Shown one piece after another: positions 1 through 64,000 of a DNA stretch of 64,000 bases. The notes under the pieces are model-generated. The model saw nothing but the letters and a program-made list of their open reading frames with translations, was not told where the DNA came from and did not search any database. This stretch comes from Rhabdaerophilum calidifontis. GTDB lineage: Bacteria; Pseudomonadota; Alphaproteobacteria; Rhizobiales; Beijerinckiaceae. The position numbers were made by a program, and so were the translations under genes. The stretch's first letter is position 1; each line of letters starts with the position of its first letter. The stretch spans positions 12,501 to 76,500 of the forward strand of contig NZ_VTRS01000009.1 in assembly GCF_008641065.1 (NCBI RefSeq), read 5' to 3'.

Positions 1-1
1 G

Positions 2-1876
2 CTAATCGGCATCGTTCTCACCGGCATCACCGGTGCTGCGCTGATGCTGCTCTCGGTGGCCGGGGCGCTCGGCCCGCTGCGCAACGCGGTGACGGAGCCG
101 CAGATCGCCAAGGTGGGCCGGGACGAGCGGATCGCGGCCGGCGGCATGGTCATCGCGGCGCGGCGCGGCGACAAGCTGGTGCGGCGCGCCAATCTCGTCG
201 CCGCGCGGCAGGATTACCGCATGCCGGTCCAGGTGAAGGCCGGCGACGCCATGGTGACCCGCCACCAGAGCTTCACCCGGCTGGCGACGCCGCTGGCGAT
301 CGAGACCCTCGGTTTTGGCGATTCGGTGCCGGCCTTCAACGTCGCACGACTGGTTTCCCTCGCAAGCGAGGATCGCGCCGCGCTTGATGCCGAAGGCCAG
401 GCGACGAGCGATGCCGAGGTCGGGCTGGCGATTCGCGACATCGCCGCCGCACGCGGCCTGCCCCATAGCGGCATCGTCCTTAAGGAGCAGGATGCGCTGT
501 CGCAGGTCTTCGATTTTCTCTCCGAGCGCCGGCGCGACCCTGGCACCGATGCGGCGCAATTGCGGCTCGCGAAGGTGATGCGCGCCCCCACCGAGGGCAC
601 CAATCTCCTCTCCTTCTCCGGGGCAGTCGGCGATCCGTTCTCGAAGCTGGTCGTCAGGATGGTGCCGGAGAATGTCTCGCTCCTGCCTCGGCAGGACGCG
701 GTGCTCACGCCGCTGCCGGTCGAGGAACGGCTGGTCCTCAGCCGCAACGAAGCCGCGACCCGGCAGACCCTGCGCGGACTCGGCCTCGATCCGCGCCAAG
801 TCAACGATATCATCGCGGCGCTCACGCGCAGCCGCTCGACCAGCGTGCTCGACGGCAACGGCATGCTCAAGCTGACGCTGCAACCCTCCGAACCCGGCGG
901 GCGCAAGGAGCTGATGCGGATCGAACTGTTCATCGACGAACAGCTTGCCGCCTCGGCCGGCCGGCGCGACGATGGCACGTTCTGGCCGGTCGAGATCCGC
1001 GATCTCGCGCCCAAGAAACCGGCCGAGCCGGCGCAGAGCGGCGAGGAGGACGAGGAGGACGAGAGCAATTCCTCCCGTCTCACCATCTACGCCTCGATCC
1101 ATGAAACCGCGCGCCGGCATGATCTCCCGCCCGCGATCGTCGAGGATGTGATCCGCACCGTATTCTTCGATGTCGATCTCCAGCGCCGGGTGCAGCCGGG
1201 CGATTCGATCGAGCTTCTGGTCTCGAACGGCGAAGGCGAGAATGCCCGGCCGGAATTGCAGCTCGTCTCGCTCATCACCAGCGGCGTGAAGCGGCGTTAT
1301 TACCGCTTCAAGCTCCCGGACGAGGACATCGTCGATTTCTTCGACGATCAGGGCCGGTCGGTGAAGCAGTTCCTGCTCCGCAAGCCGATCGACGGCGGCG
1401 AGCTGCGCTCGACCTTCGGCATGCGCCGCCACCCGATCCTGCGCTATTACCGGCTGCATTCCGGCGTCGACTGGGCGGGACCGGTCGGCATGCCGATCCG
1501 CGCCGCCGGCAACGGCACCGTGCGCCTCGCCGAATGGGATTCGGGCTATGGCCGCCGCGTCGAGATCGAGCACAACCACGGTTATGTCACGACCTACAGC
1601 CACATGTCGGCCTTCGCGCCCGGCATCAAGGTCGGTGCCCGCGTCCGCCAGGGGCAGATCATCGGCCGCCTCGGCTCCTCGGGCCTCTCGACCGGCCCGC
1701 ATCTGCATTACGAGGTGATGATCAACGAGCGGTTCGTCGATCCGCTGGCGATCAAGCTGCCGCGCGGGCGCGAACTCGGCGGCCGCCAGCTTGCCAGCTT
1801 CAAGCGCGAGCGCGACCAGATCGAAGCCGTGCTGCGCGCAGCCCCCGGCGCCAGCGCTCTCGTCGCGCAGAACTGA
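2..1876 (+). CDS. M23 family peptidase (LytM domain), 5' end cut by window edge
   Basis: Probable membrane-anchored peptidoglycan endopeptidase acting in the periplasm. The frame is open to the left edge and the first visible residues (LIGIVLTGITGAALMLL) look like the N-terminal membrane segment, so the true start lies outside the window; the first internal ATG is at 44. The C-terminal LytM domain has the expected zinc and catalytic motifs: HxxxD as HSGVDWAG near residue 470 (numbered from that ATG) and HxH as GPHLHYE near residue 551. A long middle region resembles the SH3-like and regulatory part of large alphaproteobacterial M23 proteins, and an acidic stretch (EEDEEDE) sits near 1045. It converges with the kinase gene, with four bases between stops. 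The family call is firm; the substrate bond is inferred. Confidence 0.9.
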   Translation, partial: LIGIVLTGITGAALMLLSVAGALGPLRNAVTEPQIAKVGRDERIAAGGMVIAARRGDKLVRRANLVAARQDYRMPVQVKAGDAMVTRHQSFTRLATPLAIETLGFGDSVPAFNVARLVSLASEDRAALDAEGQATSDAEVGLAIRDIAAARGLPHSGIVLKEQDALSQVFDFLSERRRDPGTDAAQLRLAKVMRAPTEGTNLLSFSGAVGDPFSKLVVRMVPENVSLLPRQDAVLTPLPVEERLVLSRNEAATRQTLRGLGLDPRQVNDIIAALTRSRSTSVLDGNGMLKLTLQPSEPGGRKELMRIELFIDEQLAASAGRRDDGTFWPVEIRDLAPKKPAEPAQSGEEDEEDESNSSRLTIYASIHETARRHDLPPAIVEDVIRTVFFDVDLQRRVQPGDSIELLVSNGEGENARPELQLVSLITSGVKRRYYRFKLPDEDIVDFFDDQGRSVKQFLLRKPIDGGELRSTFGMRRHPILRYYRLHSGVDWAGPVGMPIRAAGNGTVRLAEWDSGYGRRVEIEHNHGYVTTYSHMSAFAPGIKVGARVRQGQIIGRLGSSGLSTGPHLHYEVMINERFVDPLAIKLPRGRELGGRQLASFKRERDQIEAVLRAAPGASALVAQN

Positions 1877-1880
1877 GCCT

Positions 1881-2930
1881 TCAGGCGGCCGCGTTGGCCT
1901 CCGCATGGCCGAGCGCGGCGAGCACTGCGCGCACCTCGATCGGTTTCACCACCATTGCGTCGATCTCCGCCGCGAGCGGATCCTCCGGGGCAAGCACCTC
2001 GGCGCTGACGACGATGATCCGCGGCCGGCTCGACCGGGGCAGCCGCGCGATCCGGGCGATCAGCGTCCGCCCGCCGCCATCCGGCATCTGGAGATCGGTC
2101 AGCACCACCGCCGGCCGCGCCCGCGCGATGATCTCGGAGGCGGCTTCGACGCTGGCCGCCTCGCAGCAGGCGTGCCCGGCCGCTTCGAGGATGGTGACGA
2201 GCACGCGCCGCGCCGCCGGGTGATCGTCGACGATGAGGCAGAAGCCGGACCCTGCCGCCATTGCCGGCCGCGATCCCGGCCAGTCGAAGGCGAATCGCGC
2301 GCCGCCCCGGGGCCCCGGCCCGCCCGTGAGGCGACCGCCATGCGCAGCGACGATGCCGCCGGCGATCGAGAGCCCGATCCCGGCGCCGCCGCTCCGCCCC
2401 TCGATCCGCCCGCCCTTCGCGATCAGCCGCGCCGCCACCGCCTCGGTGAGCCCCGGCCCCGAATCGCTGACCGCGAACATGAGCCGCCCATCCGCCCGTT
2501 CGTCGAGGGCCAGGATGATGCCGCCGGCTTCCGTGAGCCGGAAGGCGTTGTCGAGCAGATTCTCCAGCACCTGGCGCAGCGGCACAGCCTCCACGCTCCG
2601 CGCCGCCAGCGCCGGCGTCAGGCCCGTCAGCGCGAAATCGAGGCCGCGCGCGCGGGCGCGCGCCTCGCTCGCCAGCCGCAGATCATCGAGAAGCGCGCCG
2701 AGCGGCCGCTCTCCGGCGGGCGGTTCCGCGCCGGGATCGAGGATGGCGTTGGCGATGGCGCGCAGATGCCGGCAGGAGGCGGCGAGCGCCTCGACGATCC
2801 GGCGCTGGCCGGGGTCGAGCGGGCCGGCTCCGAGCAGCGCGATCATCGCCTCGACCCCGCCGAGCGGCGAGCGCAGCTCATGCGCGATCTCGGCAAGGCG
2901 CCTGCCGCTCTGTTCCGATTCTTCGGCCAT
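1881..2930 (-). CDS. Soluble hybrid histidine kinase with C-terminal receiver
   Basis: Two-component signalling protein of 349 residues with no sensor or membrane segment. Order seen: a HisKA dimerisation helix with H-box IAHELRSPLGG (phospho-acceptor H17), a HATPase domain with N-box ENLLDNAF (N128), G-boxes DSGPGL and GGAGIGLSIA, then a receiver domain from about residue 229 with acidic pair D235/D236, phospho-acceptor D279 in LTDLQMPD and a conserved Lys in VVKPIEV. Input must come from another protein because the kinase starts almost at residue 1. The upstream neighbour is divergent, so it is probably monocistronic. The architecture is clear; the signal and partner are unknown. Confidence 0.87.
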   Translation of the reverse strand: MAEESEQSGRRLAEIAHELRSPLGGVEAMIALLGAGPLDPGQRRIVEALAASCRHLRAIANAILDPGAEPPAGERPLGALLDDLRLASEARARARGLDFALTGLTPALAARSVEAVPLRQVLENLLDNAFRLTEAGGIILALDERADGRLMFAVSDSGPGLTEAVAARLIAKGGRIEGRSGGAGIGLSIAGGIVAAHGGRLTGGPGPRGGARFAFDWPGSRPAMAAGSGFCLIVDDHPAARRVLVTILEAAGHACCEAASVEAASEIIARARPAVVLTDLQMPDGGGRTLIARIARLPRSSRPRIIVVSAEVLAPEDPLAAEIDAMVVKPIEVRAVLAALGHAEANAAA

Positions 2931-3100
2931 GATCGCGGGTCCGATCCATTCGCCGGCCGGGCCGGCTCCATTCTGGGTGCAAGGAGCCTAGCCCGCCGCC
3001 CTTAAGCCTTGCCTAAAGCGATGCATGCGGAAACCGCTTGCCGGCCGCGGAGCTTTGCGCGCATAGCCGCCGGCACTTGTCCAATTCTTGGGCCGCCGCC

Positions 3101-4027
3101 GTGATTCTCGCCTCGCTCGCCATCGTCGCCCCCATCTTCGCGCTGGTCGCCCTCGGCTACGGGGTCGTCCGCGCCCGGCTCGCGAGCGCAGAGGCCGGCA
3201 ACGGGCTCTCCGAATTCGTGTTCGTGCTGGCAATTCCGGCACTGCTGTTCCGCACGGTGGCGGGGGCAGATTTCCCGAGCCTCAATCCCCTGCCCTATTG
3301 GGCGGCCTATTTCATCCCGCTCGCCCTGTGCTGGACCCTCGCCGGCCTCTATGCCCGCCGCCTCGGCCGTGATGCGACCGAACAGGCGATCACCGGGTTC
3401 GCGGCGGCGCAATCCAACACGGTCATGGTCGGCATTCCGGTGATCCTCGGCACGCTCGGCGATCGCGGCTCGGTGGCGATCGTGCTGCTGCTTGTCGTGC
3501 ATCTGCCGGTGACGATGAGCATCGTCACGCTGCTGATCGCGCGGGGCGAGGGCGGCGGCGCGGGCCGGCTCCTGCGTTCGCTCGCCCTGCACCCGATCCT
3601 CCTCGCGATCTTCGCCGGTCTCGCCTGGCGCGCGGCGGGGCTGCCGATGCCGGATATCCTGCGCACGCTGCTGCGCTATCTCGGCGACACCGCGGCGCCC
3701 TGCGCGCTGGTGGCGATGGGCATGTCGATGCACCGGGTCGCGCTCGCCGGCAACCGGCGGATCATCGCGCTCGTCACCGCGATCAAGCTGGTGCTGCACC
3801 CGCTGCTTGTCTATGTGCTCGGCGTGAAGCTGATGGGGCTGCCGCCGCTTTTCGCCGCTTCGGCCCTGCTCTTCGCCGCCTGCCCGACCGGAATCAACGC
3901 CTTCCTCGTCGCCGACCGCTACAAGAGCGGCGCCGCGACCGTTTCCGGCGCGATCACGCTCTCCACCGTGCTCGCCATCGTCACCATGACATTCGCGGTC
4001 TCGGTCGCGACCGGCCTCATGCGCTGA
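3101..4027 (+). CDS. AEC family transporter (auxin efflux carrier-like)
   Basis: Inner-membrane carrier of about 308 residues and roughly ten hydrophobic segments, of the AEC family that includes malate/malonate-type exporters. The N-terminal segment ILASLAIVAPIFALVALGYG and the tail pattern PTGINAFLVADRYKSGAATVSGAI, which ends in the helix before the stop, are typical. I chose the GTG at 3101 because family members begin just before this helix; a TTG at 3038 would add 21 poorly conserved residues. No convincing ribosome-binding site precedes either start. The substrate cannot be told from the sequence. Confidence 0.85.
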   Translation: MILASLAIVAPIFALVALGYGVVRARLASAEAGNGLSEFVFVLAIPALLFRTVAGADFPSLNPLPYWAAYFIPLALCWTLAGLYARRLGRDATEQAITGFAAAQSNTVMVGIPVILGTLGDRGSVAIVLLLVVHLPVTMSIVTLLIARGEGGGAGRLLRSLALHPILLAIFAGLAWRAAGLPMPDILRTLLRYLGDTAAPCALVAMGMSMHRVALAGNRRIIALVTAIKLVLHPLLVYVLGVKLMGLPPLFAASALLFAACPTGINAFLVADRYKSGAATVSGAITLSTVLAIVTMTFAVSVATGLMR

Positions 4028-4048
4028 GAGACCCTCGCACCGGGAGAA

Positions 4049-4909
4049 TCACGCCTCGAAACCGAGATGGCGCCGGATCGCGGCGGGCGATATCCCCTCG
4101 CCGCGCAGGCGGCGCAGCGGCGTCGAAGCGGCGGATTTGGCGAGCTTCCGCCCATCCGCATCACGGATCAGCGGATGATGATGATAGATCGGCTCGGGCA
4201 GCCCGAGCAGGGTCTGCAACAGGCGGTGGATGGCGGTCTGGGCGAAGAGGTCCATGCCCCGCACCACATGGGTCACCCCCTGCATCGCGTCGTCGAGCAC
4301 CACCGCGAGATGGTAGCTGGTCGGGATCTCCTTGCGGACCAGCACGACATCGCCCCAGGCGGCGATATCCGGCATGGTCGCGCCGGGCACGCCGCCCTGC
4401 TCCCGCCAGGCGGGCGCGCCGGCGCGCCGTGCCGCGCGGGCGCTGTCGAGGCGCAGCGCGAAGGCCGCGCCGCCGGCCCGCAGCGCGGCGATCTCGTCGG
4501 GCGGACGCTGGCGGCAGGTTCCGGGATAGCGCGGCGCGCCCTCCGGATCGCGCGGCGGGTCGGCTCCGGCCGCCGCCGCGATCTCCGCGCGGGAGCAAAA
4601 GCAGGGATAGAGCAGCCCCTCCGCCTCGAGCCGCGCCGCCGCCGCGCGATAGCGGTCGAAATGCGCGCTCTGGCGCAGAACCGGTTCCTCCCAGGCGAGG
4701 CCGAGCCAGGCGAGATCCTCGAGGCAATCGGCCACCAGCGCCTCGGTGCAGCGGGTGGTGTCGATATCCTCGATCCGCAGCAGGAAGCGCCCGCCGCTCC
4801 GCCGCGCCATCTCGGCGTTGAGCAGCGCCGAATAGGCGTGCCCCAGATGAAGATGGCCGTTCGGGCTCGGCGCGAAGCGGAAGACAGGTTGCCGGAAATC
4901 GGGTTGCAT
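4049..4909 (-). CDS. gluQRS: Glutamyl-Q tRNA(Asp) synthetase
   Basis: Transfers activated glutamate onto the queuosine of tRNA(Asp); it is a paralogue of the GlnRS/GluRS catalytic core without the anticodon-binding domain, and the 286-residue length fits. Visible motifs: class I signature SPNGHLHLGHAYSAL (HIGH type), the RIEDIDTTR block, the zinc-site pair CFCSR and YPGTCR, and the KMSKS equivalent GRKLAKS near the C terminus. The 5' end faces the divergent glycosylase gene, with 64 bases between the two starts. Confidence 0.93.
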   Translation of the reverse strand: MQPDFRQPVFRFAPSPNGHLHLGHAYSALLNAEMARRSGGRFLLRIEDIDTTRCTEALVADCLEDLAWLGLAWEEPVLRQSAHFDRYRAAAARLEAEGLLYPCFCSRAEIAAAAGADPPRDPEGAPRYPGTCRQRPPDEIAALRAGGAAFALRLDSARAARRAGAPAWREQGGVPGATMPDIAAWGDVVLVRKEIPTSYHLAVVLDDAMQGVTHVVRGMDLFAQTAIHRLLQTLLGLPEPIYHHHPLIRDADGRKLAKSAASTPLRRLRGEGISPAAIRRHLGFEA

Positions 4910-4973
4910 TGACTTTGTCTGGCGCGAAATGCCCTATCCGGCAACAGGAGGCGCGCCGCCGGCGCGAACAATC

Positions 4974-5618
4974 ATGACCATCATCCGCGATGACGCCGAT
5001 ATCCGCCGGGGCATGGAATTCCTCGCCGGAATCTGCCCGCATATGCGCATGATCGGCGAGACGATCGGCCCGCCGCCGCTGCGCTGGCGGGAGCCGGGTT
5101 TTTCGGGGCTCGTCTCGACCATCACGGCGCAGCAATTGTCGGTTTCCTCGGCGAACGCGATCCGCGACAAGCTGCATGCGCGTTTCGATCCGCTGGAACC
5201 GGCGGCGCTGCTCGCGGCGGACGAGGCGGATCTGCGCGCCTGCGGCCTTTCCGGACCAAAGATCCGCACCCTGCGCGCGGTGTCGGAGGCGATCGTCTCC
5301 GGTTCCCTGCCCTTTGACCACCTGCACACGCTTCCGGTCGAGGAGGCGAAGGCGTCGCTGGTCGCGGTGCATGGTATCGGCCCCTGGACGGCGGAGGTCT
5401 ATATGATGTTCTGCCTCGGCGTACAGGATATCTTCGCCCCCGCTGATCTGGCGCTCCAGGAGGGCGCCCGGTTGGCGATGGCCCTCCCTGCCCGCCCCGG
5501 CACGCGCGAAATGGCCGAAATCGCGACGCGCTGGCAGCCCTGGCGGGCGGTCGCGGCGCGGATGCTCTGGGCCTATTACGGCCATGTGAAGCGCCGGCAG
5601 GGCGTGGTCTCGAACTGA
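4974..5618 (+). CDS. DNA-3-methyladenine glycosylase 2 family (AlkA-like)
   Basis: Base-excision repair enzyme removing alkylated purines. It carries the HhH-GPD fold: hairpin VHGIGPWTAEVYMMF near residues 130-145 followed by the conserved aspartate in FAPADLALQ. At 214 residues it lacks the N-terminal AlkA_N domain of E. coli AlkA, like the short glycosylases common in alphaproteobacteria. The start is uncertain: ATG 4974 gives a natural N terminus (MTIIRDDADI); ATG 4929 would add 15 residues and has no better ribosome-binding site (an AGGAGG at 4946 is misplaced for both). A Crp/Fnr gene follows after 12 bases. Confidence 0.87.
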   Translation: MTIIRDDADIRRGMEFLAGICPHMRMIGETIGPPPLRWREPGFSGLVSTITAQQLSVSSANAIRDKLHARFDPLEPAALLAADEADLRACGLSGPKIRTLRAVSEAIVSGSLPFDHLHTLPVEEAKASLVAVHGIGPWTAEVYMMFCLGVQDIFAPADLALQEGARLAMALPARPGTREMAEIATRWQPWRAVAARMLWAYYGHVKRRQGVVSN

Positions 5619-5630
5619 GCCGGAGGGGCG

Positions 5631-6305
5631 ATGCAGCGCGCGGCGGACAGGAAGACGATCGGTCACGTCGCGGACCGGCTCGCGCTGGCCGGCGCGGCGC
5701 GCGAGGAATTCGGGGCCGCAGCGCGGCTGCACCGTTTCCCGTCCGGCATGACCGTGATTCGCCCCGGCGATCCGGCGCAAGGATATCTCTACATTCTCGA
5801 CGGCGCCGTGCGCATGCAACTCGTCGGAGCGCGGGGACGTGTCGTCACCCTGCTGCGCATCGAGCGCGACGAACCCTGCGTGCTGACGACCTCCTGCCTG
5901 TTCTCGCGCCGACCCTACCCGGTCGAGGGCGTGACGGAGGGCGAGGTCACGGCGCTGACGCTGCCCGTGGCGGTCTTCGATTGGCTTTTCGCCGAGGCGC
6001 CGGGTTTCCGCGCCGCGGTGCTGCGCACCTTCTCCGAGCGCGTCGGAGATATCATCGTCGCGATGGAAGCGAGCCTGTTCGACAGCGTTCCCGCCCGCCT
6101 CGCCCGCGCGCTGATCGGCGCCGCGCGCGAAGGCATCGTGCATCTGACCCATGCGGAGCTTGCCGCCGAGATCGGCTCGGCACGCGAGGTGGTGAGCCGC
6201 CAGCTGGCGCGGTTCGCCGAACGCGGGCTGATCAGCCTCCAGCGCGGCACGATCGAGATCCGCGCCGCCGAGGCGTTGCGGCGCGAGGCTGAATCCGGAA
6301 TCTGA
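5631..6305 (+). CDS. Crp/Fnr family transcriptional regulator
   Basis: DNA-binding regulator of 224 residues: cyclic-nucleotide-type beta-barrel at about residues 35-120, the long dimer helix, and a C-terminal winged HTH with recognition segment LAAEIGSAREVVSRQLARF. The N-terminal cysteine cluster of true FNR is absent. Two cysteines lie close together in the barrel (EPCVLTTSC), so a thiol or redox signal is possible but unproven. The DUF2892 membrane-protein gene lies 113 bases downstream on the same strand, a pairing often seen in sulfur or redox-responsive units, and is the likely target. Confidence 0.88.
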   Translation: MQRAADRKTIGHVADRLALAGAAREEFGAAARLHRFPSGMTVIRPGDPAQGYLYILDGAVRMQLVGARGRVVTLLRIERDEPCVLTTSCLFSRRPYPVEGVTEGEVTALTLPVAVFDWLFAEAPGFRAAVLRTFSERVGDIIVAMEASLFDSVPARLARALIGAAREGIVHLTHAELAAEIGSAREVVSRQLARFAERGLISLQRGTIEIRAAEALRREAESGI

Positions 6306-6418
6306 CGGATGACAGGCGGGCGTCTGTGACCTCGTCACCGACATACCCAGCCCTTTCGTGCTCCATGCAGAAGTGACGCCGCGCGCCGGCGCCGTTCGCG
6401 ATGATGCGGGAGAACACC

Positions 6419-6634
6419 ATGATCAGGAATGTCGGAATGCTGGATCGCGCGCTGCGCGTGATCCTCGGGCTCGTGCTGCTGGCCTTTGCCCTCGGTTATA
6501 TCGCGCCGGGCACGGGGTATAACTGGCTCGGCTGGATCGGCATCGTGCCCCTTCTCACCGCGCTGTTCGGCTATTGCCCGGCCTATACGCTGTTGGGCCT
6601 GTCGACCTGCCCGATGGAGCCGCGCAAGAACTGA
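6419..6634 (+). CDS. DUF2892 (YgaP-type) small membrane protein
   Basis: 71-residue inner-membrane protein with two hydrophobic helices (ALRVILGLVLLAFALGYI and WLGWIGIVPLLTALFGY) and the family tail with two cysteines, CPAYTLLGLSTCPM. The domain forms the membrane anchor of the rhodanese YgaP and occurs alone in many proteobacteria. The start is fixed by GGGAG six bases upstream; an ATG at 6401 would put this site inside the gene. Function is unknown; it is likely controlled by the upstream Crp/Fnr regulator. Confidence 0.9.
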   Translation: MIRNVGMLDRALRVILGLVLLAFALGYIAPGTGYNWLGWIGIVPLLTALFGYCPAYTLLGLSTCPMEPRKN

Positions 6635-6684
6635 ACCGTACAAGAGCTGACGAACCGGGCCGTGCCGCAAGGGCCAGTCCGGCC

Positions 6685-6711
6685 CCCGGCCGGGTCCTCC
6701 CGGCCGGGAGG
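6685..6711 (+). terminator. GC-rich palindromes after the DUF2892 gene
   Basis: Two self-complementary blocks lie back to back: CCCGGCCGGG (6685-6694) and the 16-bp perfect palindrome CCTCCCGGCCGGGAGG (6696-6711). They probably form the 3' hairpin of the Crp-DUF2892 transcript. No T-run follows, so an intrinsic terminator is only a suggestion. The rest of the 6635-7017 gap shows nothing else apart from the promoter-like site at 6870. Confidence 0.45.
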
Positions 6712-6869
6712 GGTTGGATGCGCCGCGAATGCCCGCTGCCATACCGTCGGGACTTGATGAAACACGCCATCCGCAGGGCGGCCTGCGCAGTTCACACTCG
6801 CTTTCCCGTCCCTCGCGGCTCAGCCCGCTCCCAGTCTGCTGTCTCCTTCGCCGCCCGCCACCCCAACCC

Positions 6870-6909
6870 TTGACAGAGTCATTATTTCGTTTATTCTAGA
6901 AATATAGAA
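6870..6909 (+). promoter_or_regulatory. Promoter with overlapping inverted-repeat operator ahead of permease
   Basis: A -35 element TTGACA (6870-6875), 16 bases, then TATTCT (6892-6897) as -10. Overlapping the -10 is the dyad TTCTA-N6-TAGAA in an AT-rich island that stands out in this GC-rich genome. The geometry fits a repressor blocking RNA polymerase; ArsR-type metalloregulator sites look similar, but no arsR gene is adjacent. The permease start is 100 bases or more downstream, leaving a long leader. Confidence 0.55.
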
Positions 6910-7017
6910 AGTATGGATCCGGATGATCTCTCCGCAATCCATCCCGTCCCGCGCCGCGATCAGGCCGGCGCCAAGCCCCACCCTGGCGGAAGCCACCCCG
7001 TTTCCGGGAGAACCCGA

Positions 7018-8046
7018 ATGAGAACCCTTCCCTTCCCCATCCATATCGCGCGGCCAGACCCCGTGCTGCTCACGCTCGTTGCGGTTTTCGCCGGGCTTGC
7101 CCTGTTCGCGCCGGCGCAGGCGGAGGCGAGCCTGGCCTTCGTCCTCCGCGCGGTCCTTTCGGTGCTGCCGCTATTTCTGCTGTCGATCGCCATCGCGGCC
7201 TATGCGGCGGCGAGCGGCGCCGACAACCTGATCGCACGCGCCTTTGCCGGCAATGCCGCGATCATGGTAGTGAGCGCCGCCCTGATGGGCGCGCTCTCGC
7301 CCTTCTGTTCCTGTGGCGTCATCCCATTGATCGCGGCGCTGCTGGCCATGGGCGTGCCGCTCGCCCCCGTCATGGCCTTCTGGCTCGCCTCGCCCCTGAT
7401 GGACCCGGCGATGTTCGTGCTGACGGCCTCGATCCTCGGAACCGGATTCGCGATCGGCAAGACAATCGCCGCCATCGCGGTGGGGCTCATCGGCGGCCTC
7501 GGCACGCTGGCGCTGCAACGCCTCGGGCTTGTCGGCGAGGTGCTGCGCGAGGGCGTGGGCAATGGCGGCTGCGCCGGCGGCAAGATCCGCGCGCCGAAGC
7601 CCGTGCTGTGGCCGTTCTGGCGCGAGCCGGCGCGACGCGAGACCTTCCGCGCCAATGCGCTGAAGAACATCGTCTTTCTCGGCAAGATGCTGATCCTCGC
7701 CTTCACGCTCGAAAGCCTGATGGTCGCCTATCTCCCGCCCGGACTCGTGGTGCGGCTGCTTGGCGGCGAGGGACCGGGCGCCATCCTGGTCGCAACGCTT
7801 GTCGGCATTCCCGCCTATCTCAACGGCACGGCGGCGCTGCCGCTGGTGCGTGAGCTGATCGGGCAGGGCATGGCGCCGGGTGCCGGCATGGCCTTCCTGA
7901 TCGCGGGCGGCGTGACTTCGATCCCCGCCGCGATCGCGGTGCATGCGGTGGCGCGGCGGCCGGTCTTCATCGCCTATCTCGGCTTCGCCTTGCTCGGCGC
8001 GCTGCTGAGCGGCCTTGCCTGGCAGCAGGCCGCCAGGTTCATGTGA
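7018..8046 (+). CDS. Permease of the ArsP/SO_0444 type (metal or metalloid efflux)
   Basis: Polytopic inner-membrane protein of 342 residues with about eight helices in two halves. The first half has the family's cysteine motif in SPFCSCGVIPL, and the second repeats the helix-break pattern in GIPAYLNGTAALPL. Members export organoarsenicals or copper/zinc; which substrate applies here cannot be read from sequence. A short Gly/Cys stretch (GNGGCAGGK) in the central loop could bind metal. ATG 7018 is supported by GGGAG eight bases upstream. The dyad-containing promoter at 6870 suggests repressible expression. Confidence 0.85.
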   Translation: MRTLPFPIHIARPDPVLLTLVAVFAGLALFAPAQAEASLAFVLRAVLSVLPLFLLSIAIAAYAAASGADNLIARAFAGNAAIMVVSAALMGALSPFCSCGVIPLIAALLAMGVPLAPVMAFWLASPLMDPAMFVLTASILGTGFAIGKTIAAIAVGLIGGLGTLALQRLGLVGEVLREGVGNGGCAGGKIRAPKPVLWPFWREPARRETFRANALKNIVFLGKMLILAFTLESLMVAYLPPGLVVRLLGGEGPGAILVATLVGIPAYLNGTAALPLVRELIGQGMAPGAGMAFLIAGGVTSIPAAIAVHAVARRPVFIAYLGFALLGALLSGLAWQQAARFM

Positions 8047-8064
8047 CGGAACCGGGCAAAAAGG

Positions 8065-8096
8065 ATCGCCGCCCGGCAGCGCCGGGCGGCGATTTT
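8065..8096. terminator. Bidirectional intrinsic terminator
   Basis: A 13-bp perfect stem (8065-8077 with 8081-8093, loop AGC) followed by TTTT on the plus strand and preceded by AAAAA at 8058-8062, which reads as TTTTT on the minus strand. It sits between the convergent permease and phytase-like genes and can serve both. Confidence 0.9.
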
Positions 8097-8111
8097 CGTG
8101 CCGGCGGGCGC

Positions 8112-9464
8112 TTATTTCGCCTTGAGCAGCGCCTCGACATTGAGCAGCAGGAACTCGTTGTCATCCGCCTTATTCGGATCGCGCGAAGAGGAGAACGGCA
8201 GGTTGTTGTCGTTGCCGACGATGATGTGCTTGTCGTCGACCACGTCCACGTTCTCGATGGTGAAGAACGGGAAGGTATAGACGCCGCCGTTGAGCGGCTT
8301 CCGCGCCTTCTTGTCCGGATCCTGGATCTTCATGAGATCGATATACCCGATCTTGCGGACAGGGCCGTTCACGTTGGAATCGTTCATCTCGATCTTCACG
8401 ACCCGCTTGAACTTCGCGAGGTCGTGGAAGCAGTTCTCGGCGCGCTGGCCGGCCGGGCAGGCCTTGTCCGCCGTGCCCTCGCCGTTGTCGCGCTCGATGA
8501 CGAGACCGGTGGTGGCGTCGATCATGTTGAAATCGCCGATCGCGGTCGCGCCCTGGTCGAGCACGTATTTCCAGTGGCGACCGGTCCATTTCTGCTCGGC
8601 GACCGAGAATTCGAGGATGCGCAGCACCTGGCGGCCGTCGATCTTCTCCCAATCCTTCTTCTCGGCGTCCCAGAGGGCGCCTTCGAGCAGGCCGTAGAGG
8701 AACTTGCCGTCCTTGGAGGCGGCGAAGCCCTCGTAGCCGCGCGAGCGGCCGAGATTGACATTGGCCGGCATCGGCTGCCCCGGATTCTGCGTCGTGACGC
8801 GGAAATGATCCGGCGACATCACCGCTTTGCCGTCGGCCATCGTCTCGAAGAAGGCCTCGACCTTGCCGTTCATGTCGGTTCGGATCACATAGGGGCCGAA
8901 TTCCTCGCCGATCCAGATCTTGTCGCCGATGATCTGGAAGCCTTCGAGGTCGAGATCGGCGCCGGTGAGATAGCGCTTCTCGCTGCCCTCATGGACGATG
9001 CGGAACGGCACCTTCTTGTCCGGATCGTGGAGGAAGATCGTCTTGAGCCGCTCGACCGTGCCGGCCGCCCAGTTCATGCGGTATTGCGAGAGGAACAGCG
9101 CGGCGTCGGGAGAATTGGCCTTGGAGCCGAAGCCGTTATCGGTAATGACCCAGTAGGTTCCGTCAGCCATGTGCTTGATGCCGGAATGGCCCTGCAACGG
9201 CTGGCCCTTGAAGGGTAGCTTCACGCCGGTGGGGCGGCCGGCGGACTTGCCTTCCGAGGAGCCGATCGCCTCGTTGCGCACCGGGCCGTTGGCGAACTTG
9301 CCGGAAACCTTCAGATCCGCGGGCGCATCGGCCGGCGGATCGATGAAGCTCTCGGCCGGCATGACGACATGGCCGGCGATGGTGGCGGCGAATTCCTGAT
9401 TCGCGGCCGCGGCGGTGGCAAGCGCGAATGTGGCGGTTGTCGCGAGAATGAGACGGCGCAGCAT
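8112..9464 (-). CDS. Secreted esterase-like / phytase-family beta-propeller protein
   Basis: 450-residue exported protein. The start at 9464 gives an N-terminal signal peptide (MLRRLILATTATFALATAAAA) and has AGGGGG upstream. The mature part matches the 'esterase-like activity of phytase' domain (PF13449): acidic motifs GHSGIKHMADGTYWVITDNGFG, DLDLEGFQIIGDKIWIGEEFGPY and FPFFTIENVDVVDDKHIIVGNDNN are typical of propeller repeats and may bind calcium. A role in phosphate or phytate scavenging is inferred from the domain name only. It shares the terminator at 8065 with the convergent permease gene. Confidence 0.85.
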   Translation of the reverse strand: MLRRLILATTATFALATAAAANQEFAATIAGHVVMPAESFIDPPADAPADLKVSGKFANGPVRNEAIGSSEGKSAGRPTGVKLPFKGQPLQGHSGIKHMADGTYWVITDNGFGSKANSPDAALFLSQYRMNWAAGTVERLKTIFLHDPDKKVPFRIVHEGSEKRYLTGADLDLEGFQIIGDKIWIGEEFGPYVIRTDMNGKVEAFFETMADGKAVMSPDHFRVTTQNPGQPMPANVNLGRSRGYEGFAASKDGKFLYGLLEGALWDAEKKDWEKIDGRQVLRILEFSVAEQKWTGRHWKYVLDQGATAIGDFNMIDATTGLVIERDNGEGTADKACPAGQRAENCFHDLAKFKRVVKIEMNDSNVNGPVRKIGYIDLMKIQDPDKKARKPLNGGVYTFPFFTIENVDVVDDKHIIVGNDNNLPFSSSRDPNKADDNEFLLLNVEALLKAK

Positions 9465-9612
9465 GGTGTCCCCCTGTGGTGAGGAGATGCTGGTAGCCCG
9501 ACGGCGTGTCGGCGATGTTGCGCCAGGATGACGAGGCAATGAAGGGGCGGCTGCGATGCCTTCCCCCCTCGCGCCCTTCCCGCTATAGCCACTTCATCCC
9601 CGAGGTGGCGCG

Positions 9613-11814
9613 ATGCTGAAGAACGAACCCGAGATCACCCCCGAACTGGTCAAGGCCCATGGCCTCAAGCCCGACGAGTATGACCGCTTCGTCGCGCTCA
9701 TCGGCCGGACGCCGACGATCACCGAGCTCGGCATCGTCTCGGCGATGTGGAACGAGCATTGTTCCTACAAATCCTCGCGGCTGCACCTAAAAACCCTGCC
9801 CACCAAGGGCCGGCGCGTGATCCACGGGCCCGGCGAGAATGCCGGCGTCGTCGATATCGGCGACGGCATGGTCGTCGCGTTCAAGATGGAGAGCCACAAC
9901 CACCCCTCCTATATCGAGCCCTATCAGGGCGCGACGACCGGGGTCGGCGGCATCCTGCGCGATGTCTTCACCATGGGCGCGCGGCCGATCGCCTGCCTCA
10001 ACTTCCTGCGCTTCGGCGATCCCGATCACCCCCGGACCAAGCATCTCCTCGCGGGCGTGGTGGCCGGCATCGGCGGCTACGGCAATTCCTTCGGTGTCCC
10101 GACGGTGGCCGGCTCGGTGGGCTTCCACCCGCGCTACAACGGCAATTGCCTCGTCAACGCCATGGCCGTGGGAATCGCCAAGCGCGAGATGATCTTCACC
10201 TCCGCCGCGACGGGAATCGGCATGCCGATCGTCTATCTCGGCTCGAAGACCGGGCGCGACGGCATCCATGGCGCGACCATGGCGAGCGCGGAATTCGACG
10301 ACAAATCCGAGGAGAAGCGCCCGACCGTGCAGGTCGGCGACCCCTTCGCCGAAAAGCTCCTGCTCGAGGCCTGCCTCGAGATCATGGCGAAGGGCTGCGT
10401 CATCGCCATCCAGGACATGGGCGCGGCGGGGCTCACCTGCTCGGCGGTCGAGATGGGCGCCAAGGGCGATCTCGGCGTCGAGCTGGATCTCGACAAGGTC
10501 CCCTGCCGCGAGGCCGGCATGAGCGCCTACGAGATGATGCTCTCCGAAAGCCAGGAGCGCATGCTGATGGTGCTGCACCCGCACAAGGAGCAGGAGGCCG
10601 AGGCGATCTTCCGCAAATGGGGGCTCGATTTCGCGGTGATCGGCAAGACGACCGACACGCTCCGCTTCGTCGTGAAGCATCAGGGCGAGGTGAAGGCCGA
10701 TCTCCCGATCAAGGAGCTGGGCGACGAGGCACCGGTCTATGACCGGCCCTGGATCGAAACGCCGAAGCAGTTTGCCCTGCGCCGCAGCGAGGTCCCCGCC
10801 CCGGTCTCGAACCGCGAGGCGCTGCTGCGGCTCATCGGCTCGCCCGATCTCTGCTCGAAGCGCTGGGTCTGGGAGCAATATGACCATCTGATCCTCGGCA
10901 ACACCGTGCAGCAGCCGGGCGGGGATGCCGCGATCGTGCGCATCGAGGAGGGGCCGAAAGGTCTCGCGCTCACCTGCGACGTGACGCCGCGCTATGTCGA
11001 GGCCGATCCGTTCGAGGGCGGCAAGCAGGCGGTGGCGGAATGCTGGCGCAATCTCTGCGCCGTCGGCGCCGAGCCGATCGCGCTGACCGACAATCTGAAT
11101 TTCGGCAATCCCGAGCGGCCGGAGATCATGGGACAGTTCGCCGGCGCCATCCGCGGCATCGGCGAGGCGGCACGCAGGCTCGAGTTTCCGGTCGTCTCGG
11201 GCAATGTCAGCCTCTACAACGAGACGAACGGCCAGGCCATCCTCCCGACGCCGACCATCGGCGGCGTCGGCCTGCTGGCGGATGTGACAAAGCATGCGAC
11301 GCTGGCCTTCAAGCGGGCGGGCGATGCGATCGTGCTGATCGGCGAGACGAAGGGCTGGCTCGGCGCCTCGGCCTATCTCGCAACCCTGCTCAACCGGGAG
11401 GACGGCGCGCCCCCGCCGGTGGATCTCGACGCCGAGTTCCGGCACGGCCTGATCGTGCGCCAGCTGATCGAGAAGGGCATGGTGAGCGCGGTGCACGATC
11501 TGTCCGACGGCGGGCTCGCGGTGGCGCTCGCCGAGATGGCGATCGCCGGCGATCTCGGCGCCGATATCCAGGATTTCGACCCCGAAGTGCCGAAGCACGC
11601 GCTGTTTTTCGGCGAGGATCAGGCGCGCTACCTCGTCACCTGCGACGGCGCCACCGCGGCGCAGATCGAATTCCATCTCGGCAATGCCGGCGTGCTCGCC
11701 ATATTCATCGGGATTACCGGTGGAGACACGTTGAAATTGCCGGGCGAGGAGCCAATATCGGTTTCCGATCTGCGCGCGGCGCATGAAAGCTGGCTGCCCG
11801 GCTACATGGCGTGA
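9613..11814 (+). CDS. purL: Phosphoribosylformylglycinamidine synthase subunit II
   Basis: Fourth step of purine synthesis, the ATP- and glutamine-dependent amination of FGAR to FGAM; this is the small PurL type that works with separate PurQ and PurS, neither of which is in the window. The 733-residue length is normal. The N-terminal catalytic block [20 protein letters not shown] and the AIRS-type halves with [17 protein letters not shown] and [16 protein letters not shown] are present. It is followed after 82 bases by bolA and grxD on the same strand, an arrangement usual in this group. Confidence 0.97.
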
Positions 11815-11896
11815 GTGCGAACCCCGCCGCCCCCCGGACCGGCGGGATCTATTGAACTGTGCGCCCCGCGCGGGCCATATGCGGAGAGCATGACCT

Positions 11897-12127
11897 ATGG
11901 CAATGAAGGCGGCCGATATCGAGCGCATGATCAGGGAAGCGCTGCCGGACGCGAAGGTCGAGATCCGCGACCTCGCGGGCGACGGCGACCATTACGCCGC
12001 GACCGTCATCTCGCCCGCCTTCAAGGGCCTGCCGAAGGTGAAGCAGCATCAGATGGTCTATGCCGCGCTGCGCGGCAATATGGGCGGGGCGCTGCACGCC
12101 CTGGCGCTGACGACGGCAGCGGAATAG
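11897..12127 (+). CDS. BolA family protein
   Basis: 76-residue BolA-like protein that partners with the monothiol glutaredoxin encoded 39 bases downstream; the pair is involved in iron-sulfur cluster handling. The class II KH-like fold is seen with the helix motif KVKQHQMVYAALRGNMGG, whose His is a conserved cluster ligand in BolA-Grx complexes. The family and the operon pairing are firm. Confidence 0.93.
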   Translation: MAMKAADIERMIREALPDAKVEIRDLAGDGDHYAATVISPAFKGLPKVKQHQMVYAALRGNMGGALHALALTTAAE

Positions 12128-12166
12128 AAGAGAGCAGGGCCGGCCTTGACCCGGCAGGAGAACAGA

Positions 12167-12502
12167 ATGAGCGATATCAAGACCTTCATCGACAACGAGG
12201 TGAAGTCGAACGACGTGGTGCTGTTCATGAAGGGCACGCCGCAATTCCCGATGTGCGGCTTCTCCGGCCAGGTCGTTCAGATCCTCGATCATGTCGGCGC
12301 GCCCTACAAGGCGCATAACGTGCTCGAGAATGCCGAACTGCGTCAGGGCATCAAGGATTACGCCAATTGGCCGACGATTCCGCAGCTCTACATCAAGGGC
12401 GAGTTCGTCGGCGGCTGCGACATCGTGCGCGAGATGTTCCAGTCGGGCGAATTGCAGCAGGCGCTGGCGGATAACGGCATCGCCGTGCGCAAGGCCGGCT
12501 GA
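12167..12502 (+). CDS. grxD: Monothiol glutaredoxin (CGFS type)
   Basis: 111-residue Grx4-type protein binding a [2Fe-2S] cluster with glutathione. The active-site C30 lies in MCGFSGQ and the cis-Pro and GSH-binding segment is [23 protein letters not shown] upstream supports ATG 12167; an in-frame TTG at 12146 is less likely. It forms a unit with the preceding bolA gene. Confidence 0.95.
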
Positions 12503-12510
12503 GCCCGGCC

Positions 12511-12531
12511 GCGGCCCCCTAGCGGGGCCGC
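12511..12531. terminator. Hairpin shared by convergent grxD and hydrolase genes
   Basis: An 8-bp perfect stem GCGGCCCC/GGGGCCGC (12511-12518 and 12524-12531) whose five-base loop contains the stop codon of the minus-strand hydrolase gene. It lacks a T-run. Placement between converging genes suggests a bidirectional terminator. Confidence 0.55.
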
Positions 12532-13193
12532 ACCCCGCGCGCAAAGGCGAGCACGGCGCCCACCATCCGGCCCTCGACCCCGGCAAAGCCGTGATGCCCC
12601 TGTGCCTGGCAGGGGTCGCCCTCGTCGCGCCCGCCATCGACCCAGACGATTCGCGCCCGTGCCCCGGCCCATTGCTGGAAGGCCGGCACAAGGGCGGGCA
12701 GCGTTACCCGGCAGGTATCGTTGCGATGATGGACGATGAGCGTCGGCGGCAGCGCATCCGCGGAGCCGACATTGGACTGGAAGTGATCAAGCATGCCGGA
12801 GGTGATGACGAGGCCATCGGCCGAGAGCGCGCGATGCATGCGCGTCGCGGCGCGGCTGGTGCCGACGACGATTACCGGCCGCGCGATGCCCTTCATCGCC
12901 TCGATTGCTCGCGTAGGGTTGCCGGACGAGGAGAGCGCGAGCGTCGCAAAGCCGCCCGCGACGAAGGAGCGGCGTGTCCGGATCAACGAATTGCCGTTGA
13001 GCCGCGTGATTTCGCCGTTGCCGGTGATCCCGAGTTCGCCATCTCCTCCCGCCATCAGCACGATCGAGCCGCGCGGCTTGCCCTTCGGACGTTCGAGCAC
13101 GGCGTTGGTGCCGAGTTCCGGCAGCAACTCGGCGGCCGTCGCGCCCAACGGCAAAAACATGGACAAGGCGATCGCGACGATCCTGCGGCGCAT
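12519..13193 (-). CDS. Exported alpha/beta-hydrolase-like protein
   Basis: 224 residues with a signal peptide (MRRRIVAIALSMFLPLGATAA). An alpha/beta-hydrolase nucleophile elbow GTSRAA is followed by the likely acid in HHRNDTC and a late histidine in GHHGF, giving a plausible Ser-Asp-His triad. The central strand SIVLMAGGDGELG precedes the elbow as in the fold. The substrate is not recognisable. It lies 36 bases downstream of the TlpA gene on the same strand, so they may be co-transcribed. Confidence 0.7.
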   Translation of the reverse strand: MRRRIVAIALSMFLPLGATAAELLPELGTNAVLERPKGKPRGSIVLMAGGDGELGITGNGEITRLNGNSLIRTRRSFVAGGFATLALSSSGNPTRAIEAMKGIARPVIVVGTSRAATRMHRALSADGLVITSGMLDHFQSNVGSADALPPTLIVHHRNDTCRVTLPALVPAFQQWAGARARIVWVDGGRDEGDPCQAQGHHGFAGVEGRMVGAVLAFARGVRPR

Positions 13194-13229
13194 GGCCGTT
13201 CTCCCCCGGACGGAATGCCTTGGGGCACA

Positions 13230-13901
13230 CTAACGCCGAATCGCCTCCCTGACAAAGGCCAGCGCCTCGGGGCTCGCCCATTCGGCCGGTCCCGCAAGCC
13301 GGGCGAGTTCGCAGCCCTCCCGGTCGATCACCAGCGTCGTCGGCATGCCGAAGGCGCGCCCGGCCGCCTTGAGATCCTGGAAGATCCGGGCCGTGGGGTC
13401 GGCGTAATAAGCCAGCGCCCTCACCCCGGTCTCGGCGAGGAACTGCTTCGGCTTGTCGAAATTGCGCGTGTCGATATTGACGGCGACGACCTCGAAATCC
13501 GCGCCGCCCAGTTCGCGCTGGAGCGTGTCGAGCGCTGGCATCTCCTTGCGGCAAGGCGCGCACCAGGTCGCCCAGAGATTGAGCACCAGCACCCGTCCGC
13601 GGAAGGCGGCGAGCGTGACCTCGGCGCCCGTCATGTCCCGGAACGCGACCGGAACCGCCGGTTCCGGTCGCTTTGCCACCTGAAGCGCGGCGATCTCGCC
13701 CCTGGCGAGTGGCGCAAGCCGCGCCGCCAGCGCCGAAGCGGCCCGGCATTGCCCGCCCGCCCCGGCGATGCGCCCGGCGAAGAGGTTGCCGCCATCCCAA
13801 AACGCATATAGCGAAGCGGCGATTGCCAATATCGCGCCGAGAACGATCGGCAGCGCGCGGCGGAAGACGGGGTTCGGGCTGGGCTCGACCGGGTTCGACA
13901 T
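13230..13901 (-). CDS. tlpA: TlpA/CcmG-type thiol-disulfide oxidoreductase
   Basis: Membrane-anchored periplasmic thioredoxin-like protein of 223 residues. An N-terminal transmembrane anchor ([17 protein letters not shown]) precedes a thioredoxin fold with active site [13 protein letters not shown] and cis-Pro in [11 protein letters not shown]. TlpA reduces apo-cytochrome oxidase or cytochrome c partners. It is divergent from argH, with only 17 bases between the two start codons, so their 5' signals must overlap. Confidence 0.9.
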
Positions 13902-13918
13902 GCGAAAGAGGATTTCCC

Positions 13919-15325
13919 GTGGCTAACGAAATGTGGGGCGGCCGCTTCGCCGAGGGGCCGGCTGCGATCATGCAGGAGATCAACGCCTCGATCGGCTTCG
14001 ACAAGCGCCTCGCCGCGCAAGACATCGCCGGCTCGATGGCCCATGCCGCGATGCTCGCCGCGCAAGGCATCATCGATCCGCAATCGGCCGAAGCCATCCA
14101 ACAGGGGCTGCAACGGGTCAAGGCGGAAATCGACGCCGGGACGTTCACATTCGAGACAGCGCGCGAGGACATCCACATGAATGTCGAGGCGCGGCTCGCC
14201 GAACTGATCGGGGCGCCGGCGGGGCGGCTGCACACCGCGCGCTCGCGCAACGACCAGGTGGCGACGGATTTCCGCCTCTGGGTCCGCGACCAGATCGACG
14301 CGATCGATCTCGCCCTTGCCGATCTCCAGAAGGCCCTGTGCGAGAAGGCGCTCGCCCATGCCGGAACCGTGATGCCGGGCTTTACGCATCTCCAATCGGC
14401 CCAGCCCGTCACCTTCGGCCACCATCTCATGGCCTATGTCGAGATGCTCGGCCGTGACCGCGGCCGCTTCCGCGATGCCCGCGCCCGGCTCAACGAATGC
14501 CCGCTCGGCGCCGCCGCGCTTGCCGGAACCTCCTTCCCGATCGACCGGGCGATGACGGCAAAGGCCCTCGGCTTCGACCGGCCGACCGCGAATTCGCTCG
14601 ATTCGGTCTCGGACCGGGATTTCGTCCTGGAGACGCTGTCGGCGGCGGCGATCCTCGCGATGCATCTGTCGCGCTTCGCCGAGGAGATCGTGATCTGGAC
14701 GACGCCGCAATTCGCGTTCGTGGCGCTATCGGACAAGTTCACCACCGGCTCCTCGATCATGCCGCAGAAGCGCAACCCCGACGCGGCCGAACTCGTCCGC
14801 GCCAAGACCGGGCGCATCTTCGGCGCGCTCATCGGCATGCTGACGGTGATGAAGGGGCTCGCCCTCGCCTATGCCAAAGACATGCAGGAGGACAAGGAAC
14901 CCACCTTCGACGCGCTCGACGCGCTCGCGCTTGCCATCGCGGCCACCGTCGGCATGGCGCGGGACATGGAGCCCGACGTGAAGCGCCTGCGCAAGGCCGC
15001 CGGCGCCGGCTACGCCACCGCGACCGACCTCGCCGATTGGCTGGTGCGGACGCTGCGGATGCCCTTCCGCGACGCGCATCACGTCACCGGCCGCATCGTC
15101 GCGCGCGCCGCCGAAAGGGGGGTCAACCTCGAAAAACTGACGCTCGCCGAGATGCAGGCGGTGGAGCCGCGCATCACCGAGGCGGTGTTCGAGGTGCTCG
15201 GCGTCGCCAATTCGGTCAGAAGCCGCACGAGCCATGGCGGCACCGCGCCGGGCAATGTCCGCCGCCAGGCGCGGCGCTGGCTCGCGCAACTGGCGCGCAG
15301 CGGCAAGGGTAGCGGCAAGGGATGA
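13919..15325 (+). CDS. argH: Argininosuccinate lyase
   Basis: Last step of arginine synthesis, releasing arginine and fumarate. The 468-residue length is normal. The N terminus [13 protein letters not shown] and the superfamily signature [11 protein letters not shown] (with the catalytic Ser loop) are seen. I chose GTG 13919 because AGAGGA lies just upstream; the next in-frame ATG at 13931 would cut the conserved start. It lies upstream of an LptM lipoprotein gene and lysA, the typical alphaproteobacterial order. Confidence 0.96.
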
Positions 15326-15401
15326 GCCCCCTCGCCTCGCCGGCGCCAAACGTGCTAGCGAGGGCCGAACCTTGCCCGATCCGCGAATGCCGGGAATGCC
15401 C

Positions 15402-15626
15402 ATGCCGCGCCTGATCCGCCTCTCGCTCGTCGCCCTCCTCGCCGCCGGCGGTCTCGCCGCCTGCGGCAAGCGCGGCCAGCTCGACCCGCCGCCCGCGGCC
15501 GAACCGCAGCAGAAGGCGGAGCCGCAATCCGGCGCCGGCGAGGGCAGCACCTCGCGCACCGGGCGCAAGCGCATCCCCATCACCGCGCCGAAGCGCGAGC
15601 TGTTCATCGACGGGCTGCTCGACTGA
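15402..15626 (+). CDS. lptM: LptM-type small lipoprotein
   Basis: 74-residue outer-membrane lipoprotein. Lipobox LAAC follows a short hydrophobic stretch, and the family core CGKRGQLDPPP directly follows the lipidated cysteine. LptM (YifL) supports LptD maturation in E. coli. Three in-frame ATGs (15387, 15396, 15402) are possible; 15402 gives the most natural signal peptide. It lies 76 bases after argH and ahead of lysA. Confidence 0.85.
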   Translation: MPRLIRLSLVALLAAGGLAACGKRGQLDPPPAAEPQQKAEPQSGAGEGSTSRTGRKRIPITAPKRELFIDGLLD

Positions 15627-15632
15627 CGCGCC

Positions 15633-15655
15633 CCCCGCGCGCCCCGCGCGCGGGG
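15633..15655 (+). terminator. GC hairpin between lptM and lysA
   Basis: Stem CCCCGCGCG/CGCGCGGGG (15633-15641 with 15647-15655) and a five-base loop, without a T-run. It may partly terminate or stabilise the lptM transcript ahead of lysA. Confidence 0.4.
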
Positions 15656-15681
15656 TGACGGCCTGACACGGAGGGCCCGAC

Positions 15682-16956
15682 ATGCATCATTTCGCCTATC
15701 GCGACGGGATCCTCCACGCCGAGGATGTGCCCCTGCCGGCGATCGCCGCCGCGATCGGAACGCCGACCTATGTCTATTCGAGCGCCACGCTGGAGCGGCA
15801 TTACCGGGTCTTCCGCGATGCGCTCGCGATCCCCGATGCGCGGATCTTCTATGCGGTCAAGGCCAACGGCAATCTCGGCGTGCTGATGACGCTTGCGCGG
15901 CTCGGCGCCGGCGCGGACACCGTGTCCGAGGGCGAGATCCGCAAGGCGATCGCCGCCGGCATCCCGCCCGAACGCATCGTCTTCTCCGGTGTCGGCAAGA
16001 CCGCGGAGGAACTGGCCTATGCCGTCGGCGCCGGCATCCACCAGATCAATGTCGAGAGCGAGGGCGAGCTCGAGGCGCTCTCGGCCATCGCGGCCGGGCT
16101 CGGGCGGCGGCAGGCGGTGGTGCTGCGGGTCAATCCCGAGATCGGCGCCGGCGGCCATGCCAAGATCACCACCGGCGGCGCCGCGAACAAGTTCGGGATC
16201 TCCTTCGCCGAGGCCGAGCGCCTCTATGCCCACGCCGCCAACATGCCCGGCATCGCCATCGAGGGGCTGGCCGTGCATATCGGCAGCCAGATCGACGAAT
16301 TGTCGGCGCTGGAAGCCGCCTTCCGGCGTCTGGCCGAGATCGTGCGCGGCCTGCGCGCGCAGGGGCTCGCGGTCACCCGGCTCGATCTCGGCGGCGGGCT
16401 CGGCATCCCCTACGCAATGTCGCCGCCCTACGAGCATGGCCCCGGCCTCATCGAAGCCTATGGCGCCATGGTCCGCGACGTGACCGCCGGGCTCGATGTC
16501 GAACTCGGTTTCGAACCCGGACGGATCATCGCCGGCAATGCCGGCATCCTGCTCGCCAGGGTGCTCTACGTGAACGCTCGCGCCGACCGGCGTTTTCTCG
16601 TCATCGACGCGGCGATGAACGACCTCGTCCGCCCGGCAATGTATGACGCCTATCACGAGATCTGGCCGGTCAGCGAACCGGAACCGGACGCGGTGCGGCT
16701 CGCCTATGACATCGTCGGGCCGATCTGCGAATCGAGCGACACCTTCGCCACCGGACGGGAACTGCCCGCGCTGGCGCCGGGCGATCTCATCGCCTTCAAG
16801 ACCGCCGGCGCCTATGGCGCCTCGATGTCCTCGACCTACAATCAGCGTCGCCTTGTTGCGGAAGTGCTCGTGAAGGAGCGGCAATTCGCCGCGACCCGCC
16901 CGCGCCAGACCTATGAGGAGCTGCTGGGGACCGATCGCGCCCCGGACTGGTTCTGA
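15682..16956 (+). CDS. lysA: Diaminopimelate decarboxylase
   Basis: PLP enzyme converting meso-diaminopimelate to lysine; 424 residues as usual. The PLP lysine is in FYAVKANGN, the barrel motif is HIGSQI, the glycine loop is DLGGGLGIPY, and the fold-type III C-terminal domain carries GPICESSDTFA with the catalytic Cys and AYGASMSSTYN. A good GGAGGG site lies a few bases upstream. Confidence 0.97.
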   Translation: MHHFAYRDGILHAEDVPLPAIAAAIGTPTYVYSSATLERHYRVFRDALAIPDARIFYAVKANGNLGVLMTLARLGAGADTVSEGEIRKAIAAGIPPERIVFSGVGKTAEELAYAVGAGIHQINVESEGELEALSAIAAGLGRRQAVVLRVNPEIGAGGHAKITTGGAANKFGISFAEAERLYAHAANMPGIAIEGLAVHIGSQIDELSALEAAFRRLAEIVRGLRAQGLAVTRLDLGGGLGIPYAMSPPYEHGPGLIEAYGAMVRDVTAGLDVELGFEPGRIIAGNAGILLARVLYVNARADRRFLVIDAAMNDLVRPAMYDAYHEIWPVSEPEPDAVRLAYDIVGPICESSDTFATGRELPALAPGDLIAFKTAGAYGASMSSTYNQRRLVAEVLVKERQFAATRPRQTYEELLGTDRAPDWF

Positions 16957-17108
16957 ACGCCGTTCACAGGATTGCGACCGCCTCGCCCTGTCGGCGCCAC
17001 TGGCGCGTCGTGCATTCCGTGCTAGCTTGAATGTGTGCCGCCGCTTCGGGGGGAGCCCGGCGCGAGACGGGATCGGCCGCCCCCGCCATGGCGGCCCGGA
17101 TGGCGAGC

Positions 17109-19697
17109 ATGACGCGCGACCTGACGAAGCCCCCGAGCCCGGCGATGCCTTCCGATCCGGCGATGCCGCCCGGCCTGCCCGATCTCCGCCTCCGCATAGC
17201 CAGAACCGGGCTCGCGCTCCTCGTCGAGCGCCTGGTTCCCGCCGCGATGCCGGCGCTCGCCCTGCTCGCGCTGTTCCTCATCGTCGCCTGGGCCGGGCTG
17301 TTCCCGCTCCTTGATCCGGCAGGCCGGATGCTGGTCTCGGGCGGATTCCTGATCGCCGTCCTCGCGGCGCTGCTGCCGCTGCTCCGGCTCCGGCTGCCGC
17401 GCCGGGACGAGATCACCCGCCGGCTCGACGCCTCGCGCCCCGATCTCCACCGCCCGCTCGCCGCGCTTTCGGATTCGCTGGCGACGGCGGGCGATTCCTT
17501 CTCCGCCGCGTTGTGGACGATCCACCGGACCCGCGCCGCCCATGCCGCCGCGGCGCTGGCCGCCGCCTCCGCCGACGCCCGGCTGCGGGCGCGGGACCGG
17601 TACGCGCTCCGGGCCGGGCTGCTGCTCGCGCTGGTCGCGGCCGCCTTCGTGGCGGGGGACGAGCGCCAGACGCGGCTCGCCGCCGCCTTCGATTGGTCGA
17701 GCCCGCGCGTGCCGCCGGTTCCGCCGCGGCTCGACGCCTGGATCGACCCGCCCGCCTATACCGGCCGGCCGCCGATCTTCCTGACCAGCGCCGGCGCGGC
17801 GATCGACGAGGCGATCCGGGTGCCTCTCGGCTCGGTGCTGACGATGCGCCTGACGGAACCGCGCGGCGCCGGCGCCTCCGCTTCGCCGGCCATGCTGGAA
17901 CTGAGCCACGGCGTCGGGCTGCATGCAACGCCGCCGGATACGGCAACACCCGCACGGACAAGTGCATCAGCGCAGCCCGGCATTGCCATCGAGCGCCGCG
18001 TCATCCGCGCGGATGATTCCGTGCGCGCCCTGCGCGGCGGGCGGGAACTCGCCGCCTTCCGGTTCTCCGTGATCCCGGATCGCGCCCCCGCCGCGATCCT
18101 GCGCGAGGTGCGGGCCGAATCCGCAGCGCCGGAGCGGCAGCAGCCGGGCGGCGTCCGGCTCGGCTTCACGCTGGAGGACGATTACGGGATCGCCAAGGCG
18201 GAATTGCTGATCGAGCGGTCCACCCGCGCGCCGGCCGGTGCGGGGCGGACGCTCTTCCCGCCGCCCGGCGCGAATATCCCGCTGCGGCTCGGCGATGGCG
18301 AGGCGATGATCCCGACCGAGGATCACCCCTGGGCCGGCGAGGAGGTGACGATCCGGCTGCGCGTCGAGGACGATATCGGCCAGACGGCCGAGAGCGAGGC
18401 ACGGACGGTGACCCTGCCCGGCCGGCCGTTCTCGCAGGCTCTGGCCCGCGCGCTGGCCGAACAGCGCCGGGCACTGAATTTCTCGCCCGATCTGCTGGCC
18501 GGCATCCGGCTCGCCTTCGACGCATTGCTGTTCGAACCGCAGCGCTTCACCCCGAAGATCGGCGAGTTCCTGGCGCTCGACACCATCCGCAACGGATTGC
18601 GCACCGCGCGCGACGACGAGAAGCTCAAGGCGATTTCCGACGAGATCCACGAGCTCGCGCTCTATATCGAGAACGGCGACATGACGGAAGCGGAGCGGCG
18701 CCTGCGCGAGGCCGAGGCGCGGCTGCGCGACGCGATGGAGCGCAATGCCTCCCCCGAGGAGATCCGCCGCCTCGCCGAGGAACTCCGCCGGGCGATGGAC
18801 CAGTTCCTGCGCGAATTCGCCGAACGCGCCCTGCGCGACCAGGATCGCAACGCCCAGGACCAGACCCCGGCCTCGCCCGAGCGGATGCTGACCCAGCGCG
18901 ACCTCAACGACATGCTCCGCCGTATCGAGGAACTGGCGCGGCAGGGCCGTACGGAGGAGGCGCAGCGCCTTCTCAACGAATTGCGCCAGATGCTCGAGAA
19001 TCTCCGCACCGCGCGCCGCCAGGATGTCGATCCGCGCATGCGCGAACTCGGTCGCCAGATCGAGGAACTCGACCGGCTCCAGCGCGAGCAGCGCGACCTG
19101 CGCGACCGGACCTTCCGCGAGGGGCAGCAGCGCGGCCGCCAGAATCAGCAGGGCCAGGGCGGCGGCCTCGACGAGCAGCAGCAGGCCCTGCGCGAGCGGC
19201 TGCGCCAGCTCCGCGAACGCCTGCGCCAGCGCGGCATGCAGGAGGGCGAGGGCTTCGGCGAGGCCGATCAGGGCATGGAGGATGCCGAGGGCCAGCTCGG
19301 CCAGGGCAATCCCGGCGGCGCGACCGAGGGCCAGCAGCGCGCGCTCGACGGCCTCGGCCGCGCAGCCGAGGGCATGGCGCAGGAACTTCAGCGCCAGCTC
19401 GGTCAGGGCGGCGATCCCGGCGAAGGCACCGACGGTCCCGGCCCCGGCCAGCCGGGCCCCGGCACGCGCGGCCGCGCCGACAGCCGCTACGATCCGCTCG
19501 GGCGGCCACAGAACAACAACCGCCGCGATTTCGAGGATTCCTCGCGCCTCAATGACGAGACCATGCGCGGCACGGTCGAGGGCTCGATCTCCGAACGCGC
19601 CGAACGTGTGCTGCGCGAATTGCGTCGGCGCCTCGGCGAGTTCGAGCGCCCGCGCGAGGAACTCGATTACCTTGAACGGCTGCTGCGCCAGCGCTAG
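17109..19697 (+). CDS. DUF4175 / TIGR02302 family protein
   Basis: Large alphaproteobacterial protein of unknown function, about 860 residues. N-terminal transmembrane helices (ALALLALFLIVAWAGLFPLL and a second pair by residue 170) anchor a periplasmic Ig-like region, followed by long Arg/Glu-rich coiled coil (about 490-700) and a low-complexity Gly/Gln tail (GQQRGRQNQQGQGGG, then GDPGEGTDGPGPGQPGPGTR). The last 60 residues are helical again. The family lies next to lysA in many Rhizobiales. The start is uncertain among 17031 (GTG), 17088 and 17109 (ATG). The envelope location is inferred from the helices. Confidence 0.82.
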   Translation: MTRDLTKPPSPAMPSDPAMPPGLPDLRLRIARTGLALLVERLVPAAMPALALLALFLIVAWAGLFPLLDPAGRMLVSGGFLIAVLAALLPLLRLRLPRRDEITRRLDASRPDLHRPLAALSDSLATAGDSFSAALWTIHRTRAAHAAAALAAASADARLRARDRYALRAGLLLALVAAAFVAGDERQTRLAAAFDWSSPRVPPVPPRLDAWIDPPAYTGRPPIFLTSAGAAIDEAIRVPLGSVLTMRLTEPRGAGASASPAMLELSHGVGLHATPPDTATPARTSASAQPGIAIERRVIRADDSVRALRGGRELAAFRFSVIPDRAPAAILREVRAESAAPERQQPGGVRLGFTLEDDYGIAKAELLIERSTRAPAGAGRTLFPPPGANIPLRLGDGEAMIPTEDHPWAGEEVTIRLRVEDDIGQTAESEARTVTLPGRPFSQALARALAEQRRALNFSPDLLAGIRLAFDALLFEPQRFTPKIGEFLALDTIRNGLRTARDDEKLKAISDEIHELALYIENGDMTEAERRLREAEARLRDAMERNASPEEIRRLAEELRRAMDQFLREFAERALRDQDRNAQDQTPASPERMLTQRDLNDMLRRIEELARQGRTEEAQRLLNELRQMLENLRTARRQDVDPRMRELGRQIEELDRLQREQRDLRDRTFREGQQRGRQNQQGQGGGLDEQQQALRERLRQLRERLRQRGMQEGEGFGEADQGMEDAEGQLGQGNPGGATEGQQRALDGLGRAAEGMAQELQRQLGQGGDPGEGTDGPGPGQPGPGTRGRADSRYDPLGRPQNNNRRDFEDSSRLNDETMRGTVEGSISERAERVLRELRRRLGEFERPREELDYLERLLRQR

Positions 19698-19784
19698 ATG
19701 CCGCCCGGATCATCCGGTGGACGTGTCCAAATCATCGCCGGGACGGACCGCCGGTCCGGCGCGGCAGAAATCGGGAGCGGAATC

Positions 19785-19964
19785 ATGAATACGGCAATCG
19801 GCATCGCGCTCGGCGCGGTGACGCTGGTGCTCTTTTTCGGGCTGGCGAACATGTTGCGCGGCGGCAACAGCAACCGGTCTCAAATGCTGATGCGCTGGCG
19901 CGTCGGCTTGCAGTTCCTCGCGATCGTCGCCATGGTGGCGGTCATGTGGTACCGGGGACTCTGA
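19785..19964 (+). CDS. HIG1-domain twin-transmembrane protein
   Basis: 59-residue inner-membrane protein with two helices separated by the HIG_1 core RSQMLMRWRVGLQF. In mitochondria this domain assists respiratory complex assembly, and alphaproteobacterial versions commonly sit beside the cobalamin adenosyltransferase gene, here about 760 bases downstream. GGGAG seven bases upstream fixes the ATG. The bacterial role is inferred. Confidence 0.88.
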   Translation: MNTAIGIALGAVTLVLFFGLANMLRGGNSNRSQMLMRWRVGLQFLAIVAMVAVMWYRGL

Positions 19965-20031
19965 TCCGGGCCATCCATCCCCGCGTGATCGGGTCGTTCC
20001 CGGCAATCGCTCCGAAAGGTCAGGTTCAACC

Positions 20032-20601
20032 GTGCTCTCCCGGCTCCTCAGAACCGTGTTTCCGCTTGTCCTGCTCTCCGGCATCGCCCAGGCGGCCGAT
20101 GCGCCGGCTTTCGGCACCAGGCCGGTTCCCGCCGGCATTTTCAGCGAGCTTCGGCTCGGCGCGCAGGCCCATGATCCCTGGAGCCCGGAAAAGGGCTCGG
20201 TCGATCTCACCGCGACGGTTCTGTTCGTGAAGCCGTTCCATCTCGACAGCCGCTGGGATTGGGTGGTGCCCCGGCCGCATATCGGCGGCGCGGTCAACCT
20301 CAACAGCGACACGAGCCATGTCAATTTCGGCCTGACCTGGACCTACGACATAACCAGCCGCTTCTTCGTCGAGGCGAGCTTCGGCGGCGCCTTCCACAAC
20401 GGCAAGACCGGCCGTGCCGTGCCGGCGGACCGTTCGGCGCTCGGCTGCTCGCCGCTGTTCCGCGAATCCGCCGGTATCGGCTTCCGCATCGACCAGAACT
20501 GGTCGATCATCGCGCAGGTCGAGCATCTCTCCAATGCCGGGCTCTGCAAGCAGAATCGCGGCCTGACGAATGTCGGCGCCCAGCTCGGCTACCGGTTCTG
20601 A
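20032..20601 (+). CDS. PagL-like lipid A 3-O-deacylase
   Basis: Outer-membrane beta-barrel hydrolase of 189 residues. A GTG start gives signal peptide MLSRLLRTVFPLVLLSGIAQA. Beta strands alternate through the mature part and the protein ends in the outer-membrane signature YRF. The PagL catalytic His-Ser pair is present in VEHLSNAGLCKQNRGLTNVG. The family trims the 3-acyl chain of lipid A. It separates the HIG1 gene from the cobalamin adenosyltransferase gene, so it looks like a local insertion in that pair. Confidence 0.85.
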   Translation: MLSRLLRTVFPLVLLSGIAQAADAPAFGTRPVPAGIFSELRLGAQAHDPWSPEKGSVDLTATVLFVKPFHLDSRWDWVVPRPHIGGAVNLNSDTSHVNFGLTWTYDITSRFFVEASFGGAFHNGKTGRAVPADRSALGCSPLFRESAGIGFRIDQNWSIIAQVEHLSNAGLCKQNRGLTNVGAQLGYRF

Positions 20602-20722
20602 ACCTGGCGACGCCGCTGCCGCGCTGATTTTGCCTGCTTGATTTTTGCGCTCCTCACGCCAGCTTGAGGCAGATGGCGGTTGCCTTGCGCCGCCGATTCT
20701 CCCTCCCGACCCTGGCGACGCG

Positions 20723-21307
20723 ATGGTCAAGCTCAACCGCATCTATACCCGCACCGGCGATGCCGGCACGACCGGACTCGGCGATGGCCGCCGTGTGCCG
20801 AAATCCGATCTCCGCGTCGAGGCTTTCGGCACCGTGGACGAGGCCAACGGCGTGATCGGCCTCGCACGGCTTCACAGCGCCGGCGCGCCCGAGATCGACG
20901 CGATTCTGGCCCGCATCCAGAACGATCTGTTCGATCTCGGCGCCGATCTCTGCACGCCCGTCACCTCCGCGAAGCTCGATTACGAACCGCTGCGCATCAT
21001 CGATGCGCAGGTCGAGCGCCTCGAACGCGAGATCGACGCGATGAATGCCCGGCTGAAGCCGCTGCGCTCCTTCGTCCTGCCCGGCGGCACGCCCGTTGCG
21101 GCCTATCTCCATCTCGCGCGCACCGTCGTCCGGCGCGCCGAACGGCTGATGTGCGAACTCGCCGCCAAGCCCGGCGAAACCGTCGGCGGTGCTGCGCTGC
21201 GCTATGTCAACCGGCTTTCGGACCTGCTCTTCGTGCTGGCGCGGGTCGCCAATGACGACGGCGCCCGCGACGTCACCTGGATTCCCGGCCTGACCCGCGA
21301 CGGCTGA
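20723..21307 (+). CDS. Cob(I)yrinic acid a,c-diamide adenosyltransferase (PduO type)
   Basis: Makes adenosylcobalamin from cob(I)alamin and ATP; 194 residues. The N-terminal ATP motif IYTRTGDAGTTGLGDG and the helical signature FVLPGGTPVAAYLHLARTVVRRAER are both complete. It sits directly upstream of etfBA, as in many Rhizobiales, linking B12-dependent methylmalonyl-CoA chemistry with fatty-acyl electron transfer. The ribosome-binding site is weak. Confidence 0.94.
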   Translation: MVKLNRIYTRTGDAGTTGLGDGRRVPKSDLRVEAFGTVDEANGVIGLARLHSAGAPEIDAILARIQNDLFDLGADLCTPVTSAKLDYEPLRIIDAQVERLEREIDAMNARLKPLRSFVLPGGTPVAAYLHLARTVVRRAERLMCELAAKPGETVGGAALRYVNRLSDLLFVLARVANDDGARDVTWIPGLTRDG

Positions 21308-21475
21308 GCGGGAATCAAAAACCGGCGGCGAGTGTCCGTTTTTTGACTCCAACCGGCCGATCTTCCGGGCTAGCGTGCCGGTGCGCGGCAAGAGGGCTTG
21401 CCACATAGTTCATATGTAAACTACAGAACCTCGCCGGCCGCGCTGACCGGCGGGGAACAAGGACAGGACCGAACC

Positions 21476-22225
21476 ATGAAGATCCTCGTGCCCGTGAAGC
21501 GGGTGGTCGATTACAACGTGAAGATCCGGGTCAAGGCGGACGGGTCGGGCGTCGAACTGGCGAATGTCAAGATGTCGATGAACCCTTTCGACGAGATCGC
21601 GGTCGAAGAGGCGCTGCGTCTTAAGGAAGCAGGCAAGGCAGCGGAAGTGGTCGTGGTTTCGATCGGCCCGGCCGGCGCGGCGGAAACGATCCGCACCGGC
21701 CTCGCGATGGGCGCGGATCGCGGCATCCTGATCAAGACGGATGCGAGCGTGGAGCCGCTCGGCGTCGCCAAGCTGCTCAAGGCCGTGATCGCGAACGAGG
21801 CACCCGGCCTCGTCATCATGGGCAAGCAGGCGATCGACGACGACATGAACGCGACCGGGCAGATGCTCGCGGCGCTGCTCGGCTGGGGCCAGGGCACCTT
21901 CGCGAGCAAGGTCGCGATGGGCGACGGCACGGTTGACGTGACCCGCGAGGTCGATGGCGGATTGCAGACCGTGTCGCTCAAGCTCCCGGCGATCGTCACC
22001 ACCGATCTCCGCCTCAACGAGCCGCGCTACGCCTCACTCCCCAACATCATGAAGGCGAAGAAGAAGCCGCTCGACGAGACGACGCCCGAGGCGCTCGGTA
22101 TCGACATTTCGCCCCGCCTCGAAGTGCTCAGGACCGCTGAGCCGCCGACCCGCAAGGCCGGCGTCAAGGTCGCCTCCGTCGAAGAACTCGTCCAGAAACT
22201 CAAGACCGAAGCGGGGGTGCTGTGA
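21476..22225 (+). CDS. etfB: Electron transfer flavoprotein beta subunit
   Basis: Carries AMP and, with EtfA, passes electrons from acyl-CoA dehydrogenases to ETF-ubiquinone oxidoreductase. 249 residues. The N terminus [19 protein letters not shown] and the ETF-beta signature around [18 protein letters not shown], with the recognition loop, are intact. ATG 21476 is the family-conserved start. The stop overlaps the etfA start (TGATG). Confidence 0.97.
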
Positions 22226-23154
22226 TGGCCGTTCTCGTTCTCGCCGAACATTCCAATTCCGCCCTCAACGAGGCGACCGCCAAGGCCGTGAGCGCGGCCG
22301 GCGGGCTCGGCGGCGACATTCACGTGCTGGTCGCCGGCCAGGGCGCGCGCCCCGCCGCCGAGGCCGCCGCGAAACTCGCCGGCGTGGCGAAGGTGCTGCT
22401 GGCCGAGGATGCCGGGCTCGCCAACGGCCTCGCCGAACCGGTGGCGGATCTGATCGCGCAGCTCGCGCCCGGCTATGACGCCATTGTCGCGCCGGCTACG
22501 GCCAACGGCAAGAACGCGCTGCCGCGTGCGGCGGCGTTGCTCGACGTTCAGGTGATCTCGGGAGTGACGAAGGTGCTCGGACCCGACACGTTCGAGCGGC
22601 CGATCTATGCCGGCAACGCGATCCAGACCGTGAAGTCCAGGGATGCCAGGAAGCTGCTCTCGATCATGACGGCGAGCTTCCCGGCGGCGGGCGCCGGCGG
22701 TGCGGCAAGCATCGAGAGCGTCGCCGCGCCGGCTTCCTCCGGCCTCTCGGCCTTCGTCTCGGAGGAGGTCTCGAAATCGGACCGGCCGGAACTGGCCTCG
22801 GCGAAGATCATCGTCTCGGGCGGGCGCGCGCTCGGCTCGGCGGAGAAATTCCACGAGGTGATCGAGCCGCTGGCGGACAAGCTCGGCGCCGCGATTGGCG
22901 CCTCCCGCGCCGCGGTCGATGCGGGCTACGCGCCCAACGATCTCCAGGTCGGCCAGACCGGCAAGGTGGTGGCGCCGCAGCTCTACATCGCCTGCGGCAT
23001 TTCCGGCGCGATCCAGCATCTCGCGGGCATGAAGGATTCGAAGGTCATCGTCGCGATCAACAAGGACCCGGACGCGCCGATCTTCCAGGTCGCGGATTAC
23101 GGCCTCGTGGCGGATCTCTTCGAAGCCGTTCCGGCCCTGAACAGGGCGCTCTGA
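22225..23154 (+). CDS. etfA: Electron transfer flavoprotein alpha subunit
   Basis: FAD-binding partner of EtfB, 309 residues. The C-terminal FAD domain is complete: [35 protein letters not shown] and [21 protein letters not shown] 22225 overlaps the etfB stop by one base, so the two are translationally coupled. Confidence 0.97.
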
Positions 23155-23194
23155 GCCCCGCCGGCCGGAATGCGATGAAAGTTCGGCGAAATCG

Positions 23195-23223
23195 GCCCTC
23201 CGGCGCTTGAGCCGGAGGGCTTT
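23195..23223 (+). terminator. Intrinsic terminator after etfA
   Basis: Perfect 10-bp stem GCCCTCCGGC/GCCGGAGGGC with loop GCTTGA, followed by TTT. It ends the etfBA unit 40 bases after the etfA stop and leaves about 50 bases before the next gene. Confidence 0.85.
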
Positions 23224-23274
23224 GCTGTCCTAGGGTTGATCCATCGGAAAAGCGTGACAGGCGCGGTTATCGGC

Positions 23275-24156
23275 ATGCAGGGCGAGATCAGGACGATCGG
23301 GGTCATCGGGGCGGGGCAGATGGGCTCGGGCATCGCGCATGTCGCGGCGCTCGCAGGCTTCGAGGTGCTGCTCAACGACATCAGCGAGGAGCGCATCCAG
23401 TCCGGCCTCGCGACGATCAACGGCAACATGGCGCGTCAGGTTCAGAAGGGCGCGCTGGAGGAGGCCGCCCGCCAGGCCGCGCTCGGGCGCGTCACGGCGG
23501 CGCCGCTGATGGAGAATCTCGCGCAATGCGACCTCGTGATCGAGGCCGCGACCGAAAACGAGGAGGTGAAGCGCAAGATCTTCGCGCAACTCACGCGCAA
23601 CCTGAAGTCGGACGCCATTCTCGCCTCGAACACCTCCTCGATCTCCATCACCCGGCTCGGCGCCGCGACCGACCGGCCGGAACAGTTCATCGGCATCCAT
23701 TTCATGAACCCCGTGCCGGTGATGCAGCTCGTCGAGATCATCCGCGGGATTGCGACCGACGATACGACCTATGCCCGCGCCAAGGCCTTCTGCGACCGCC
23801 TCGGCAAGACCGTGACGATGAGCGAGGATTTCCCGGCCTTCATCGTCAACCGCATCCTGCTGCCGATGATCAACGAGGCGATCTATACCCTCTACGAAGG
23901 CGTCGGCACGGTGGAGGCGATCGACACCGCGATGCGGCTCGGCGCCAACCACCCGATGGGCCCGCTCCAGCTCGCGGATTTCATCGGGCTCGATACCTGC
24001 CTCTCGATCATGCAGGTGCTGCATGACGGGCTCTCGGACTCGAAATACCGCCCCTGCCCGCTGCTGGTGAAATATGTCGAGGCCGGCTGGCTCGGCCGCA
24101 AGACCAAGCGCGGCTTCTACGATTATCGCGGTGAGAAGCCGGTCCCAACCCGGTGA
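23275..24156 (+). CDS. 3-hydroxybutyryl-CoA dehydrogenase
   Basis: NAD-dependent oxidation of 3-hydroxyacyl-CoA; 293 residues. The Rossmann motif GVIGAGQMGSGIAHV, the catalytic region FIGIHFMNPVPVMQLVEII with the His of the His-Glu pair, and the C-terminal domain GPLQLADFIGLDTCLSIM are all present. Start ATG 23275 aligns with family N termini; a TTG at 23236 would add 13 residues. It follows etfBA but is separated by a terminator. Confidence 0.95.
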   Translation: MQGEIRTIGVIGAGQMGSGIAHVAALAGFEVLLNDISEERIQSGLATINGNMARQVQKGALEEAARQAALGRVTAAPLMENLAQCDLVIEAATENEEVKRKIFAQLTRNLKSDAILASNTSSISITRLGAATDRPEQFIGIHFMNPVPVMQLVEIIRGIATDDTTYARAKAFCDRLGKTVTMSEDFPAFIVNRILLPMINEAIYTLYEGVGTVEAIDTAMRLGANHPMGPLQLADFIGLDTCLSIMQVLHDGLSDSKYRPCPLLVKYVEAGWLGRKTKRGFYDYRGEKPVPTR

Positions 24157-24265
24157 TCCGGGTCGCTTAGCCGCCAAAGTACTTTATTCTTCAATGGCTT
24201 GAGGCGAATCAAGGCGCAGCTGGCGTTCTGGCCTAAGCTGGCATGGTCCCGCACAGGAGTTCGCC

Positions 24266-25099
24266 ATGCTCGATCCCACGCGCGCCGCGCCGTCGGCCTT
24301 CGCCGTGCATCTCGGCGAAAAGCCGAATCATTCCTCCGCCAACGGCACCAAGATCGCGGTTCAAAATGTCGATTTCTTCTACGGGGAGAAACACGCGCTG
24401 AAGGATGTCGCCATCGACATTTTCGAGCGCGAGGTCACTGCCTTCATCGGCCCCTCCGGCTGCGGCAAGACGACGCTGCTGCGCTGCCTCAACCGCTCCT
24501 ACGAGACCATTCCCGGCGCGTATATGACCGGGACGATCCGCCTCGACGGCCACGATATCCATGATCCCGAACTCGACCTGCCGCTGCTGCGCCGGCGCTT
24601 CGGCTGGGTGGCCCAGCGGCCGAACCCCTTCCCCTGGTCGGTCCATACCAATGTCGCCTATGGCGCCTGGCTGCACGGGCTGACCCATGATGCCGCCGAC
24701 ACCGACGCGCTGGTCGAACACTGCCTGCGCCAGGTCGGCCTCTGGGACGAGGTGAAGGACGCACTCGACCAGCCCGGAACCGAACTCTCCGGCGGCCAGC
24801 AGCAGCGGCTCTGCATCGCCCGCGCCCTCGCCTACGCGCCCGACATCCTGCTGATGGACGAACCCGCCTCGGCGCTCGATCCCGGCGCCACCGCCCTGCT
24901 GGAGAACCTCATCGATGAACTCCGCCGCCGCTACACGATCATCATCGTCACTCACAACATGCAGCAGGCGGCGCGGCTCGCCCAGCGCGTGGCGATGTTC
25001 CATCTCGGCCGGCTGGTGGAAACCGGGGATGCGGTCGATATCTTCCTGCGCCCGCGCCACGAGATCACCGCCGCCTTCCTCGAAGGTCGTTTCGGCTGA
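24266..25099 (+). CDS. pstB: Phosphate ABC transporter ATP-binding protein (PstB-like)
   Basis: 277-residue ABC ATPase: Walker A GPSGCGKTT (residues 62-70), Q-loop, signature LSGGQQQR, Walker B ILLMDEPASALDP and H-loop VTHNMQQA. PstB hallmarks such as CLNRSYETIPGA and QRPNPFPWSVHTNVAYG are present. Unusually it stands alone: no pstS, pstC, pstA or phoU flanks it. AGGAG nine bases upstream supports the ATG. It may serve a remote Pst permease or a related transporter. Confidence 0.85.
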   Translation: MLDPTRAAPSAFAVHLGEKPNHSSANGTKIAVQNVDFFYGEKHALKDVAIDIFEREVTAFIGPSGCGKTTLLRCLNRSYETIPGAYMTGTIRLDGHDIHDPELDLPLLRRRFGWVAQRPNPFPWSVHTNVAYGAWLHGLTHDAADTDALVEHCLRQVGLWDEVKDALDQPGTELSGGQQQRLCIARALAYAPDILLMDEPASALDPGATALLENLIDELRRRYTIIIVTHNMQQAARLAQRVAMFHLGRLVETGDAVDIFLRPRHEITAAFLEGRFG

Positions 25100-25346
25100 A
25101 GCACCGGGCAGGATGGGCGGCGGCCGGGCGTTAACGGTTCCTTGCACCCCCCTTCACACGCGCGTCACATCCACCCTACACTAAGAGTGAGAGCCTTTCG
25201 GGTTCGATTCGAGCCCGGCGCGGCTCTACGACGCGGTGATTGTCTCGTTCGCCGCGAAACATCGTTCGGAAAGGCCGTCCAACACGGCGAAGATTGCGTA
25301 TCGGAATAGACAAGGGTCTGCGTAAGCGAAATCCGCGAGGTTGTGC

Positions 25347-25931
25347 GTGACACTTCATGTCCAGCCCAGAGACTTTCATCAGCCGGTTTCACCAGAGGCA
25401 TGCCCCGCCCTGGTGCTGAACGCCGATTACCGGCCACTTTCCTATTACCCGCTCTCGCTCTGGTCCTGGCAGGACGCCATCAAGGCCGTGTTCCTCGACC
25501 GGGTGAACATCGTCTCGGTCTATGACCGGGCGGTCTCCAGCCCCTCCTTCTCGATGCTGCTGCCTTCGGTCGTCTCGCTCAAGACCTATGTGAAGCCGAG
25601 CCGCATCCCCGCCTTCACGCGCTTCAACGTCTTCCTGCGTGACCGTTTCACCTGCCAATATTGCGGGGCGCGCGAGGATCTGACCTTCGATCACGTCATT
25701 CCCCGTTCGAAGGGCGGCCTTACGACCTGGGACAATGTCGTCGCGGCCTGCTCGCCCTGCAACCTGCGCAAGGGCGACCGGCTGCCGATCGAGGTCGAGA
25801 TGTTTCCGGCGCAGCGGCCCTTCGCGCCGACCGTCAACGACCTGCACATGAACGGCCGGTTGTTCCCGCCGAACTACCTGCACGAGAGCTGGGTCGATTA
25901 TCTCTACTGGGACAGCGAACTGGAGCCCTGA
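25347..25931 (+). CDS. HNH endonuclease family protein
   Basis: 194 residues with an HNH domain at about 100-150: zinc pairs CQYC and CSPCN, core FDHVIPRSKGGLTTWDNVVAAC. The N terminus VLNADYRPLSYYPLSLWSWQDAIKAV is the conserved signature of a chromosomal HNH family common in alphaproteobacteria, not an intron or restriction enzyme. GTG 25347 has CGAGG upstream; TTG 25341 is possible. The biological target is unknown. The 247 bases before it show no gene. Confidence 0.87.
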   Translation: MTLHVQPRDFHQPVSPEACPALVLNADYRPLSYYPLSLWSWQDAIKAVFLDRVNIVSVYDRAVSSPSFSMLLPSVVSLKTYVKPSRIPAFTRFNVFLRDRFTCQYCGAREDLTFDHVIPRSKGGLTTWDNVVAACSPCNLRKGDRLPIEVEMFPAQRPFAPTVNDLHMNGRLFPPNYLHESWVDYLYWDSELEP

Positions 25932-25980
25932 GGCATCCGGAAGCGCCACGATCCGGCCTGCCCGCCGCGGATCCCGCCCG

Positions 25981-26487
25981 TCACGCGCTCCGGAGCGAAA
26001 AGCCCCGCGCCGCAGCGGCATAGAGCCCCGTGACCAGCGCCGAGACGACGGCGTTCCAGCCCGCGAAGGACAGGCCGAGCACCCGCAGCGGCGCCTCGTC
26101 GCACAGCACCACCCGCGCCGTGTTCAGCGATTTCCGGAAATCGTCGAGGCTCGGCGCCTCGGTCGTGAGCCGGCCGCCGCAATCCGCCGGCCCCGCCCAG
26201 AGCTTCCATTCGACGCCGGCGTGATAGATCCCGAGCCCGATCGAGACGAGGAAGGCAAGCGCGAGCAACCCGGCGACAAGGGCCGCCGCGCGCGGCGGCA
26301 TGTTCCGACCCCAAACCATCAGGGCCATGGCCGGCGGCAGCGCGATGTAATAGGGCCAGCGTTGCAGGAGGCAGAGCTTGCAGGGCACGTAGCCGAGCCC
26401 GAGTTCTGAGAACCAGGCCCCGCCGATCGCGGCCAGGGCGAGCAGGGTCGCAAGACCCGCCATGCGTCCGGACAGGGTCGCAAACAT
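25981..26487 (-). CDS. dsbB: Disulfide bond formation protein B-like
   Basis: Four-helix inner-membrane quinone reductase that reoxidises DsbA; 168 residues. The first periplasmic CxxC is PCKLCLLQRW, with a second cysteine pair in GPADCGG and VVLCDEA. The hydrophobic segments are placed as in DsbB. It lies 14 bases downstream of the YqaA-type gene, in the same direction. Confidence 0.88.
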   Translation of the reverse strand: MFATLSGRMAGLATLLALAAIGGAWFSELGLGYVPCKLCLLQRWPYYIALPPAMALMVWGRNMPPRAAALVAGLLALAFLVSIGLGIYHAGVEWKLWAGPADCGGRLTTEAPSLDDFRKSLNTARVVLCDEAPLRVLGLSFAGWNAVVSALVTGLYAAAARGFSLRSA

Positions 26488-26501
26488 GGCAGCCTCCGGG
26501 C

Positions 26502-27083
26502 TTAGAACAGCAATTTCGCGGCGGCGAAGCCCGCGACCAGCGCCACCAGGCTGATGATCCCGACAGCGGTGAGATTGGCCTCGATGAAGCGGCGCAGCGG
26601 CGCGCCGAACCGGTTCATCACCCCGGCGACCAGGAAGAACCGCGCCCCGCGCGTGATCAGCGACAGGAGCACGAACCAGACGAGATCATAGCCCGCAAGC
26701 CCGCTGGCGATGGTGATCAGCTTGAACGGGATCGGCGTGAAGCCCTTGATCAGGATGATCCAGTGCCCGTGCTGCTGATAGAGGGCGCGGAACGCCTCCA
26801 TCTTGTCGGCATAGCCGTAGAGCCGGATCAGCCAGAGGCCGAGCGTGTCATAGAGCATCGCGCCGATCGCATAGCCGGCGAGCCCGCCGAGCACGGAGGC
26901 GATGGTGCAGACCAGCGCGTAGTTCCAGGCGCGCTCCGGCTTTGCCATCACCATCGGCACGAGCATCACATCCGGCGGGACGGGAAAGAACGAACTCTCC
27001 GCGAACGAGATCGCGGCGAGCGCCTGCGGCGCCCGCGGCGAGGCGGAAAGCGCGAGGGTCCAGTCATAGAGGCGCTTGAACAT
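26502..27083 (-). CDS. YqaA/DedA-type (VTT domain) membrane protein
   Basis: 193 residues with several membrane helices and SNARE-associated (VTT) features: FAESSFFPVPPDVMLVPM near the N terminus and the re-entrant loop KGFTPIPFKLITIASGLAGYDLVWF. DedA-superfamily proteins are linked to lipid-carrier flipping and membrane homeostasis; the specific role of YqaA is not settled. Probably an operon with dsbB. Confidence 0.88.
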   Translation of the reverse strand: MFKRLYDWTLALSASPRAPQALAAISFAESSFFPVPPDVMLVPMVMAKPERAWNYALVCTIASVLGGLAGYAIGAMLYDTLGLWLIRLYGYADKMEAFRALYQQHGHWIILIKGFTPIPFKLITIASGLAGYDLVWFVLLSLITRGARFFLVAGVMNRFGAPLRRFIEANLTAVGIISLVALVAGFAAAKLLF

Positions 27084-27285
27084 GGCGAGGGCTTAGCCGT
27101 GCCCGGGCGGCTTGTCCATCGCGGCGGCGCCATCCGCCGCCGGATGATCCCTGATCTGCATCGCCGCCGCGAAAGGCCGGACAATCCTGCACGGCCATCG
27201 ACCGCGCAGCCCGGCGCAAGACACGCTTGGCGTTGACCGCGCACGTTTCGCCGCTATACCCGGACAGGCAGATGGCACGCCATCG

Positions 27286-27370
27286 GCCCCTGTGGCGGAA
27301 CTGGTAGACGCGACCGACTCAAAATCGGTTTCCGCAAGGAGTGCTGGTTCGATTCCGGCCAGGGGCACCA
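27286..27370 (+). tRNA. tRNA-Leu(CAA)
   Basis: 85 bases including encoded CCA. The acceptor stem GCCCCTG pairs with CAGGGGC, the anticodon stem ACCGA/TCGGT encloses loop CTCAAAA (anticodon CAA), a long variable arm of class II type is present, and the T-loop is GGTTCGATTCC. The 220 bases after it contain no gene. Confidence 0.97.
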
Positions 27371-27591
27371 ATCTTTTTCGAAGTCGCATCAATTGATCGG
27401 GGGATCACCCCCTTGACGCAATCACGCTCTCGCGATGGCGGCCAGGGCGTTCCCAGCTTGTCTCGCCGGGCGAACCGCCGAGATGGGGGGCGCCCCGGTC
27501 GACGCCCGGGCTGTCGCCCCGTCAAGCCCCCCTTAGAGATCGCCGCGGCCCGGAACCCGGTCGAAACCTGGTCAGAACCGCGGAACGCCGC

Positions 27592-28116
27592 TCATTCCGC
27601 GGCGACGAGCGGCGCGAAGGCGCGCACGACCTGCTCGTAGACCCCGCGCTTGAAGGGGATGATGAGATCCGGCAGGTTCTCGAGCCGCTCCCAGCGCCAA
27701 TCGACGAATTCCGGCTTGTGGTGCCCGCCGCCTGGCGCCCGAACGTCGATTTCGGCTTCGTCGCCGGTGAAGCGCAAGGCGAACCATTTCTGCGTTTGGC
27801 CGCGATATCGCCCTTTCAGCGCCTTGCCGAGCGCATCCAGTGGCAGATCGTAGCGATACCATTCCGGCGCCTCGGCAAGCAGCGCAGTCGAGCGGATATT
27901 GGTTTCCTCGTAGAGTTCGCGCAGCGCCGCGGTGTAAGGATCCTCGCCAGGATCGATACCGCCCTGCGGCATCTGCCATTCGAAGACCGGATCGCGATAT
28001 TCCGGCCCCTTGTCGGGCCGGCGGCGCCCGACGAAGACGCGGCCCTCCCGGTTGAACAGCGCCACGCCCACGCAGGGGCGATAGGGCATGCCGGCAAGGT
28101 CACGAGCCACGGGCAC
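27592..28116 (-). CDS. rppH: RNA pyrophosphohydrolase
   Basis: Nudix enzyme that removes pyrophosphate from mRNA 5' ends; 174 residues. The Nudix box spans [20 protein letters not shown] followed by T, and the upstream [18 protein letters not shown] strand matches the RppH/IalA family. Last gene of the syntenic minus-strand block. Confidence 0.94.
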
Positions 28117-28136
28117 TCCGCCTGGAAGGGGACGAC

Positions 28137-29303
28137 TCAGCGCGATCCATGCGCGATGATGATGGAAATCGGCGCCAAGGCAAGGCCGCGCTCCGCGAGG
28201 CCGCGCTGCCAGGCAGCGATTCGCTCCACATTCGCGGGCAGTGCCGGGACGGTGATGATCGCGCTGCCCCGCCGGCGCGCGATCTGCTCGATCTCGGCGA
28301 GCTGGGCGTCCAGCGTCGCGGCGGCGCCGGCCTCGACCGCCTTGTCGGCGACGAGAACCGGCAAGCCGAGCTTGCCGCCAAGCTCCGCCGTCCGGCTGCC
28401 GGCGGCGGTCCCGTCATCAAGGAACATCAGCCCGCGGCGGTTGATCTCCTCCAGCAGCGTGCCGTAGGTGCCGGGCTCGCCCATCAGCCGGCCGCCCATG
28501 AAGTTCATCAATCCGACATAGCCCGGAAAGCGCGACATCAGCCAGTGCAGCCGCTCGATGTTCTCGCGGGCGGGCGCCGAGGCGCGCAGGGTATGCGGGC
28601 CGGGGTCGCTCTCCGGGTAATCCTGCGGCTCCATCGGCACCTGCAGCAGGATCTCGTGTCCCTCGCGGCGGGCGCGGGCGACCTGCGTTTCGAGGTCGCG
28701 GCCATAGGGCGCGAAGGCCAGGGTCACGGCACCCGGCAGCCGCGAGATCGCATCGGCCGTGCCGCGCGCGCCGATGCCGACCCCGGTCATGACCACGCCG
28801 ATCATGGGCCGGTCCGGCCGCGCGAAGGGCTGCGCATAGGCAAGGCGCGGCGGCGTTCCGTCATCGGCGATGCGCGGCAGCGCACCGAGATGCGTGCGCT
28901 CGCTGACGCGCGGATCGACAATGCTCGCCGTGACCCGGCCCGCCTCCGGCGCGCGCGCCTCGGGAACCTTGATCACGACACCGCCGGGCGGCACACCGCC
29001 ATTCTGCCGGACGATCCGGACCCCGGACCCCGCCTCGATCTCGGCGGCGGGGCTGCGCGGTCCAGCCGGCGCCTGGGAATGGGTCGACGGGGCCGGAAGC
29101 TGCGCGGGCTTGACGCGCTCGATGATCGCAACCACGCCGGGCTCCCGCCGCGGCTCGCGCCCGCGCAGGATCCCCGCCGCCACGAGAACGACGACGCACA
29201 ACCCGAACGCGGCGACGAGACCGTGCCGCCAGGCCGCCGGTACGCCCGGACGGCTCGGCCCCGGCCTCACGCCAAGGGGGGTCGCCATGCTCTCCAACGC
29301 CAT
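28137..29303 (-). CDS. Divergent polysaccharide deacetylase family protein
   Basis: 388 residues. One N-terminal membrane anchor ([19 protein letters not shown]) and a periplasmic divergent polysaccharide-deacetylase domain (PF04748): [14 protein letters not shown] at its start, [21 protein letters not shown] in the centre and MFLDDGT later. The gene normally lies between ctpA and rppH, as here. Start 29303 has GAGG upstream; ATG 29288 is an alternative. Cell-wall remodelling is likely, but the substrate is unknown. Confidence 0.88.
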
Positions 29304-29542
29304 CTGCCTGCCTCGCGCTCGCGCGCATCTCGGTCGGCCCGAACCGATGAGCAAACCGTAAAGAACGCTGGTTAACGGCGGTTTAAATGGCGGGCAAAAG
29401 CGGAAGCACCAAAGAGCAGGTTAAGAAGATCGGCGAAATCGTGCCTGGCGCGCGGTAAGCCGACACGCCGGAGGTCACCAAGCCCGGAAAGGAGTGCAGG
29501 CCGGGATCATGCCGGGCTCCCTAAACGCCATTCGCGCCTCCG

Positions 29543-29558
29543 GCCCGGAAGGCCGGGC
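29543..29558 (-). terminator. Hairpin downstream of ctpA
   Basis: Stem GCCCGG/CCGGGC with loop AAGG, about 25 bases past the ctpA stop on the minus strand. No T-run. The remaining gap of about 280 bases up to the deacetylase start shows no gene. Confidence 0.35.
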
Positions 29559-29582
29559 AGGACGATCCGCGCCGGGCGGCGC

Positions 29583-30953
29583 TCAGTTCTTCTGGCTCGC
29601 CGGCTTGCCGGTATTGGCGCGCGCCTCGGGTTTGGGCTGCTTCGGCATCAGCGTCGCGCCCTCGCCGGGATTCTCCTTCGATACCTCGCCGTTGAGGAAC
29701 CGGACTGCCCAGATGAGCTGCTTGTCCTTGGTGCGATCCGGCGGAACATAGCCGGACGAGCCGCCCTGCTCCTCCTCGTTGACCTTGATATGGCCGCGCA
29801 TCGAGGCCTCGCCCTTGATCTCGTCGCGCCCCTTCAATTCCTCGGGCACATCCTGGACGACGGCGACATCGGGGGTGATGCCCTTGCCCTGGATGGAGCG
29901 GCCGGACGGGGTATAATAGAGTTGCGTCGTGAGCTTGAGCGCGTAATTGCCGCGAAGCTGGAAGATCGATTGCACCGAGCCCTTGCCGAAGGAGCGCGAG
30001 CCGACGATCGTGGCACGCTCCTGGTCCTGCAGCGCACCGGCGACGATCTCGGACGCCGAGGCCGAGCCGCCATTGATCAGCACCACCAGCGGCTTGCCGC
30101 CGGTGATATCGCCCGGCCGGGCAAGCGCGCGGTTGGTCTGGTCGTTGGTCTTGCCGCGGGTCGAGACGATCTCGCCCGATTCGAGGAAGGCATCGGCGAC
30201 ATAGATCGCCTGATCGAGCAGCCCGCCGGGATTGTTCCTGAGATCGAGCACGAAGCCCTTGAGCTTGTCCTTGCCGATCTCGGCCGTGAGCTTCTCGACC
30301 TCCTTCTTGAGGCCCTCGAAGGTCTGCTCGTTGAAGGAGCCGATGCGGAGATAGCCGACCGCATCGCCCTCCTTCTGCGCGCGCACCACCGGCGGCCGGA
30401 TCGTGTCGCGCGTGATCTCAACCTCCACCGTTTCCTTCTTGTTACGCCAGAGCTTGAGCTTGACCTTGGTGCCGCGCGGCCCCTTCATCTTCTCGACAGC
30501 CTGGCTGAGGGTGAGGCCCTGCACCTGCTCGCCATCGATATGGGTCACGAGATCGTTCGCCATCACGCCGGCCTTGGCGGCGGGCGAATCGTCGAACGGC
30601 GTCACCACCTTGACGAGCCCGTCCTCCATCTGGACCTCGATGCCGAGCCCGCCGAATTCGCCGCGGGTCTGCTGCTGCATCTCCTGGTTCGATTTCTGGT
30701 CGAGGAAGCTCGAATGCGGATCAAGCGAGGTGACCATGCCGTTGATGGCGCTCTCGATCAGCTTCGCCTCATCCGGCTTCTCGACGTAATCGGTGCGGAT
30801 CTTGTCGAAGACCTCGCCGAACAGCGTCAGCCGGCGATAGGTGTCGGAGGCCGCCGCGTTGGCGTTCGCGGCGACGCGCATCTCGTCGAGGGCGATCAGC
30901 GCCAGCGCGCCGAGCGCGACGCCGGACAGGAAAACGGGAATCTTTCGCATCAT
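29583..30953 (-). CDS. ctpA: S41 carboxy-terminal processing peptidase
   Basis: Periplasmic serine protease of 456 residues with signal/anchor MMRKIPVFLSGVALGALALIAL, a PDZ domain (GGLGIEVQMEDGLVKVVTP) and the S41 core: LDLRNNPGGLLDQA, nucleophile Ser in GGSASASEIVAGAL and the general-base Lys in RSFGKGSVQ. The start overlaps the EnvC-like stop by four bases, so the two are co-translated; both act on cell-wall processing. Confidence 0.95.
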   Translation of the reverse strand: MMRKIPVFLSGVALGALALIALDEMRVAANANAAASDTYRRLTLFGEVFDKIRTDYVEKPDEAKLIESAINGMVTSLDPHSSFLDQKSNQEMQQQTRGEFGGLGIEVQMEDGLVKVVTPFDDSPAAKAGVMANDLVTHIDGEQVQGLTLSQAVEKMKGPRGTKVKLKLWRNKKETVEVEITRDTIRPPVVRAQKEGDAVGYLRIGSFNEQTFEGLKKEVEKLTAEIGKDKLKGFVLDLRNNPGGLLDQAIYVADAFLESGEIVSTRGKTNDQTNRALARPGDITGGKPLVVLINGGSASASEIVAGALQDQERATIVGSRSFGKGSVQSIFQLRGNYALKLTTQLYYTPSGRSIQGKGITPDVAVVQDVPEELKGRDEIKGEASMRGHIKVNEEEQGGSSGYVPPDRTKDKQLIWAVRFLNGEVSKENPGEGATLMPKQPKPEARANTGKPASQKN

Positions 30954-32386
30954 CCGCGAGCCTTCTCGGCCGATTGGGTTGACCACCACGGGGATGGATC
31001 GACCGGGGATCCATCCTTCCGGAATTCGACATAGAGCGCCGGACGCGGCGTTCCAAGTCCCTGTCGGGCTTCGCCCCCCTGATCCTCGCCGCCGCGGCCG
31101 AGAAACCCGACCGGCTCGCCGGCCAGCACGAACTGGCCGATCTCGACGGAAAGCCTGTCCAGCCCCGCAAGGACGATATGGTAACCATTGCCGGCATTGA
31201 TGATCAAGAGATGACCGTAACCCCGGTATGGCCCGGCGAAATGGACCCAGCCATCCGCCGGCATCGTCACCACAGCATTCGCGTTTGACGAAATCGTGAT
31301 CCCGCGCTCGGTGCCGCCGAGCCCGTCGGGCTGCCCGAAGCGGCGCAGGATCGTGCCCGAGACCGGCAGCGGCACCTGGCCGCGCCGTTCCGCGAGGGAT
31401 TGACGGGGCTGGAGCCGAGCCGGCTCGCGCCCAGCCCCCGTGCCGAGGCTCGCAACCTCGGTGCCGCGCGCCGGCGCGGGCGCGCGGCGCGCGATCTCGG
31501 CCGCGCGCGGCTGACCCACGATCTCGTTCTCGCTGCGCGAGATCAGGTCGCGCAGCGAGCGCGCCTCGCGCGCAAGCGTCGCGACCCGCATCCGCTCGCG
31601 GTCGAGTTCCTCCTGCGACATCTTGAGCCGGTCCTGCCGTTGCGCGACGAGTTCCGCGAGGCGGTTGTGCTCGCTCGCGATCCCGTCGCGCGCGCCGCGC
31701 AGGGCCTCCGCCGCCGCCGCCGCCTGCCGGCGCAACTCGACCAGCGTCTTGAGATCGGCGACGAGGATCATCGCCTCGTCGCGCATGTCCGGCAGCACGG
31801 CCCCGAGCAGGATCGCGGCGCGCATCGCCTGGAGCACGTCCTCCGGCCGGACCAGCAGCGCCGGCGGCGGCTTGCGGCCGATACGCTGCATGGCGGCAAG
31901 GATTTCGGCGGTCACCCGCTCGCGGCCCTGGAGCGAGCGCCGCAGCGCATCCTCCTGCCGCCGCAATTCCTCGACCCGCGTCTCGCCTTCCGCGACGCGT
32001 TCCTCGGCCGCGCGCACCCGCGCCGCCACCGCGATCAGCTCGGCGCGCAGTTTCTGCGCCTCGGCCGTGACGTTCTCGATCTCGAAGGCGAGCCGGCGCT
32101 GCTCGAAATTCGAGCGCTCGATATCCTTCTCGATGCTGCGGAGCTGGATCTGGACATCGGCCCCGGGCACGGCCTGCGGCTTCTCTTGCGCCCTGTCTTG
32201 CGCTCCTTCTTGCGCCTCGCCGGGCGCCCAGAGCAGCAGCAGGCAGAGCGCGGTTGCCCAACGGAAGCCGGCATTCCGGATGCCGCGGGCCGCGAACCGG
32301 CCACGCTTCGCCCCTCCCGCGCGGAGGAATGATCCGGAAAAGCTGCTCACGGCGACGGCTCGGCCTCCCTCATGCCGCTCCATCAT
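30950..32386 (-). CDS. EnvC-like murein hydrolase activator with degenerate LytM domain
   Basis: 478 residues: signal segment (about 40-58), long coiled coil (75-290), then an M23/LytM domain. The zinc ligands are missing: the HxxxD position reads GITISSN and the HxH position reads PALYVEF, so it should be a non-enzymatic activator of amidases, like EnvC. The coiled coil would dock to a divisome partner such as FtsEX, which is inferred from the family. It overlaps rlmH and ctpA by four bases each. Confidence 0.9.
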   Translation of the reverse strand: MMERHEGGRAVAVSSFSGSFLRAGGAKRGRFAARGIRNAGFRWATALCLLLLWAPGEAQEGAQDRAQEKPQAVPGADVQIQLRSIEKDIERSNFEQRRLAFEIENVTAEAQKLRAELIAVAARVRAAEERVAEGETRVEELRRQEDALRRSLQGRERVTAEILAAMQRIGRKPPPALLVRPEDVLQAMRAAILLGAVLPDMRDEAMILVADLKTLVELRRQAAAAAEALRGARDGIASEHNRLAELVAQRQDRLKMSQEELDRERMRVATLAREARSLRDLISRSENEIVGQPRAAEIARRAPAPARGTEVASLGTGAGREPARLQPRQSLAERRGQVPLPVSGTILRRFGQPDGLGGTERGITISSNANAVVTMPADGWVHFAGPYRGYGHLLIINAGNGYHIVLAGLDRLSVEIGQFVLAGEPVGFLGRGGEDQGGEARQGLGTPRPALYVEFRKDGSPVDPSPWWSTQSAEKARG

Positions 32387-32865
32387 ACCCGATGATAGGG
32401 GTGGCCGGCGAGGATCGTCGCGGCCCGGTAGAGCTGTTCGAGCGCGAGCACGCGCACGAGCTGGTGGGGCAATGTCATCCGTCCGAAGGCGAGCGCGAGA
32501 TCCGCCCGTTGTCGGAGATCCGCCGCCAGCCCGTCGGCGCCGCCGATCGCGAGATCGAGCCCCGCCGCGCCGGCATCGCGCCAGGCGGCGAGCCGCGCCG
32601 CGAATTCCTCGCTGTCCGGCATCGCGCCGCCCTCGTCGAACAGGATGAGCGGATGCCCCGCACCGAGCCGCGCCGCGATCGCCCGCCCCTCCTCGGCCTT
32701 GCGGTCCTCCGGCCGGCGCGCGGCGCTTTCGGCGATCTCGGCCAGCACCGGACCGGAAAGGCCAAGCCCGCGGCCAAGCGCCGTGAACCGCTCGGCATAG
32801 CGCGTCACGAGCTCGCGCTCCGGCCCGGCCTTGAGCCGGCCAACCGCGACCAGGACCAGCCGCAC
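32383..32865 (-). CDS. rlmH: 23S rRNA (pseudouridine1915-N3)-methyltransferase
   Basis: SPOUT methyltransferase of 160 residues acting on helix 69 of 23S rRNA in the assembled ribosome. The knot region is intact: LILFDEGG, IGGADGL and the tail MTLPHQLVRVLALEQLYRA, then HPYHRV. It lies three bases downstream of rsfS and overlaps the next gene. Confidence 0.96.
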   Translation of the reverse strand: MRLVLVAVGRLKAGPERELVTRYAERFTALGRGLGLSGPVLAEIAESAARRPEDRKAEEGRAIAARLGAGHPLILFDEGGAMPDSEEFAARLAAWRDAGAAGLDLAIGGADGLAADLRQRADLALAFGRMTLPHQLVRVLALEQLYRAATILAGHPYHRV

Positions 32866-32868
32866 CGC

Positions 32869-33243
32869 CTACTCGGCGGCGCGACGGATGCGTGGGCTCC
32901 GGGTCCGGACGGCCCTCGGCGCCGATTCGGCCTCGCCTTCGAGCGGGCGCCCCGCGCCCCAGAGCTTCTCGAGATTGTAGAAGCCCCGGACCTCCGGGCG
33001 GAACAGATGGACGATGACATCGCCGGCATCGATCAGCACCCAGTCGCAGACGGGCATGCCCTCGACGCGCGGACTGGCAAGGCCCCGCTCCTTCAGCGCC
33101 TGGACGACCCGCTCCGCGACCGCACCGACATGACGATCCGAACGCCCGGTTGCGATGAGCATCGCATCGGCGAGGGAGGTCTTTCCGGCGAGATCGAGGG
33201 CGACGATATCCTCGGCCTTGGCGTCATCCAGCACGCCCTTCAA
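32869..33243 (-). CDS. rsfS: Ribosomal silencing factor
   Basis: Binds ribosomal protein uL14 and blocks subunit joining. The core is clear: AKAEDIVALDL, SDRHVGAVAERV, CDWVLIDAGDVIVHLF, YNLEKLW. The 5' end is a puzzle: the first standard start in frame is TTG at 33243, which removes most of helix 1 (LVEALKGVL). Upstream the frame stays open and reads a plausible N terminus, and a CTG at 33336 lies nine bases after GAGAGGA. CTG initiation there would give about 155 residues. The body is certain; the start is not. Confidence 0.9.
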   Translation of the reverse strand: MKGVLDDAKAEDIVALDLAGKTSLADAMLIATGRSDRHVGAVAERVVQALKERGLASPRVEGMPVCDWVLIDAGDVIVHLFRPEVRGFYNLEKLWGAGRPLEGEAESAPRAVRTRSPRIRRAAE

Positions 33244-33574
33244 GGCCTCGACGAGCGGACCAGCGGCCGGCGCGGCGGCGCCGAGGCTGGCGACAGGCGG
33301 CAGATCGGCCGCCTTGGACAGATGCGTCGTGATCAGTGTCGCGGTTCCTCTCGGTTGAGCGCACGAACGGATCGAGATTAGCCCGATCGCCGCAAAACGC
33401 CAGTAGCGAAATGCACCACTCGCCCGACCGTCGGAACCTTTCCGGCCCCGCGAGGACGGGCACGCCTTCCCAGTCCTTCCGGCATTCTAGGCCGGAAGTC
33501 TTAAGAAACTCGCGCCGACCGATGGCGGTTCGATGACAGGGGGCGGCGCGGAGCACTTCGCTGTGGATGGCGGC

Positions 33575-34339
33575 TCAAGCCGAATTGTTGGCGAAGATCC
33601 CGATCAGCGGGTTGCCGGCCGAAAGCTGTGCCTGCGAGGACCGGATCGCGAGAAAACGCTGCGCGAATTTCTCGACATAGGCTGCATCCTTCAGACGGGA
33701 CATGTCGAACCCCTGCTCGATCCGCGCCTTGAGGTTGTTGAAATCGCCGCCCGCCGCCGCACGGGAAATGCCGAGCGTATCGATGACGACCCCGAACAGA
33801 ACGGGATCGGAGATGATCTGGTTGATCTGCGTCTTGCTGCCGGCCGTGCGAATGAAATAGGCTGCTTCCTGGAGGGAGGAATCGATCTCGCCAAGGCTGC
33901 GCTCGTATTCATTGGTGACATAACGGGCGCTGACGAGCTTCTGCGTCTCTTCCGATTGAAGCTTCGTCACACCCTTGCTGAAAAACTCGAAAGCAAGATT
34001 GAATTCACGATAGCGCGTATCCGTGAATTTATTGAGAAGCGATTCCGGATCAGTCGCGTCAGATTTCGCGATCGCTTTGGTACGAAAGCCGTATTGCATC
34101 GCATCTTCAAGGCCGAAAGCCGAAGTTGCGACCGAAAGAAGACGATAATTGTTCAGAAACTCGTCTGCGTTGGCAACCTTCGCCGACTTTTCCTTGAAAT
34201 ATTCAAGCTCGCGCTTGACGGTCGCGCTCTTGGCAAACTGCGCCTCGTGCTTGTCGCGCGTCGCCTTGGCGATGCGATTGAAATAGACCAGCAGGGAGAT
34301 CGAGACGTTCGAAACCCCGGTGTCGAAGAAGCTCATCAT
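33575..34339 (-). CDS. DUF1217 (flagellum-associated) protein
   Basis: About 254 residues, mostly helical. Features of DUF1217 are clear: ELEYFKEKSAKVANADEFL, LSVATSAFGLEDAM, FTDTRYREFNLAFEFF and YVTNEYERSLGE. The family occurs in flagellar loci of Rhizobiales, but no other flagellar gene is near. The gene has visibly lower GC than its neighbours (near 50% around 33.9-34.2 kb), suggesting later arrival. Start 34339 is chosen over 34372 because it fits family N termini; neither has a good ribosome-binding site. Confidence 0.82.
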   Translation of the reverse strand: MMSFFDTGVSNVSISLLVYFNRIAKATRDKHEAQFAKSATVKRELEYFKEKSAKVANADEFLNNYRLLSVATSAFGLEDAMQYGFRTKAIAKSDATDPESLLNKFTDTRYREFNLAFEFFSKGVTKLQSEETQKLVSARYVTNEYERSLGEIDSSLQEAAYFIRTAGSKTQINQIISDPVLFGVVIDTLGISRAAAGGDFNNLKARIEQGFDMSRLKDAAYVEKFAQRFLAIRSSQAQLSAGNPLIGIFANNSA

Positions 34340-34387
34340 GACGCGGTACACCACTTCTTGGATCGCGCGCATGATGCGGGGCGGGTC

Positions 34388-35008
34388 TTAAGATCCCGTT
34401 GTCCCGTTGCCATCCTTTGCGCGCAATCGCGTCGAGGATTGGTCGGAGCGCGGTCCGTGCAGGAACACCCAGACCGGCGGCACCAGTGCGGCCAGCTCCT
34501 GCGAATCGCTTTCGTCGATCCGCCCGCGTGCCAGGACCCGCGCCGCCGGGCTCGCGGCGGCCTTCAGTGTCGAGCCCGGCCGGTCGATGATCGCGATCGG
34601 CACGGATGCCGCGATGTCGCGCCATTTCTGCCAGCGGTGAAAGCCCGCAAGATTATCCGCGCCCATGATCCAGACGAACCGGACGAGCGGCGCCCGCGCC
34701 TTCAGGAAACGGATCGTCTCCTCCGTGTAGCGGGTGCCGATCTCGGCCTCGATGCCCGAGATGACGATGCGCGGATCCTGGCCGACAAGCCGTCGGCAGG
34801 CCGCCATCCGCGCCTCGAGCGAAGGCAGCCCGGCATTCTCCTTCAGCGGATTGCCAGGCGTGACGAGCCACCACAGCCGGTCGAGGCCGAGCCGGCGCAG
34901 CGCGGTGCGCGCCACGAGCAGATGCCCCTCATGCGGCGGGTTGAAGGAGCCACCGAAGAGGCCGACCCGCTGGCCGGGAGACGTTGGGGGAAGGATGGGA
35001 CGGGCCAA
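34388..35008 (-). CDS. nadD: Nicotinate-nucleotide adenylyltransferase
   Basis: NAD synthesis enzyme, 206 residues. The nucleotidyltransferase motif GLFGGSFNPPHEGHL, substrate loop WWLVTPGNPLKEN and the second motif ISGIEAEIGTRYTEETI are intact. The C-terminal SSTRLRA block matches the ISSTxIR motif. It lies in the obgE-proB-proA-nadD-rsfS order, with an extra gene between it and rsfS. Confidence 0.95.
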   Translation of the reverse strand: MARPILPPTSPGQRVGLFGGSFNPPHEGHLLVARTALRRLGLDRLWWLVTPGNPLKENAGLPSLEARMAACRRLVGQDPRIVISGIEAEIGTRYTEETIRFLKARAPLVRFVWIMGADNLAGFHRWQKWRDIAASVPIAIIDRPGSTLKAAASPAARVLARGRIDESDSQELAALVPPVWVFLHGPRSDQSSTRLRAKDGNGTTGS

Positions 35009-35125
35009 TCGACGCTCGTTGTCACTCCCGGCCGCGCGGCCGGTGGTCGGGCGGCCAGCAAAGCGGGGAAGCCCGGTTCGGGCAAGAGATTTCCGGCGCC
35101 GGGCCCGGATCCGCCGGCGGAGACA

Positions 35126-36469
35126 TCAGGGGCGCACCGTTCCCGCGCCCCGGACCACATATTTGAAGCTCGTCAGCTGCTCGACCCCCACCGGTCCGCG
35201 CGCATGCATGCGGCCGGTGGCGATACCGATCTCGGCGCCGAAGCCGAACTCCCCGCCATCCGCGAATTGCGTCGAGGCATTGTGCATGACGATGGCCGAA
35301 TCGACCTCGCGCAGGAAACGGCCCGCCGCCGCCGCATCCGCGGTGACGATGCAATCGGTGTGATGCGAGCCGTAGCGCTCGATATGCGCGATCGCCGCGT
35401 CGAGCCCGTCGACAACCTTCACGGCGATGATGGCGTCGAGGAATTCGGTCGCCCAATCCGCCTCGGTCGCGGGCGTGACGCGCGGATCCGCAGCCTGCGC
35501 ATCGGCATCGCCGCGCACCGCGCATCCGGCATCGAGCAGGGCGCCGACCAGCGGCGCGAGCAAAGCCGGCGCCGCCGTGCGATCGACAAGCAACGTCTCC
35601 GCCGCGCCGCAGACGCCGGTGCGACGCAGCTTGGCGTTGAGCAGCACCGTCTTCGCCATTGCCGCATCGGCCTTCTCATGGATGTAGACGTGGCAATTGC
35701 CGTCGAGATGCGCGAAAACCGGCACCCGCGCCTCGGCCTGCACGCGCGCAACGAGGCTCCTGCCGCCGCGCGGCACGATCACGTCGAGCGCCCCGTCAAG
35801 CCCGGCGAGCATCAGCCCCACCGCCTCGCGATCCGCCACCGGCACGAGCTGGATCGCCGTGGGGGGAACCCCTTCCGCCGCGAGCCCGCGCGTCATTGCG
35901 GCATGGATGGCGATGGCGGAGCGCAGCGCGCCGGATCCCGTGCGCAGGATGACGGCATTGCCCGCCTTGAGACAGAGCGCGCCGGCATCGGCCGTAACAT
36001 TCGGCCGGCTCTCGAAGATCACGCCGATCACCCCGAGCGGCGTACGCACGCGCTGGATGACAAGCCCGTTGGGGCGCTTCCATTCGCTCGTGACCGCGCC
36101 GACCGGGTCCGGCAGCGCGGCGATGTCATCGATCGAATCCGCGATCGCCGCGACGCGGCCTGCGTCGAGCAGCAGGCGATCGAGAAAGGCTGCGTTCTGC
36201 CCGCCGGCCCGCGCCTCCTCGAGATCGCGCGCATTGGCGGCGAGGATCTCCGGCACCGCCGCGCGCAGGGTCGCGGCGGCAGCCTGCAGCGCGCGCGTCT
36301 TGCGTTCCGGCGCCATGACCCCCAGCTCCCGGCTGGCCGCGCGCGCCGCACGCCCCATGGCCATCATCTCGGCGACGAGCCGGGTGCGCTCCGTCGGTGG
36401 CGCGAGCGCGCGGAGCGGTTCGTCCGTCATCTCGGATGCGTTGATCGAGGGGGGCACGGAAGCATTCAC
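35126..36469 (-). CDS. proA: Gamma-glutamyl phosphate reductase
   Basis: Second step of proline synthesis; 447 residues from GTG 36469, which has AGGAG at proper distance. An upstream ATG at 36538 would overlap proB by 32 bases and lacks such a site. Seen: [29 protein letters not shown] and the catalytic Cys in [12 protein letters not shown]. It follows proB, whose stop lies 37 bases upstream. Confidence 0.95.
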
Positions 36470-36506
36470 AACGGCGTTCTCCTGCCGGCCGGGGGTATTC
36501 CCGCCT

Positions 36507-37655
36507 TCATGGCATATCCCCATCGGCACCGGCGCCATCGCCCGAAAGCACGAGGTCGTCGCGATGGATGATTTCCTTGCGCCCTGAATAGCCGAGAATG
36601 GCGGCGATGTCGCAGCTCGCGCGGCCGGCGATCTTCACGGCATCGCCGGCATCATAGGCCACAAGGCCGCGCGCCAGTTCGCCGCCATCCGCGCCGCGCA
36701 CGATGACGCAATCGCCGCGCGCGAAGGCGCCGTCGACCCGGATCACGCCCGCCGGCAGCAGGCTCTTGCCGGCCCGGATCGCGCGGCCGGCACCGGCATC
36801 GACATGCAGGATGCCGCGCGGCTCCAGCGTGCCGGCGATCCAGCGCTTGCGGGCGGTGACAGGCGTCGAGGGCGAGAGGAACCAGGTGCAGCGCGCGCCC
36901 TCCGCCACCGCCCGCAGCGGATGCAGCCGCGTGCCGTTGGCGATCAGCAGCGCCGCGCCGCCGGCAGTGGCGATCTTGGCGGCCTCGATCTTGGTCGTCA
37001 TGCCGCCGCGCGACAATTCCGAGGCCGCGCCGCCGGCCATCGCCTCGATCCGCGCGGTGATGCGCGGCACCACCGGCACGAATTCCGCCGCCGGGTCATC
37101 GCGCGGCGGTGCCGTGTAGAGCCCGTCGATATCGGAAAGCAGAACCACGCAATCGGCCGAAGCCATCGAGCCGACCCGCGCGGCGAGCCGGTCATTGTCG
37201 CCGTAGCGGATCTCGTTGGTCGCGACGGTGTCGTTCTCGTTGATGACCGGAACTGCCCTGTGATCGAGAAGCGTGCCGATCGTCGCCCGGGCGTTGAGAT
37301 AACGCCGCCGCTCCTCGGTGTCCCCGAGCGTCAGCAGCACTTGCGCGGCGGTGATTCTGTGCGCCGCGAGCCCCTCCGCCCACACACGGGCGAGCGCGAT
37401 CTGCCCGACGGCCGCCGCCGCCTGAGCCTCCTCGAGTTCGAGCGCCGGCCGCCGGAACCCGAGGACGCCGCGGCCCATCGCGATCGCTCCGGACGAAACA
37501 ACAAGGATATCAGCGCCTTGATCATGAAGAGCGGCAATGTCGCTGCACAAGGCCGCAAGCCATTCCCGCCTGAGCCCGGTCGCGCGGTCAACGAGCAGCG
37601 ACGACCCGACCTTGATGACGATCCGCCGGAAACCGGCCAGTTCCGGCAGAGTCAC
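36507..37655 (-). CDS. proB: Glutamate 5-kinase
   Basis: First step of proline synthesis; 382 residues with the amino-acid-kinase domain ([57 protein letters not shown]) and a C-terminal PUA domain ([19 protein letters not shown]). Feedback inhibition by proline is a known property of the family. It is divergent from the coiled-coil gene at 37817. Confidence 0.96.
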
Positions 37656-37816
37656 CGACCGGCACCGGCGCGACGACCGACCAACGCAGCGCGGCGAAAG
37701 GGCGGCACAGACAAGGAAAAATGCGGCTTCTGCACAGGACTTCGCGTGTTGCTACCGGAGGTTGCTGGAATGGAATCCGGATTGTTGTTCACTTCTCGTC
37801 AACCGGGGGATTAAAC

Positions 37817-39292
37817 ATGAACTGGGATTTCCTCAAGCTCAACCGGACGGACCGACCTCAGGACGATTATGCCCAGGCTGCGCCCCGGCCCGCTTCGGGC
37901 CTGCGCGAGGAAGGCGTTCGCTTCCGCGAGGAACTGCCCCGGCGGCGCGAGGACAATGTCCGCATGATCGCGCCGCTCGATCCGCGCGCGATCAATGCCG
38001 CGCGGGACACGGTCTTCGCCAATCTCAACGAATTCGAGAACACGCTCCAGGAATTGTCGCGGCTGCCGGAGCAGTTCCGCATCGTCATGGCGCCGATCGA
38101 GAATGCCGTGAACGCGATGGGCCTGCTGCGCTCGCGCCTCGAGACCGTGGAGGAGAGCTTCACGGTCGAACAGCGCCGCGCCTCGTCGCTGGCCACCGAA
38201 TTGACCGCATTGCGCGCCGAGAGCGAGAAGCTGACCTTCGCGCTGCGCGGGGAGGAAGCCGCGACCGCCTCCCTGCGCGAGCAGGCGAGCAAGCTCGAAA
38301 CGGCCAGCAAGACGCTGCGCCATGAGAATGCGGAGCTTCAGGCCCGCCTGGTGCGCATCGAACCGCAATTGCGCGATGCCGTCGCCGCACGGGACGCGCT
38401 CGAAGTCGAACTTGAGGATCTGCGCCGCGCCAAGCTTCAGGGCGACGAGATCATGGCCGCGCTGCGCAGCGAGCTGGCCGAGATCAAGGACGTGCTCGCC
38501 AGCACCGAGAACCAGAAATCCGCGCTGGAAATCACCGCGCAGCGCCAGAAGGAGCGCATCGAGGAGGCCGCGAAGACCATCTCGGACCTCGAGGCCTCGC
38601 TCCAGACGATGACCGACAAGTTCTCGTTCACGAGCGCGGCCCTTATGCGCGAGCGCAATGCCGTCCGCGCCTTGCGCGCGGAGACCGAGCAGAAATCCCG
38701 CGAGCGCGAGGAGGGCCAGGTCCAGTTCGAGGCCCAGATCGAGGCGGCCCGCGCCCGCTACGATTTCGTCGAGAAGATGCTCCAGGAAACCCGGGCCCGA
38801 TTCGGCGAGGAGACCCGCCAGCTCGCGACCGCCCGGCGCGAGCGCGCGGAGGCCGACCGCCGGATCGGCCAGCTCACGCTTCAGCTGGAGGCGATGCAGC
38901 GCGAGGCCGCCGAGGCCCGCGGCCAGATCACCGCCGCCTCGGAAGCCGCCGAGCTTTCGCGCCAGCTGCTGGCCGCCGAGATCGACCAGCGCCGCAAGAT
39001 CGAGATGGAGCTCGACCTGCTGCGCACCGAGAATTCCAATCTCACGCTCAAGCTCAGCGCCGTGAACAATTCGTTCCAGTCGATCGACCAGTCGATCGGC
39101 GAGGCGTCGCAGAAATTCCGCAGCAGGATCGCCCAGCTCCAGAGCGAGAACGAGCAGCTTCGGGCCGCGCTCAACGAGAAGCGCAACCAGGAGCAATCGG
39201 ATTTCGACAAGGAATTCGAGTTCCTGTTCTCGAGCCCGCCGCCGAAGGCCGACCCCGACGAGGACGACGCCAAGATTTACGCCATGCGCTGA
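37817..39292 (+). CDS. Long coiled-coil protein (filament- or scaffold-like)
   Basis: 491 residues, function not recognised. After a non-helical head (about 1-70) nearly the whole chain to residue 460 is heptad-rich coiled coil, with a short acidic tail ending DEDDAKIYAMR. There is no signal peptide or membrane segment, so it is cytoplasmic. The layout (head, one long rod, short tail) resembles crescentin- or FilP-type bacterial scaffold proteins, but no sequence identity is claimed. It stands on the opposite strand inside the obgE-proB interval. ATG 37817 has GGGGGA upstream. Confidence 0.75.
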   Translation: MNWDFLKLNRTDRPQDDYAQAAPRPASGLREEGVRFREELPRRREDNVRMIAPLDPRAINAARDTVFANLNEFENTLQELSRLPEQFRIVMAPIENAVNAMGLLRSRLETVEESFTVEQRRASSLATELTALRAESEKLTFALRGEEAATASLREQASKLETASKTLRHENAELQARLVRIEPQLRDAVAARDALEVELEDLRRAKLQGDEIMAALRSELAEIKDVLASTENQKSALEITAQRQKERIEEAAKTISDLEASLQTMTDKFSFTSAALMRERNAVRALRAETEQKSREREEGQVQFEAQIEAARARYDFVEKMLQETRARFGEETRQLATARRERAEADRRIGQLTLQLEAMQREAAEARGQITAASEAAELSRQLLAAEIDQRRKIEMELDLLRTENSNLTLKLSAVNNSFQSIDQSIGEASQKFRSRIAQLQSENEQLRAALNEKRNQEQSDFDKEFEFLFSSPPPKADPDEDDAKIYAMR

Positions 39293-39358
39293 TCTCCCGC
39301 GCATCGGGCATCGGCCCCGCCGGCCGAGCCAAGGCCGGAATTGCGCGTGGCCCGCGGG

Positions 39359-40414
<1,056 letters not shown>

Positions 40415-40507
40415 CTAGCGGTGATCGATCTTGAACACAAGCAGCCCCGCGCGCGCTGAACCCCGATGCCCGCAACGGGATCAGCGCCGCTTCCGGCAAT
40501 GGCCGCA

Positions 40508-41131
40508 TCACGCCGCCCCCTCCTCCGCCAGTTCCCGCCGCACCGGCAGCGGCGCCCGCCAGCCCTTGAGGCTCTGCCAGAGCGCCCGGGGCAACCGATA
40601 GGATTCGACCGGAACCCGGCCACCCCAGGCCGGCAGATCGAGCATGTCCGAACCGACAAGCTGGAAGCCGCAGCGCTCCAGCACCCGCCGCGACGCCGGA
40701 TTGATGACCCGGACCGAGGCCGCGAGCGCCTTGACGGGGGAATAGAGGAAGGCGGCATCGATCAGCGCCTGCGCGGCCTCCGTCGCACGCCCCTGCCCCC
40801 AATGCGGCCGGCCGAGCCAGTAGCCGAGCGCGGCCTCGTCCGGCCCGGTGGCGCGCAGCCCGACCATGCCGAGGAACCGGCCCGGCTCGGCCCGATCCGT
40901 GATCGCCAGCTTGACGCGGCTGCCGAGCGAGTTCCACTCGCGCGCATCGACGATGTAGCGCGGCGCCGCCTCCGGCGGATAGGGATGCGGAATGATCCCC
41001 GTCATCTCGGAAATGACCTTCTCGCCGGCCAGTTCGAGGATGGCTCGTGCATCGTCCGCCTTGGGCCAGCGCAGGAACAGCCGGGGCGTTTCCAGCGTGA
41101 ACACGTCGTCGCGGAACAGGTTCGGGAACAT
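40508..41131 (-). CDS. GNAT family N-acetyltransferase (RimJ/RimL-like)
   Basis: 207 residues, Acetyltransf_3-type fold: LETPRLFLRWPKADDA at the N terminus, acetyl-CoA loop in YWLGRPHWGQGRATEAAQAL and NPASRRVLERCGFQLVG. RimJ/RimL enzymes acetylate ribosomal or other N termini; the target here is unknown. It lies between rpmA and obgE, as in many alphaproteobacteria. Confidence 0.88.
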   Translation of the reverse strand: MFPNLFRDDVFTLETPRLFLRWPKADDARAILELAGEKVISEMTGIIPHPYPPEAAPRYIVDAREWNSLGSRVKLAITDRAEPGRFLGMVGLRATGPDEAALGYWLGRPHWGQGRATEAAQALIDAAFLYSPVKALAASVRVINPASRRVLERCGFQLVGSDMLDLPAWGGRVPVESYRLPRALWQSLKGWRAPLPVRRELAEEGAA

Positions 41132-41189
41132 GGGATCATCCGCTCTTGGAAAACCCGGCTTCCTGGACGGTTGACCGGGCTGGAATCGA

Positions 41190-41221
41190 AAGGGGAGGCT
41201 CGGTTCCCCGGACCTCCCCTT
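41190..41221 (-). terminator. Hairpin between rpmA and the GNAT gene
   Basis: 9-bp perfect stem AAGGGGAGG/CCTCCCCTT (41190-41198, 41213-41221), followed on the minus strand by a short pyrimidine tract. Likely end of the rplU-rpmA transcript. Confidence 0.6.
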
Positions 41222-41321
41222 CGGTTCCTGGATCGCGGATGCGGCCCTGCCGCTTCCTCATCCTCCGCCGGTTCGGTTCCCGAGGAACCCGACGGGGGAG
41301 AGTGTCATTCTCGCTCGCCGG

Positions 41322-41591
41322 TTATTCTGCTGCCGCGGCCGTAGCCGGAATGACGTTGATGTATTGACGCGGGCCTTTCTGTTTGAAGGCAACAACACCG
41401 TCACAAAGCGCGAAGAGGGTATGGTCGACGCCCATGCCGACATTCACGCCGGGATGCCATTTGGTCCCGCGCTGGCGCACGATGATGTTGCCGGCAACGA
41501 CAGCCTCGTTGCCGAACTTCTTCACGCCGAGGCGCTTTGACTGCGAATCGCGACCGTTGCGCGACGAACCGCCAGCTTTTTTGTGAGCCAT
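41322..41591 (-). CDS. rpmA: 50S ribosomal protein L27
   Basis: 89 residues: [20 protein letters not shown] then LGVKKFG, the invariant L27 N terminus that reaches the peptidyl-transferase centre, and the core [17 protein letters not shown]. No cleavable N-terminal extension. It follows rplU after 137 bases, with an AGGAG-type site upstream. Confidence 0.98.
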
Positions 41592-41728
41592 GAGAGCTCT
41601 CCTTCGATCCGATGCGGGACCGGGTCCAAACCGTTGCTGGACCCTACCCGAGATTCCTCAAAAAATCACGCGAAAAGTCAGCCCTGCTGACCGATCCTGT
41701 CAGCAGCCCGCCGCGGCGGGCCGCGTTG

Positions 41729-42376
41729 TCACTTGTCCTCGCCCGAGGCGAGCTCTTCCCGGTCGAGCTTGGCGCGCGGCGGCTTGCCGGCGAGCAATTC
41801 CTTCGCCTGCTCGACCCATTCCTCGCGGGCTGCACGGCCGCGCAGCTTCAGCTCCTCGTCCCATTTCGCGAGATCGGCCTCGGTCCAGGCGGCGATCTGC
41901 GACCAGGTGGCAATGCCGGCGGCGCGCAGCTTCTTCTCGATCGTCGGGCCGATTCCGGCGATGAGCGAGAGATTGCTCTCGTCGCGCGCGCCTTCGGCCG
42001 CAGCAGCGGCGGGAGCGGCGGCCTTGTCCTTCGTCGGCCGGGCGGCCTTGGCGGCGGGCTTGCGGCCATCCGTCAGGATCTCGGTGATGCGGACGATCGT
42101 CAGATCCTGGCGATGGCCCTTCTTGCGCTTCGAATTCTGACGGCGGCGCTTCTTGAAGCTGATGACCTTCGGCCCGCGCGCCTGCTCGACAAGCTCCCCG
42201 GCAACCGTGGCGCCGGCAACGAGCGGCGTGCCGATCACCGCCGTCTCGCCGCCGATCATGAGTACGTTGTCGAAAGCGACGACGTCGCCCGGCTCGCCCT
42301 CGAGGCGCTCGATGGTGATGACGTCGTTGGCGGCAACCGTATATTGCTTGCCGCCGGTCTTGATGACCGCGAACAT
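41729..42376 (-). CDS. rplU: 50S ribosomal protein L21 with C-terminal helix-hairpin-helix extension
   Basis: 215 residues, about twice the usual L21. Residues 1-102 are L21 ([33 protein letters not shown]). After an Ala/Lys/Pro linker comes a helix-hairpin-helix-type domain [18 protein letters not shown]. Such fusions are known in Rhizobiales; the added domain may touch rRNA or nucleic acid, but its role is not established. Start 42376 has GAAAGGA upstream; 42394 is less likely. Confidence 0.95.
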
Positions 42377-42747
42377 GTTCTCTTCCTTTCGCACCGCCTT
42401 CAGCGAACACCCGCCGGGCGGCCTTTTTCGGGTTCATGCGCCGGCCGGAAACCCCAAACCCGCGCAAAACGAAAAGCGCGGTTCTTCCGCCGCGCTGGAT
42501 CGCGCGCATAAGCCAGATCGGAGCCGCGCGGTCAAGCGGAAAGCGCGCGGGCGAGGAAAGGCAGGCAGATGGCGCGCCGCGCCGCATGACCGCCGGAACG
42601 GAGCCCCCCTCTTCCGGCAACGGAACGTCCACAGCTTCCCGCAGGTGCGGGCTCCGCCGCGCAACGGAGCCCGTGCGCCTCGCCTCTTGCCATCGGCCGC
42701 GGGCTTCGGTATCTCCCGGCCCCTGACCACGCGTTTCGCGCGTCCAC

Positions 42748-42837
42748 GGAGAGGTGGCAGAGTGGTCGATCGCGCCGCACTCGAAATGCGGAGTCCGTGC
42801 AAGCGGACCGGGGGTTCGAATCCCTCCCTCTCCGCCA
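42748..42837 (+). tRNA. tRNA-Ser(CGA)
   Basis: 90 bases with encoded CCA. Acceptor GGAGAGG pairs with CCTCTCC, anticodon stem CCGCA/TGCGG encloses CTCGAAA (anticodon CGA), there is a long class II variable arm and the T-loop is GGTTCGAATCC. It marks the boundary between the syntenic chromosome and the phage-like region, so its 3' end is a natural candidate attachment site, though no second copy is seen in the window. Confidence 0.97.
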
Positions 42838-43262
42838 TCATCCCTGTTGCGAACACGGACAGGCGCCCGTCGTGGGCCTGAAATAGTCGTGTTTTCAAAG
42901 GGCTTTGCCTCCCCCATGCGAACCGCTGAGACTGCACGCCAGGCCCGTTCCGGGCTCTGAACGGCGCTCCGTCTCTGTTCGGGCGAACCTCACCGATTTC
43001 GGTTCGGTCGGATTTTTCGTCGTCTTTCCAATGACCTGACTTTCAACGCCGCCAAAACTTCGGGCCTTGTGTCAATCGCCTTCGAGGGGAACAGAGCCGC
43101 AACACGCAAGAGGCGCAGCGGTTGGGTTCGCTGGCCGAATGGCGCGTAGCGGTGGCGGTGTCGCTCGGCCTGATCTCTCTGATTTCTTAGGATTTTTGGA
43201 TTGCCTTCCGGCCAGCCTACGTGCTTGGCTTCAGTGGTAGATTAGATCGCGTGGATTGTCTG
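42838..43262. other. Gene-free junction between tRNA-Ser and accessory region
   Basis: 425 bases without a convincing gene. A hairpin-like run near 42990-43015 with dispersed CCGA/TCGG arms ends in ATTTTT and could terminate the tRNA transcript. Base composition is lower in GC than the core. The left attachment site of the element is expected here or just beyond 43263-44333, but no core repeat can be named without the right end. Confidence 0.4.
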
Positions 43263-44333
43263 ATGTCGGGATCGTCCCAAGCCGGTTTGGCGGAAAAGTA
43301 TCTTGTCGATGATCTGCCGGGCGCCGCGCTCGTCGGGGCGCGGTTGAACGGAATTCTGCAGAAGATCGAGGCGGGCGAGACGTTGACCTCCTTGGCGCAG
43401 GCGTTTCTGACGTCCGGCGGGCTCAACTCTCTTCTGGCGCTGGCGACCGGTCAGATCGATCGCCCTGCCTTCGAGGAGGTTGCGGCGCGCGAGCGATCAG
43501 ACCGTATCCAAAGCGCGAAGGACGAAGCCGACAGGGTGGCAGCCGAACAGGCCCGAAAGGCCGAGGCGATGGATGTCGCGGTCAAGGCGCGCTTCGCTGC
43601 AATGGAGAATGACCCCGTGCTGCGCCGGAAGCGCGAAGCCCGCGAGTTGCGGGATCGGTTCGGGATCGGCTTCATCGAGACCGAGCACTATCCGCGTGCA
43701 ATGCGGCTGCTGAAGCAGGTGGCAAGCGTTAACCGCCTGGCGCCCGAAGACGTCGCATGGTTGTCGACCGAGGCGGTGGACTGCTGGACCGATGCGTTGC
43801 AGCAAGCGTGGCATCGGCTGGAAGCCGAAGAGCTCACCAAGGCTTGGGAAGAAAGCCGCAATCCGTGGGATGCCGTAAATGCTAGTGCGCATTGGCGGAA
43901 GGCTGATGAACCCCAGCAGGCGCTGGAGGTAACGGAGGCGGCGCTCGCCAAGGTGGGACGGAGCCCGAAACCGAGATCGGCGCTCTTGACGACGCGCGGA
44001 GGCGCGATGCGCGATGCTGGCTGCCTCACCGAAGCCAGGACACTCGGGCTGGAGGCGCACGAACTGACCCCGGCCGATTTCAGGCCGTGCACGCTGCTTG
44101 GCGCTGTCTCGATGGGGCTTGGGGACCTCGCAGCCGGTCACGAGTGGTATGCGAAAGCCGAAGCCTTGGGGGCCGAGCGCCGCGCCATCGACCAGGATCT
44201 GCGGGCACTGCTGATCCGTTCGGAACCCGATGCGCGAGATCGTATCCGGAACTATCTGCTCGAGCAGGATCCAGAGCGTTTCGCGTGGCTGCGAAATTGG
44301 AACCACAAGATCGCTGCGACGCATCGACGATAA
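43263..44333 (+). CDS. Hypothetical protein with TPR-like C terminus
   Basis: 356 residues, not recognised. An N-terminal helical part is followed by a charged coiled coil (about 80-150, RSDRIQSAKDEADRVAAEQ) and a C-terminal half with two TPR-like helical hairpins (ALEVTEAALAKVGRSPKPRS and ALLTTRGGAMRDAGCLTEAR). It ends LLEQDPERFAWLRNW. No signal peptide. The start is taken at ATG 43263; GTG 43221 would add 14 residues. Accessory gene at the border of the element; it could be cargo or a host gene. Confidence 0.6.
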   Translation: MSGSSQAGLAEKYLVDDLPGAALVGARLNGILQKIEAGETLTSLAQAFLTSGGLNSLLALATGQIDRPAFEEVAARERSDRIQSAKDEADRVAAEQARKAEAMDVAVKARFAAMENDPVLRRKREARELRDRFGIGFIETEHYPRAMRLLKQVASVNRLAPEDVAWLSTEAVDCWTDALQQAWHRLEAEELTKAWEESRNPWDAVNASAHWRKADEPQQALEVTEAALAKVGRSPKPRSALLTTRGGAMRDAGCLTEARTLGLEAHELTPADFRPCTLLGAVSMGLGDLAAGHEWYAKAEALGAERRAIDQDLRALLIRSEPDARDRIRNYLLEQDPERFAWLRNWNHKIAATHRR

Positions 44334-44390
44334 CCTGTGCAGGCGCCAGTTCATCGCTCGACCGCCGGTCGAGACGTGAATGCCACTCGA

Positions 44391-44771
44391 TCAGTCGAAA
44401 ACTCGCCCCGGCTGTTCGTCCCACGGCAGGGACGCCACGAAGCACAGATCATAGATGCTGATCGTCGAGGGCTCGCGGTGGATGACGAGTCGCTCGAGCA
44501 CCTCGGGCGCCAGCCATGCGAGGCGCAGGAGGCGGCTGACGTAGCGGTCGGAGAGGCCCTCGTCGGCGGCCAGATCGGCGAGCGTGGCGACGTCGCCGCG
44601 TTCCAGCCGCTGCCGCCAGCCCCATGCGCGGCCGATGGCGCGCAAGAGGTGGGGATCTTGTCCGCGGTTCATGGCGGCCTCGACGTGCTTCGGCGGAAGG
44701 ATCCGGGGACGACCACCGCGACGGCGGAGTTCGAGCGGGATGTGGACGCGCAGGGTGTCGGGCGCGGGCAT
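44391..44771 (-). CDS. Recombinase-linked HTH protein (ParB-like motif)
   Basis: 126 residues. Basic N terminus, then a ParB/Korb-like helix-turn-helix in ATLADLAADEGLSDRYVSRL. The start overlaps the recombinase stop (TGATG), so it is translated with it. Small proteins of this kind accompany large serine recombinases in alphaproteobacterial prophages; a directionality or DNA-binding accessory role is inferred. Confidence 0.7.
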   Translation of the reverse strand: MPAPDTLRVHIPLELRRRGGRPRILPPKHVEAAMNRGQDPHLLRAIGRAWGWRQRLERGDVATLADLAADEGLSDRYVSRLLRLAWLAPEVLERLVIHREPSTISIYDLCFVASLPWDEQPGRVFD

Positions 44772-46093
44772 CAGGCCACCTCCTTCTTCGGCGGGGCCAT
44801 CAGCGCAGCGATGGCGCCGAGGCCGTCGTGGCGCAGGTCGATGGCGAGCCCCGCCTCGCTGACCGTGATGCGCGCGACCAGCAGCTGGACGATGCGCGAC
44901 TGCTCGGCCGGGATGAGCGCCTTCCACAGGTCGTCGAACTGCGCCAGCGCGGCGACAACGGTGGTCTCATCGAGATCGGGGCGGTCCTTCCGCACCGCTC
45001 GCGCGGTGCGCGCCGCCACCTCCGGCGTGCGCAGCATCCGGCGGATTTCGCCGATGACTGCCTCCTCGACCATGGCACCCGGCAGCCGCTGCGGCCCCCG
45101 TAGCTCAGCCGCCGGGCGTTTCCGGATCACGTCCATGGACGTGTAGTAGCAGTAGCGCTTGCCCTTCCGCTTGGTGTGGTGCGGCGTCATGGCCGCACCC
45201 GTCTCGGTGAAGATCAGTCCGCGCAGGAGTGCCGGTTGGGCCGTTCGCGCCACCGCCGCCCGTGCGACGCGGTTGTTGGCGATGACCGCGTGGACCTCGT
45301 CCCACAGCTTCTGGTCGATGATCGCCTTGTGCTCGCCCGGATAGACCTCGTCCTTATGCACGGCGAGGCCGAGATAGACCTTGTTGTGCAGGAACTTCAG
45401 CAGGTAGCCCCGGTCGAACACCGCGCCGCGCTTGGTGCGGATCCCGCGGGCGTGCAACTCCTTCAGCACCTGCGCGGTGGAACTGGAGCGGGCATAGAGG
45501 CGGAAGATCGTGCGGACCTGTTCCGCCTCGGCGGGCTCGATGACGAGCTTGCGGTCCTTCACGACATAGCCGAGCGGCACCGGCCCGCCCATCCACATCC
45601 CCTTGCGTCGGGAGGCGGCGAACTTGTCGCGGATCCGCTCGCCGATCACCTCGCGCTCGAACTGGGCGAAGCTGAGCAGGATGTTCAGCGTCAGGCGGCC
45701 CATGGACGTGGTGGTGTTGAAAGACTGCGTGACCGAGACGAAGGTCACGCCGTGGCGGTCGAAGATCTCCACCAGCTTCGAGAAGTCCATGAGCGCGCGG
45801 CTGAGGCGGTCGATCTTGTAGACCACGACCACGTCGATCAGCCCGGCCTCAATGTCGGCGATCAGCTGTGCCAGCGCGGGGCGATCCAGCGTGCCGCCCG
45901 AGAAGCCGCCATCGTCATAGCGGTCGCGCAGCGCCACCCAACCCTCGGCACGCTGTGAGGCGATGTAGGCCTCGCAGGCCTCGCGCTGGGCGTCGAGGCT
46001 GTTGAACTCCATGTCGAGTCCTTCCTCGCTCGACTTGCGGGTGTAGATGGCGCAGCGCAGGCGGCGGACGGCTTCGGGCTTGGTGCGGCTCAT
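44771..46093 (-). CDS. Large serine recombinase (integrase candidate)
   Basis: 440 residues. Resolvase N-terminal domain with catalytic Ser near residue 21 in IYTRKSSEEG, then YKIDRLSRALMDF and the ERIRDKFAASRRKGMWMGG hinge; Recombinase domain (GYVVKDRKLVIEPAEAEQVR, LHNKVYLGLAVHK). The zinc-ribbon cysteines of some relatives are absent (only RYCYYTS). Start 46093 overlaps the DUF2924 stop by four bases. It probably integrates and excises this element. Confidence 0.92.
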   Translation of the reverse strand: MSRTKPEAVRRLRCAIYTRKSSEEGLDMEFNSLDAQREACEAYIASQRAEGWVALRDRYDDGGFSGGTLDRPALAQLIADIEAGLIDVVVVYKIDRLSRALMDFSKLVEIFDRHGVTFVSVTQSFNTTTSMGRLTLNILLSFAQFEREVIGERIRDKFAASRRKGMWMGGPVPLGYVVKDRKLVIEPAEAEQVRTIFRLYARSSSTAQVLKELHARGIRTKRGAVFDRGYLLKFLHNKVYLGLAVHKDEVYPGEHKAIIDQKLWDEVHAVIANNRVARAAVARTAQPALLRGLIFTETGAAMTPHHTKRKGKRYCYYTSMDVIRKRPAAELRGPQRLPGAMVEEAVIGEIRRMLRTPEVAARTARAVRKDRPDLDETTVVAALAQFDDLWKALIPAEQSRIVQLLVARITVSEAGLAIDLRHDGLGAIAALMAPPKKEVA

Positions 46094-46590
46094 GGGCGCG
46101 CCTCCGCACCATGGGCGAGCCCGAAGAACTTCCACCCGTTCCAGTGACTGCCGGTGATCGCGCGCACGGCGGCCGAGAGCGACTTGAAGCGGCGCCCCTG
46201 CCATTCGTATCCGTCGGTCAGCACCGTGACGATCTGCTCCTCACCCTGCCATTCGCGCACGAGCTTGGTGCCGGGGATCGGCCGACGGGGATCCGCGATC
46301 AACGGGCCCGAGGTGCCCGTGGCGACCTCGGCCGCCAGCGCGTCGAGCGTCCGCCGCGTCGCGGGCTTGATCCCGCCATGGGCCAGTTCCTGGATGCGGT
46401 AGCCGATCCGCAGCTCCAGATTCCCGCGGCTGGCGTTCGGTGCGGGTTCCCCGAACATGACCCGCCACCTGGCCTGCAGCTCCGGCACCGTCATGGCCTT
46501 CAGCGCCGCCAGCTCGGTCAGGACGTCGATCCCCTCCGCCTGGCGCGCGAGCGCGGCCTTTGCTGCTGATTTTCTTGTGTTTTTCCTCAT
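46090..46590 (-). CDS. DUF2924 protein
   Basis: 166 residues. Family core seen: LAALKAMTVPELQARWRVMFG, LELRIGYRIQELAHGG, PGTKLVREWQGEEQIVTVL and FKSLSAAVRAITGSHWNGWKFFGL, the last resembling a DNA-binding or RAMA-type domain. The gene is nearly always upstream of a serine recombinase in prophages, as here, and may assist recombination. Translationally coupled on both sides. Confidence 0.88.
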   Translation of the reverse strand: MRKNTRKSAAKAALARQAEGIDVLTELAALKAMTVPELQARWRVMFGEPAPNASRGNLELRIGYRIQELAHGGIKPATRRTLDALAAEVATGTSGPLIADPRRPIPGTKLVREWQGEEQIVTVLTDGYEWQGRRFKSLSAAVRAITGSHWNGWKFFGLAHGAEARP

Positions 46591-46805
46591 GCGTCGTCTC
46601 CAACTCGGTTTTGCACCTGTCTCCGACGACGGCGTCTGAGGGCGAGAATGTCCAGCGAACTGTCTCCATCGAGCGGAGAATTCTCGTTCGTTTCCAGTGA
46701 GTTGGTGCGCGCGATGGCGCTGGCGAGGATGGCGGCCAGTTCCGCAAGCCGCTCATCGGTCGTGAGCGTCTCGGCGGGCGGCGCGAAGGTGATGTCGTCT
46801 TGCAT
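46587..46805 (-). CDS. Small hypothetical protein of recombinase operon
   Basis: 72 residues, acidic N terminus and a very basic patch RRRRRRQVQNR near the C terminus. AGGAGG lies 11 bases before the ATG and the stop overlaps the DUF2924 start. First gene of the recombinase operon. Unknown function. Confidence 0.65.
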   Translation of the reverse strand: MQDDITFAPPAETLTTDERLAELAAILASAIARTNSLETNENSPLDGDSSLDILALRRRRRRQVQNRVGDDA

Positions 46806-46940
46806 GGGGAGCGAACCTCCTGAGGCGGTTTGCTCCGTGTTCGCTGGTCGAAGCGACGGAATTCAAGTCAAAACAAGGGGTTGTCGTTCTTCTGCGCAGC
46901 CTAGAGAAAAAGATCGGTGTCGGGCTGTCCAAGGCATGGA

Positions 46941-48287
46941 CTACTGTCGATAACGCGCGACGTCTTGAACAACGTTGTCGACGAGCTGTCTCGGCAGTTC
47001 CGCAAAATCAAATTGGGCGAACACCGGGCGCAATAGCGAAAAGACCATTTCCTCTGTGTTCAATGCAATCTCGCCAACACGCCCTGAAATTTGCGAAGAA
47101 ATCGAGTCTTCATGCGCCATGCCACCGCGATGCAACATGTAGCGCAATCGATGCTGTGTCAGCCTCCTACCATTGGTTCCGAAGTATGTGACGCGCATCT
47201 GGAAGGCGGCATCTCCGGATGCATAAGTTAAACCGAGCCACTCGATTAATTTTAACATTTCGGTCATGCGGTAGATCGGCAGTTCCCAATCAAACCCCGG
47301 CCGATGAGGGCGAGGCGCTAGATTGGCGCCATAATCGGGATCGTCCTCCTGCATCGCCCTAACTAGATATCCGTCGCCATGCACTGACAGACGCCAGAAA
47401 TCGGAGTGAGACGGGTCGCGGTCACGTCCTTCTTCACCAACTAGCCATGCCTGTATCACGTCTCCCAATGGGCGAGGCGCCATCCCATCTCGATGCAAGG
47501 ACACGAAGGGCGCCCAACCGCTGTGCCGAGGGCGGTTGTGGTCAAGGTTCCTATTTAGTTCAGCGATATCAGGTTCTTGAAACGGCCTGATCGAAAATGC
47601 CACCTCGTAGTTGCCTTGTTCGAGACGCAGTGGATGCCCTTCTGGCAGAGCTGTAAGAACGTCGGCCCGCGCTGCACGAGACGCGCTAATCCAATCTTCG
47701 AACGCCTGTTCTTGTGCTGCCGGAGTGAACTCTTGCTCCGGATTTAGAACATTCCTGATTGCGTTGATGAGTTGATCTTGGCGCGCGTGCACCAATCGCT
47801 CCAAGAGGCGCTCCCAGTCGTCTTGTGTCCTGCAGGGCTCACTGTTTCCGCCCGGGCGCCTGACATAAACGGTCCCATTGGTAAGCGTTCGGTTGTCGGG
47901 GCTTTGCCGCGATGCGAACAGCGGAACTCTGCCAGCGGCCGGAACGGATATCACGGGATGGCCGACCTGGCCGTTGGTCTGACGATAGGTTTCGACAGCG
48001 CATTGAATAGCTGGGGTGCAATATCGATGAACGATCGCGGCGATAGCATCCTGCGAAAATGCCGTTTCTTCGTTTTCCTCAGGCTCGATGGGCTGGTGTC
48101 CTTGCCCCTCATCATCTGTGAAGCCAATGAATATATGGCCACCACCTGAGTTTGCGAGAGCGATTATCTCCTTAGCAAGCCGCGCCTTTTCGTCGTTTTC
48201 AACCACGCCGCCAAGCCAGTTCTTTACCTCCACGAACTCTGACTCCCGCAGTTGGTCAATGAGTTGTTGGACTCTTTCATCTGGCAT
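46941..48287 (-). CDS. AlbA_2 / Schlafen-type ATP-binding domain protein
   Basis: 448 residues. N-terminal AlbA_2 (Schlafen-like) domain: ESEFVEVKNWLGG with the conserved acidic pair, AKEIIALANSGGGHIFIGFTDD, and a later YVRRPGGNSEP strand. The rest (about 150-448) matches no domain I know. Base composition is clearly lower in GC than the flanking phage genes, and the gene breaks the usual recombinase-repressor spacing, so it looks like acquired cargo. Related N-terminal domains occur in anti-phage and RNA-targeting proteins. No ribosome-binding site is evident. Confidence 0.75.
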   Translation of the reverse strand: MPDERVQQLIDQLRESEFVEVKNWLGGVVENDEKARLAKEIIALANSGGGHIFIGFTDDEGQGHQPIEPEENEETAFSQDAIAAIVHRYCTPAIQCAVETYRQTNGQVGHPVISVPAAGRVPLFASRQSPDNRTLTNGTVYVRRPGGNSEPCRTQDDWERLLERLVHARQDQLINAIRNVLNPEQEFTPAAQEQAFEDWISASRAARADVLTALPEGHPLRLEQGNYEVAFSIRPFQEPDIAELNRNLDHNRPRHSGWAPFVSLHRDGMAPRPLGDVIQAWLVGEEGRDRDPSHSDFWRLSVHGDGYLVRAMQEDDPDYGANLAPRPHRPGFDWELPIYRMTEMLKLIEWLGLTYASGDAAFQMRVTYFGTNGRRLTQHRLRYMLHRGGMAHEDSISSQISGRVGEIALNTEEMVFSLLRPVFAQFDFAELPRQLVDNVVQDVARYRQ

Positions 48288-48322
48288 TGGGGGAACTCGA
48301 TTTCCTGACAACCAAACGCAGT

Positions 48323-49054
48323 CTAAGTCCTTATTGCGCGACGCACCATCCCATCCGTCTCCAGCCGCAGCGCTGCTCGCCAGAGCGGCGTCTTCATAAA
48401 CACCGCTTCTTCGAAGCGATAGCTGGCTGTTCCACGCCCCTGCTGCAGCAGCCCCGCCCAACACAGCGGGCGCAGCACCTGGATGTAGAGTTGCCCCATC
48501 ACCTCGTCATACCGCGGGATCGGACCCGTCTCGGGCTCGCCGAAGAGCACGCGGCGGAGGTGGGCTCCGGTGGCGCCGTCTTCTGTCTCGACGTTCAGCA
48601 CGTTCAGGAACACGTCCCAGTTGCCGAGTATCGGTGCGTCCTCGAAGCGGGACATGCTGGCGTGGTTGATGCGGAACAGGAAGAACGGGACAACCGTGCC
48701 GAAGATCCGGCCGGGATAGCCAACGAGCGCCTGGCCGGCTTTGGTCAGGCGGAACTCGCCCTTGTAGTGCCGCCCGAGCTTCATTGCGATCATCAGGTCG
48801 TGCAGCACCATGAGTGGGGCGAAGTCGGGTTCGTTCAGCACCTTGTTGACGGCGAAGAGGTCCGCCTCGGTGTGGCCGGGCCAGTCGAACGCGGCCGCGG
48901 CCCAGTGCACGAACACCCGCCTGAACCCTTTGGACGGCGTCAGGGGAATGCCGCCGTGTTCGCCGATCCAGGCGAAGGTCTTCTCGACCCCGCGCACCAT
49001 GGGCGAGAACGCCAGCGCCGGATCGGCATCGTCGACCTCGCGGAACGCAATCAC
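48323..49054 (-). CDS. Hypothetical protein next to repressor
   Basis: 243 residues, soluble, no known domain. Probably two winged-helix-like units: MKLGRHYKGEFRLTKAGQAL reads like a wing, as does LQQGRGTASYRFEEAVFMKT. It is one base away from the S24 repressor gene on the same strand, so it is likely co-expressed with it from the lysogeny promoter. Confidence 0.65.
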   Translation of the reverse strand: MIAFREVDDADPALAFSPMVRGVEKTFAWIGEHGGIPLTPSKGFRRVFVHWAAAAFDWPGHTEADLFAVNKVLNEPDFAPLMVLHDLMIAMKLGRHYKGEFRLTKAGQALVGYPGRIFGTVVPFFLFRINHASMSRFEDAPILGNWDVFLNVLNVETEDGATGAHLRRVLFGEPETGPIPRYDEVMGQLYIQVLRPLCWAGLLQQGRGTASYRFEEAVFMKTPLWRAALRLETDGMVRRAIRT

Positions 49055-49055
49055 C

Positions 49056-49733
49056 TCAGATCTCCCGCGCGAACCAACGGATGCGGCCGACGATGTGGAT
49101 CTCGTCGGCCGTTCTTTCGTATTCGGGGTAGTGCTTGTTGTCGGAAATGACGCGCACCGCGGGAGGGTCGCTGTTCGGGATGTGTTCGAGCCGCTTGGCC
49201 ACCAGCCCCATCCCGTCGTCCAGCACGAAGATGCCGGGCGGGTTTGGGGCGCGGCGGGTCATGTCGACCAGCACCGCGTCGCCGCTCACGAGCGTCGGCG
49301 CCATGCTGTCGCCCTCGACGTGCATGATGCGCAGCTGCGACGGACTGGCCTTAAGTTTGTGGCGGATCCACGATTGGCGGAAGTGGTATGTACGGCCGGG
49401 CGTATCGCCATCTTCGGTTACCACCGCGCCGCCGCCCATCGCGGGGCGCGGGGTGGCGTGCGCGATGGCCACGAAGGCGTCGTCGGGATTGTCCACGAAG
49501 GGGGGCGTACCCTCGACCTCGCCGATGCCGTGGATCAGCCAGTCGCGGTCCACCTTCAGCACGCGGGCGACCTCGGCCAGCCGGTCGATGCCGGGGCGCG
49601 CGGAGCGGCCGCGCAGGATGTCGTAGACGAAGGAGCGGTGCACGCCTGCCATCTCGGCGACATGGGCGGGACTGATGCCAAGCTGGTTGGCGCGGGCCCG
49701 CAGGCGGTCGGCCAGGGTGTGCTGCTCGGTCAT
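49056..49733 (-). CDS. S24-family CI-like repressor
   Basis: 225 residues. N-terminal HTH (ISPAHVAEMAGVHRSFVYDIL) and C-terminal LexA/CI-type S24 peptidase domain with catalytic Ser in HVEGDSMAPTLVSGD and Lys in LVAKRLEHI. SOS-triggered self-cleavage and lysogeny control are family properties. Start ATG 49733 fits domain boundaries; the earlier in-frame start at 49898 would lie in the opposing gene. Divergent from the early operon. Confidence 0.92.
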   Translation of the reverse strand: MTEQHTLADRLRARANQLGISPAHVAEMAGVHRSFVYDILRGRSARPGIDRLAEVARVLKVDRDWLIHGIGEVEGTPPFVDNPDDAFVAIAHATPRPAMGGGAVVTEDGDTPGRTYHFRQSWIRHKLKASPSQLRIMHVEGDSMAPTLVSGDAVLVDMTRRAPNPPGIFVLDDGMGLVAKRLEHIPNSDPPAVRVISDNKHYPEYERTADEIHIVGRIRWFAREI

Positions 49734-49842
49734 GTTTTCCCCAAGGGTATGTGGATGAAATAGGATAAAACAGGATTGATGCGGACCCGTCAAGCGATTA
49801 GAACAAAACCTAAACAATCGCACATGGGAATCGGGGGTCCGG
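49734..49842. promoter_or_regulatory. Divergent repressor/early promoter region with nested operator dyad
   Basis: 109 AT-rich bases between the repressor and the first rightward gene. A nested dyad GCGATTAG-N8-CTAA-N2-AATCGC spans 49794-49821: outer arms GCGATT/AATCGC, inner arms TTAG/CTAA. A second block has AGGAT at 49763-49767 and 49772-49776 as a short direct repeat. Likely repressor operators; exact promoter boxes are not certain. Confidence 0.6.
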
Positions 49843-50526
49843 ATGGAGATCGAGAAGTCGTATTTCACCCTGCCGGAGATCCTCGAGCGCTGGTCCATGT
49901 CCGAGGCGGACCTCGTCTACCTCGCCGAGAACGACCAGCTGCGGCTGTCGATCCGGGTGTTCAACCTCGCGGTCGAACTCGGCGACTACGAGGAGACACC
50001 GGAGGGGGAGCGATTCTCCGTGCCCTTCGAGCGGGGCCTGTTCAACGGGCTTCTGGATCTCCACGCCCATGACGTCTTCCAGCTGTTCCGGCATGGCGAG
50101 GTGAAGCTCAGCCGCTTCCGCTCGCACAAGGCCGACTATGCCTGCCTGACCGGGGAGCGAGAGCTCATCACCGTGCGGCAGCGCGATCTTTTCCTCAGGC
50201 GGGACGAGCGTGACCGCTTCGAGGCCGAGACGAGATTTGCCGGAGCGGCTGCCGGACCACGACCCGGCGCGTTCCATGCCTCAGCCGACTACCAGGATGT
50301 CCGCTGCAACGGTCAGCACTTCCGGCTGGGTGCGATCCAGGCACAGGTCGTGCGCGCGCTGCACGAGGCTGCCGGGCGCGGCGAGCCTTGGCAGAGCGGG
50401 AAGGCGATCCTCGCCGCCGCGGGCTCGCGCAGCCTCAAGATGTCCGATGTATTCAAGTCGAAGAAGAACTGGCGCCTCCTGATCGAGTCGGATGGCCGCG
50501 GCGCCTATCGCCTGCTCGGGCTCTGA
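49843..50526 (+). CDS. Hypothetical early phage protein
   Basis: 227 residues, no named family. The N terminus FTLPEILERWSMSEADLVYLAEN resembles a MerR/HTH fold, and the C-terminal third reads like a second winged HTH ending NWRLLIESDGRGAYRLL. First rightward gene after the operator, with GGGGGT upstream, so it is probably the first early product and possibly a regulator. Confidence 0.65.
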   Translation: MEIEKSYFTLPEILERWSMSEADLVYLAENDQLRLSIRVFNLAVELGDYEETPEGERFSVPFERGLFNGLLDLHAHDVFQLFRHGEVKLSRFRSHKADYACLTGERELITVRQRDLFLRRDERDRFEAETRFAGAAAGPRPGAFHASADYQDVRCNGQHFRLGAIQAQVVRALHEAAGRGEPWQSGKAILAAAGSRSLKMSDVFKSKKNWRLLIESDGRGAYRLLGL

Positions 50527-50738
50527 TCTCGCGCCATCCCTCCCGTCCGCGCGCCCTCTCGATCCCTGCGGTGGGATGTGCCGGGGGATGAGAGGGGGAT
50601 GGCGATCCCCCACAGAGCCGTTCTCCCTTGGATTGCAAGGCTCCTGACGATCCCCCTCCGCATCCCACTCCAATCCTGACGACATCCCCTCGCGGGATTT
50701 CGCATCGTGCTCCCGACAAACGACACCGGGAGACGACG
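50527..50738 (+). other. Gene-free leader with repeated GGGGAT/ATCCCC blocks
   Basis: 212 bases without a gene. A perfect hairpin GGGGGAT-GGCG-ATCCCCC lies at 50594-50611. Further G-rich blocks (near 50581-50590) and complementary ATCCCC-type blocks (near 50651-50657 and 50685-50690) could pair alternatively. It may be a structured leader or attenuator before the HTH gene at 50739. Confidence 0.45.
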
Positions 50739-50945
50739 ATGCAGCAGAAAACCTGCCTCACACAGAAGGAACTGGCGCGGCGCTGGACGATCTCGCACCG
50801 CACGCTCGAGCGCTGGCGATGGGCCGGAGAAGGCCCCGCCTACATGAAACTCGGCGGCCGGGTGGTCTACCGGCTCGAGGACATCCTGGCCTTCGAGAAG
50901 GACCAGCTCACGCACACCGCCGACAGCGTTCGGGGGGCGGCATGA
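50739..50945 (+). CDS. Excisionase-like HTH protein
   Basis: 68 residues of the HTH_17/MerR-like excisionase type: LTQKELARRWTISHRTLERW, then GPAYMKLGGRVVYRLEDILAFE. GGGAG is placed well before the ATG. The stop overlaps the next start (ATGA). It may direct excision with the serine recombinase or regulate early genes. Confidence 0.82.
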   Translation: MQQKTCLTQKELARRWTISHRTLERWRWAGEGPAYMKLGGRVVYRLEDILAFEKDQLTHTADSVRGAA

Positions 50946-51307
50946 TGGAGCGCCGTTCCGCCATCCACGGCAGCCGGGTCGTGTCGATCTTCGGCGCCGC
51001 CGGTCCTGCGCTCGACGAGGTGGGGCTGTCCGCCTGGATCGCGCAGGCCGCCCCGGGCGAGGCGCTGGTCTATCACCGCGGGTTCCTCGCCGTCGACGCC
51101 ACCGGGGCCGTCTCGAACCTCACGCCTGAGCGCCAGCGCACCCTGCGAGGTGTCGCGGCCGCCGCCTTGCGCGCCGCCGAGCAGCGGCTCGTCCACCTCG
51201 TGCAGGCCCGGCTCGGCCCCGACCACTTCGCCTACATCGCCGTCGCCCGTCCGAAGCCCGGACCTGCCGGCGCCGCCCTCTCGATGCGCCTCCTCGAGGC
51301 CGCCTGA
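50942..51307 (+). CDS. Hypothetical early phage protein
   Basis: 121 residues, no recognised domain. The chain alternates helix and strand: AWIAQAAPGEALVYHRGFLA and, after a helix (RGVAAAALRAAEQRLVHLVQ), FAYIAVARP. Coupled to the HTH gene through ATGA. Unknown function. Confidence 0.65.
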   Translation: MMERRSAIHGSRVVSIFGAAGPALDEVGLSAWIAQAAPGEALVYHRGFLAVDATGAVSNLTPERQRTLRGVAAAALRAAEQRLVHLVQARLGPDHFAYIAVARPKPGPAGAALSMRLLEAA

Positions 51308-51332
51308 CCCAATCCCCATTACGGAGGCCCCC

Positions 51333-51821
51333 ATGCCATTCCCGCAGAACACCCCCAGTATCGACGAGTTGATCAACCTGCCCACGGGCGAGATCGCCCA
51401 GCTTCCGGTCGAGCTTCTGGCCGCCATGCAGCGCGAGATCGACGCCGCCGCGAAGCAGATGAAGGCCGTCACCGCGCGCTTCTCTACCGCACTCGAGGTC
51501 CGTTACGCCACCCGCGCCGCCGAGGCCCGCCGCGCCTGTGGCAAGGACACCGGCACCGTTCGCCTTGCCGATGGCGATTTCACCGTGGTCGCCGATCTTC
51601 CCAAGCGCGTCGAATGGGACCAGGCCCGGCTTGCCGCCATGGTCGAGCGGATCCGCGCCGCGGGCGACGACCCGTCCGAATACGTCGAGATCAGCTTCAC
51701 GGTGCCCGAGCGCGCCTATGCCGCCTGGCCCGAGGCGATCCGCCAGGGCTTCGAGCCCGCCCGCACGGTGAAGACCGGCGCGCTGAAGATCGCGATCCTG
51801 CCGCAGGAGGACCGCGCGTGA
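51333..51821 (+). CDS. Hypothetical early phage protein
   Basis: 162 residues. Helical N-terminal part (LLAAMQREIDAAAKQMKAVT) and a beta-rich centre (TVRLADGDFTVVADLPKRVEW). Similar small proteins stand before Sak4-like ATPase genes in this phage type, and it is coupled to that gene by a four-base overlap. ACGGAGG is placed upstream. Function unknown. Confidence 0.65.
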   Translation: MPFPQNTPSIDELINLPTGEIAQLPVELLAAMQREIDAAAKQMKAVTARFSTALEVRYATRAAEARRACGKDTGTVRLADGDFTVVADLPKRVEWDQARLAAMVERIRAAGDDPSEYVEISFTVPERAYAAWPEAIRQGFEPARTVKTGALKIAILPQEDRA

Positions 51822-52708
51822 GCCTCCCCATCATCACCGCCGATCAGCGGCTGGCCGAGACGCGGGGCGTCAAGGGCGTGATCTTCGGTCCGTCCGGGAT
51901 CGGCAAGACCAGCCTGCTCTGGACGCTCGAAGCCTCGACCACGCTGTTCTTCGATCTCGAGGCGGGTGACCTCGCCATCGAGGGGCTGCACATCGACGTG
52001 GTCCGGCCTCGCACCTGGAAGGAGTGTCGGGACTTCGCGGTCTTCATCGGCGGCCCGAACCCGGCGCTCCGGTCCGACCAGCCCTACAGCCAGGCGCATT
52101 TCGACGAGGTGTGCGGCCGGTTCGGAGATCCGCGCGTCCTCGCCAAATACGAAACCGTCTTCATCGACTCGATCACCGTGGCCGGGCGGCTCTGCTTCCA
52201 GTGGTGCCGCGGTCAGCCGGAGGCGCATTCGGAGAAGACCGGCAAGCCGGACGTGCGCGGCGCCTACGGGCTGCACGGGCGCGAGATGATCGGCTGGCTG
52301 ACCCACCTCCAGCATACGCGCGGCAAGAATGTCTGGTTCGTCGGGATCCTCGACGAGAAGCTCGACGACTTCAATCGCAAGGTCTTCGTCCCGCAGATCG
52401 ACGGCTCGAAGACCGGGCTCGAGCTGCCCGGCATCGTCGATCAGGTCATCACCATGGCCAGCCTTCCGGACGAGCTGAACCGGCCTCAGCGCGCTTTCGT
52501 CTGCCAGACGCTGAACCCGTGGGGCTATCCGGCCAAGGACCGCTCCGGCCGCCTCGACCTGGTCGAAGAGCCCCATCTCGGCCGGCTGATGGAGAAGATC
52601 CGCGGCCCGCTGATCCCTGCGGAACGGCGGCTGACCTATTCGCCGCCGCAGCTGCCCCCGCCGCCAGGTCCGACGGCGACCGACACCCATTCCTATCCCA
52701 CCAACTGA
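51818..52708 (+). CDS. AAA_24 / Sak4-like phage ATPase
   Basis: 296 residues, RecA-like fold: Walker A GPSGIGKTS (24-32), Walker B YETVFIDSI, then QHTRGKNVWFVGILDE as the sensor strand. AAA_24 proteins include the Sak4 single-strand annealing or recombination factors of phages. The next gene encodes a probable ssDNA-binding partner and a Cas4-like nuclease lies downstream, which supports a recombination role. GTG start, coupled to the gene before. The tail is proline-rich. Confidence 0.82.
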   Translation: MSLPIITADQRLAETRGVKGVIFGPSGIGKTSLLWTLEASTTLFFDLEAGDLAIEGLHIDVVRPRTWKECRDFAVFIGGPNPALRSDQPYSQAHFDEVCGRFGDPRVLAKYETVFIDSITVAGRLCFQWCRGQPEAHSEKTGKPDVRGAYGLHGREMIGWLTHLQHTRGKNVWFVGILDEKLDDFNRKVFVPQIDGSKTGLELPGIVDQVITMASLPDELNRPQRAFVCQTLNPWGYPAKDRSGRLDLVEEPHLGRLMEKIRGPLIPAERRLTYSPPQLPPPPGPTATDTHSYPTN

Positions 52709-52721
52709 AAGGACCCGAGCC

Positions 52722-53327
52722 ATGTCCGGTCTCTGGAACGACTTCAACGATGCGCAGTCCAACACGAACCTCATCCCCAAGGGGACGCTTGCCAAGGTGC
52801 GGCTGACCTTGCGCCCGGGCGGTTTCGACGACCCGTCGCAGGGCTGGACCGGGGGCTATGCCACCCGCGGCTCGACCGGGGCTGTCTACCTCAACGGCGA
52901 GTTCACGGTGACCGAGGGCCAATACGCCAGGCGCAAGATCTTCACGCTGATCGGGCTCTACAGCCCCAAGGGTCCGGATTGGGCCAACATGGGCCGCAGC
53001 CTCGTGCGCGGGATGCTGAACTCGGCGCGCGGGATCTCGGACAAGGACCAGTCCCCGCAGGCGCAGGCGGCGCGGCGGATCGGCGGTTTCGCCGATCTCG
53101 ACGGGATCGAGTTCATCGCCCGGATCGATGTCGGCACCGACGCGATGGGCGAGGAGAAGAACGAGATCCGCGCCGCGGTCACGCCCGACCATCGCGACTA
53201 TGCGCAGGTCATGGGGCTCGCTGCACAGCACGGCTACCAGCCGCCCGCGCAGACGGTGCCCCAGCAGGCGCCGGTCCAGCAGCCCGCGGCATCGCCGGTG
53301 CCTGGCCGCCCCGCCTGGGCGCAGTGA
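52722..53327 (+). CDS. Probable phage ssDNA-binding protein
   Basis: 201 residues. Beta-rich core (AKVRLTLRPGGFDD, TGAVYLNGEFTVTEGQYARR, FIARIDVGTDAMGEEKNEI) and a disordered Gln/Pro tail (QTVPQQAPVQQPAAS), like SSB-type proteins, although the usual acidic tip is missing (ends AWAQ). It follows the Sak4-like ATPase by 13 bases. The SSB assignment rests on context and composition, not on a clear OB-fold motif. Confidence 0.6.
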   Translation: MSGLWNDFNDAQSNTNLIPKGTLAKVRLTLRPGGFDDPSQGWTGGYATRGSTGAVYLNGEFTVTEGQYARRKIFTLIGLYSPKGPDWANMGRSLVRGMLNSARGISDKDQSPQAQAARRIGGFADLDGIEFIARIDVGTDAMGEEKNEIRAAVTPDHRDYAQVMGLAAQHGYQPPAQTVPQQAPVQQPAASPVPGRPAWAQ

Positions 53328-53334
53328 GGGCGCG

Positions 53335-55023
53335 ATGCTCCTCCGTCCCCGCCAGAAACTCTTCGTGGAGCGCAGCCTCGCTGCGCTCTCGACCCGCGGC
53401 AACACGCTGGGCGTGGCGCCGACCGGCGCGGGCAAGACGATCATGCTCTCGGCCGTCACCGGCAACATGACCGGGGACGGCGCCAGGGCGTGCGTGCTTG
53501 CCCATCGCGACGAGTTGACCAGCCAGAACCGGGCGAAGTTCGCCCGGGTCAATCCCGGCACGGACACATCCGTCGTCGACGCCACGACCAAGTCCTGGGA
53601 GGGCCAGGTGACCTTCGCCATGGCGCCGACGCTCGCGCGGGCCGCCAATCTCGCGGCCATGCCGAAGCTCGACCTGCTGGTGATCGACGAGGCGCATCAC
53701 GCGGTGGCCGAGAGCTACCGCCGCATTATCGACCGGGTGCGCGACGCCAATCCGGAGGCTCGGATCTTCGGGGTCACGGCGACGCCGAACCGGGGCGACA
53801 AGAAAGGCCTGCGCGAGGTCTTCGACAATGTCGCCGACCAGGTGCGGCTGGGCGAGTTGATCGCCTCTGGCCACCTCGTCCCGCCCCGGACCTTCGTCAT
53901 CGACGTCGGCGTGCAGGACGAGCTGCGTTCGGTGCGCAAGACCATGTCGGACTACGACATGACCGAGGTGGCGGAGATCATGGACCGCGCGCCGGTCACC
54001 GACGAGGTGATCCGGCACTGGCAGGAAAAGGCGGGTGATCGCCAGACCGTCGTCTTCTGCTCTACCGTCGCCCATGCCGAGCATGTGACGGACGCCTTCC
54101 GCGAGGCGAGCGTTCCGGCGGCGCTCATCACCGGCACGCTCGAGGCGGGCGCGCGCAAGGGGATCCTCGACGCCTATGCCGCCGGTCGCCTCCGCGTCAT
54201 CGTCAACGTCGCGGTGCTGACCGAGGGCTGGGACCATCCCCCCACCTCCTGCGTCGTGCTGCTTCGACCCAGCTCCTACAAATCGACCATGATCCAGATG
54301 GTCGGGCGAGGTCTGCGCACCGTCGATCCAGCCGAGCATCCCGGCATCGTCAAGACCGACTGCATCGTGCTGGATTTCGGGACGTCGAGCCTGACCCACG
54401 GCACGCTGGAGCAGGACGTCGATCTCGACGGCCACACGCCCTCGGGCGAGGCGCCGACAAAGACCTGTCCGGCCTGCGCGGCCGACATTCCGCTTGGCTC
54501 CCGCGAATGCCCGCTCTGCGGCGAGCTGCTGGTCGAGCCCGAGGACGAGGCGCACAGCCAGGAGGCCGGGACCGGCAGCCTGTCCGGGTTCGTCATGTCC
54601 GAGATCGACCTGCTGAAACGGTCGAGCTTTGCCTGGGAGGATCTGTTCGGCGACGACGCCGCGCTGATGGCCAGCGGCTTCAATGCCTGGGGCGGCGTGT
54701 TCTTCCTCGAAGGCCGATGGCATGCCGTGGGCGGGGCGAAGGGACAGGCGACCTGCCTTCTTGGGGTCGGCGATCGCACCGTCTGCCTCGCGCGGGCCGA
54801 CGACTGGCTGAACGCCCACGAGAGCGACGAGAGCGCCTTCAAGTCGAAGCGCTGGTTGACCCAGCCGCCGACCGAGAAACAGCTGCAATACCTCTCGCCC
54901 GAACAGCAGCAGGATTACGGGCTCACCCGCTACCGCGCCTCGGCGCTGATCACCTTCCAGTTCAACCGCCGCGACATCCGGCGTCTCGTCATGTCGGCCG
55001 CGCCCGAGCGGAGGGCGGCGTGA
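53335..55023 (+). CDS. DEAD/DEAH-box helicase of phage type
   Basis: 562 residues, superfamily 2. Motif I PTGAGKT (29-35), II VIDEAHH, III VTATPNR, a C-terminal helicase half with VVFCSTVAHAEHV, VNVAVLTEGWDHP and motif VI QMVGRGLRT. Next comes a zinc pair CPACAADIP and CPLCGELL. A tail of about 130 residues follows the zinc site (WEDLFGDDAALMASGFNAWG). Start ATG 53335. Probably acts in phage replication or recombination. Confidence 0.9.
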   Translation: MLLRPRQKLFVERSLAALSTRGNTLGVAPTGAGKTIMLSAVTGNMTGDGARACVLAHRDELTSQNRAKFARVNPGTDTSVVDATTKSWEGQVTFAMAPTLARAANLAAMPKLDLLVIDEAHHAVAESYRRIIDRVRDANPEARIFGVTATPNRGDKKGLREVFDNVADQVRLGELIASGHLVPPRTFVIDVGVQDELRSVRKTMSDYDMTEVAEIMDRAPVTDEVIRHWQEKAGDRQTVVFCSTVAHAEHVTDAFREASVPAALITGTLEAGARKGILDAYAAGRLRVIVNVAVLTEGWDHPPTSCVVLLRPSSYKSTMIQMVGRGLRTVDPAEHPGIVKTDCIVLDFGTSSLTHGTLEQDVDLDGHTPSGEAPTKTCPACAADIPLGSRECPLCGELLVEPEDEAHSQEAGTGSLSGFVMSEIDLLKRSSFAWEDLFGDDAALMASGFNAWGGVFFLEGRWHAVGGAKGQATCLLGVGDRTVCLARADDWLNAHESDESAFKSKRWLTQPPTEKQLQYLSPEQQQDYGLTRYRASALITFQFNRRDIRRLVMSAAPERRAA

Positions 55024-55448
55024 GCCATGTCGCGCAAGTCCCATCCCCGCCCGCAGAGGCTCCGGATCGACCGGGCCGTGATCGCTTCTGGCATCCGCGC
55101 CCGGTGCTCTGCGCCGTCTGCACCGCGCGCACCCGCGGCTTCGGCTGGTTCGAACCCCACCGATCACGTCCAACCCGCACCCGCCGCTGGTTCTGCTCCA
55201 TGGGCTGCCAGTCGGCCTTCACCCGCAAAGCGAAGAAAGGATTGAGCATGGTCGATTTCACCGAAGAGGAAACCCAGGCGCTTCCCGCCGTCATGCGCGC
55301 GCTCGCCCCAGAGATGGAGCGCATCGGCTGGGAAAGGCCGCTGGGCCAGCTGACCCAAAACGACATGCACCGGCTGATCGTCGTGACCGTCGAGGCGTTC
55401 CGCGCCGAGATGGCCGAGATCGCCGCAGAGTCGGAGATCCCGTTCTGA
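55020..55448 (+). CDS. Zinc-ribbon phage protein
   Basis: 142 residues. A CxxC pair CAVC near residue 31 and CSMGC near 60 frame a zinc ribbon (GFGWFEP, RRWFCSMGCQSAF), followed by a helical C-terminal part beginning MVDFTEEETQALPAVMRAL. Start GTG 55020 overlaps the helicase stop; the stop overlaps the nuclease start. I read this frame, not the overlapping low-complexity one, because of the cysteines. Unknown function (possibly DUF6511 type). Confidence 0.75.
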   Translation: MSHVAQVPSPPAEAPDRPGRDRFWHPRPVLCAVCTARTRGFGWFEPHRSRPTRTRRWFCSMGCQSAFTRKAKKGLSMVDFTEEETQALPAVMRALAPEMERIGWERPLGQLTQNDMHRLIVVTVEAFRAEMAEIAAESEIPF

Positions 55449-56206
55449 TGCTGGACTTCAACAAGCGCCCCGGTATCGCCGAGCGCATCAATGCGGCCGT
55501 GGATGCCGCGCTCGAAGCCGAGCGCGCGGCGACGCAACCGCGCGATTACCTCGGCGCGTCCCGGCTGGGCCATGCCTGCGAGCGCGCGCTGCAGTTCGAG
55601 TTTGCAGGCGCGCCGAAGGACGAGGGCCAGGACTTCTCCGGCCGGTCGCTCCGGATATTCGCGATCGGGCATGAGCTCGAAGATCTCGCCATCCGCTGGC
55701 TGCGGGCGGCGGGGCTCGATCTGGTGACCCAAAAGCGCGACGGCGGCCAGTTCGGGTTCTCCGTCGCAGGCGGGCGCATCCGCGGTCATGTCGACGGGAT
55801 CGTCGCCGAGGCCACAGCGGCGCTTGGACTGCGCACCCCCGCGCTCTGGGAGTGCAAGACGATGAACGCGAAGAACTGGCGCGAGACGGTGGCCAAGGGC
55901 GTGACCGTCGCGAAGCCGGTCTATGCCGCGCAGATTGCGCTCTACCAGGCCTACATGGAAGCGACGGTGCCGGGCATCAGTGCGAACCCCGCGCTCTTCA
56001 CCGCGATAAACAAGGACACGGCCGAACTGCACCACGAGCAGGTCGCCTTCAATGCCGATCTCGCGCAGCGAATGTCGGATCGCGGCGTCCGGATCCTGCG
56101 GGCGACCGACGCGGGCGAGCTGCTCCCGCGCATTGCCGCCAATCGCGACTTCTTCGAATGCCGGTTCTGCCCGTGGGCCGAGCGCTGTTGGGGTCTGCCG
56201 GCATGA
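55448..56206 (+). CDS. PD-(D/E)XK exonuclease with Cas4-like iron-sulfur cysteines
   Basis: 252 residues. Nuclease motif D116 in GHVDGIV and E135-x-K137 in WECKT, with an upstream His in GHELEDL. Four cysteines sit as in Cas4 and AddB nucleases: C44 in GHACERAL, then C238-x2-C241-x5-C247 at the C terminus, a likely [4Fe-4S] site. It probably resects DNA ends for the Sak4-like annealing ATPase. Coupled to both neighbours. Confidence 0.85.
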   Translation: MLDFNKRPGIAERINAAVDAALEAERAATQPRDYLGASRLGHACERALQFEFAGAPKDEGQDFSGRSLRIFAIGHELEDLAIRWLRAAGLDLVTQKRDGGQFGFSVAGGRIRGHVDGIVAEATAALGLRTPALWECKTMNAKNWRETVAKGVTVAKPVYAAQIALYQAYMEATVPGISANPALFTAINKDTAELHHEQVAFNADLAQRMSDRGVRILRATDAGELLPRIAANRDFFECRFCPWAERCWGLPA

Positions 56207-58494
56207 GCGACGACAACATCATCCACTTCAATCCCTGGCGGGACTTCAACGACGCAGCACCCCTCGCCGATCCCTTCGCGGTCGAACCGGACGCGGGCCA
56301 GATCGCGCGCTTCGTCGATGTGGTCTTTGGCTATTCCGACGGGCTGATCCCGGTTCGCGGTTTCGTCGACAAGGGTCAGGGCAAGGACGGCCGGCCGCAC
56401 AACATCTGGATCGACGCGGACGCCACCGCGCCCGAGAAGCTCGGCACCTTCGCGGGATGGGCCGCGCGTGAGGGCGCGGCGGTCTATGTCATCCCCGGCA
56501 CGGTGGCGGAGACGGGTCAGGCCCGCGCCGCGGACGTCCATCAGATGCAGAGCCTCGTGGTCGATCTCGACTCGGGCGACATCCCTGCCAAGCTCGATCA
56601 TCTCGTTCACCACCTCGGGCGACCGACGCTCACCGTCGAGAGCGGCGGGCGCACGCCCGAGGGCGCGACCAAGCTGCATGTCTGGTGGAAGCTGACAGAG
56701 CCCGTCGAGGGGGCGGACCTTGCCCGGCTCTGCCAGCTGCGCGGCGAGATCGCGCTGAAGGTTGGTGGCGACACGCATTTCCGCTCGGCCCACCAGCCGA
56801 TCCGCGTGCCCGGCACCGTCTATCACAAGGGCGGGCTCACGCGCCTCGTGCAGATCCGCGAGGCGGCCGCTCTAGAGGTCGATCTCGCCGAGATGACCGA
56901 GCGCGTCGCCGACATGCCGCCCATGCCCGGCGTCGGCATGGCCACGGCCGAGCTCCGCGAGAAACCCGGCATTGACGACGTGCTGGTGACCCCGGTGCAC
57001 GAGGGCGGCACGGACGACTGGTCCCGTTTCGAGGGGGCTTCGGCCGCCATCGGCTATTTCCTGCGGCTGGTCCACGAGGGCCGGATGTCGATGGACGAGG
57101 GCTGGACGGCGATCTGCGGCTACAACGCCGCGATGCTGCGCCCCGCCTGGCCGCTCGACCGGCTGAAGCGCGAGACGAACCGGCTGTGGGAGCTGCACAT
57201 CAAGCGGCACGGGCCGCCGCTGATCCGCCTCGACGGCGCGGCCCCAGCGCAGACCGAGCTGCCGACCTTCACGCTGGGCGCGCTTCTGGACGACATAAGC
57301 CCGATGCCCGACGACATCATCGGCCCGCGAGTGCTGACGCCGGGCGGGCTCTTGGTGCTGGGCGGCGCGCCCAAGGTGGGCAAGAGCGACCTGCTGATCG
57401 CATTGCTGGTGCACATGGCGGCGGGCGTGCCCTTCCTCGGCTTCTCCCCGCCACGACCGCTGCGGATCTTCTACCTGCAGGCAGAGATCCAGTATCACTA
57501 CCTGCGCGAGCGCATGCAGCAGATCGGCCTGCCACCCGAGCTGATCGCGGCCGCGCGCGACAACCTGATTGTCACGCCGAAATTGCGCATGCTGCTCGAT
57601 GCCGAGGGCAGCGCCCGCGTGGCCGAGGCGATCAAGGCCGCGTTCCCAGATGTCTCGCTCGACATCCTGTGCATCGATCCGATCCGCAACCTCTTCGATG
57701 GCGGCCCGGACGGCGGCGGCGAAAACGACAACGCCGCGATGATGTTCTTCCTCAAGGACCGGGTCGAGGTGCTGCGCGACCACGTCAACCCGGACTGCGG
57801 CGTGATCCTCGTCCACCACACCAAGAAGCTCTCGAAGCACCAGGTGAAGGAGGACCCGTTCCTCGCCCTTTCCGGCGCCAGCGCGCTCCGGGGCTTCTAC
57901 ACCACCGGCCTGATCCTGCACCGGCCAGAGGAGGACTCGACCCAGCGCCGCCTCGAGATCGAGCTGCGCAACGGCCCGGCGCTGCCTACGAAGCTGGTGG
58001 ACAAGGTCAAGGGCACATGGGTCGAGATCAACCCGATGAGCGAGCGGCTCGTGCGCCCCGAGGTCGGCGCGAAGCATGACGCCGAGCGCGATCGCAAGCG
58101 GGACGTGATCCTCTCGATCCTGCTCGAGGAGGCGGCCGAGGGGCGGCTCTACACCATCAACCAGTTCGCCGAGGCCTTCGAGAACAAGGGCGGTCTGGGC
58201 GGCAAGGACACGATCCGCGACCGGATCGCCGTTCAAGCCACCAAGGGGGCGATCAAGTTCATCCGCGACGGCGCCCCCTACGGGCTTGGGCCTTCGCGGT
58301 CGCGCTTCGGATACCTCTGCGTCGAGGGGATGGTCATGCCCACGGACGGCGAGGATGTCGATCCGGCGACCGGCGAGGTCACCCCCGCCAGCATCGCAGT
58401 GCTGCCCACCCATTACAAATCGCCGCAGACCGGGGCGCTGCTCGAGGTCGAGAACCCTCAGGTCTGGGTCTATCCGGAGGGGGAACGGCCATGA
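56203..58494 (+). CDS. Phage primase-helicase (RepA/AAA_25-like)
   Basis: 763 residues. N-terminal archaeo-eukaryotic-type primase region with acidic metal motif LVVDLDSGDIP, TVESGGRTPEGATKLHVWW and HQPIRVPGTVYHKGG. Then a RecA/DnaB-like ATPase: Walker A GGAPKVGKSD near residue 390, strand ILCIDPIRNLF and VILVHHTKK. A C-terminal winged region follows (about 630-700). Its 3' end is followed by an iteron cluster, which suggests the origin it acts on. Start overlaps the nuclease stop by ATGA. Confidence 0.88.
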   Translation: MSDDNIIHFNPWRDFNDAAPLADPFAVEPDAGQIARFVDVVFGYSDGLIPVRGFVDKGQGKDGRPHNIWIDADATAPEKLGTFAGWAAREGAAVYVIPGTVAETGQARAADVHQMQSLVVDLDSGDIPAKLDHLVHHLGRPTLTVESGGRTPEGATKLHVWWKLTEPVEGADLARLCQLRGEIALKVGGDTHFRSAHQPIRVPGTVYHKGGLTRLVQIREAAALEVDLAEMTERVADMPPMPGVGMATAELREKPGIDDVLVTPVHEGGTDDWSRFEGASAAIGYFLRLVHEGRMSMDEGWTAICGYNAAMLRPAWPLDRLKRETNRLWELHIKRHGPPLIRLDGAAPAQTELPTFTLGALLDDISPMPDDIIGPRVLTPGGLLVLGGAPKVGKSDLLIALLVHMAAGVPFLGFSPPRPLRIFYLQAEIQYHYLRERMQQIGLPPELIAAARDNLIVTPKLRMLLDAEGSARVAEAIKAAFPDVSLDILCIDPIRNLFDGGPDGGGENDNAAMMFFLKDRVEVLRDHVNPDCGVILVHHTKKLSKHQVKEDPFLALSGASALRGFYTTGLILHRPEEDSTQRRLEIELRNGPALPTKLVDKVKGTWVEINPMSERLVRPEVGAKHDAERDRKRDVILSILLEEAAEGRLYTINQFAEAFENKGGLGGKDTIRDRIAVQATKGAIKFIRDGAPYGLGPSRSRFGYLCVEGMVMPTDGEDVDPATGEVTPASIAVLPTHYKSPQTGALLEVENPQVWVYPEGERP

Positions 58495-58560
58495 TCACCC
58501 CCGCAGATCGCTTCGCGCAGAATTGCGCGCGGGCCAGTTTGAACCAGATGCGGAGCCTTT

Positions 58561-58768
58561 CCGAAACTGCCCCGCCACCCTCACGCAGAAGCGCGCATGC
58601 GTCCGACTTGGCCAGTTTCGGCCCGCTTCCGAAACTGCCCCCGCAGGATTGCGCGGATGCCGCAACCGCTACGCTGCACCCAGTTTCGGGCGAGTCAGTC
58701 GAAAGCACCCTCCCGAAACTGGAATTCCCATTTCTTGTCAGCGTGTTGATGCGGTTTTCCAGTTTCGG
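58561..58768. repeat. Iteron-like cluster: six CAGTTTCGG copies in alternating orientation
   Basis: Copies at 58561-58569 (minus), 58613-58621 (plus), 58629-58637 (minus), 58681-58689 (plus), 58713-58721 (minus) and 58760-58768 (plus). Start spacings are 52, 16, 52, 32 and 47 bases. Copies two and three form a perfect 9-bp inverted repeat with a 7-base spacer. A decayed seventh copy (CCAGTTTGA) is at 58534. Lies in the 467-base gap right after the primase-helicase gene; a replication origin is the best reading. Confidence 0.75.
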
Positions 58769-58776
58769 GGGTGAAA

Positions 58777-58822
58777 CCACCCCCTACGGGGGTGGGGGAG
58801 AACGCCGCAGGCGGGTTCTCCC
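58777..58822. other. Two adjacent hairpins beside the iterons
   Basis: CCACCCCC-TAC-GGGGGTGG (58777-58795) is directly followed by GGGAGAAC-N11-GTTCTCCC (58796-58822). Both stems are perfect 8-mers. They may belong to the origin or end the primase transcript. The rest of the gap, 58823-58961, shows only the ribosome-binding site of the next gene. Confidence 0.6.
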
Positions 58823-58961
58823 ACGCCCACCCCCAGGGGTTTCGCGCGCGTGGCTCGTCCCCGCCCAAACCTCCCGATCCGACGACGGCGGCCCCGTACC
58901 GCCAAGCACCAGACCGCCGTCGTCTTCCACCCGAGCAGCCAACCAGAAGAGGAGACCACCC

Positions 58962-59498
58962 ATGGCTGACATGACTCTCGCTACACACCGCCGCGAGGCA
59001 ATCCCCGTTCTGCCGCCCGTCGTCCGGGCCAACCGGGCGATGCTGGCGCTCGACCTCGGCACCACGACGGGATGGGCGCTGCACGGCATCGACGGGCTGA
59101 TCACCTCCGGCACCGTGTCGTTCCGGCCCGGCCGCTTCGACGGTGGCGGCATGCGGTATCTCCGCTTCACCAACTGGCTGACCGAGATCGACCGCCTGTC
59201 TGGGCCCGTCGCCGCCATCTGGTTCGAGGAGGTCCGCCGCCACGCGGCCACCGACGCGGCCCATGTCTATGGTGGGCTGATGGCCACGCTGACCGCATGG
59301 GCCGAACTGCGCGGCATTCCCTACGAGGGCGTCCCGGTCGGCACGATCAAGCGCCACGCCACCGGCAAGGGCAACGCGCCCAAGGAGGCGATGATCGCCG
59401 CGGCCCGGGCGCGCGGCTTCAGCCCCGCCGACGACAACGAGGCCGACGCCATCGCGATCCTGCTCTGGGCGCTGGAGACCCAAGGGGGCCTCCAATGA
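58962..59498 (+). CDS. RuvC-like Holliday junction resolvase
   Basis: 178 residues with the RNase H fold of RuvC: first Asp D31 in LALDLGTTTGWAL, Glu E90/E91 in IWFEEVRRH, and the C-terminal acidic group D158/D159 and D163 in ADDNEADAIAILLWAL. AGGAG precedes ATG 58962. Would resolve recombination or replication intermediates of the element. The stop overlaps the next start (ATGA). Confidence 0.88.
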   Translation: MADMTLATHRREAIPVLPPVVRANRAMLALDLGTTTGWALHGIDGLITSGTVSFRPGRFDGGGMRYLRFTNWLTEIDRLSGPVAAIWFEEVRRHAATDAAHVYGGLMATLTAWAELRGIPYEGVPVGTIKRHATGKGNAPKEAMIAAARARGFSPADDNEADAIAILLWALETQGGLQ

Positions 59499-59692
59499 GG
59501 CGGTTTCCCCGTGGCTATGGCGGCGAGCGCCGCAACCCCGAACAGGTCAAGCGCGACGGCTGGAAGGAGCAACGCGTATTCGCAGTTTCCCTTGACGACC
59601 AGAGACTTACTTGGCCAGAGCGGGAGTTGGTGAGGCAACTCGGCGAGCGTCTCTATGGCGCGCGCCCACAAAATCGAGAGGTTCAGAAATGA
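59495..59692 (+). CDS. Small conserved early phage protein
   Basis: 65 residues, basic N terminus (RRFPRGYGGERRNPEQVKRD) then a single helix (TWPERELVRQLGERLYG). Overlaps both neighbours by ATGA. Function unknown. Confidence 0.65.
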   Translation: MRRFPRGYGGERRNPEQVKRDGWKEQRVFAVSLDDQRLTWPERELVRQLGERLYGARPQNREVQK

Positions 59693-60117
59693 CCCATTGG
59701 ACACCAGCCGACGTGGAGGCACGGCTCGCCGAATCCGGAATGATCCTGCGCCGTCTGCCCGAGCCCCGGCGCAACGGATACTTCAGCACATGGCCCGAGA
59801 TCGTCCACGGGTTCGCCGACAAGGTTGGCCAGGAGCCCAAGGCGATGCGCGTCTCGCCGTCATCGCAGGACATCAGCCGGATGGAGGAGACGCTGACCTG
59901 GACGAACTGCCTCGAACCCGTCGACGGCAAGATCGTCTGGATGAAGGCGCATGGCGAACGCTGGAAGAACATCTGCTGGCACGTCGGGCTTTGCCATGCC
60001 GCCGCGAACCAGCACTGGCAGTACGGCCTGTCGCTGATCGCGCTGAACCTCAACAGGCAGCCCTTTAACCGCAAGCTGCCGATCCTCGAGATCATCAAGC
60101 TGGCGCGCAGCCAGTAG
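59689..60117 (+). CDS. DUF6362-like phage protein
   Basis: 142 residues: WTPADVEARLAESGMILRRL, PRRNGYFSTWPEIVHGF, TLTWTNCLEPVDGKIVWMKA and GERWKNICWHVGLCHAAANQ, then a tail of predicted helix with a possible HTH for DNA binding. The pattern matches a widespread prophage family I know as DUF6362; function is unknown. Last gene of the coupled block before the 444-base gap. Confidence 0.75.
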   Translation: MTHWTPADVEARLAESGMILRRLPEPRRNGYFSTWPEIVHGFADKVGQEPKAMRVSPSSQDISRMEETLTWTNCLEPVDGKIVWMKAHGERWKNICWHVGLCHAAANQHWQYGLSLIALNLNRQPFNRKLPILEIIKLARSQ

Positions 60118-60561
60118 GAAAGTCTCTTGTAGAGGGTTTTCGCGCAGACAAAAACGCCTCTTCCGGGCTAAAAAGTGGATATACTCGGGAGAGGCGCGTG
60201 CGGCGCAGCCCCGAACGAAACCATCCTTTCGTTGGCGAAGGCCGTTAGAAAAGGAAAGGCGCTGATCCTTTCCTTGCGCGCCGCTGTCCGCCCCCGCCAA
60301 GCCCCCTCAGCCGACTTCGCGGTTCCTTCTGCGCGATATTCGTATGCTGGCGGGCGAAGCGCGGGACATCGCTAGCGACAGGGCCGGATTTTTGGGAAGC
60401 CACCCGGAAGCCGGAGCCACGCGCGTCCCGCGCAAACACCAATGAACGCTGGCCTTCCGACCGGACGCCGCTGGTGGCCGCTGGACCCCGTGTGGAGTCC
60501 GGCCCGGCATCCGGAGTCCGGAAGCCACCGGCATCCACCCGACCGAGGAAACTTGCTCACC
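60118..60561 (+). other. Gene-free gap with three hairpins in a row
   Basis: 444 bases without a supported gene. Three stems lie within 121 bases: 60155-60164 with 60187-60196 (10 bp, one G-U, 22-base loop), AACGAAA-CCATCC-TTTCGTT (60214-60233) and AAGGAAAGG-N7-CCTTTCCTT (60251-60275). A TATACT at 60180 lies in the first loop. From 60280 to 60561 I see nothing besides repeated TCCGG/CCGGA words. Could hold a small RNA, or a terminator and promoter for the methyltransferase genes. Confidence 0.5.
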
Positions 60562-61902
60562 ATGACGCTGAGCTTCGCCCCGGACGCGATCGAGACGTGG
60601 CCGCTGGCCAAGCTCCAGCCCTACGCGAAGAACGCGAAGGCGCACGGGCCGGACCAGGTCGCCAAGATCGCCGCCAGCATGGCCGAGTTCGGTTGGACCG
60701 TGCCCTGCCTCGTGGCAGAGGATGGCGAGTTGATTGCGGGACATGGCCGGGTGCTGGCGGCGACGCAGTTGGGGTTGATAGAAGCGCCGGTGATCGTGCT
60801 GGGCCATCTGACCGAGGCGCAGCGCCGGGCGTACCGCATCGCCGACAACAAGCTGACGGAACTCGGCACCTGGGACGAGGCGCTGCTGTCGGCGGAACTG
60901 AACGACCTGCTGGCGGAGGATTTCGACCTGTCGCTGGTCGGCTTCTCCGACAGCGAGTTGGACAAGTTGCTGGCCTTCGTGCCGGAGGGGGACGGTGAAG
61001 AAGGTGGCGCCGGGGGCTCAGTGCCGCCGGTGACTATCCCCGAACCCCCGCGCAATCCGGCCTCGCGGACCGGCGATCTCTGGATCCTCGGCGACCACCG
61101 GCTGCTGTGTGGTGACAGCACCAGTGCTACCGATGTGCGCCGCCTGATGAATGGCGAGCGGGCGATCCTGTTCGCGACCGACCCGCCGTATCTCGTGGAC
61201 TACGACGGATCGAACCATCCGACCCGGAACAAGGACTGGTCGGCCTCCTATGGCACGACCTGGGACGACAGTTCGCAGGGGGCCGAGCTTTACGACGGCT
61301 TCATTTCTGCCGCCGTGGCGGAAGCCATCACCGAAAACGCCGCCTGGTATTGCTGGCACGCGTCTCGCCGTCAGGCGATGCTGGAAGCCTGCTGGGAAAA
61401 GGCCGGTGCCTTCGTCCATCAGCAGATCATCTGGGTGAAGGACCGCGGCGTTCTGACCCGGTCGCATTACCTCTGGAAGCACGAGCCCTGCTTCATGGGC
61501 TGGCGGCGGCCGAACCGCCCGCCGAAGATGGCCGAAGAAACCCTGCCGTCAACATGGGCGCTCCCCAGCTTCGCCAAGGACGAGCGCCCCGACCACCCGA
61601 CGCCGAAACCGCTGGACGCCTTCGGGATCCCGATGCGCCAGCATGTGGCACGGGGTGGCCTCTGCTATGAGCCTTTCTCGGGGTCCGGGTCGCAGATCAT
61701 GGCGGGCGAAGCCAACGGCCGCCGCGTGTTCGCGATGGAAATCAGCCCGGCGTACATCGACGTCGCCGTCGAACGTTGGCAGGCGGACACAGGGCGCAAC
61801 GCAATCCTCGACGGCGACGGTCGGACCTTTGCACAGGTGAAAACGGAGAGGCTGGGGGATGCCCCGGCCGCGCCCGAAATCCAACCCGAAGCTGCTGCGT
61901 GA
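60562..61902 (+). CDS. ParB-domain DNA adenine/cytosine-N4 methyltransferase
   Basis: 446 residues. N-terminal ParB/Srx-type domain (about 10-100: LQPYAKNAKAHGPDQVAKIA, ELIAGHGRVLAATQL), then an amino-methyltransferase of the beta class: motif IV TDPPYLVDY near residue 206 comes before motif I EPFSGSGSQIMAGE near 370. Such ParB-MTase fusions are common in phages and modify DNA to avoid restriction. Target specificity is unknown. The C5 methyltransferase gene overlaps its last 44 bases. Confidence 0.9.
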   Translation: MTLSFAPDAIETWPLAKLQPYAKNAKAHGPDQVAKIAASMAEFGWTVPCLVAEDGELIAGHGRVLAATQLGLIEAPVIVLGHLTEAQRRAYRIADNKLTELGTWDEALLSAELNDLLAEDFDLSLVGFSDSELDKLLAFVPEGDGEEGGAGGSVPPVTIPEPPRNPASRTGDLWILGDHRLLCGDSTSATDVRRLMNGERAILFATDPPYLVDYDGSNHPTRNKDWSASYGTTWDDSSQGAELYDGFISAAVAEAITENAAWYCWHASRRQAMLEACWEKAGAFVHQQIIWVKDRGVLTRSHYLWKHEPCFMGWRRPNRPPKMAEETLPSTWALPSFAKDERPDHPTPKPLDAFGIPMRQHVARGGLCYEPFSGSGSQIMAGEANGRRVFAMEISPAYIDVAVERWQADTGRNAILDGDGRTFAQVKTERLGDAPAAPEIQPEAAA

Positions 61903-63085
61903 AATGCATGACCTGGCTTTACATCCCTCCGGACGAGATTCCGGAACCGGAGACGCATGCCTCTTTGGCCTCTCCCTCTGCTCCGGCGCGGGCGGTCTTG
62001 ATCTCGGGCTCACCATCGCCATCCCTAGATATCGTGCTGTGGGCCATGTCGAACGGGAAACCTTCGCCGCAGCCACTCTCGTGGCGCGGATGGAAGACGC
62101 GTCCCTGGATCAGGCTGTTGTCTGGGACGACGTTGCCACCTTTGACGGCCGCCCGTGGCGCGGCGCGGTGGACATCGTCACTGCGGGCTATCCGTGCCAG
62201 CCGTTCTCGGTCGCGGGCCGACGGCTCGGTGCCGAGGATCCACGCCACCTCTGGCCCCATGTCGCCCGCATCATCGGCGAGGTCGAACCGCCCTTCGTCT
62301 TCCTCGAGAATGTCGCCCATCATCTCCGCCTCGGATTCCCCGAAGTCGCCGCAGGACTGGTCGGCATGGGCTACCGCCTTGCGGCAGGCCTCTTCACGGC
62401 GGCGGAAGTCGGCGCGCCCCACCGACGCGAGCGGCTCTTCATACTCGCCATTCGCGAAAACGACGAGTTGGCCGACCCCGCGCGCCTGCTCTGGCGTCCG
62501 GTCGAGTGGCGGGAATCGGACGGAGATTCTGCGGCTCTGGCCGACGCCGAGGGCCAGCGCCAACGAGAACCGGCAGACGAAGCCGACGCCGTCGCAGGAG
62601 GCGGGTCAGCGTGGGATGAACCTCGCGACGACGGCGGCGCTGTGGCCGACGCCCCAGACCGACAGCTTCCGCAGCAGGGGGGGCGAGCGGAAGGACGAAA
62701 AGGGTCTGGACCGGATGGCGCGGGACTGGCCGACGCCGATGGCGAACGACGGCTGCAAGCCGAGCGCGGGCAACCGGCGGACAGCCGACCTGACCCATGC
62801 GGCGGGGATGTGGATGACGCCGACGGCCCGCGATCACAAGGATGGGGCGACGAGCCTTGCGAACACCCCGGTGAACGGCCTGCTTGGCCGCCAGGTCCTG
62901 GTGACGCCGATGGCTGGGAGCGATACCTCCGAGCCGCGCCGGACCTTGAACCCGCTGTTCGTCGAGGCGCTGATGGGTTGGCCCACCGGGTGGACCGGCT
63001 TCGCCTCTGTGGCAACGGCGTGGTTCCGCTGGTTGCGGCGCATGCGCTGCGAACTCTGGCGGCTGAACTGCTGGCCGATGGATGA
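61859..63085 (+). CDS. C5-cytosine DNA methyltransferase
   Basis: 408 residues. Motif I LSLCSGAGGLDLGL, IV GYPCQPFSVAGRR with the catalytic Cys, VI FVFLENVAHH, VIII GAPHRRERLFILA, and motif X LCGNGVVPLVAAHALRTL at the C terminus. GAGG lies upstream of ATG 61859; a second ATG at 61904 is possible. The stretch between VIII and X (about 200-370) is repetitive and Asp/Gly-rich (ALADAEGQ, GLADADGE, VDDADGP) and has weak codon bias in this frame; see the overlapping frame at 61908-63098. Confidence 0.85.
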   Translation: MPRPRPKSNPKLLREMHDLALHPSGRDSGTGDACLFGLSLCSGAGGLDLGLTIAIPRYRAVGHVERETFAAATLVARMEDASLDQAVVWDDVATFDGRPWRGAVDIVTAGYPCQPFSVAGRRLGAEDPRHLWPHVARIIGEVEPPFVFLENVAHHLRLGFPEVAAGLVGMGYRLAAGLFTAAEVGAPHRRERLFILAIRENDELADPARLLWRPVEWRESDGDSAALADAEGQRQREPADEADAVAGGGSAWDEPRDDGGAVADAPDRQLPQQGGRAEGRKGSGPDGAGLADADGERRLQAERGQPADSRPDPCGGDVDDADGPRSQGWGDEPCEHPGERPAWPPGPGDADGWERYLRAAPDLEPAVRRGADGLAHRVDRLRLCGNGVVPLVAAHALRTLAAELLADG

Positions 63086-63098
63086 GGGGGCGGCATGA
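61908..63098 (+). CDS. Overlapping +1-frame reading frame (WPTP-repeat protein), possible gene
   Basis: 396 codons open without a stop, entirely within the C5 methyltransferase gene but shifted by one. ATG 61908 lies four bases after the in-frame methyltransferase ATG at 61904 (ATGCATG), just past the stop of the previous gene. The 3' half reads repeats SWPTPRA, LWPTPRAS, LWPTPQTD, DWPTPMAND, WMTPTARD and then LNPLFVEALMGWPTGW. By hand count 62463-63095 has about 89% G/C at third positions in this frame versus about 63% in the methyltransferase frame. Its stop overlaps the next start (ATGA). Could be a true second protein or a frameshift tail. Confidence 0.4.
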   Translation: MTWLYIPPDEIPEPETHASLASPSAPARAVLISGSPSPSLDIVLWAMSNGKPSPQPLSWRGWKTRPWIRLLSGTTLPPLTAARGAARWTSSLRAIRASRSRSRADGSVPRIHATSGPMSPASSARSNRPSSSSRMSPIISASDSPKSPQDWSAWATALRQASSRRRKSARPTDASGSSYSPFAKTTSWPTPRACSGVRSSGGNRTEILRLWPTPRASANENRQTKPTPSQEAGQRGMNLATTAALWPTPQTDSFRSRGGERKDEKGLDRMARDWPTPMANDGCKPSAGNRRTADLTHAAGMWMTPTARDHKDGATSLANTPVNGLLGRQVLVTPMAGSDTSEPRRTLNPLFVEALMGWPTGWTGFASVATAWFRWLRRMRCELWRLNCWPMDEGAA

Positions 63099-63553
63099 AA
63101 ACGTGGACGATCCATGAGGTCGCCGACGCCTGCGCCATGACGAAGGGCGAACTGAGCCAATGGATCTCGCGTGGTCATTTCCGGCCGTCCGGGGCTGTCC
63201 GGCCTGGTCAGCGCCGGCGGTTCGATTGGCGCGATCTCGCATGCCTGGCGGTCATGAGCGCGCTTCGGAAGCACTGTCTGTCGATCAACGCGATGGCGCT
63301 GATCGTCTCGGACCTGCGCGACGACCTCGCCGGGATGAACGACATCTCCGACATCTCGGGCCGGTCCTTCTTCTGCGCGGACTGGGGTAAGAAACAACCC
63401 TATCCGACCGTGGGGCTCGTCACCGAAACGGATCTCTTTGCGGTACTGAAACGGCGACCCGACACCGTGATCATCGTGGACGTTGCGGCCGTGTATCATG
63501 ATGCTGCTGGTGCAATCCCCGCGGTGACGGCCACGGGAGGTGCTGCGCAGTGA
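63095..63553 (+). CDS. MerR-like HTH protein
   Basis: 152 residues. N-terminal MerR-type HTH (WTIHEVADACAMTKGELSQW and GQRRRFDWRDLACLAVMSAL), then a small beta domain. No metal-binding cysteine pattern; two scattered Cys only. GAGGGGG upstream of ATG 63095. Overlaps the next gene start by four bases. Likely a phage regulator; the target is unknown. Confidence 0.75.
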   Translation: MKTWTIHEVADACAMTKGELSQWISRGHFRPSGAVRPGQRRRFDWRDLACLAVMSALRKHCLSINAMALIVSDLRDDLAGMNDISDISGRSFFCADWGKKQPYPTVGLVTETDLFAVLKRRPDTVIIVDVAAVYHDAAGAIPAVTATGGAAQ

Positions 63554-63774
63554 AGCAGAGCCGGATCATGTCGCTGGTCGAGGCCGCGACGAATGTCGTC
63601 GTCGGCTATGTGCTGGCCATCGCCACGCAGATCGTCGTCTTCCCGTGGTTCGGGATCGAGACTGGACTGGCCGAACATCTGACCATCGGGCTCGCCTTCG
63701 TGGGCGTCTCGCTGGTGCGCGGCTATCTGCTGCGGCGGTTGTTCGAAGCGATCAGGATGCGGAGCGCAGAATAA
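63550..63774 (+). CDS. Small two-helix membrane protein (DUF7220-like)
   Basis: 74 residues with two hydrophobic segments (VVVGYVLAIATQIVVF and EHLTIGLAFVGVSLVRGYLL) and a basic tail. Similar small proteins are common in phages and often marked DUF7220. GTG start coupled to the gene before. Could be holin-like or a membrane anchor; nothing decides. Confidence 0.7.
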   Translation: MKQSRIMSLVEAATNVVVGYVLAIATQIVVFPWFGIETGLAEHLTIGLAFVGVSLVRGYLLRRLFEAIRMRSAE

Positions 63775-63778
63775 GAGA

Positions 63779-63803
63779 CCGCCACCCGAGTGTCGGGCGG
63801 CGG
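63779..63803. terminator. Hairpin between converging genes
   Basis: An 11-bp stem with one mismatch (CCGCCACCCGA, loop GTG, TCGGGCGGCGG) a few bases past the membrane-protein stop and before the minus-strand DUF3489 stop. No T-run. Probably ends the rightward operon. Confidence 0.6.
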
Positions 63804-63829
63804 CTCAGAGGTGGTTTCGGTGCGTGGCG

Positions 63830-64000
63830 TCAGTCGCGGATGGCGTAGACGCGGCCTCTTCCGTCAACCTTCTCGGAGATGATTGTCAGGCCGAGCTTCT
63901 TTTTCAGCGCGCCGGACATGGCGCCCCTAGCGGTGTGAGCTTGCCAGTCGAGTGCTGCTACGATTTCGTCGACGGTCGCGCCACTTTCGGCGCGGAGCAT
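63830..64000 (-). CDS. DUF3489 protein, N-terminal part cut by window edge
   Basis: The last 56 residues of a minus-strand gene that continues beyond 64000. The visible part matches the DUF3489 core: GATVDEIVAALDWQAHTARG, GAMSGALKKKLGLTIISEKV and DGRGRVYAIRD. This small HTH-like family occurs in alphaproteobacterial prophages and accessory islands. The final ATG at 63998-64000 is probably internal. Confidence 0.82.
   Translation of the reverse strand: MLRAESGATVDEIVAALDWQAHTARGAMSGALKKKLGLTIISEKVDGRGRVYAIRD

What the first reader, a model, noticed from the sequence alone, without database searches (positions are those of the whole stretch)
58495..58961. Iteron cluster with alternating orientation after the primase-helicase gene: probable replication origin
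Six exact copies of the 9-mer CAGTTTCGG lie within 208 bases, strictly alternating in orientation, with start spacings 52, 16, 52, 32 and 47. The 52-16-52 symmetry and the perfect inverted pair at 58613-58637 point to a bound dimer. Two perfect hairpins follow directly. The block fills the only large gap in an otherwise coupled operon and comes right after the primase-helicase. Iterons at origins are known for plasmids and phages; this motif is not one I recognise.
Basis: partly seen in the sequence, partly recalled or inferred. Interest (0 to 1): 0.8.

Follow-up and report, generated by a model that had tools for sequence, protein, structure and literature searches.

The report
Swappable prophage replication-origin cassette with iterons
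Behind the replication gene of this prophage lies a cluster of short repeats that looks like its replication start site; in related prophages the repeats have other letters, and they change together with the DNA-reading tip of the replication protein, which suggests that this tip is what recognises them.

Summary
Six exact CAGTTTCGG copies alternate in orientation as described (0.47 expected per window) and are not dense elsewhere in the 3.09 Mb genome (32 in all).

174 loci with the Rep C-terminus were collected (the window's own locus counted twice); 161 have a RuvC-like gene next on the same strand. The gap tends to hold a mixed-orientation repeat array whose motif differs by lineage; I sorted it into 11 classes. 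Class is only weakly linked to Rep residues 1-600 and to RuvC (AUC 0.51-0.61) but strongly to the C-terminal winged-helix domain (AUC 0.95; 0.99 with the 50 of 66 strongly labelled loci). IHF-like sites (clear in relatives, degenerate here) and tandem hairpins share the gap. A large subgroup (47 of 172 gaps) has degenerate arrays.

Best reading: this is the origin. The Rep winged helix binds the iterons, its RecA-type ATPase opens the DNA, its primase domain primes; winged helix and array move together as an exchangeable specificity cassette. Binding and origin activity are untested. The kind is known (P4 alpha, RSF1010, lambda O); I found no description of this variant.

The parts
56203..58494 (+). 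Rep: primase-helicase, 763 aa: AEP-like primase domain (about residues 30-240), RecA-type ATPase (about 358-600), C-terminal winged helix (about 619-706)
   Evidence: Pfam AAA_25 only; PHROG 239 primase/helicase over 378-759, best hit PHROG 13004 of unknown function; AlphaFold model and Foldseek hits 6zp9 (PrimPol AEP), 3h20 (RSF1010 RepB'), DnaB/RadA/Rad51
58057..58320 (+). codons of the C-terminal winged helix (Rep 619-706), inferred reader of the iterons
   Evidence: AUC with motif class 0.92-0.95 for windows 631-750, 0.989 for 640-704 with strong labels; helices 619-645, 652-658, 668-681 and loop 688-703 in the model
58535..58553 (+). two degenerate iterons (CAGTTTGAA, CAGATGCGG)
   Evidence: second position occupied in 16 of 20 class-A representatives
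58561..58569 (-). iteron 1 CAGTTTCGG
58613..58621 (+). iteron 2 CAGTTTCGG
58629..58637 (-). iteron 3 CAGTTTCGG
58681..58689 (+). iteron 4 CAGTTTCGG
58713..58721 (-). iteron 5 CAGTTTCGG
58736..58748 (+). degenerate IHF-like site TGTCAGCGTGTTG (2 mismatches to WATCAANNNNTTR, consensus recalled) between iterons 5 and 6
   Evidence: read; the same position (244) holds a match with 0-1 mismatch in 7 of 20 class-A representatives
58760..58768 (+). iteron 6 CAGTTTCGG
   Evidence: position matched in 6 of 20 class-A representatives
58777..58834 (+). tandem hairpin block: X (58777-58784), X' (58788-58795), hairpin 58796-58822, X again (58827-58834); X' can pair with either X
   Evidence: blocks of four sequence types found by pattern in 56 of 66 representatives
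58881..58924 (.). perfect 11-bp inverted repeat GACGACGGCGG/CCGCCGTCGTC, very similar in several loci of other motif classes; possible right border of the exchanged cassette
   Evidence: relatives seen; not counted
58962..59498 (+). RuvC-like Holliday junction resolvase
   Evidence: PHROG 159 E 2e-30, no Pfam match; same-strand downstream neighbour in 161 of 174 loci; in the other 13 only 12 to 663 bases are held downstream

Best explanation
The gap at 58495-58961 is the replication origin of a tailed-phage prophage. Several copies of the Rep protein (AEP-type primase, RecA-type ATPase and winged helix in one chain) bind the iterons through the C-terminal winged helix. IHF or a relative bends the DNA between iterons 5 and 6. 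The helicase part then opens the duplex beside the array, and the tandem hairpins, exposed as single strand, may serve as primer start sites for the primase part. Winged helix plus array form an exchangeable specificity cassette, so related prophages differ in which origin their Rep can use. Shown by computation: the array, its fixed layout within class A, its strong link to the winged helix and weak link to the rest of Rep and to RuvC, and IHF-consensus enrichment across relatives. Inferred: binding, origin activity, order of steps, role of IHF and of the hairpins.
For: Array far above chance. In 37 of 46 gap clusters the best repeated word of the cluster's representative beat all 40 shuffles; in two of the 37 the word belongs to the hairpins. 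Layout: 19 of 20 class-A representatives have 69-, 121+, 137-, 189+; in 6 of 6 class-B ones the plus copies repeat at 68 bp with another motif. Identity of Rep 661-720 predicts motif class with AUC 0.951, against 0.51-0.61 for windows ending at or before residue 630 and 0.565 for RuvC (over 58 loci Rep 661-720 scores 0.946, label permutations at most 0.564 in 200). Least number of class changes on trees of 66 loci: 11 on the C-terminus (10 is the minimum), 33 on Rep 1-580 (shuffles 41.4); on 58 loci 29 for RuvC (shuffles 36.3). With the 50 strongly labelled loci AUC is 0.989 for residues 640-704. Not mere proximity in one group: among 24 loci sharing one hairpin type (classes H-K), 640-704 scores 0.971, the codons nearer to the array (704-763) 0.840, the hairpin block on the other side 0.612. 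10 of the 15 most informative positions of 601-763 lie at the start of helix 2, the recognition helix or the wing (2.7 expected, model). Natural exchange: L052 and L147 are 99.7% identical over Rep 1-580 and diverge just before the wing, with different arrays. IHF consensus exact in 29 of 66 gaps, 31 sites against a mean of 0.5 in shuffles. Primase and RecA folds in one chain.
Against: No binding or replication data. GC skew shows no clear turning point. Rep 1-580 and RuvC are not wholly unlinked: their class changes (33 and 29) are below every one of 200 shuffles (least 36 and 30). The window's own IHF-like site has two mismatches, and 10 of 20 class-A representatives have no match within one mismatch. 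47 of 172 gaps (clusters L115, L166, L180, L104; the second prophage of this genome, L021, among them) have degenerate arrays with no exact repeat above shuffles, and 59 of 172 gaps lie in clusters that fail that test; the H labels of that subgroup rest on one or two matches. Among A/B loci of one hairpin type the codons nearer to the array score higher than the winged helix (0.954 against 0.916) and the hairpin block reaches 0.772, so linkage is not excluded there. The C-terminal model finds no significant solved relative (best E 0.17, Fur). I defined the motif classes from the de novo list and by reading gaps, and chose the contact elements after seeing the informative positions.
Confidence: 0.81

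Rival explanations
1. The array is an operator: the Rep winged helix binds it to control transcription of RuvC and the genes behind it, or to limit Rep activity, and replication starts elsewhere.
For: Iterons of plasmids often have a control role too (general knowledge). The array lies before RuvC in 161 of 174 loci.
Against: IHF-consensus sites at recurrent positions, tandem hairpins and the primase and helicase domains in the same protein fit an origin better. The array lies behind, not before, the rep gene. No other origin candidate was searched for in the rest of the prophage, so this is argument, not exclusion.
Confidence: 0.1
2. Pure linkage: array and C-terminus travel together only because they are neighbours, and the array is read by another protein or by none.
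For: Array and winged-helix codons are near each other; hairpin type goes with the broad motif group; in A/B loci the nearer codons score higher than the winged helix; Rep 1-580 and RuvC keep a weak link with class.
Against: RuvC, about as close on the other side, is only weakly linked (AUC 0.565). In the H-K group the farther winged helix scores higher than the nearer codons (0.971 against 0.840). Class is almost perfectly nested in the C-terminal tree (11 changes, minimum 10). Informative residues cluster on DNA-contacting elements.
Confidence: 0.07
3. The alternating copies act as stems in single-stranded DNA or RNA (ssi-like or attenuator-like), not as double-strand protein sites.
For: Alternation makes neighbouring copies foldable (in class A 80 of 89 neighbouring pairs beyond position 60 are opposite); the hairpin block folds better than shuffles (z -2.7 as DNA and as RNA). 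In class A the strands differ: position 4 is A in 29 of 68 plus copies and in 2 of 61 minus copies, both of the latter from L093, which a symmetric double-strand site does not explain.
Against: In several class-A loci plus copies such as CAGATTGGG do not pair perfectly with minus copies such as CAGTTTCGG, so perfect stems are not maintained. Class-B locus L007 has four direct copies 9-12 bp apart before the first inverted one. No Rfam family matches at gathering score and only a chance-level one at E up to 1.
Confidence: 0.05

Closest known systems
AEP primases fused to a RepA/DnaB-type helicase and a C-terminal winged helix (PrimQH and all3500 families; PMC5862659, part 1 of section 12 and passages seen)
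   Same: Domain order primase, RecA-type helicase, winged helix; carried by integrated elements including prophages; the authors suggest that the winged helix might recognise the origin
   Different: The term 'iteron' does not occur in its main text and the parts seen describe no origin; the link of winged helix and array is what is added here. Membership in either family was not tested
Phage P4 alpha protein and its origin (as described in PMC4234260, section 18 part 1)
   Same: One chain with primase, helicase and a winged helix that binds repeats at the origin
   Different: P4 alpha has a bacterial Toprim-type primase; here the primase fold is AEP and the ATPase RecA-like
RSF1010 RepA/RepB'/RepC with iterons and ssi stem-loops (PMC4234260, section 18 part 1)
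   Same: Iterons, helicase, RepB'-like primase fold (3h20), hairpins beside the iterons
   Different: Three separate proteins there, one chain here
pRN1 / Bordetella phage BIP-1 type (PMC4234260: abstract, section 14, section 18 part 1)
   Same: AEP primase, helicase and C-terminal winged helix; required element directly 3' of the rep gene
   Different: SF3 helicase; a stem-loop and not iterons is proposed as origin; no specific binding of the pRN1 protein was found
Lambda O protein and ori (PMC7466680 and PMC5043065, passages)
   Same: Phage origin with iterons bound by a phage initiator
   Different: The origin lies inside the O gene; that O works through P and the host helicase is recalled
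PLE RepA (PMC7145576, passages)
   Same: Satellite-coded initiator that binds its own iterons
   Different: RepA_N-type initiator, another protein family

Membership tests
Iteron-type replication origin | Several copies of a short motif in a compact non-coding stretch, above chance | tested here: met
   in relatives 37 of 46 clusters
Iteron-type replication origin | Motif specific for the cognate initiator | tested here: inconclusive
   covariation with the Rep winged helix is strong (AUC 0.95-0.99), but binding was not tested
Iteron-type replication origin | A+T-rich unwinding region | not tested
   no melting analysis; no A+T-rich tract stands out by eye
Iteron-type replication origin | Site for a DNA-bending protein such as IHF | tested here: inconclusive
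   in relatives 29 of 66 exact matches (consensus recalled); the window's own site has 2 mismatches. Two HU/IHF-family genes in the own genome, not typed further
Iteron-type replication origin | DnaA boxes | not tested
   not scanned
Iteron-type replication origin | Autonomous replication | not testable with these tools
   needs a plasmid or marker-frequency experiment
AEP primase with RecA-type helicase and winged helix | AEP fold with DxD motif | tested here: met
   6zp9 E 1e-9 and 3h20 E 3e-8; D121 and D123 in 66 of 66
AEP primase with RecA-type helicase and winged helix | RecA-type ATPase with Walker A | tested here: met
   AAA_25; G387-S395 invariant except A389 in 65 of 66; DnaB/RadA/Rad51 hits
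AEP primase with RecA-type helicase and winged helix | C-terminal winged helix | tested here: inconclusive
   order of helices and strands in the model fits; Foldseek hits include many winged-helix regulators, none significant
RSF1010 (IncQ) origin | Separate RepC protein that binds the iterons | tested here: inconclusive
   no RepC-like domain among the ten proteins scanned with Pfam; no dedicated search for RepC was made
Rfam RNA family | Covariance-model match in the gap | tested here: not met
   0 matches at gathering score in 6 loci; one sub-threshold miRNA match in the window stretch

The most novel reading that the evidence does not exclude
Prophages of alphaproteobacteria carry an exchangeable origin-specificity cassette: the last about 130 codons of a one-chain primase-helicase initiator plus the array behind it recombine as a unit between otherwise weakly associated Rep and RuvC alleles. 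This gives about 11 origin specificities and a natural data set from which the winged-helix-to-DNA code can be read. The same layout 3' of rep extends to Wolbachia phage WO and to a betaproteobacterial replicon, and would define compatibility groups among co-resident prophages.
Probability: 0.45. Interest if true: 0.78.

Novelty: new variant of a known kind. Interest (0 to 1): 0.66.

Why it matters
PMC5862659 left it as a suggestion that the C-terminal winged helix of such AEP-helicase fusions recognises the origin, and for the pRN1 protein no specific binding was found (PMC4234260). Here nature has made the exchange many times: the motif follows the winged helix strongly and the other parts tested only weakly. 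This points to the probable origin in roughly 110 of 172 gaps (those in clusters whose representative beats shuffles with a non-hairpin word), offers about 11 initiator-iteron pairs for a direct binding test, and suggests where to look for the origin of Wolbachia phage WO.

Tried and rejected
DNA search of the gap in the phage collection: no match. Rfam: nothing at gathering score, one sub-threshold match. GC skew as origin evidence: too weak. PDB sequence profiles: one implausible hit (FabG, E 0.007) and none. Two automatic searches for the triple-hairpin block were poorly specified and often picked iteron pairs; replaced by simple patterns that miss 10 of 66 loci, so no covariation statistics are claimed for the hairpins. 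Incompatibility: in 7 of 10 genomes with two loci, a list I drew up by eye, the classes differ (two of the seven rest on weak H labels), no more than the about 8 of 10 expected from class frequencies (my arithmetic), so no evidence for exclusion. One Wolbachia record (L202) showed no repeat above shuffles in the stretch examined; another (L203) was fetched but not tested. Of five relatives with the same primase domain, three show a word above shuffles at one or more word lengths and two (L196, L198) do not. L093 was labelled A through a tie, but its de novo word is that of class F; the label was kept, with a relabelled version shown beside it, and the locus is left out of the 50 strong labels. 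The shuffle test takes the best of four word lengths without correction.

Papers: ten searches were made., aimed at this system, listed nothing whose title or abstract start describes it; only the listings were seen. In the Paracoccus virome paper PMC6536676 passages were seen: 'iteron', 'primase' and 'RuvC' do not occur in its main text. Subscription journals and preprints are not held. No search was made for the literature on the phage WO origin.

Full report
Observation. The six CAGTTTCGG copies, their orientation and their spacings are as described, and no other copy lies in the window. The whole genome holds 32 copies in 3.09 Mb. The stretch lies between a 763-residue Rep (56203-58494) and a RuvC-like resolvase (58962-59498; PHROG 159). 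An open frame runs through the gap in phase with RuvC (58491-59498), but its part in the gap has no Pfam match, and by arithmetic the plus copies at 58613 and 58681 fall in different phases of it, so I treat the gap as non-coding.

Element. Behind the window the contig carries terminase, portal, head-protease and tape-measure genes (L190), and IMG/VR holds the element as a 44.9 kb viral contig (L106, 100% Rep identity). The same genome has a second prophage with such genes on another contig, with Rep 72% identical (L021 and L193).

Relatives. Rep matched in 20 of 199 related genomes at E 0.001, several of them over the ATPase only, and in 11 of 397 family genomes at E 1e-100; both counts include the own genome. 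Of 189 loci then held, 174 have the Rep C-terminus (149 distinct by the first 200 nt after it; the own locus twice) and 161 have a RuvC-like match downstream on the same strand, 259 to 844 nt from the stop; the other 13 have only 12 to 663 bases held there. By their record titles the hosts are mostly Rhodobacteraceae-type genera, with Stappia, Pannonibacter, Roseibium, Aquibium, Chelativorans, Erythrobacter and others.

Array. 172 gaps with enough sequence fell into 46 clusters; in 37 the best word of the cluster's representative beat all 40 shuffles (in two of these it belongs to the hairpins). The words differ, for example AGTTTCGG, AGTTGGGAA, AAGTTGCC, CAGAATCC, CAGATTCC, CAGATTTC, AAATTTG, AACTCCT, AGGACGA, ATGACAAAG, ATGAGGAAG. 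The nine clusters that fail hold 59 gaps; 47 of these are the subgroup with TGACTCATATG-like stops, whose repeats are degenerate. Positions are stiff in class A: 69-, 121+, 137- and 189+ in 19 of 20 representatives, 53+ in 16, 220 or 221- in 18, 268+ in 6; in class B the plus copies repeat at 68 bp in 6 of 6 with another word.

Who reads it. Loci were labelled by counts of class motifs in the first 290 nt (two pairs of motifs merged). For 66 representatives (95% identity or different class) identity in sliding windows of Rep was asked to predict 'same class'. Windows ending at or before residue 630 give AUC 0.51-0.61; 601-660 gives 0.83, 631-690 0.92, 661-720 0.95, 691-750 0.94. RuvC gives 0.565 (58 loci). 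On trees the class changes at least 11 times on the C-terminus (10 is the minimum), 33 times on residues 1-580 (shuffles 41.4, least 36) and, for 58 loci, 29 times on RuvC (shuffles 36.3, least 30). So Rep 1-580 and RuvC keep a weak association with class, far below that of the C-terminus. With 16 weakly labelled loci left out, residues 640-704 give 0.989, RuvC 0.552 (44 loci) and residues 1-620 0.52-0.57. Among 24 loci sharing one hairpin type (H-K) the winged helix (0.971) beats the codons nearer to the array (0.840) and the hairpin block on the far side (0.612); among 23 A/B loci the nearer codons do better (0.954 against 0.916) and the hairpin block reaches 0.772. Proximity thus does not explain the H-K group, and is not excluded by the A/B group.

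Structure. The C-terminal model (mean pLDDT 82) shows a long helix 619-645, a short helix 652-658, a recognition-type helix 668-681 and a loop 688-703 between strands. Ten of the 15 most informative positions of 601-763 (698, 693, 653, 669, 652, 697, 696, 701, 668, 692) lie at these contact elements, 2.7 expected; the elements were named after a first look at the positions, so the p-value of 1e-5 is not blind. Foldseek with this model gives only weak hits, many of them winged-helix regulators (best E 0.17). The full model is reliable domain by domain only (mean pLDDT 75.6, pTM 0.39); its best hits are an AEP PrimPol (6zp9), RSF1010 RepB' (3h20) and RecA/DnaB-type ATPases.

Natural exchange. 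L052 and L147 are 99.7% identical over Rep 1-580 and part ways just before the wing, with arrays of class A and B; the label of L052 is a weak one that rests on matches with up to one mismatch at the class-A positions. L030 and L033 (A and K) show both flanks alike and the cassette replaced: Rep 1-580 96%, C-terminus 57%, RuvC 97%.

Other origin features. The IHF consensus WATCAANNNNTTR (recalled, not from a call) occurs exactly in 29 of 66 gaps, 31 sites against 0.5 in shuffles, with none in a coding control (66 loci) and a downstream control (59 loci); with one mismatch allowed 52 of 66, 77 sites against 8.9, controls 1 and 2. Positions recur by class: 36 and 115 in H, 81 in I, 60 in J and K, 244 in 7 of 20 of A. 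Ten of 20 class-A representatives have no match within one mismatch, and the window's own site has two. Behind the array lies a block X, X', hairpin, X in which X' can pair either way; patterns of four types find it in 56 of 66 representatives. As single strand the window's block folds better than shuffles, z -2.7. A role as primer start is a guess by analogy with the ssi stem-loops of RSF1010.

Mechanism and comparison. P4 alpha and RSF1010 show the two halves of the proposed scheme, as described in PMC4234260 (section 18, part 1): a winged helix that binds origin repeats in a one-chain primase-helicase, and a RepB'-type primase acting at stem-loops after iteron binding. PMC5862659 describes the domain order seen here and suggests that the winged helix might recognise the origin. 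I add the array, its layout, the many motifs and the covariation, and rate it a new variant of a known kind.

Reach. A tblastn search found homologues of Rep 352-756 in Wolbachia phage WO. In the wVitA record AGTTGGCA occurs 5 times in mixed orientation directly 3' of that gene (at most 4 in 100 shuffles; at 7 and 10 letters the count only equals the shuffle maximum), with an exact IHF-consensus match between copies. A betaproteobacterial replicon (Eleftheria terrae, L200) has AGCCAACTG 3 times (at most 2), a hairpin with TAC loop and, by eye, a RuvC-like start. These are leads with modest statistics.

Noticed in passing
L201 5384-5564 (Wolbachia phage WO, KX522565): AGTTGGCA five times in mixed orientation directly 3' of the RepA-like ATPase gene, with an exact IHF-consensus match AATCAATAGCTTA between copies: candidate origin of phage WO; modest statistics, and record L202 showed nothing.
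   Followed up: partly
L199 7-111 (Bordetella phage BIP-1, AY526909, about 26.61-26.71 kb): AACGAGGCAA four times as two 9-bp-spaced pairs in inverted arrangement, 467-571 nt 3' of the rep stop (at most 2 in 100 shuffles; at 7 letters the count equals the shuffle maximum); PMC4234260 proposed a stem-loop at the rep stop as origin.
   Followed up: partly
L194, L195, L197: Relatives matching Rep only over the primase domain (helicase type not tested) carry 9-bp-spaced repeats 3' of rep with locus-specific letters (GTGGCGG, TGTGACGGAT, ATGACGG); L196 and L198 do not.
   Followed up: partly
L200 3770-4082 (Eleftheria terrae replicon): Similar arrangement in a betaproteobacterium: AGCCAACTG copies, tandem hairpins with TAC loop, then by eye a RuvC-like start.
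   Followed up: partly
class-A loci, first 300 nt of the gap: Strand asymmetry of iterons: position 4 is A in 29 of 68 plus-strand copies but in 2 of 61 minus-strand copies, both from the mislabelled L093. Unexplained.
   Followed up: no
58881-58924 and similar stretches in L021, L055, L159, L163: GACGACGGCGG...CCGCCGTCGTC element before RuvC looks nearly the same in loci whose arrays and hairpins differ; may be the right recombination border of the cassette.
   Followed up: no
L131, L147, L159 gaps (844, 830, 705 nt): In some relatives extra sequence, by eye a small coding frame, sits between the hairpin block and RuvC.
   Followed up: no
G000 contigs C1, C6, C15, C17, positions 95-104: Four contigs begin with a minus-strand CAGTTTCGG at nearly the same position: perhaps one repeated element that broke the assembly.
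   Followed up: no
44771-46204 (-): Frame that reads like a large serine recombinase, near the left end of the prophage (by eye).
   Followed up: no
60562-61902 and 61859-63085: Two DNA methyltransferase genes downstream of RuvC: one with a ParB-like N-terminal part and an N6/N4 methylase domain, one C5 methylase.
   Followed up: no
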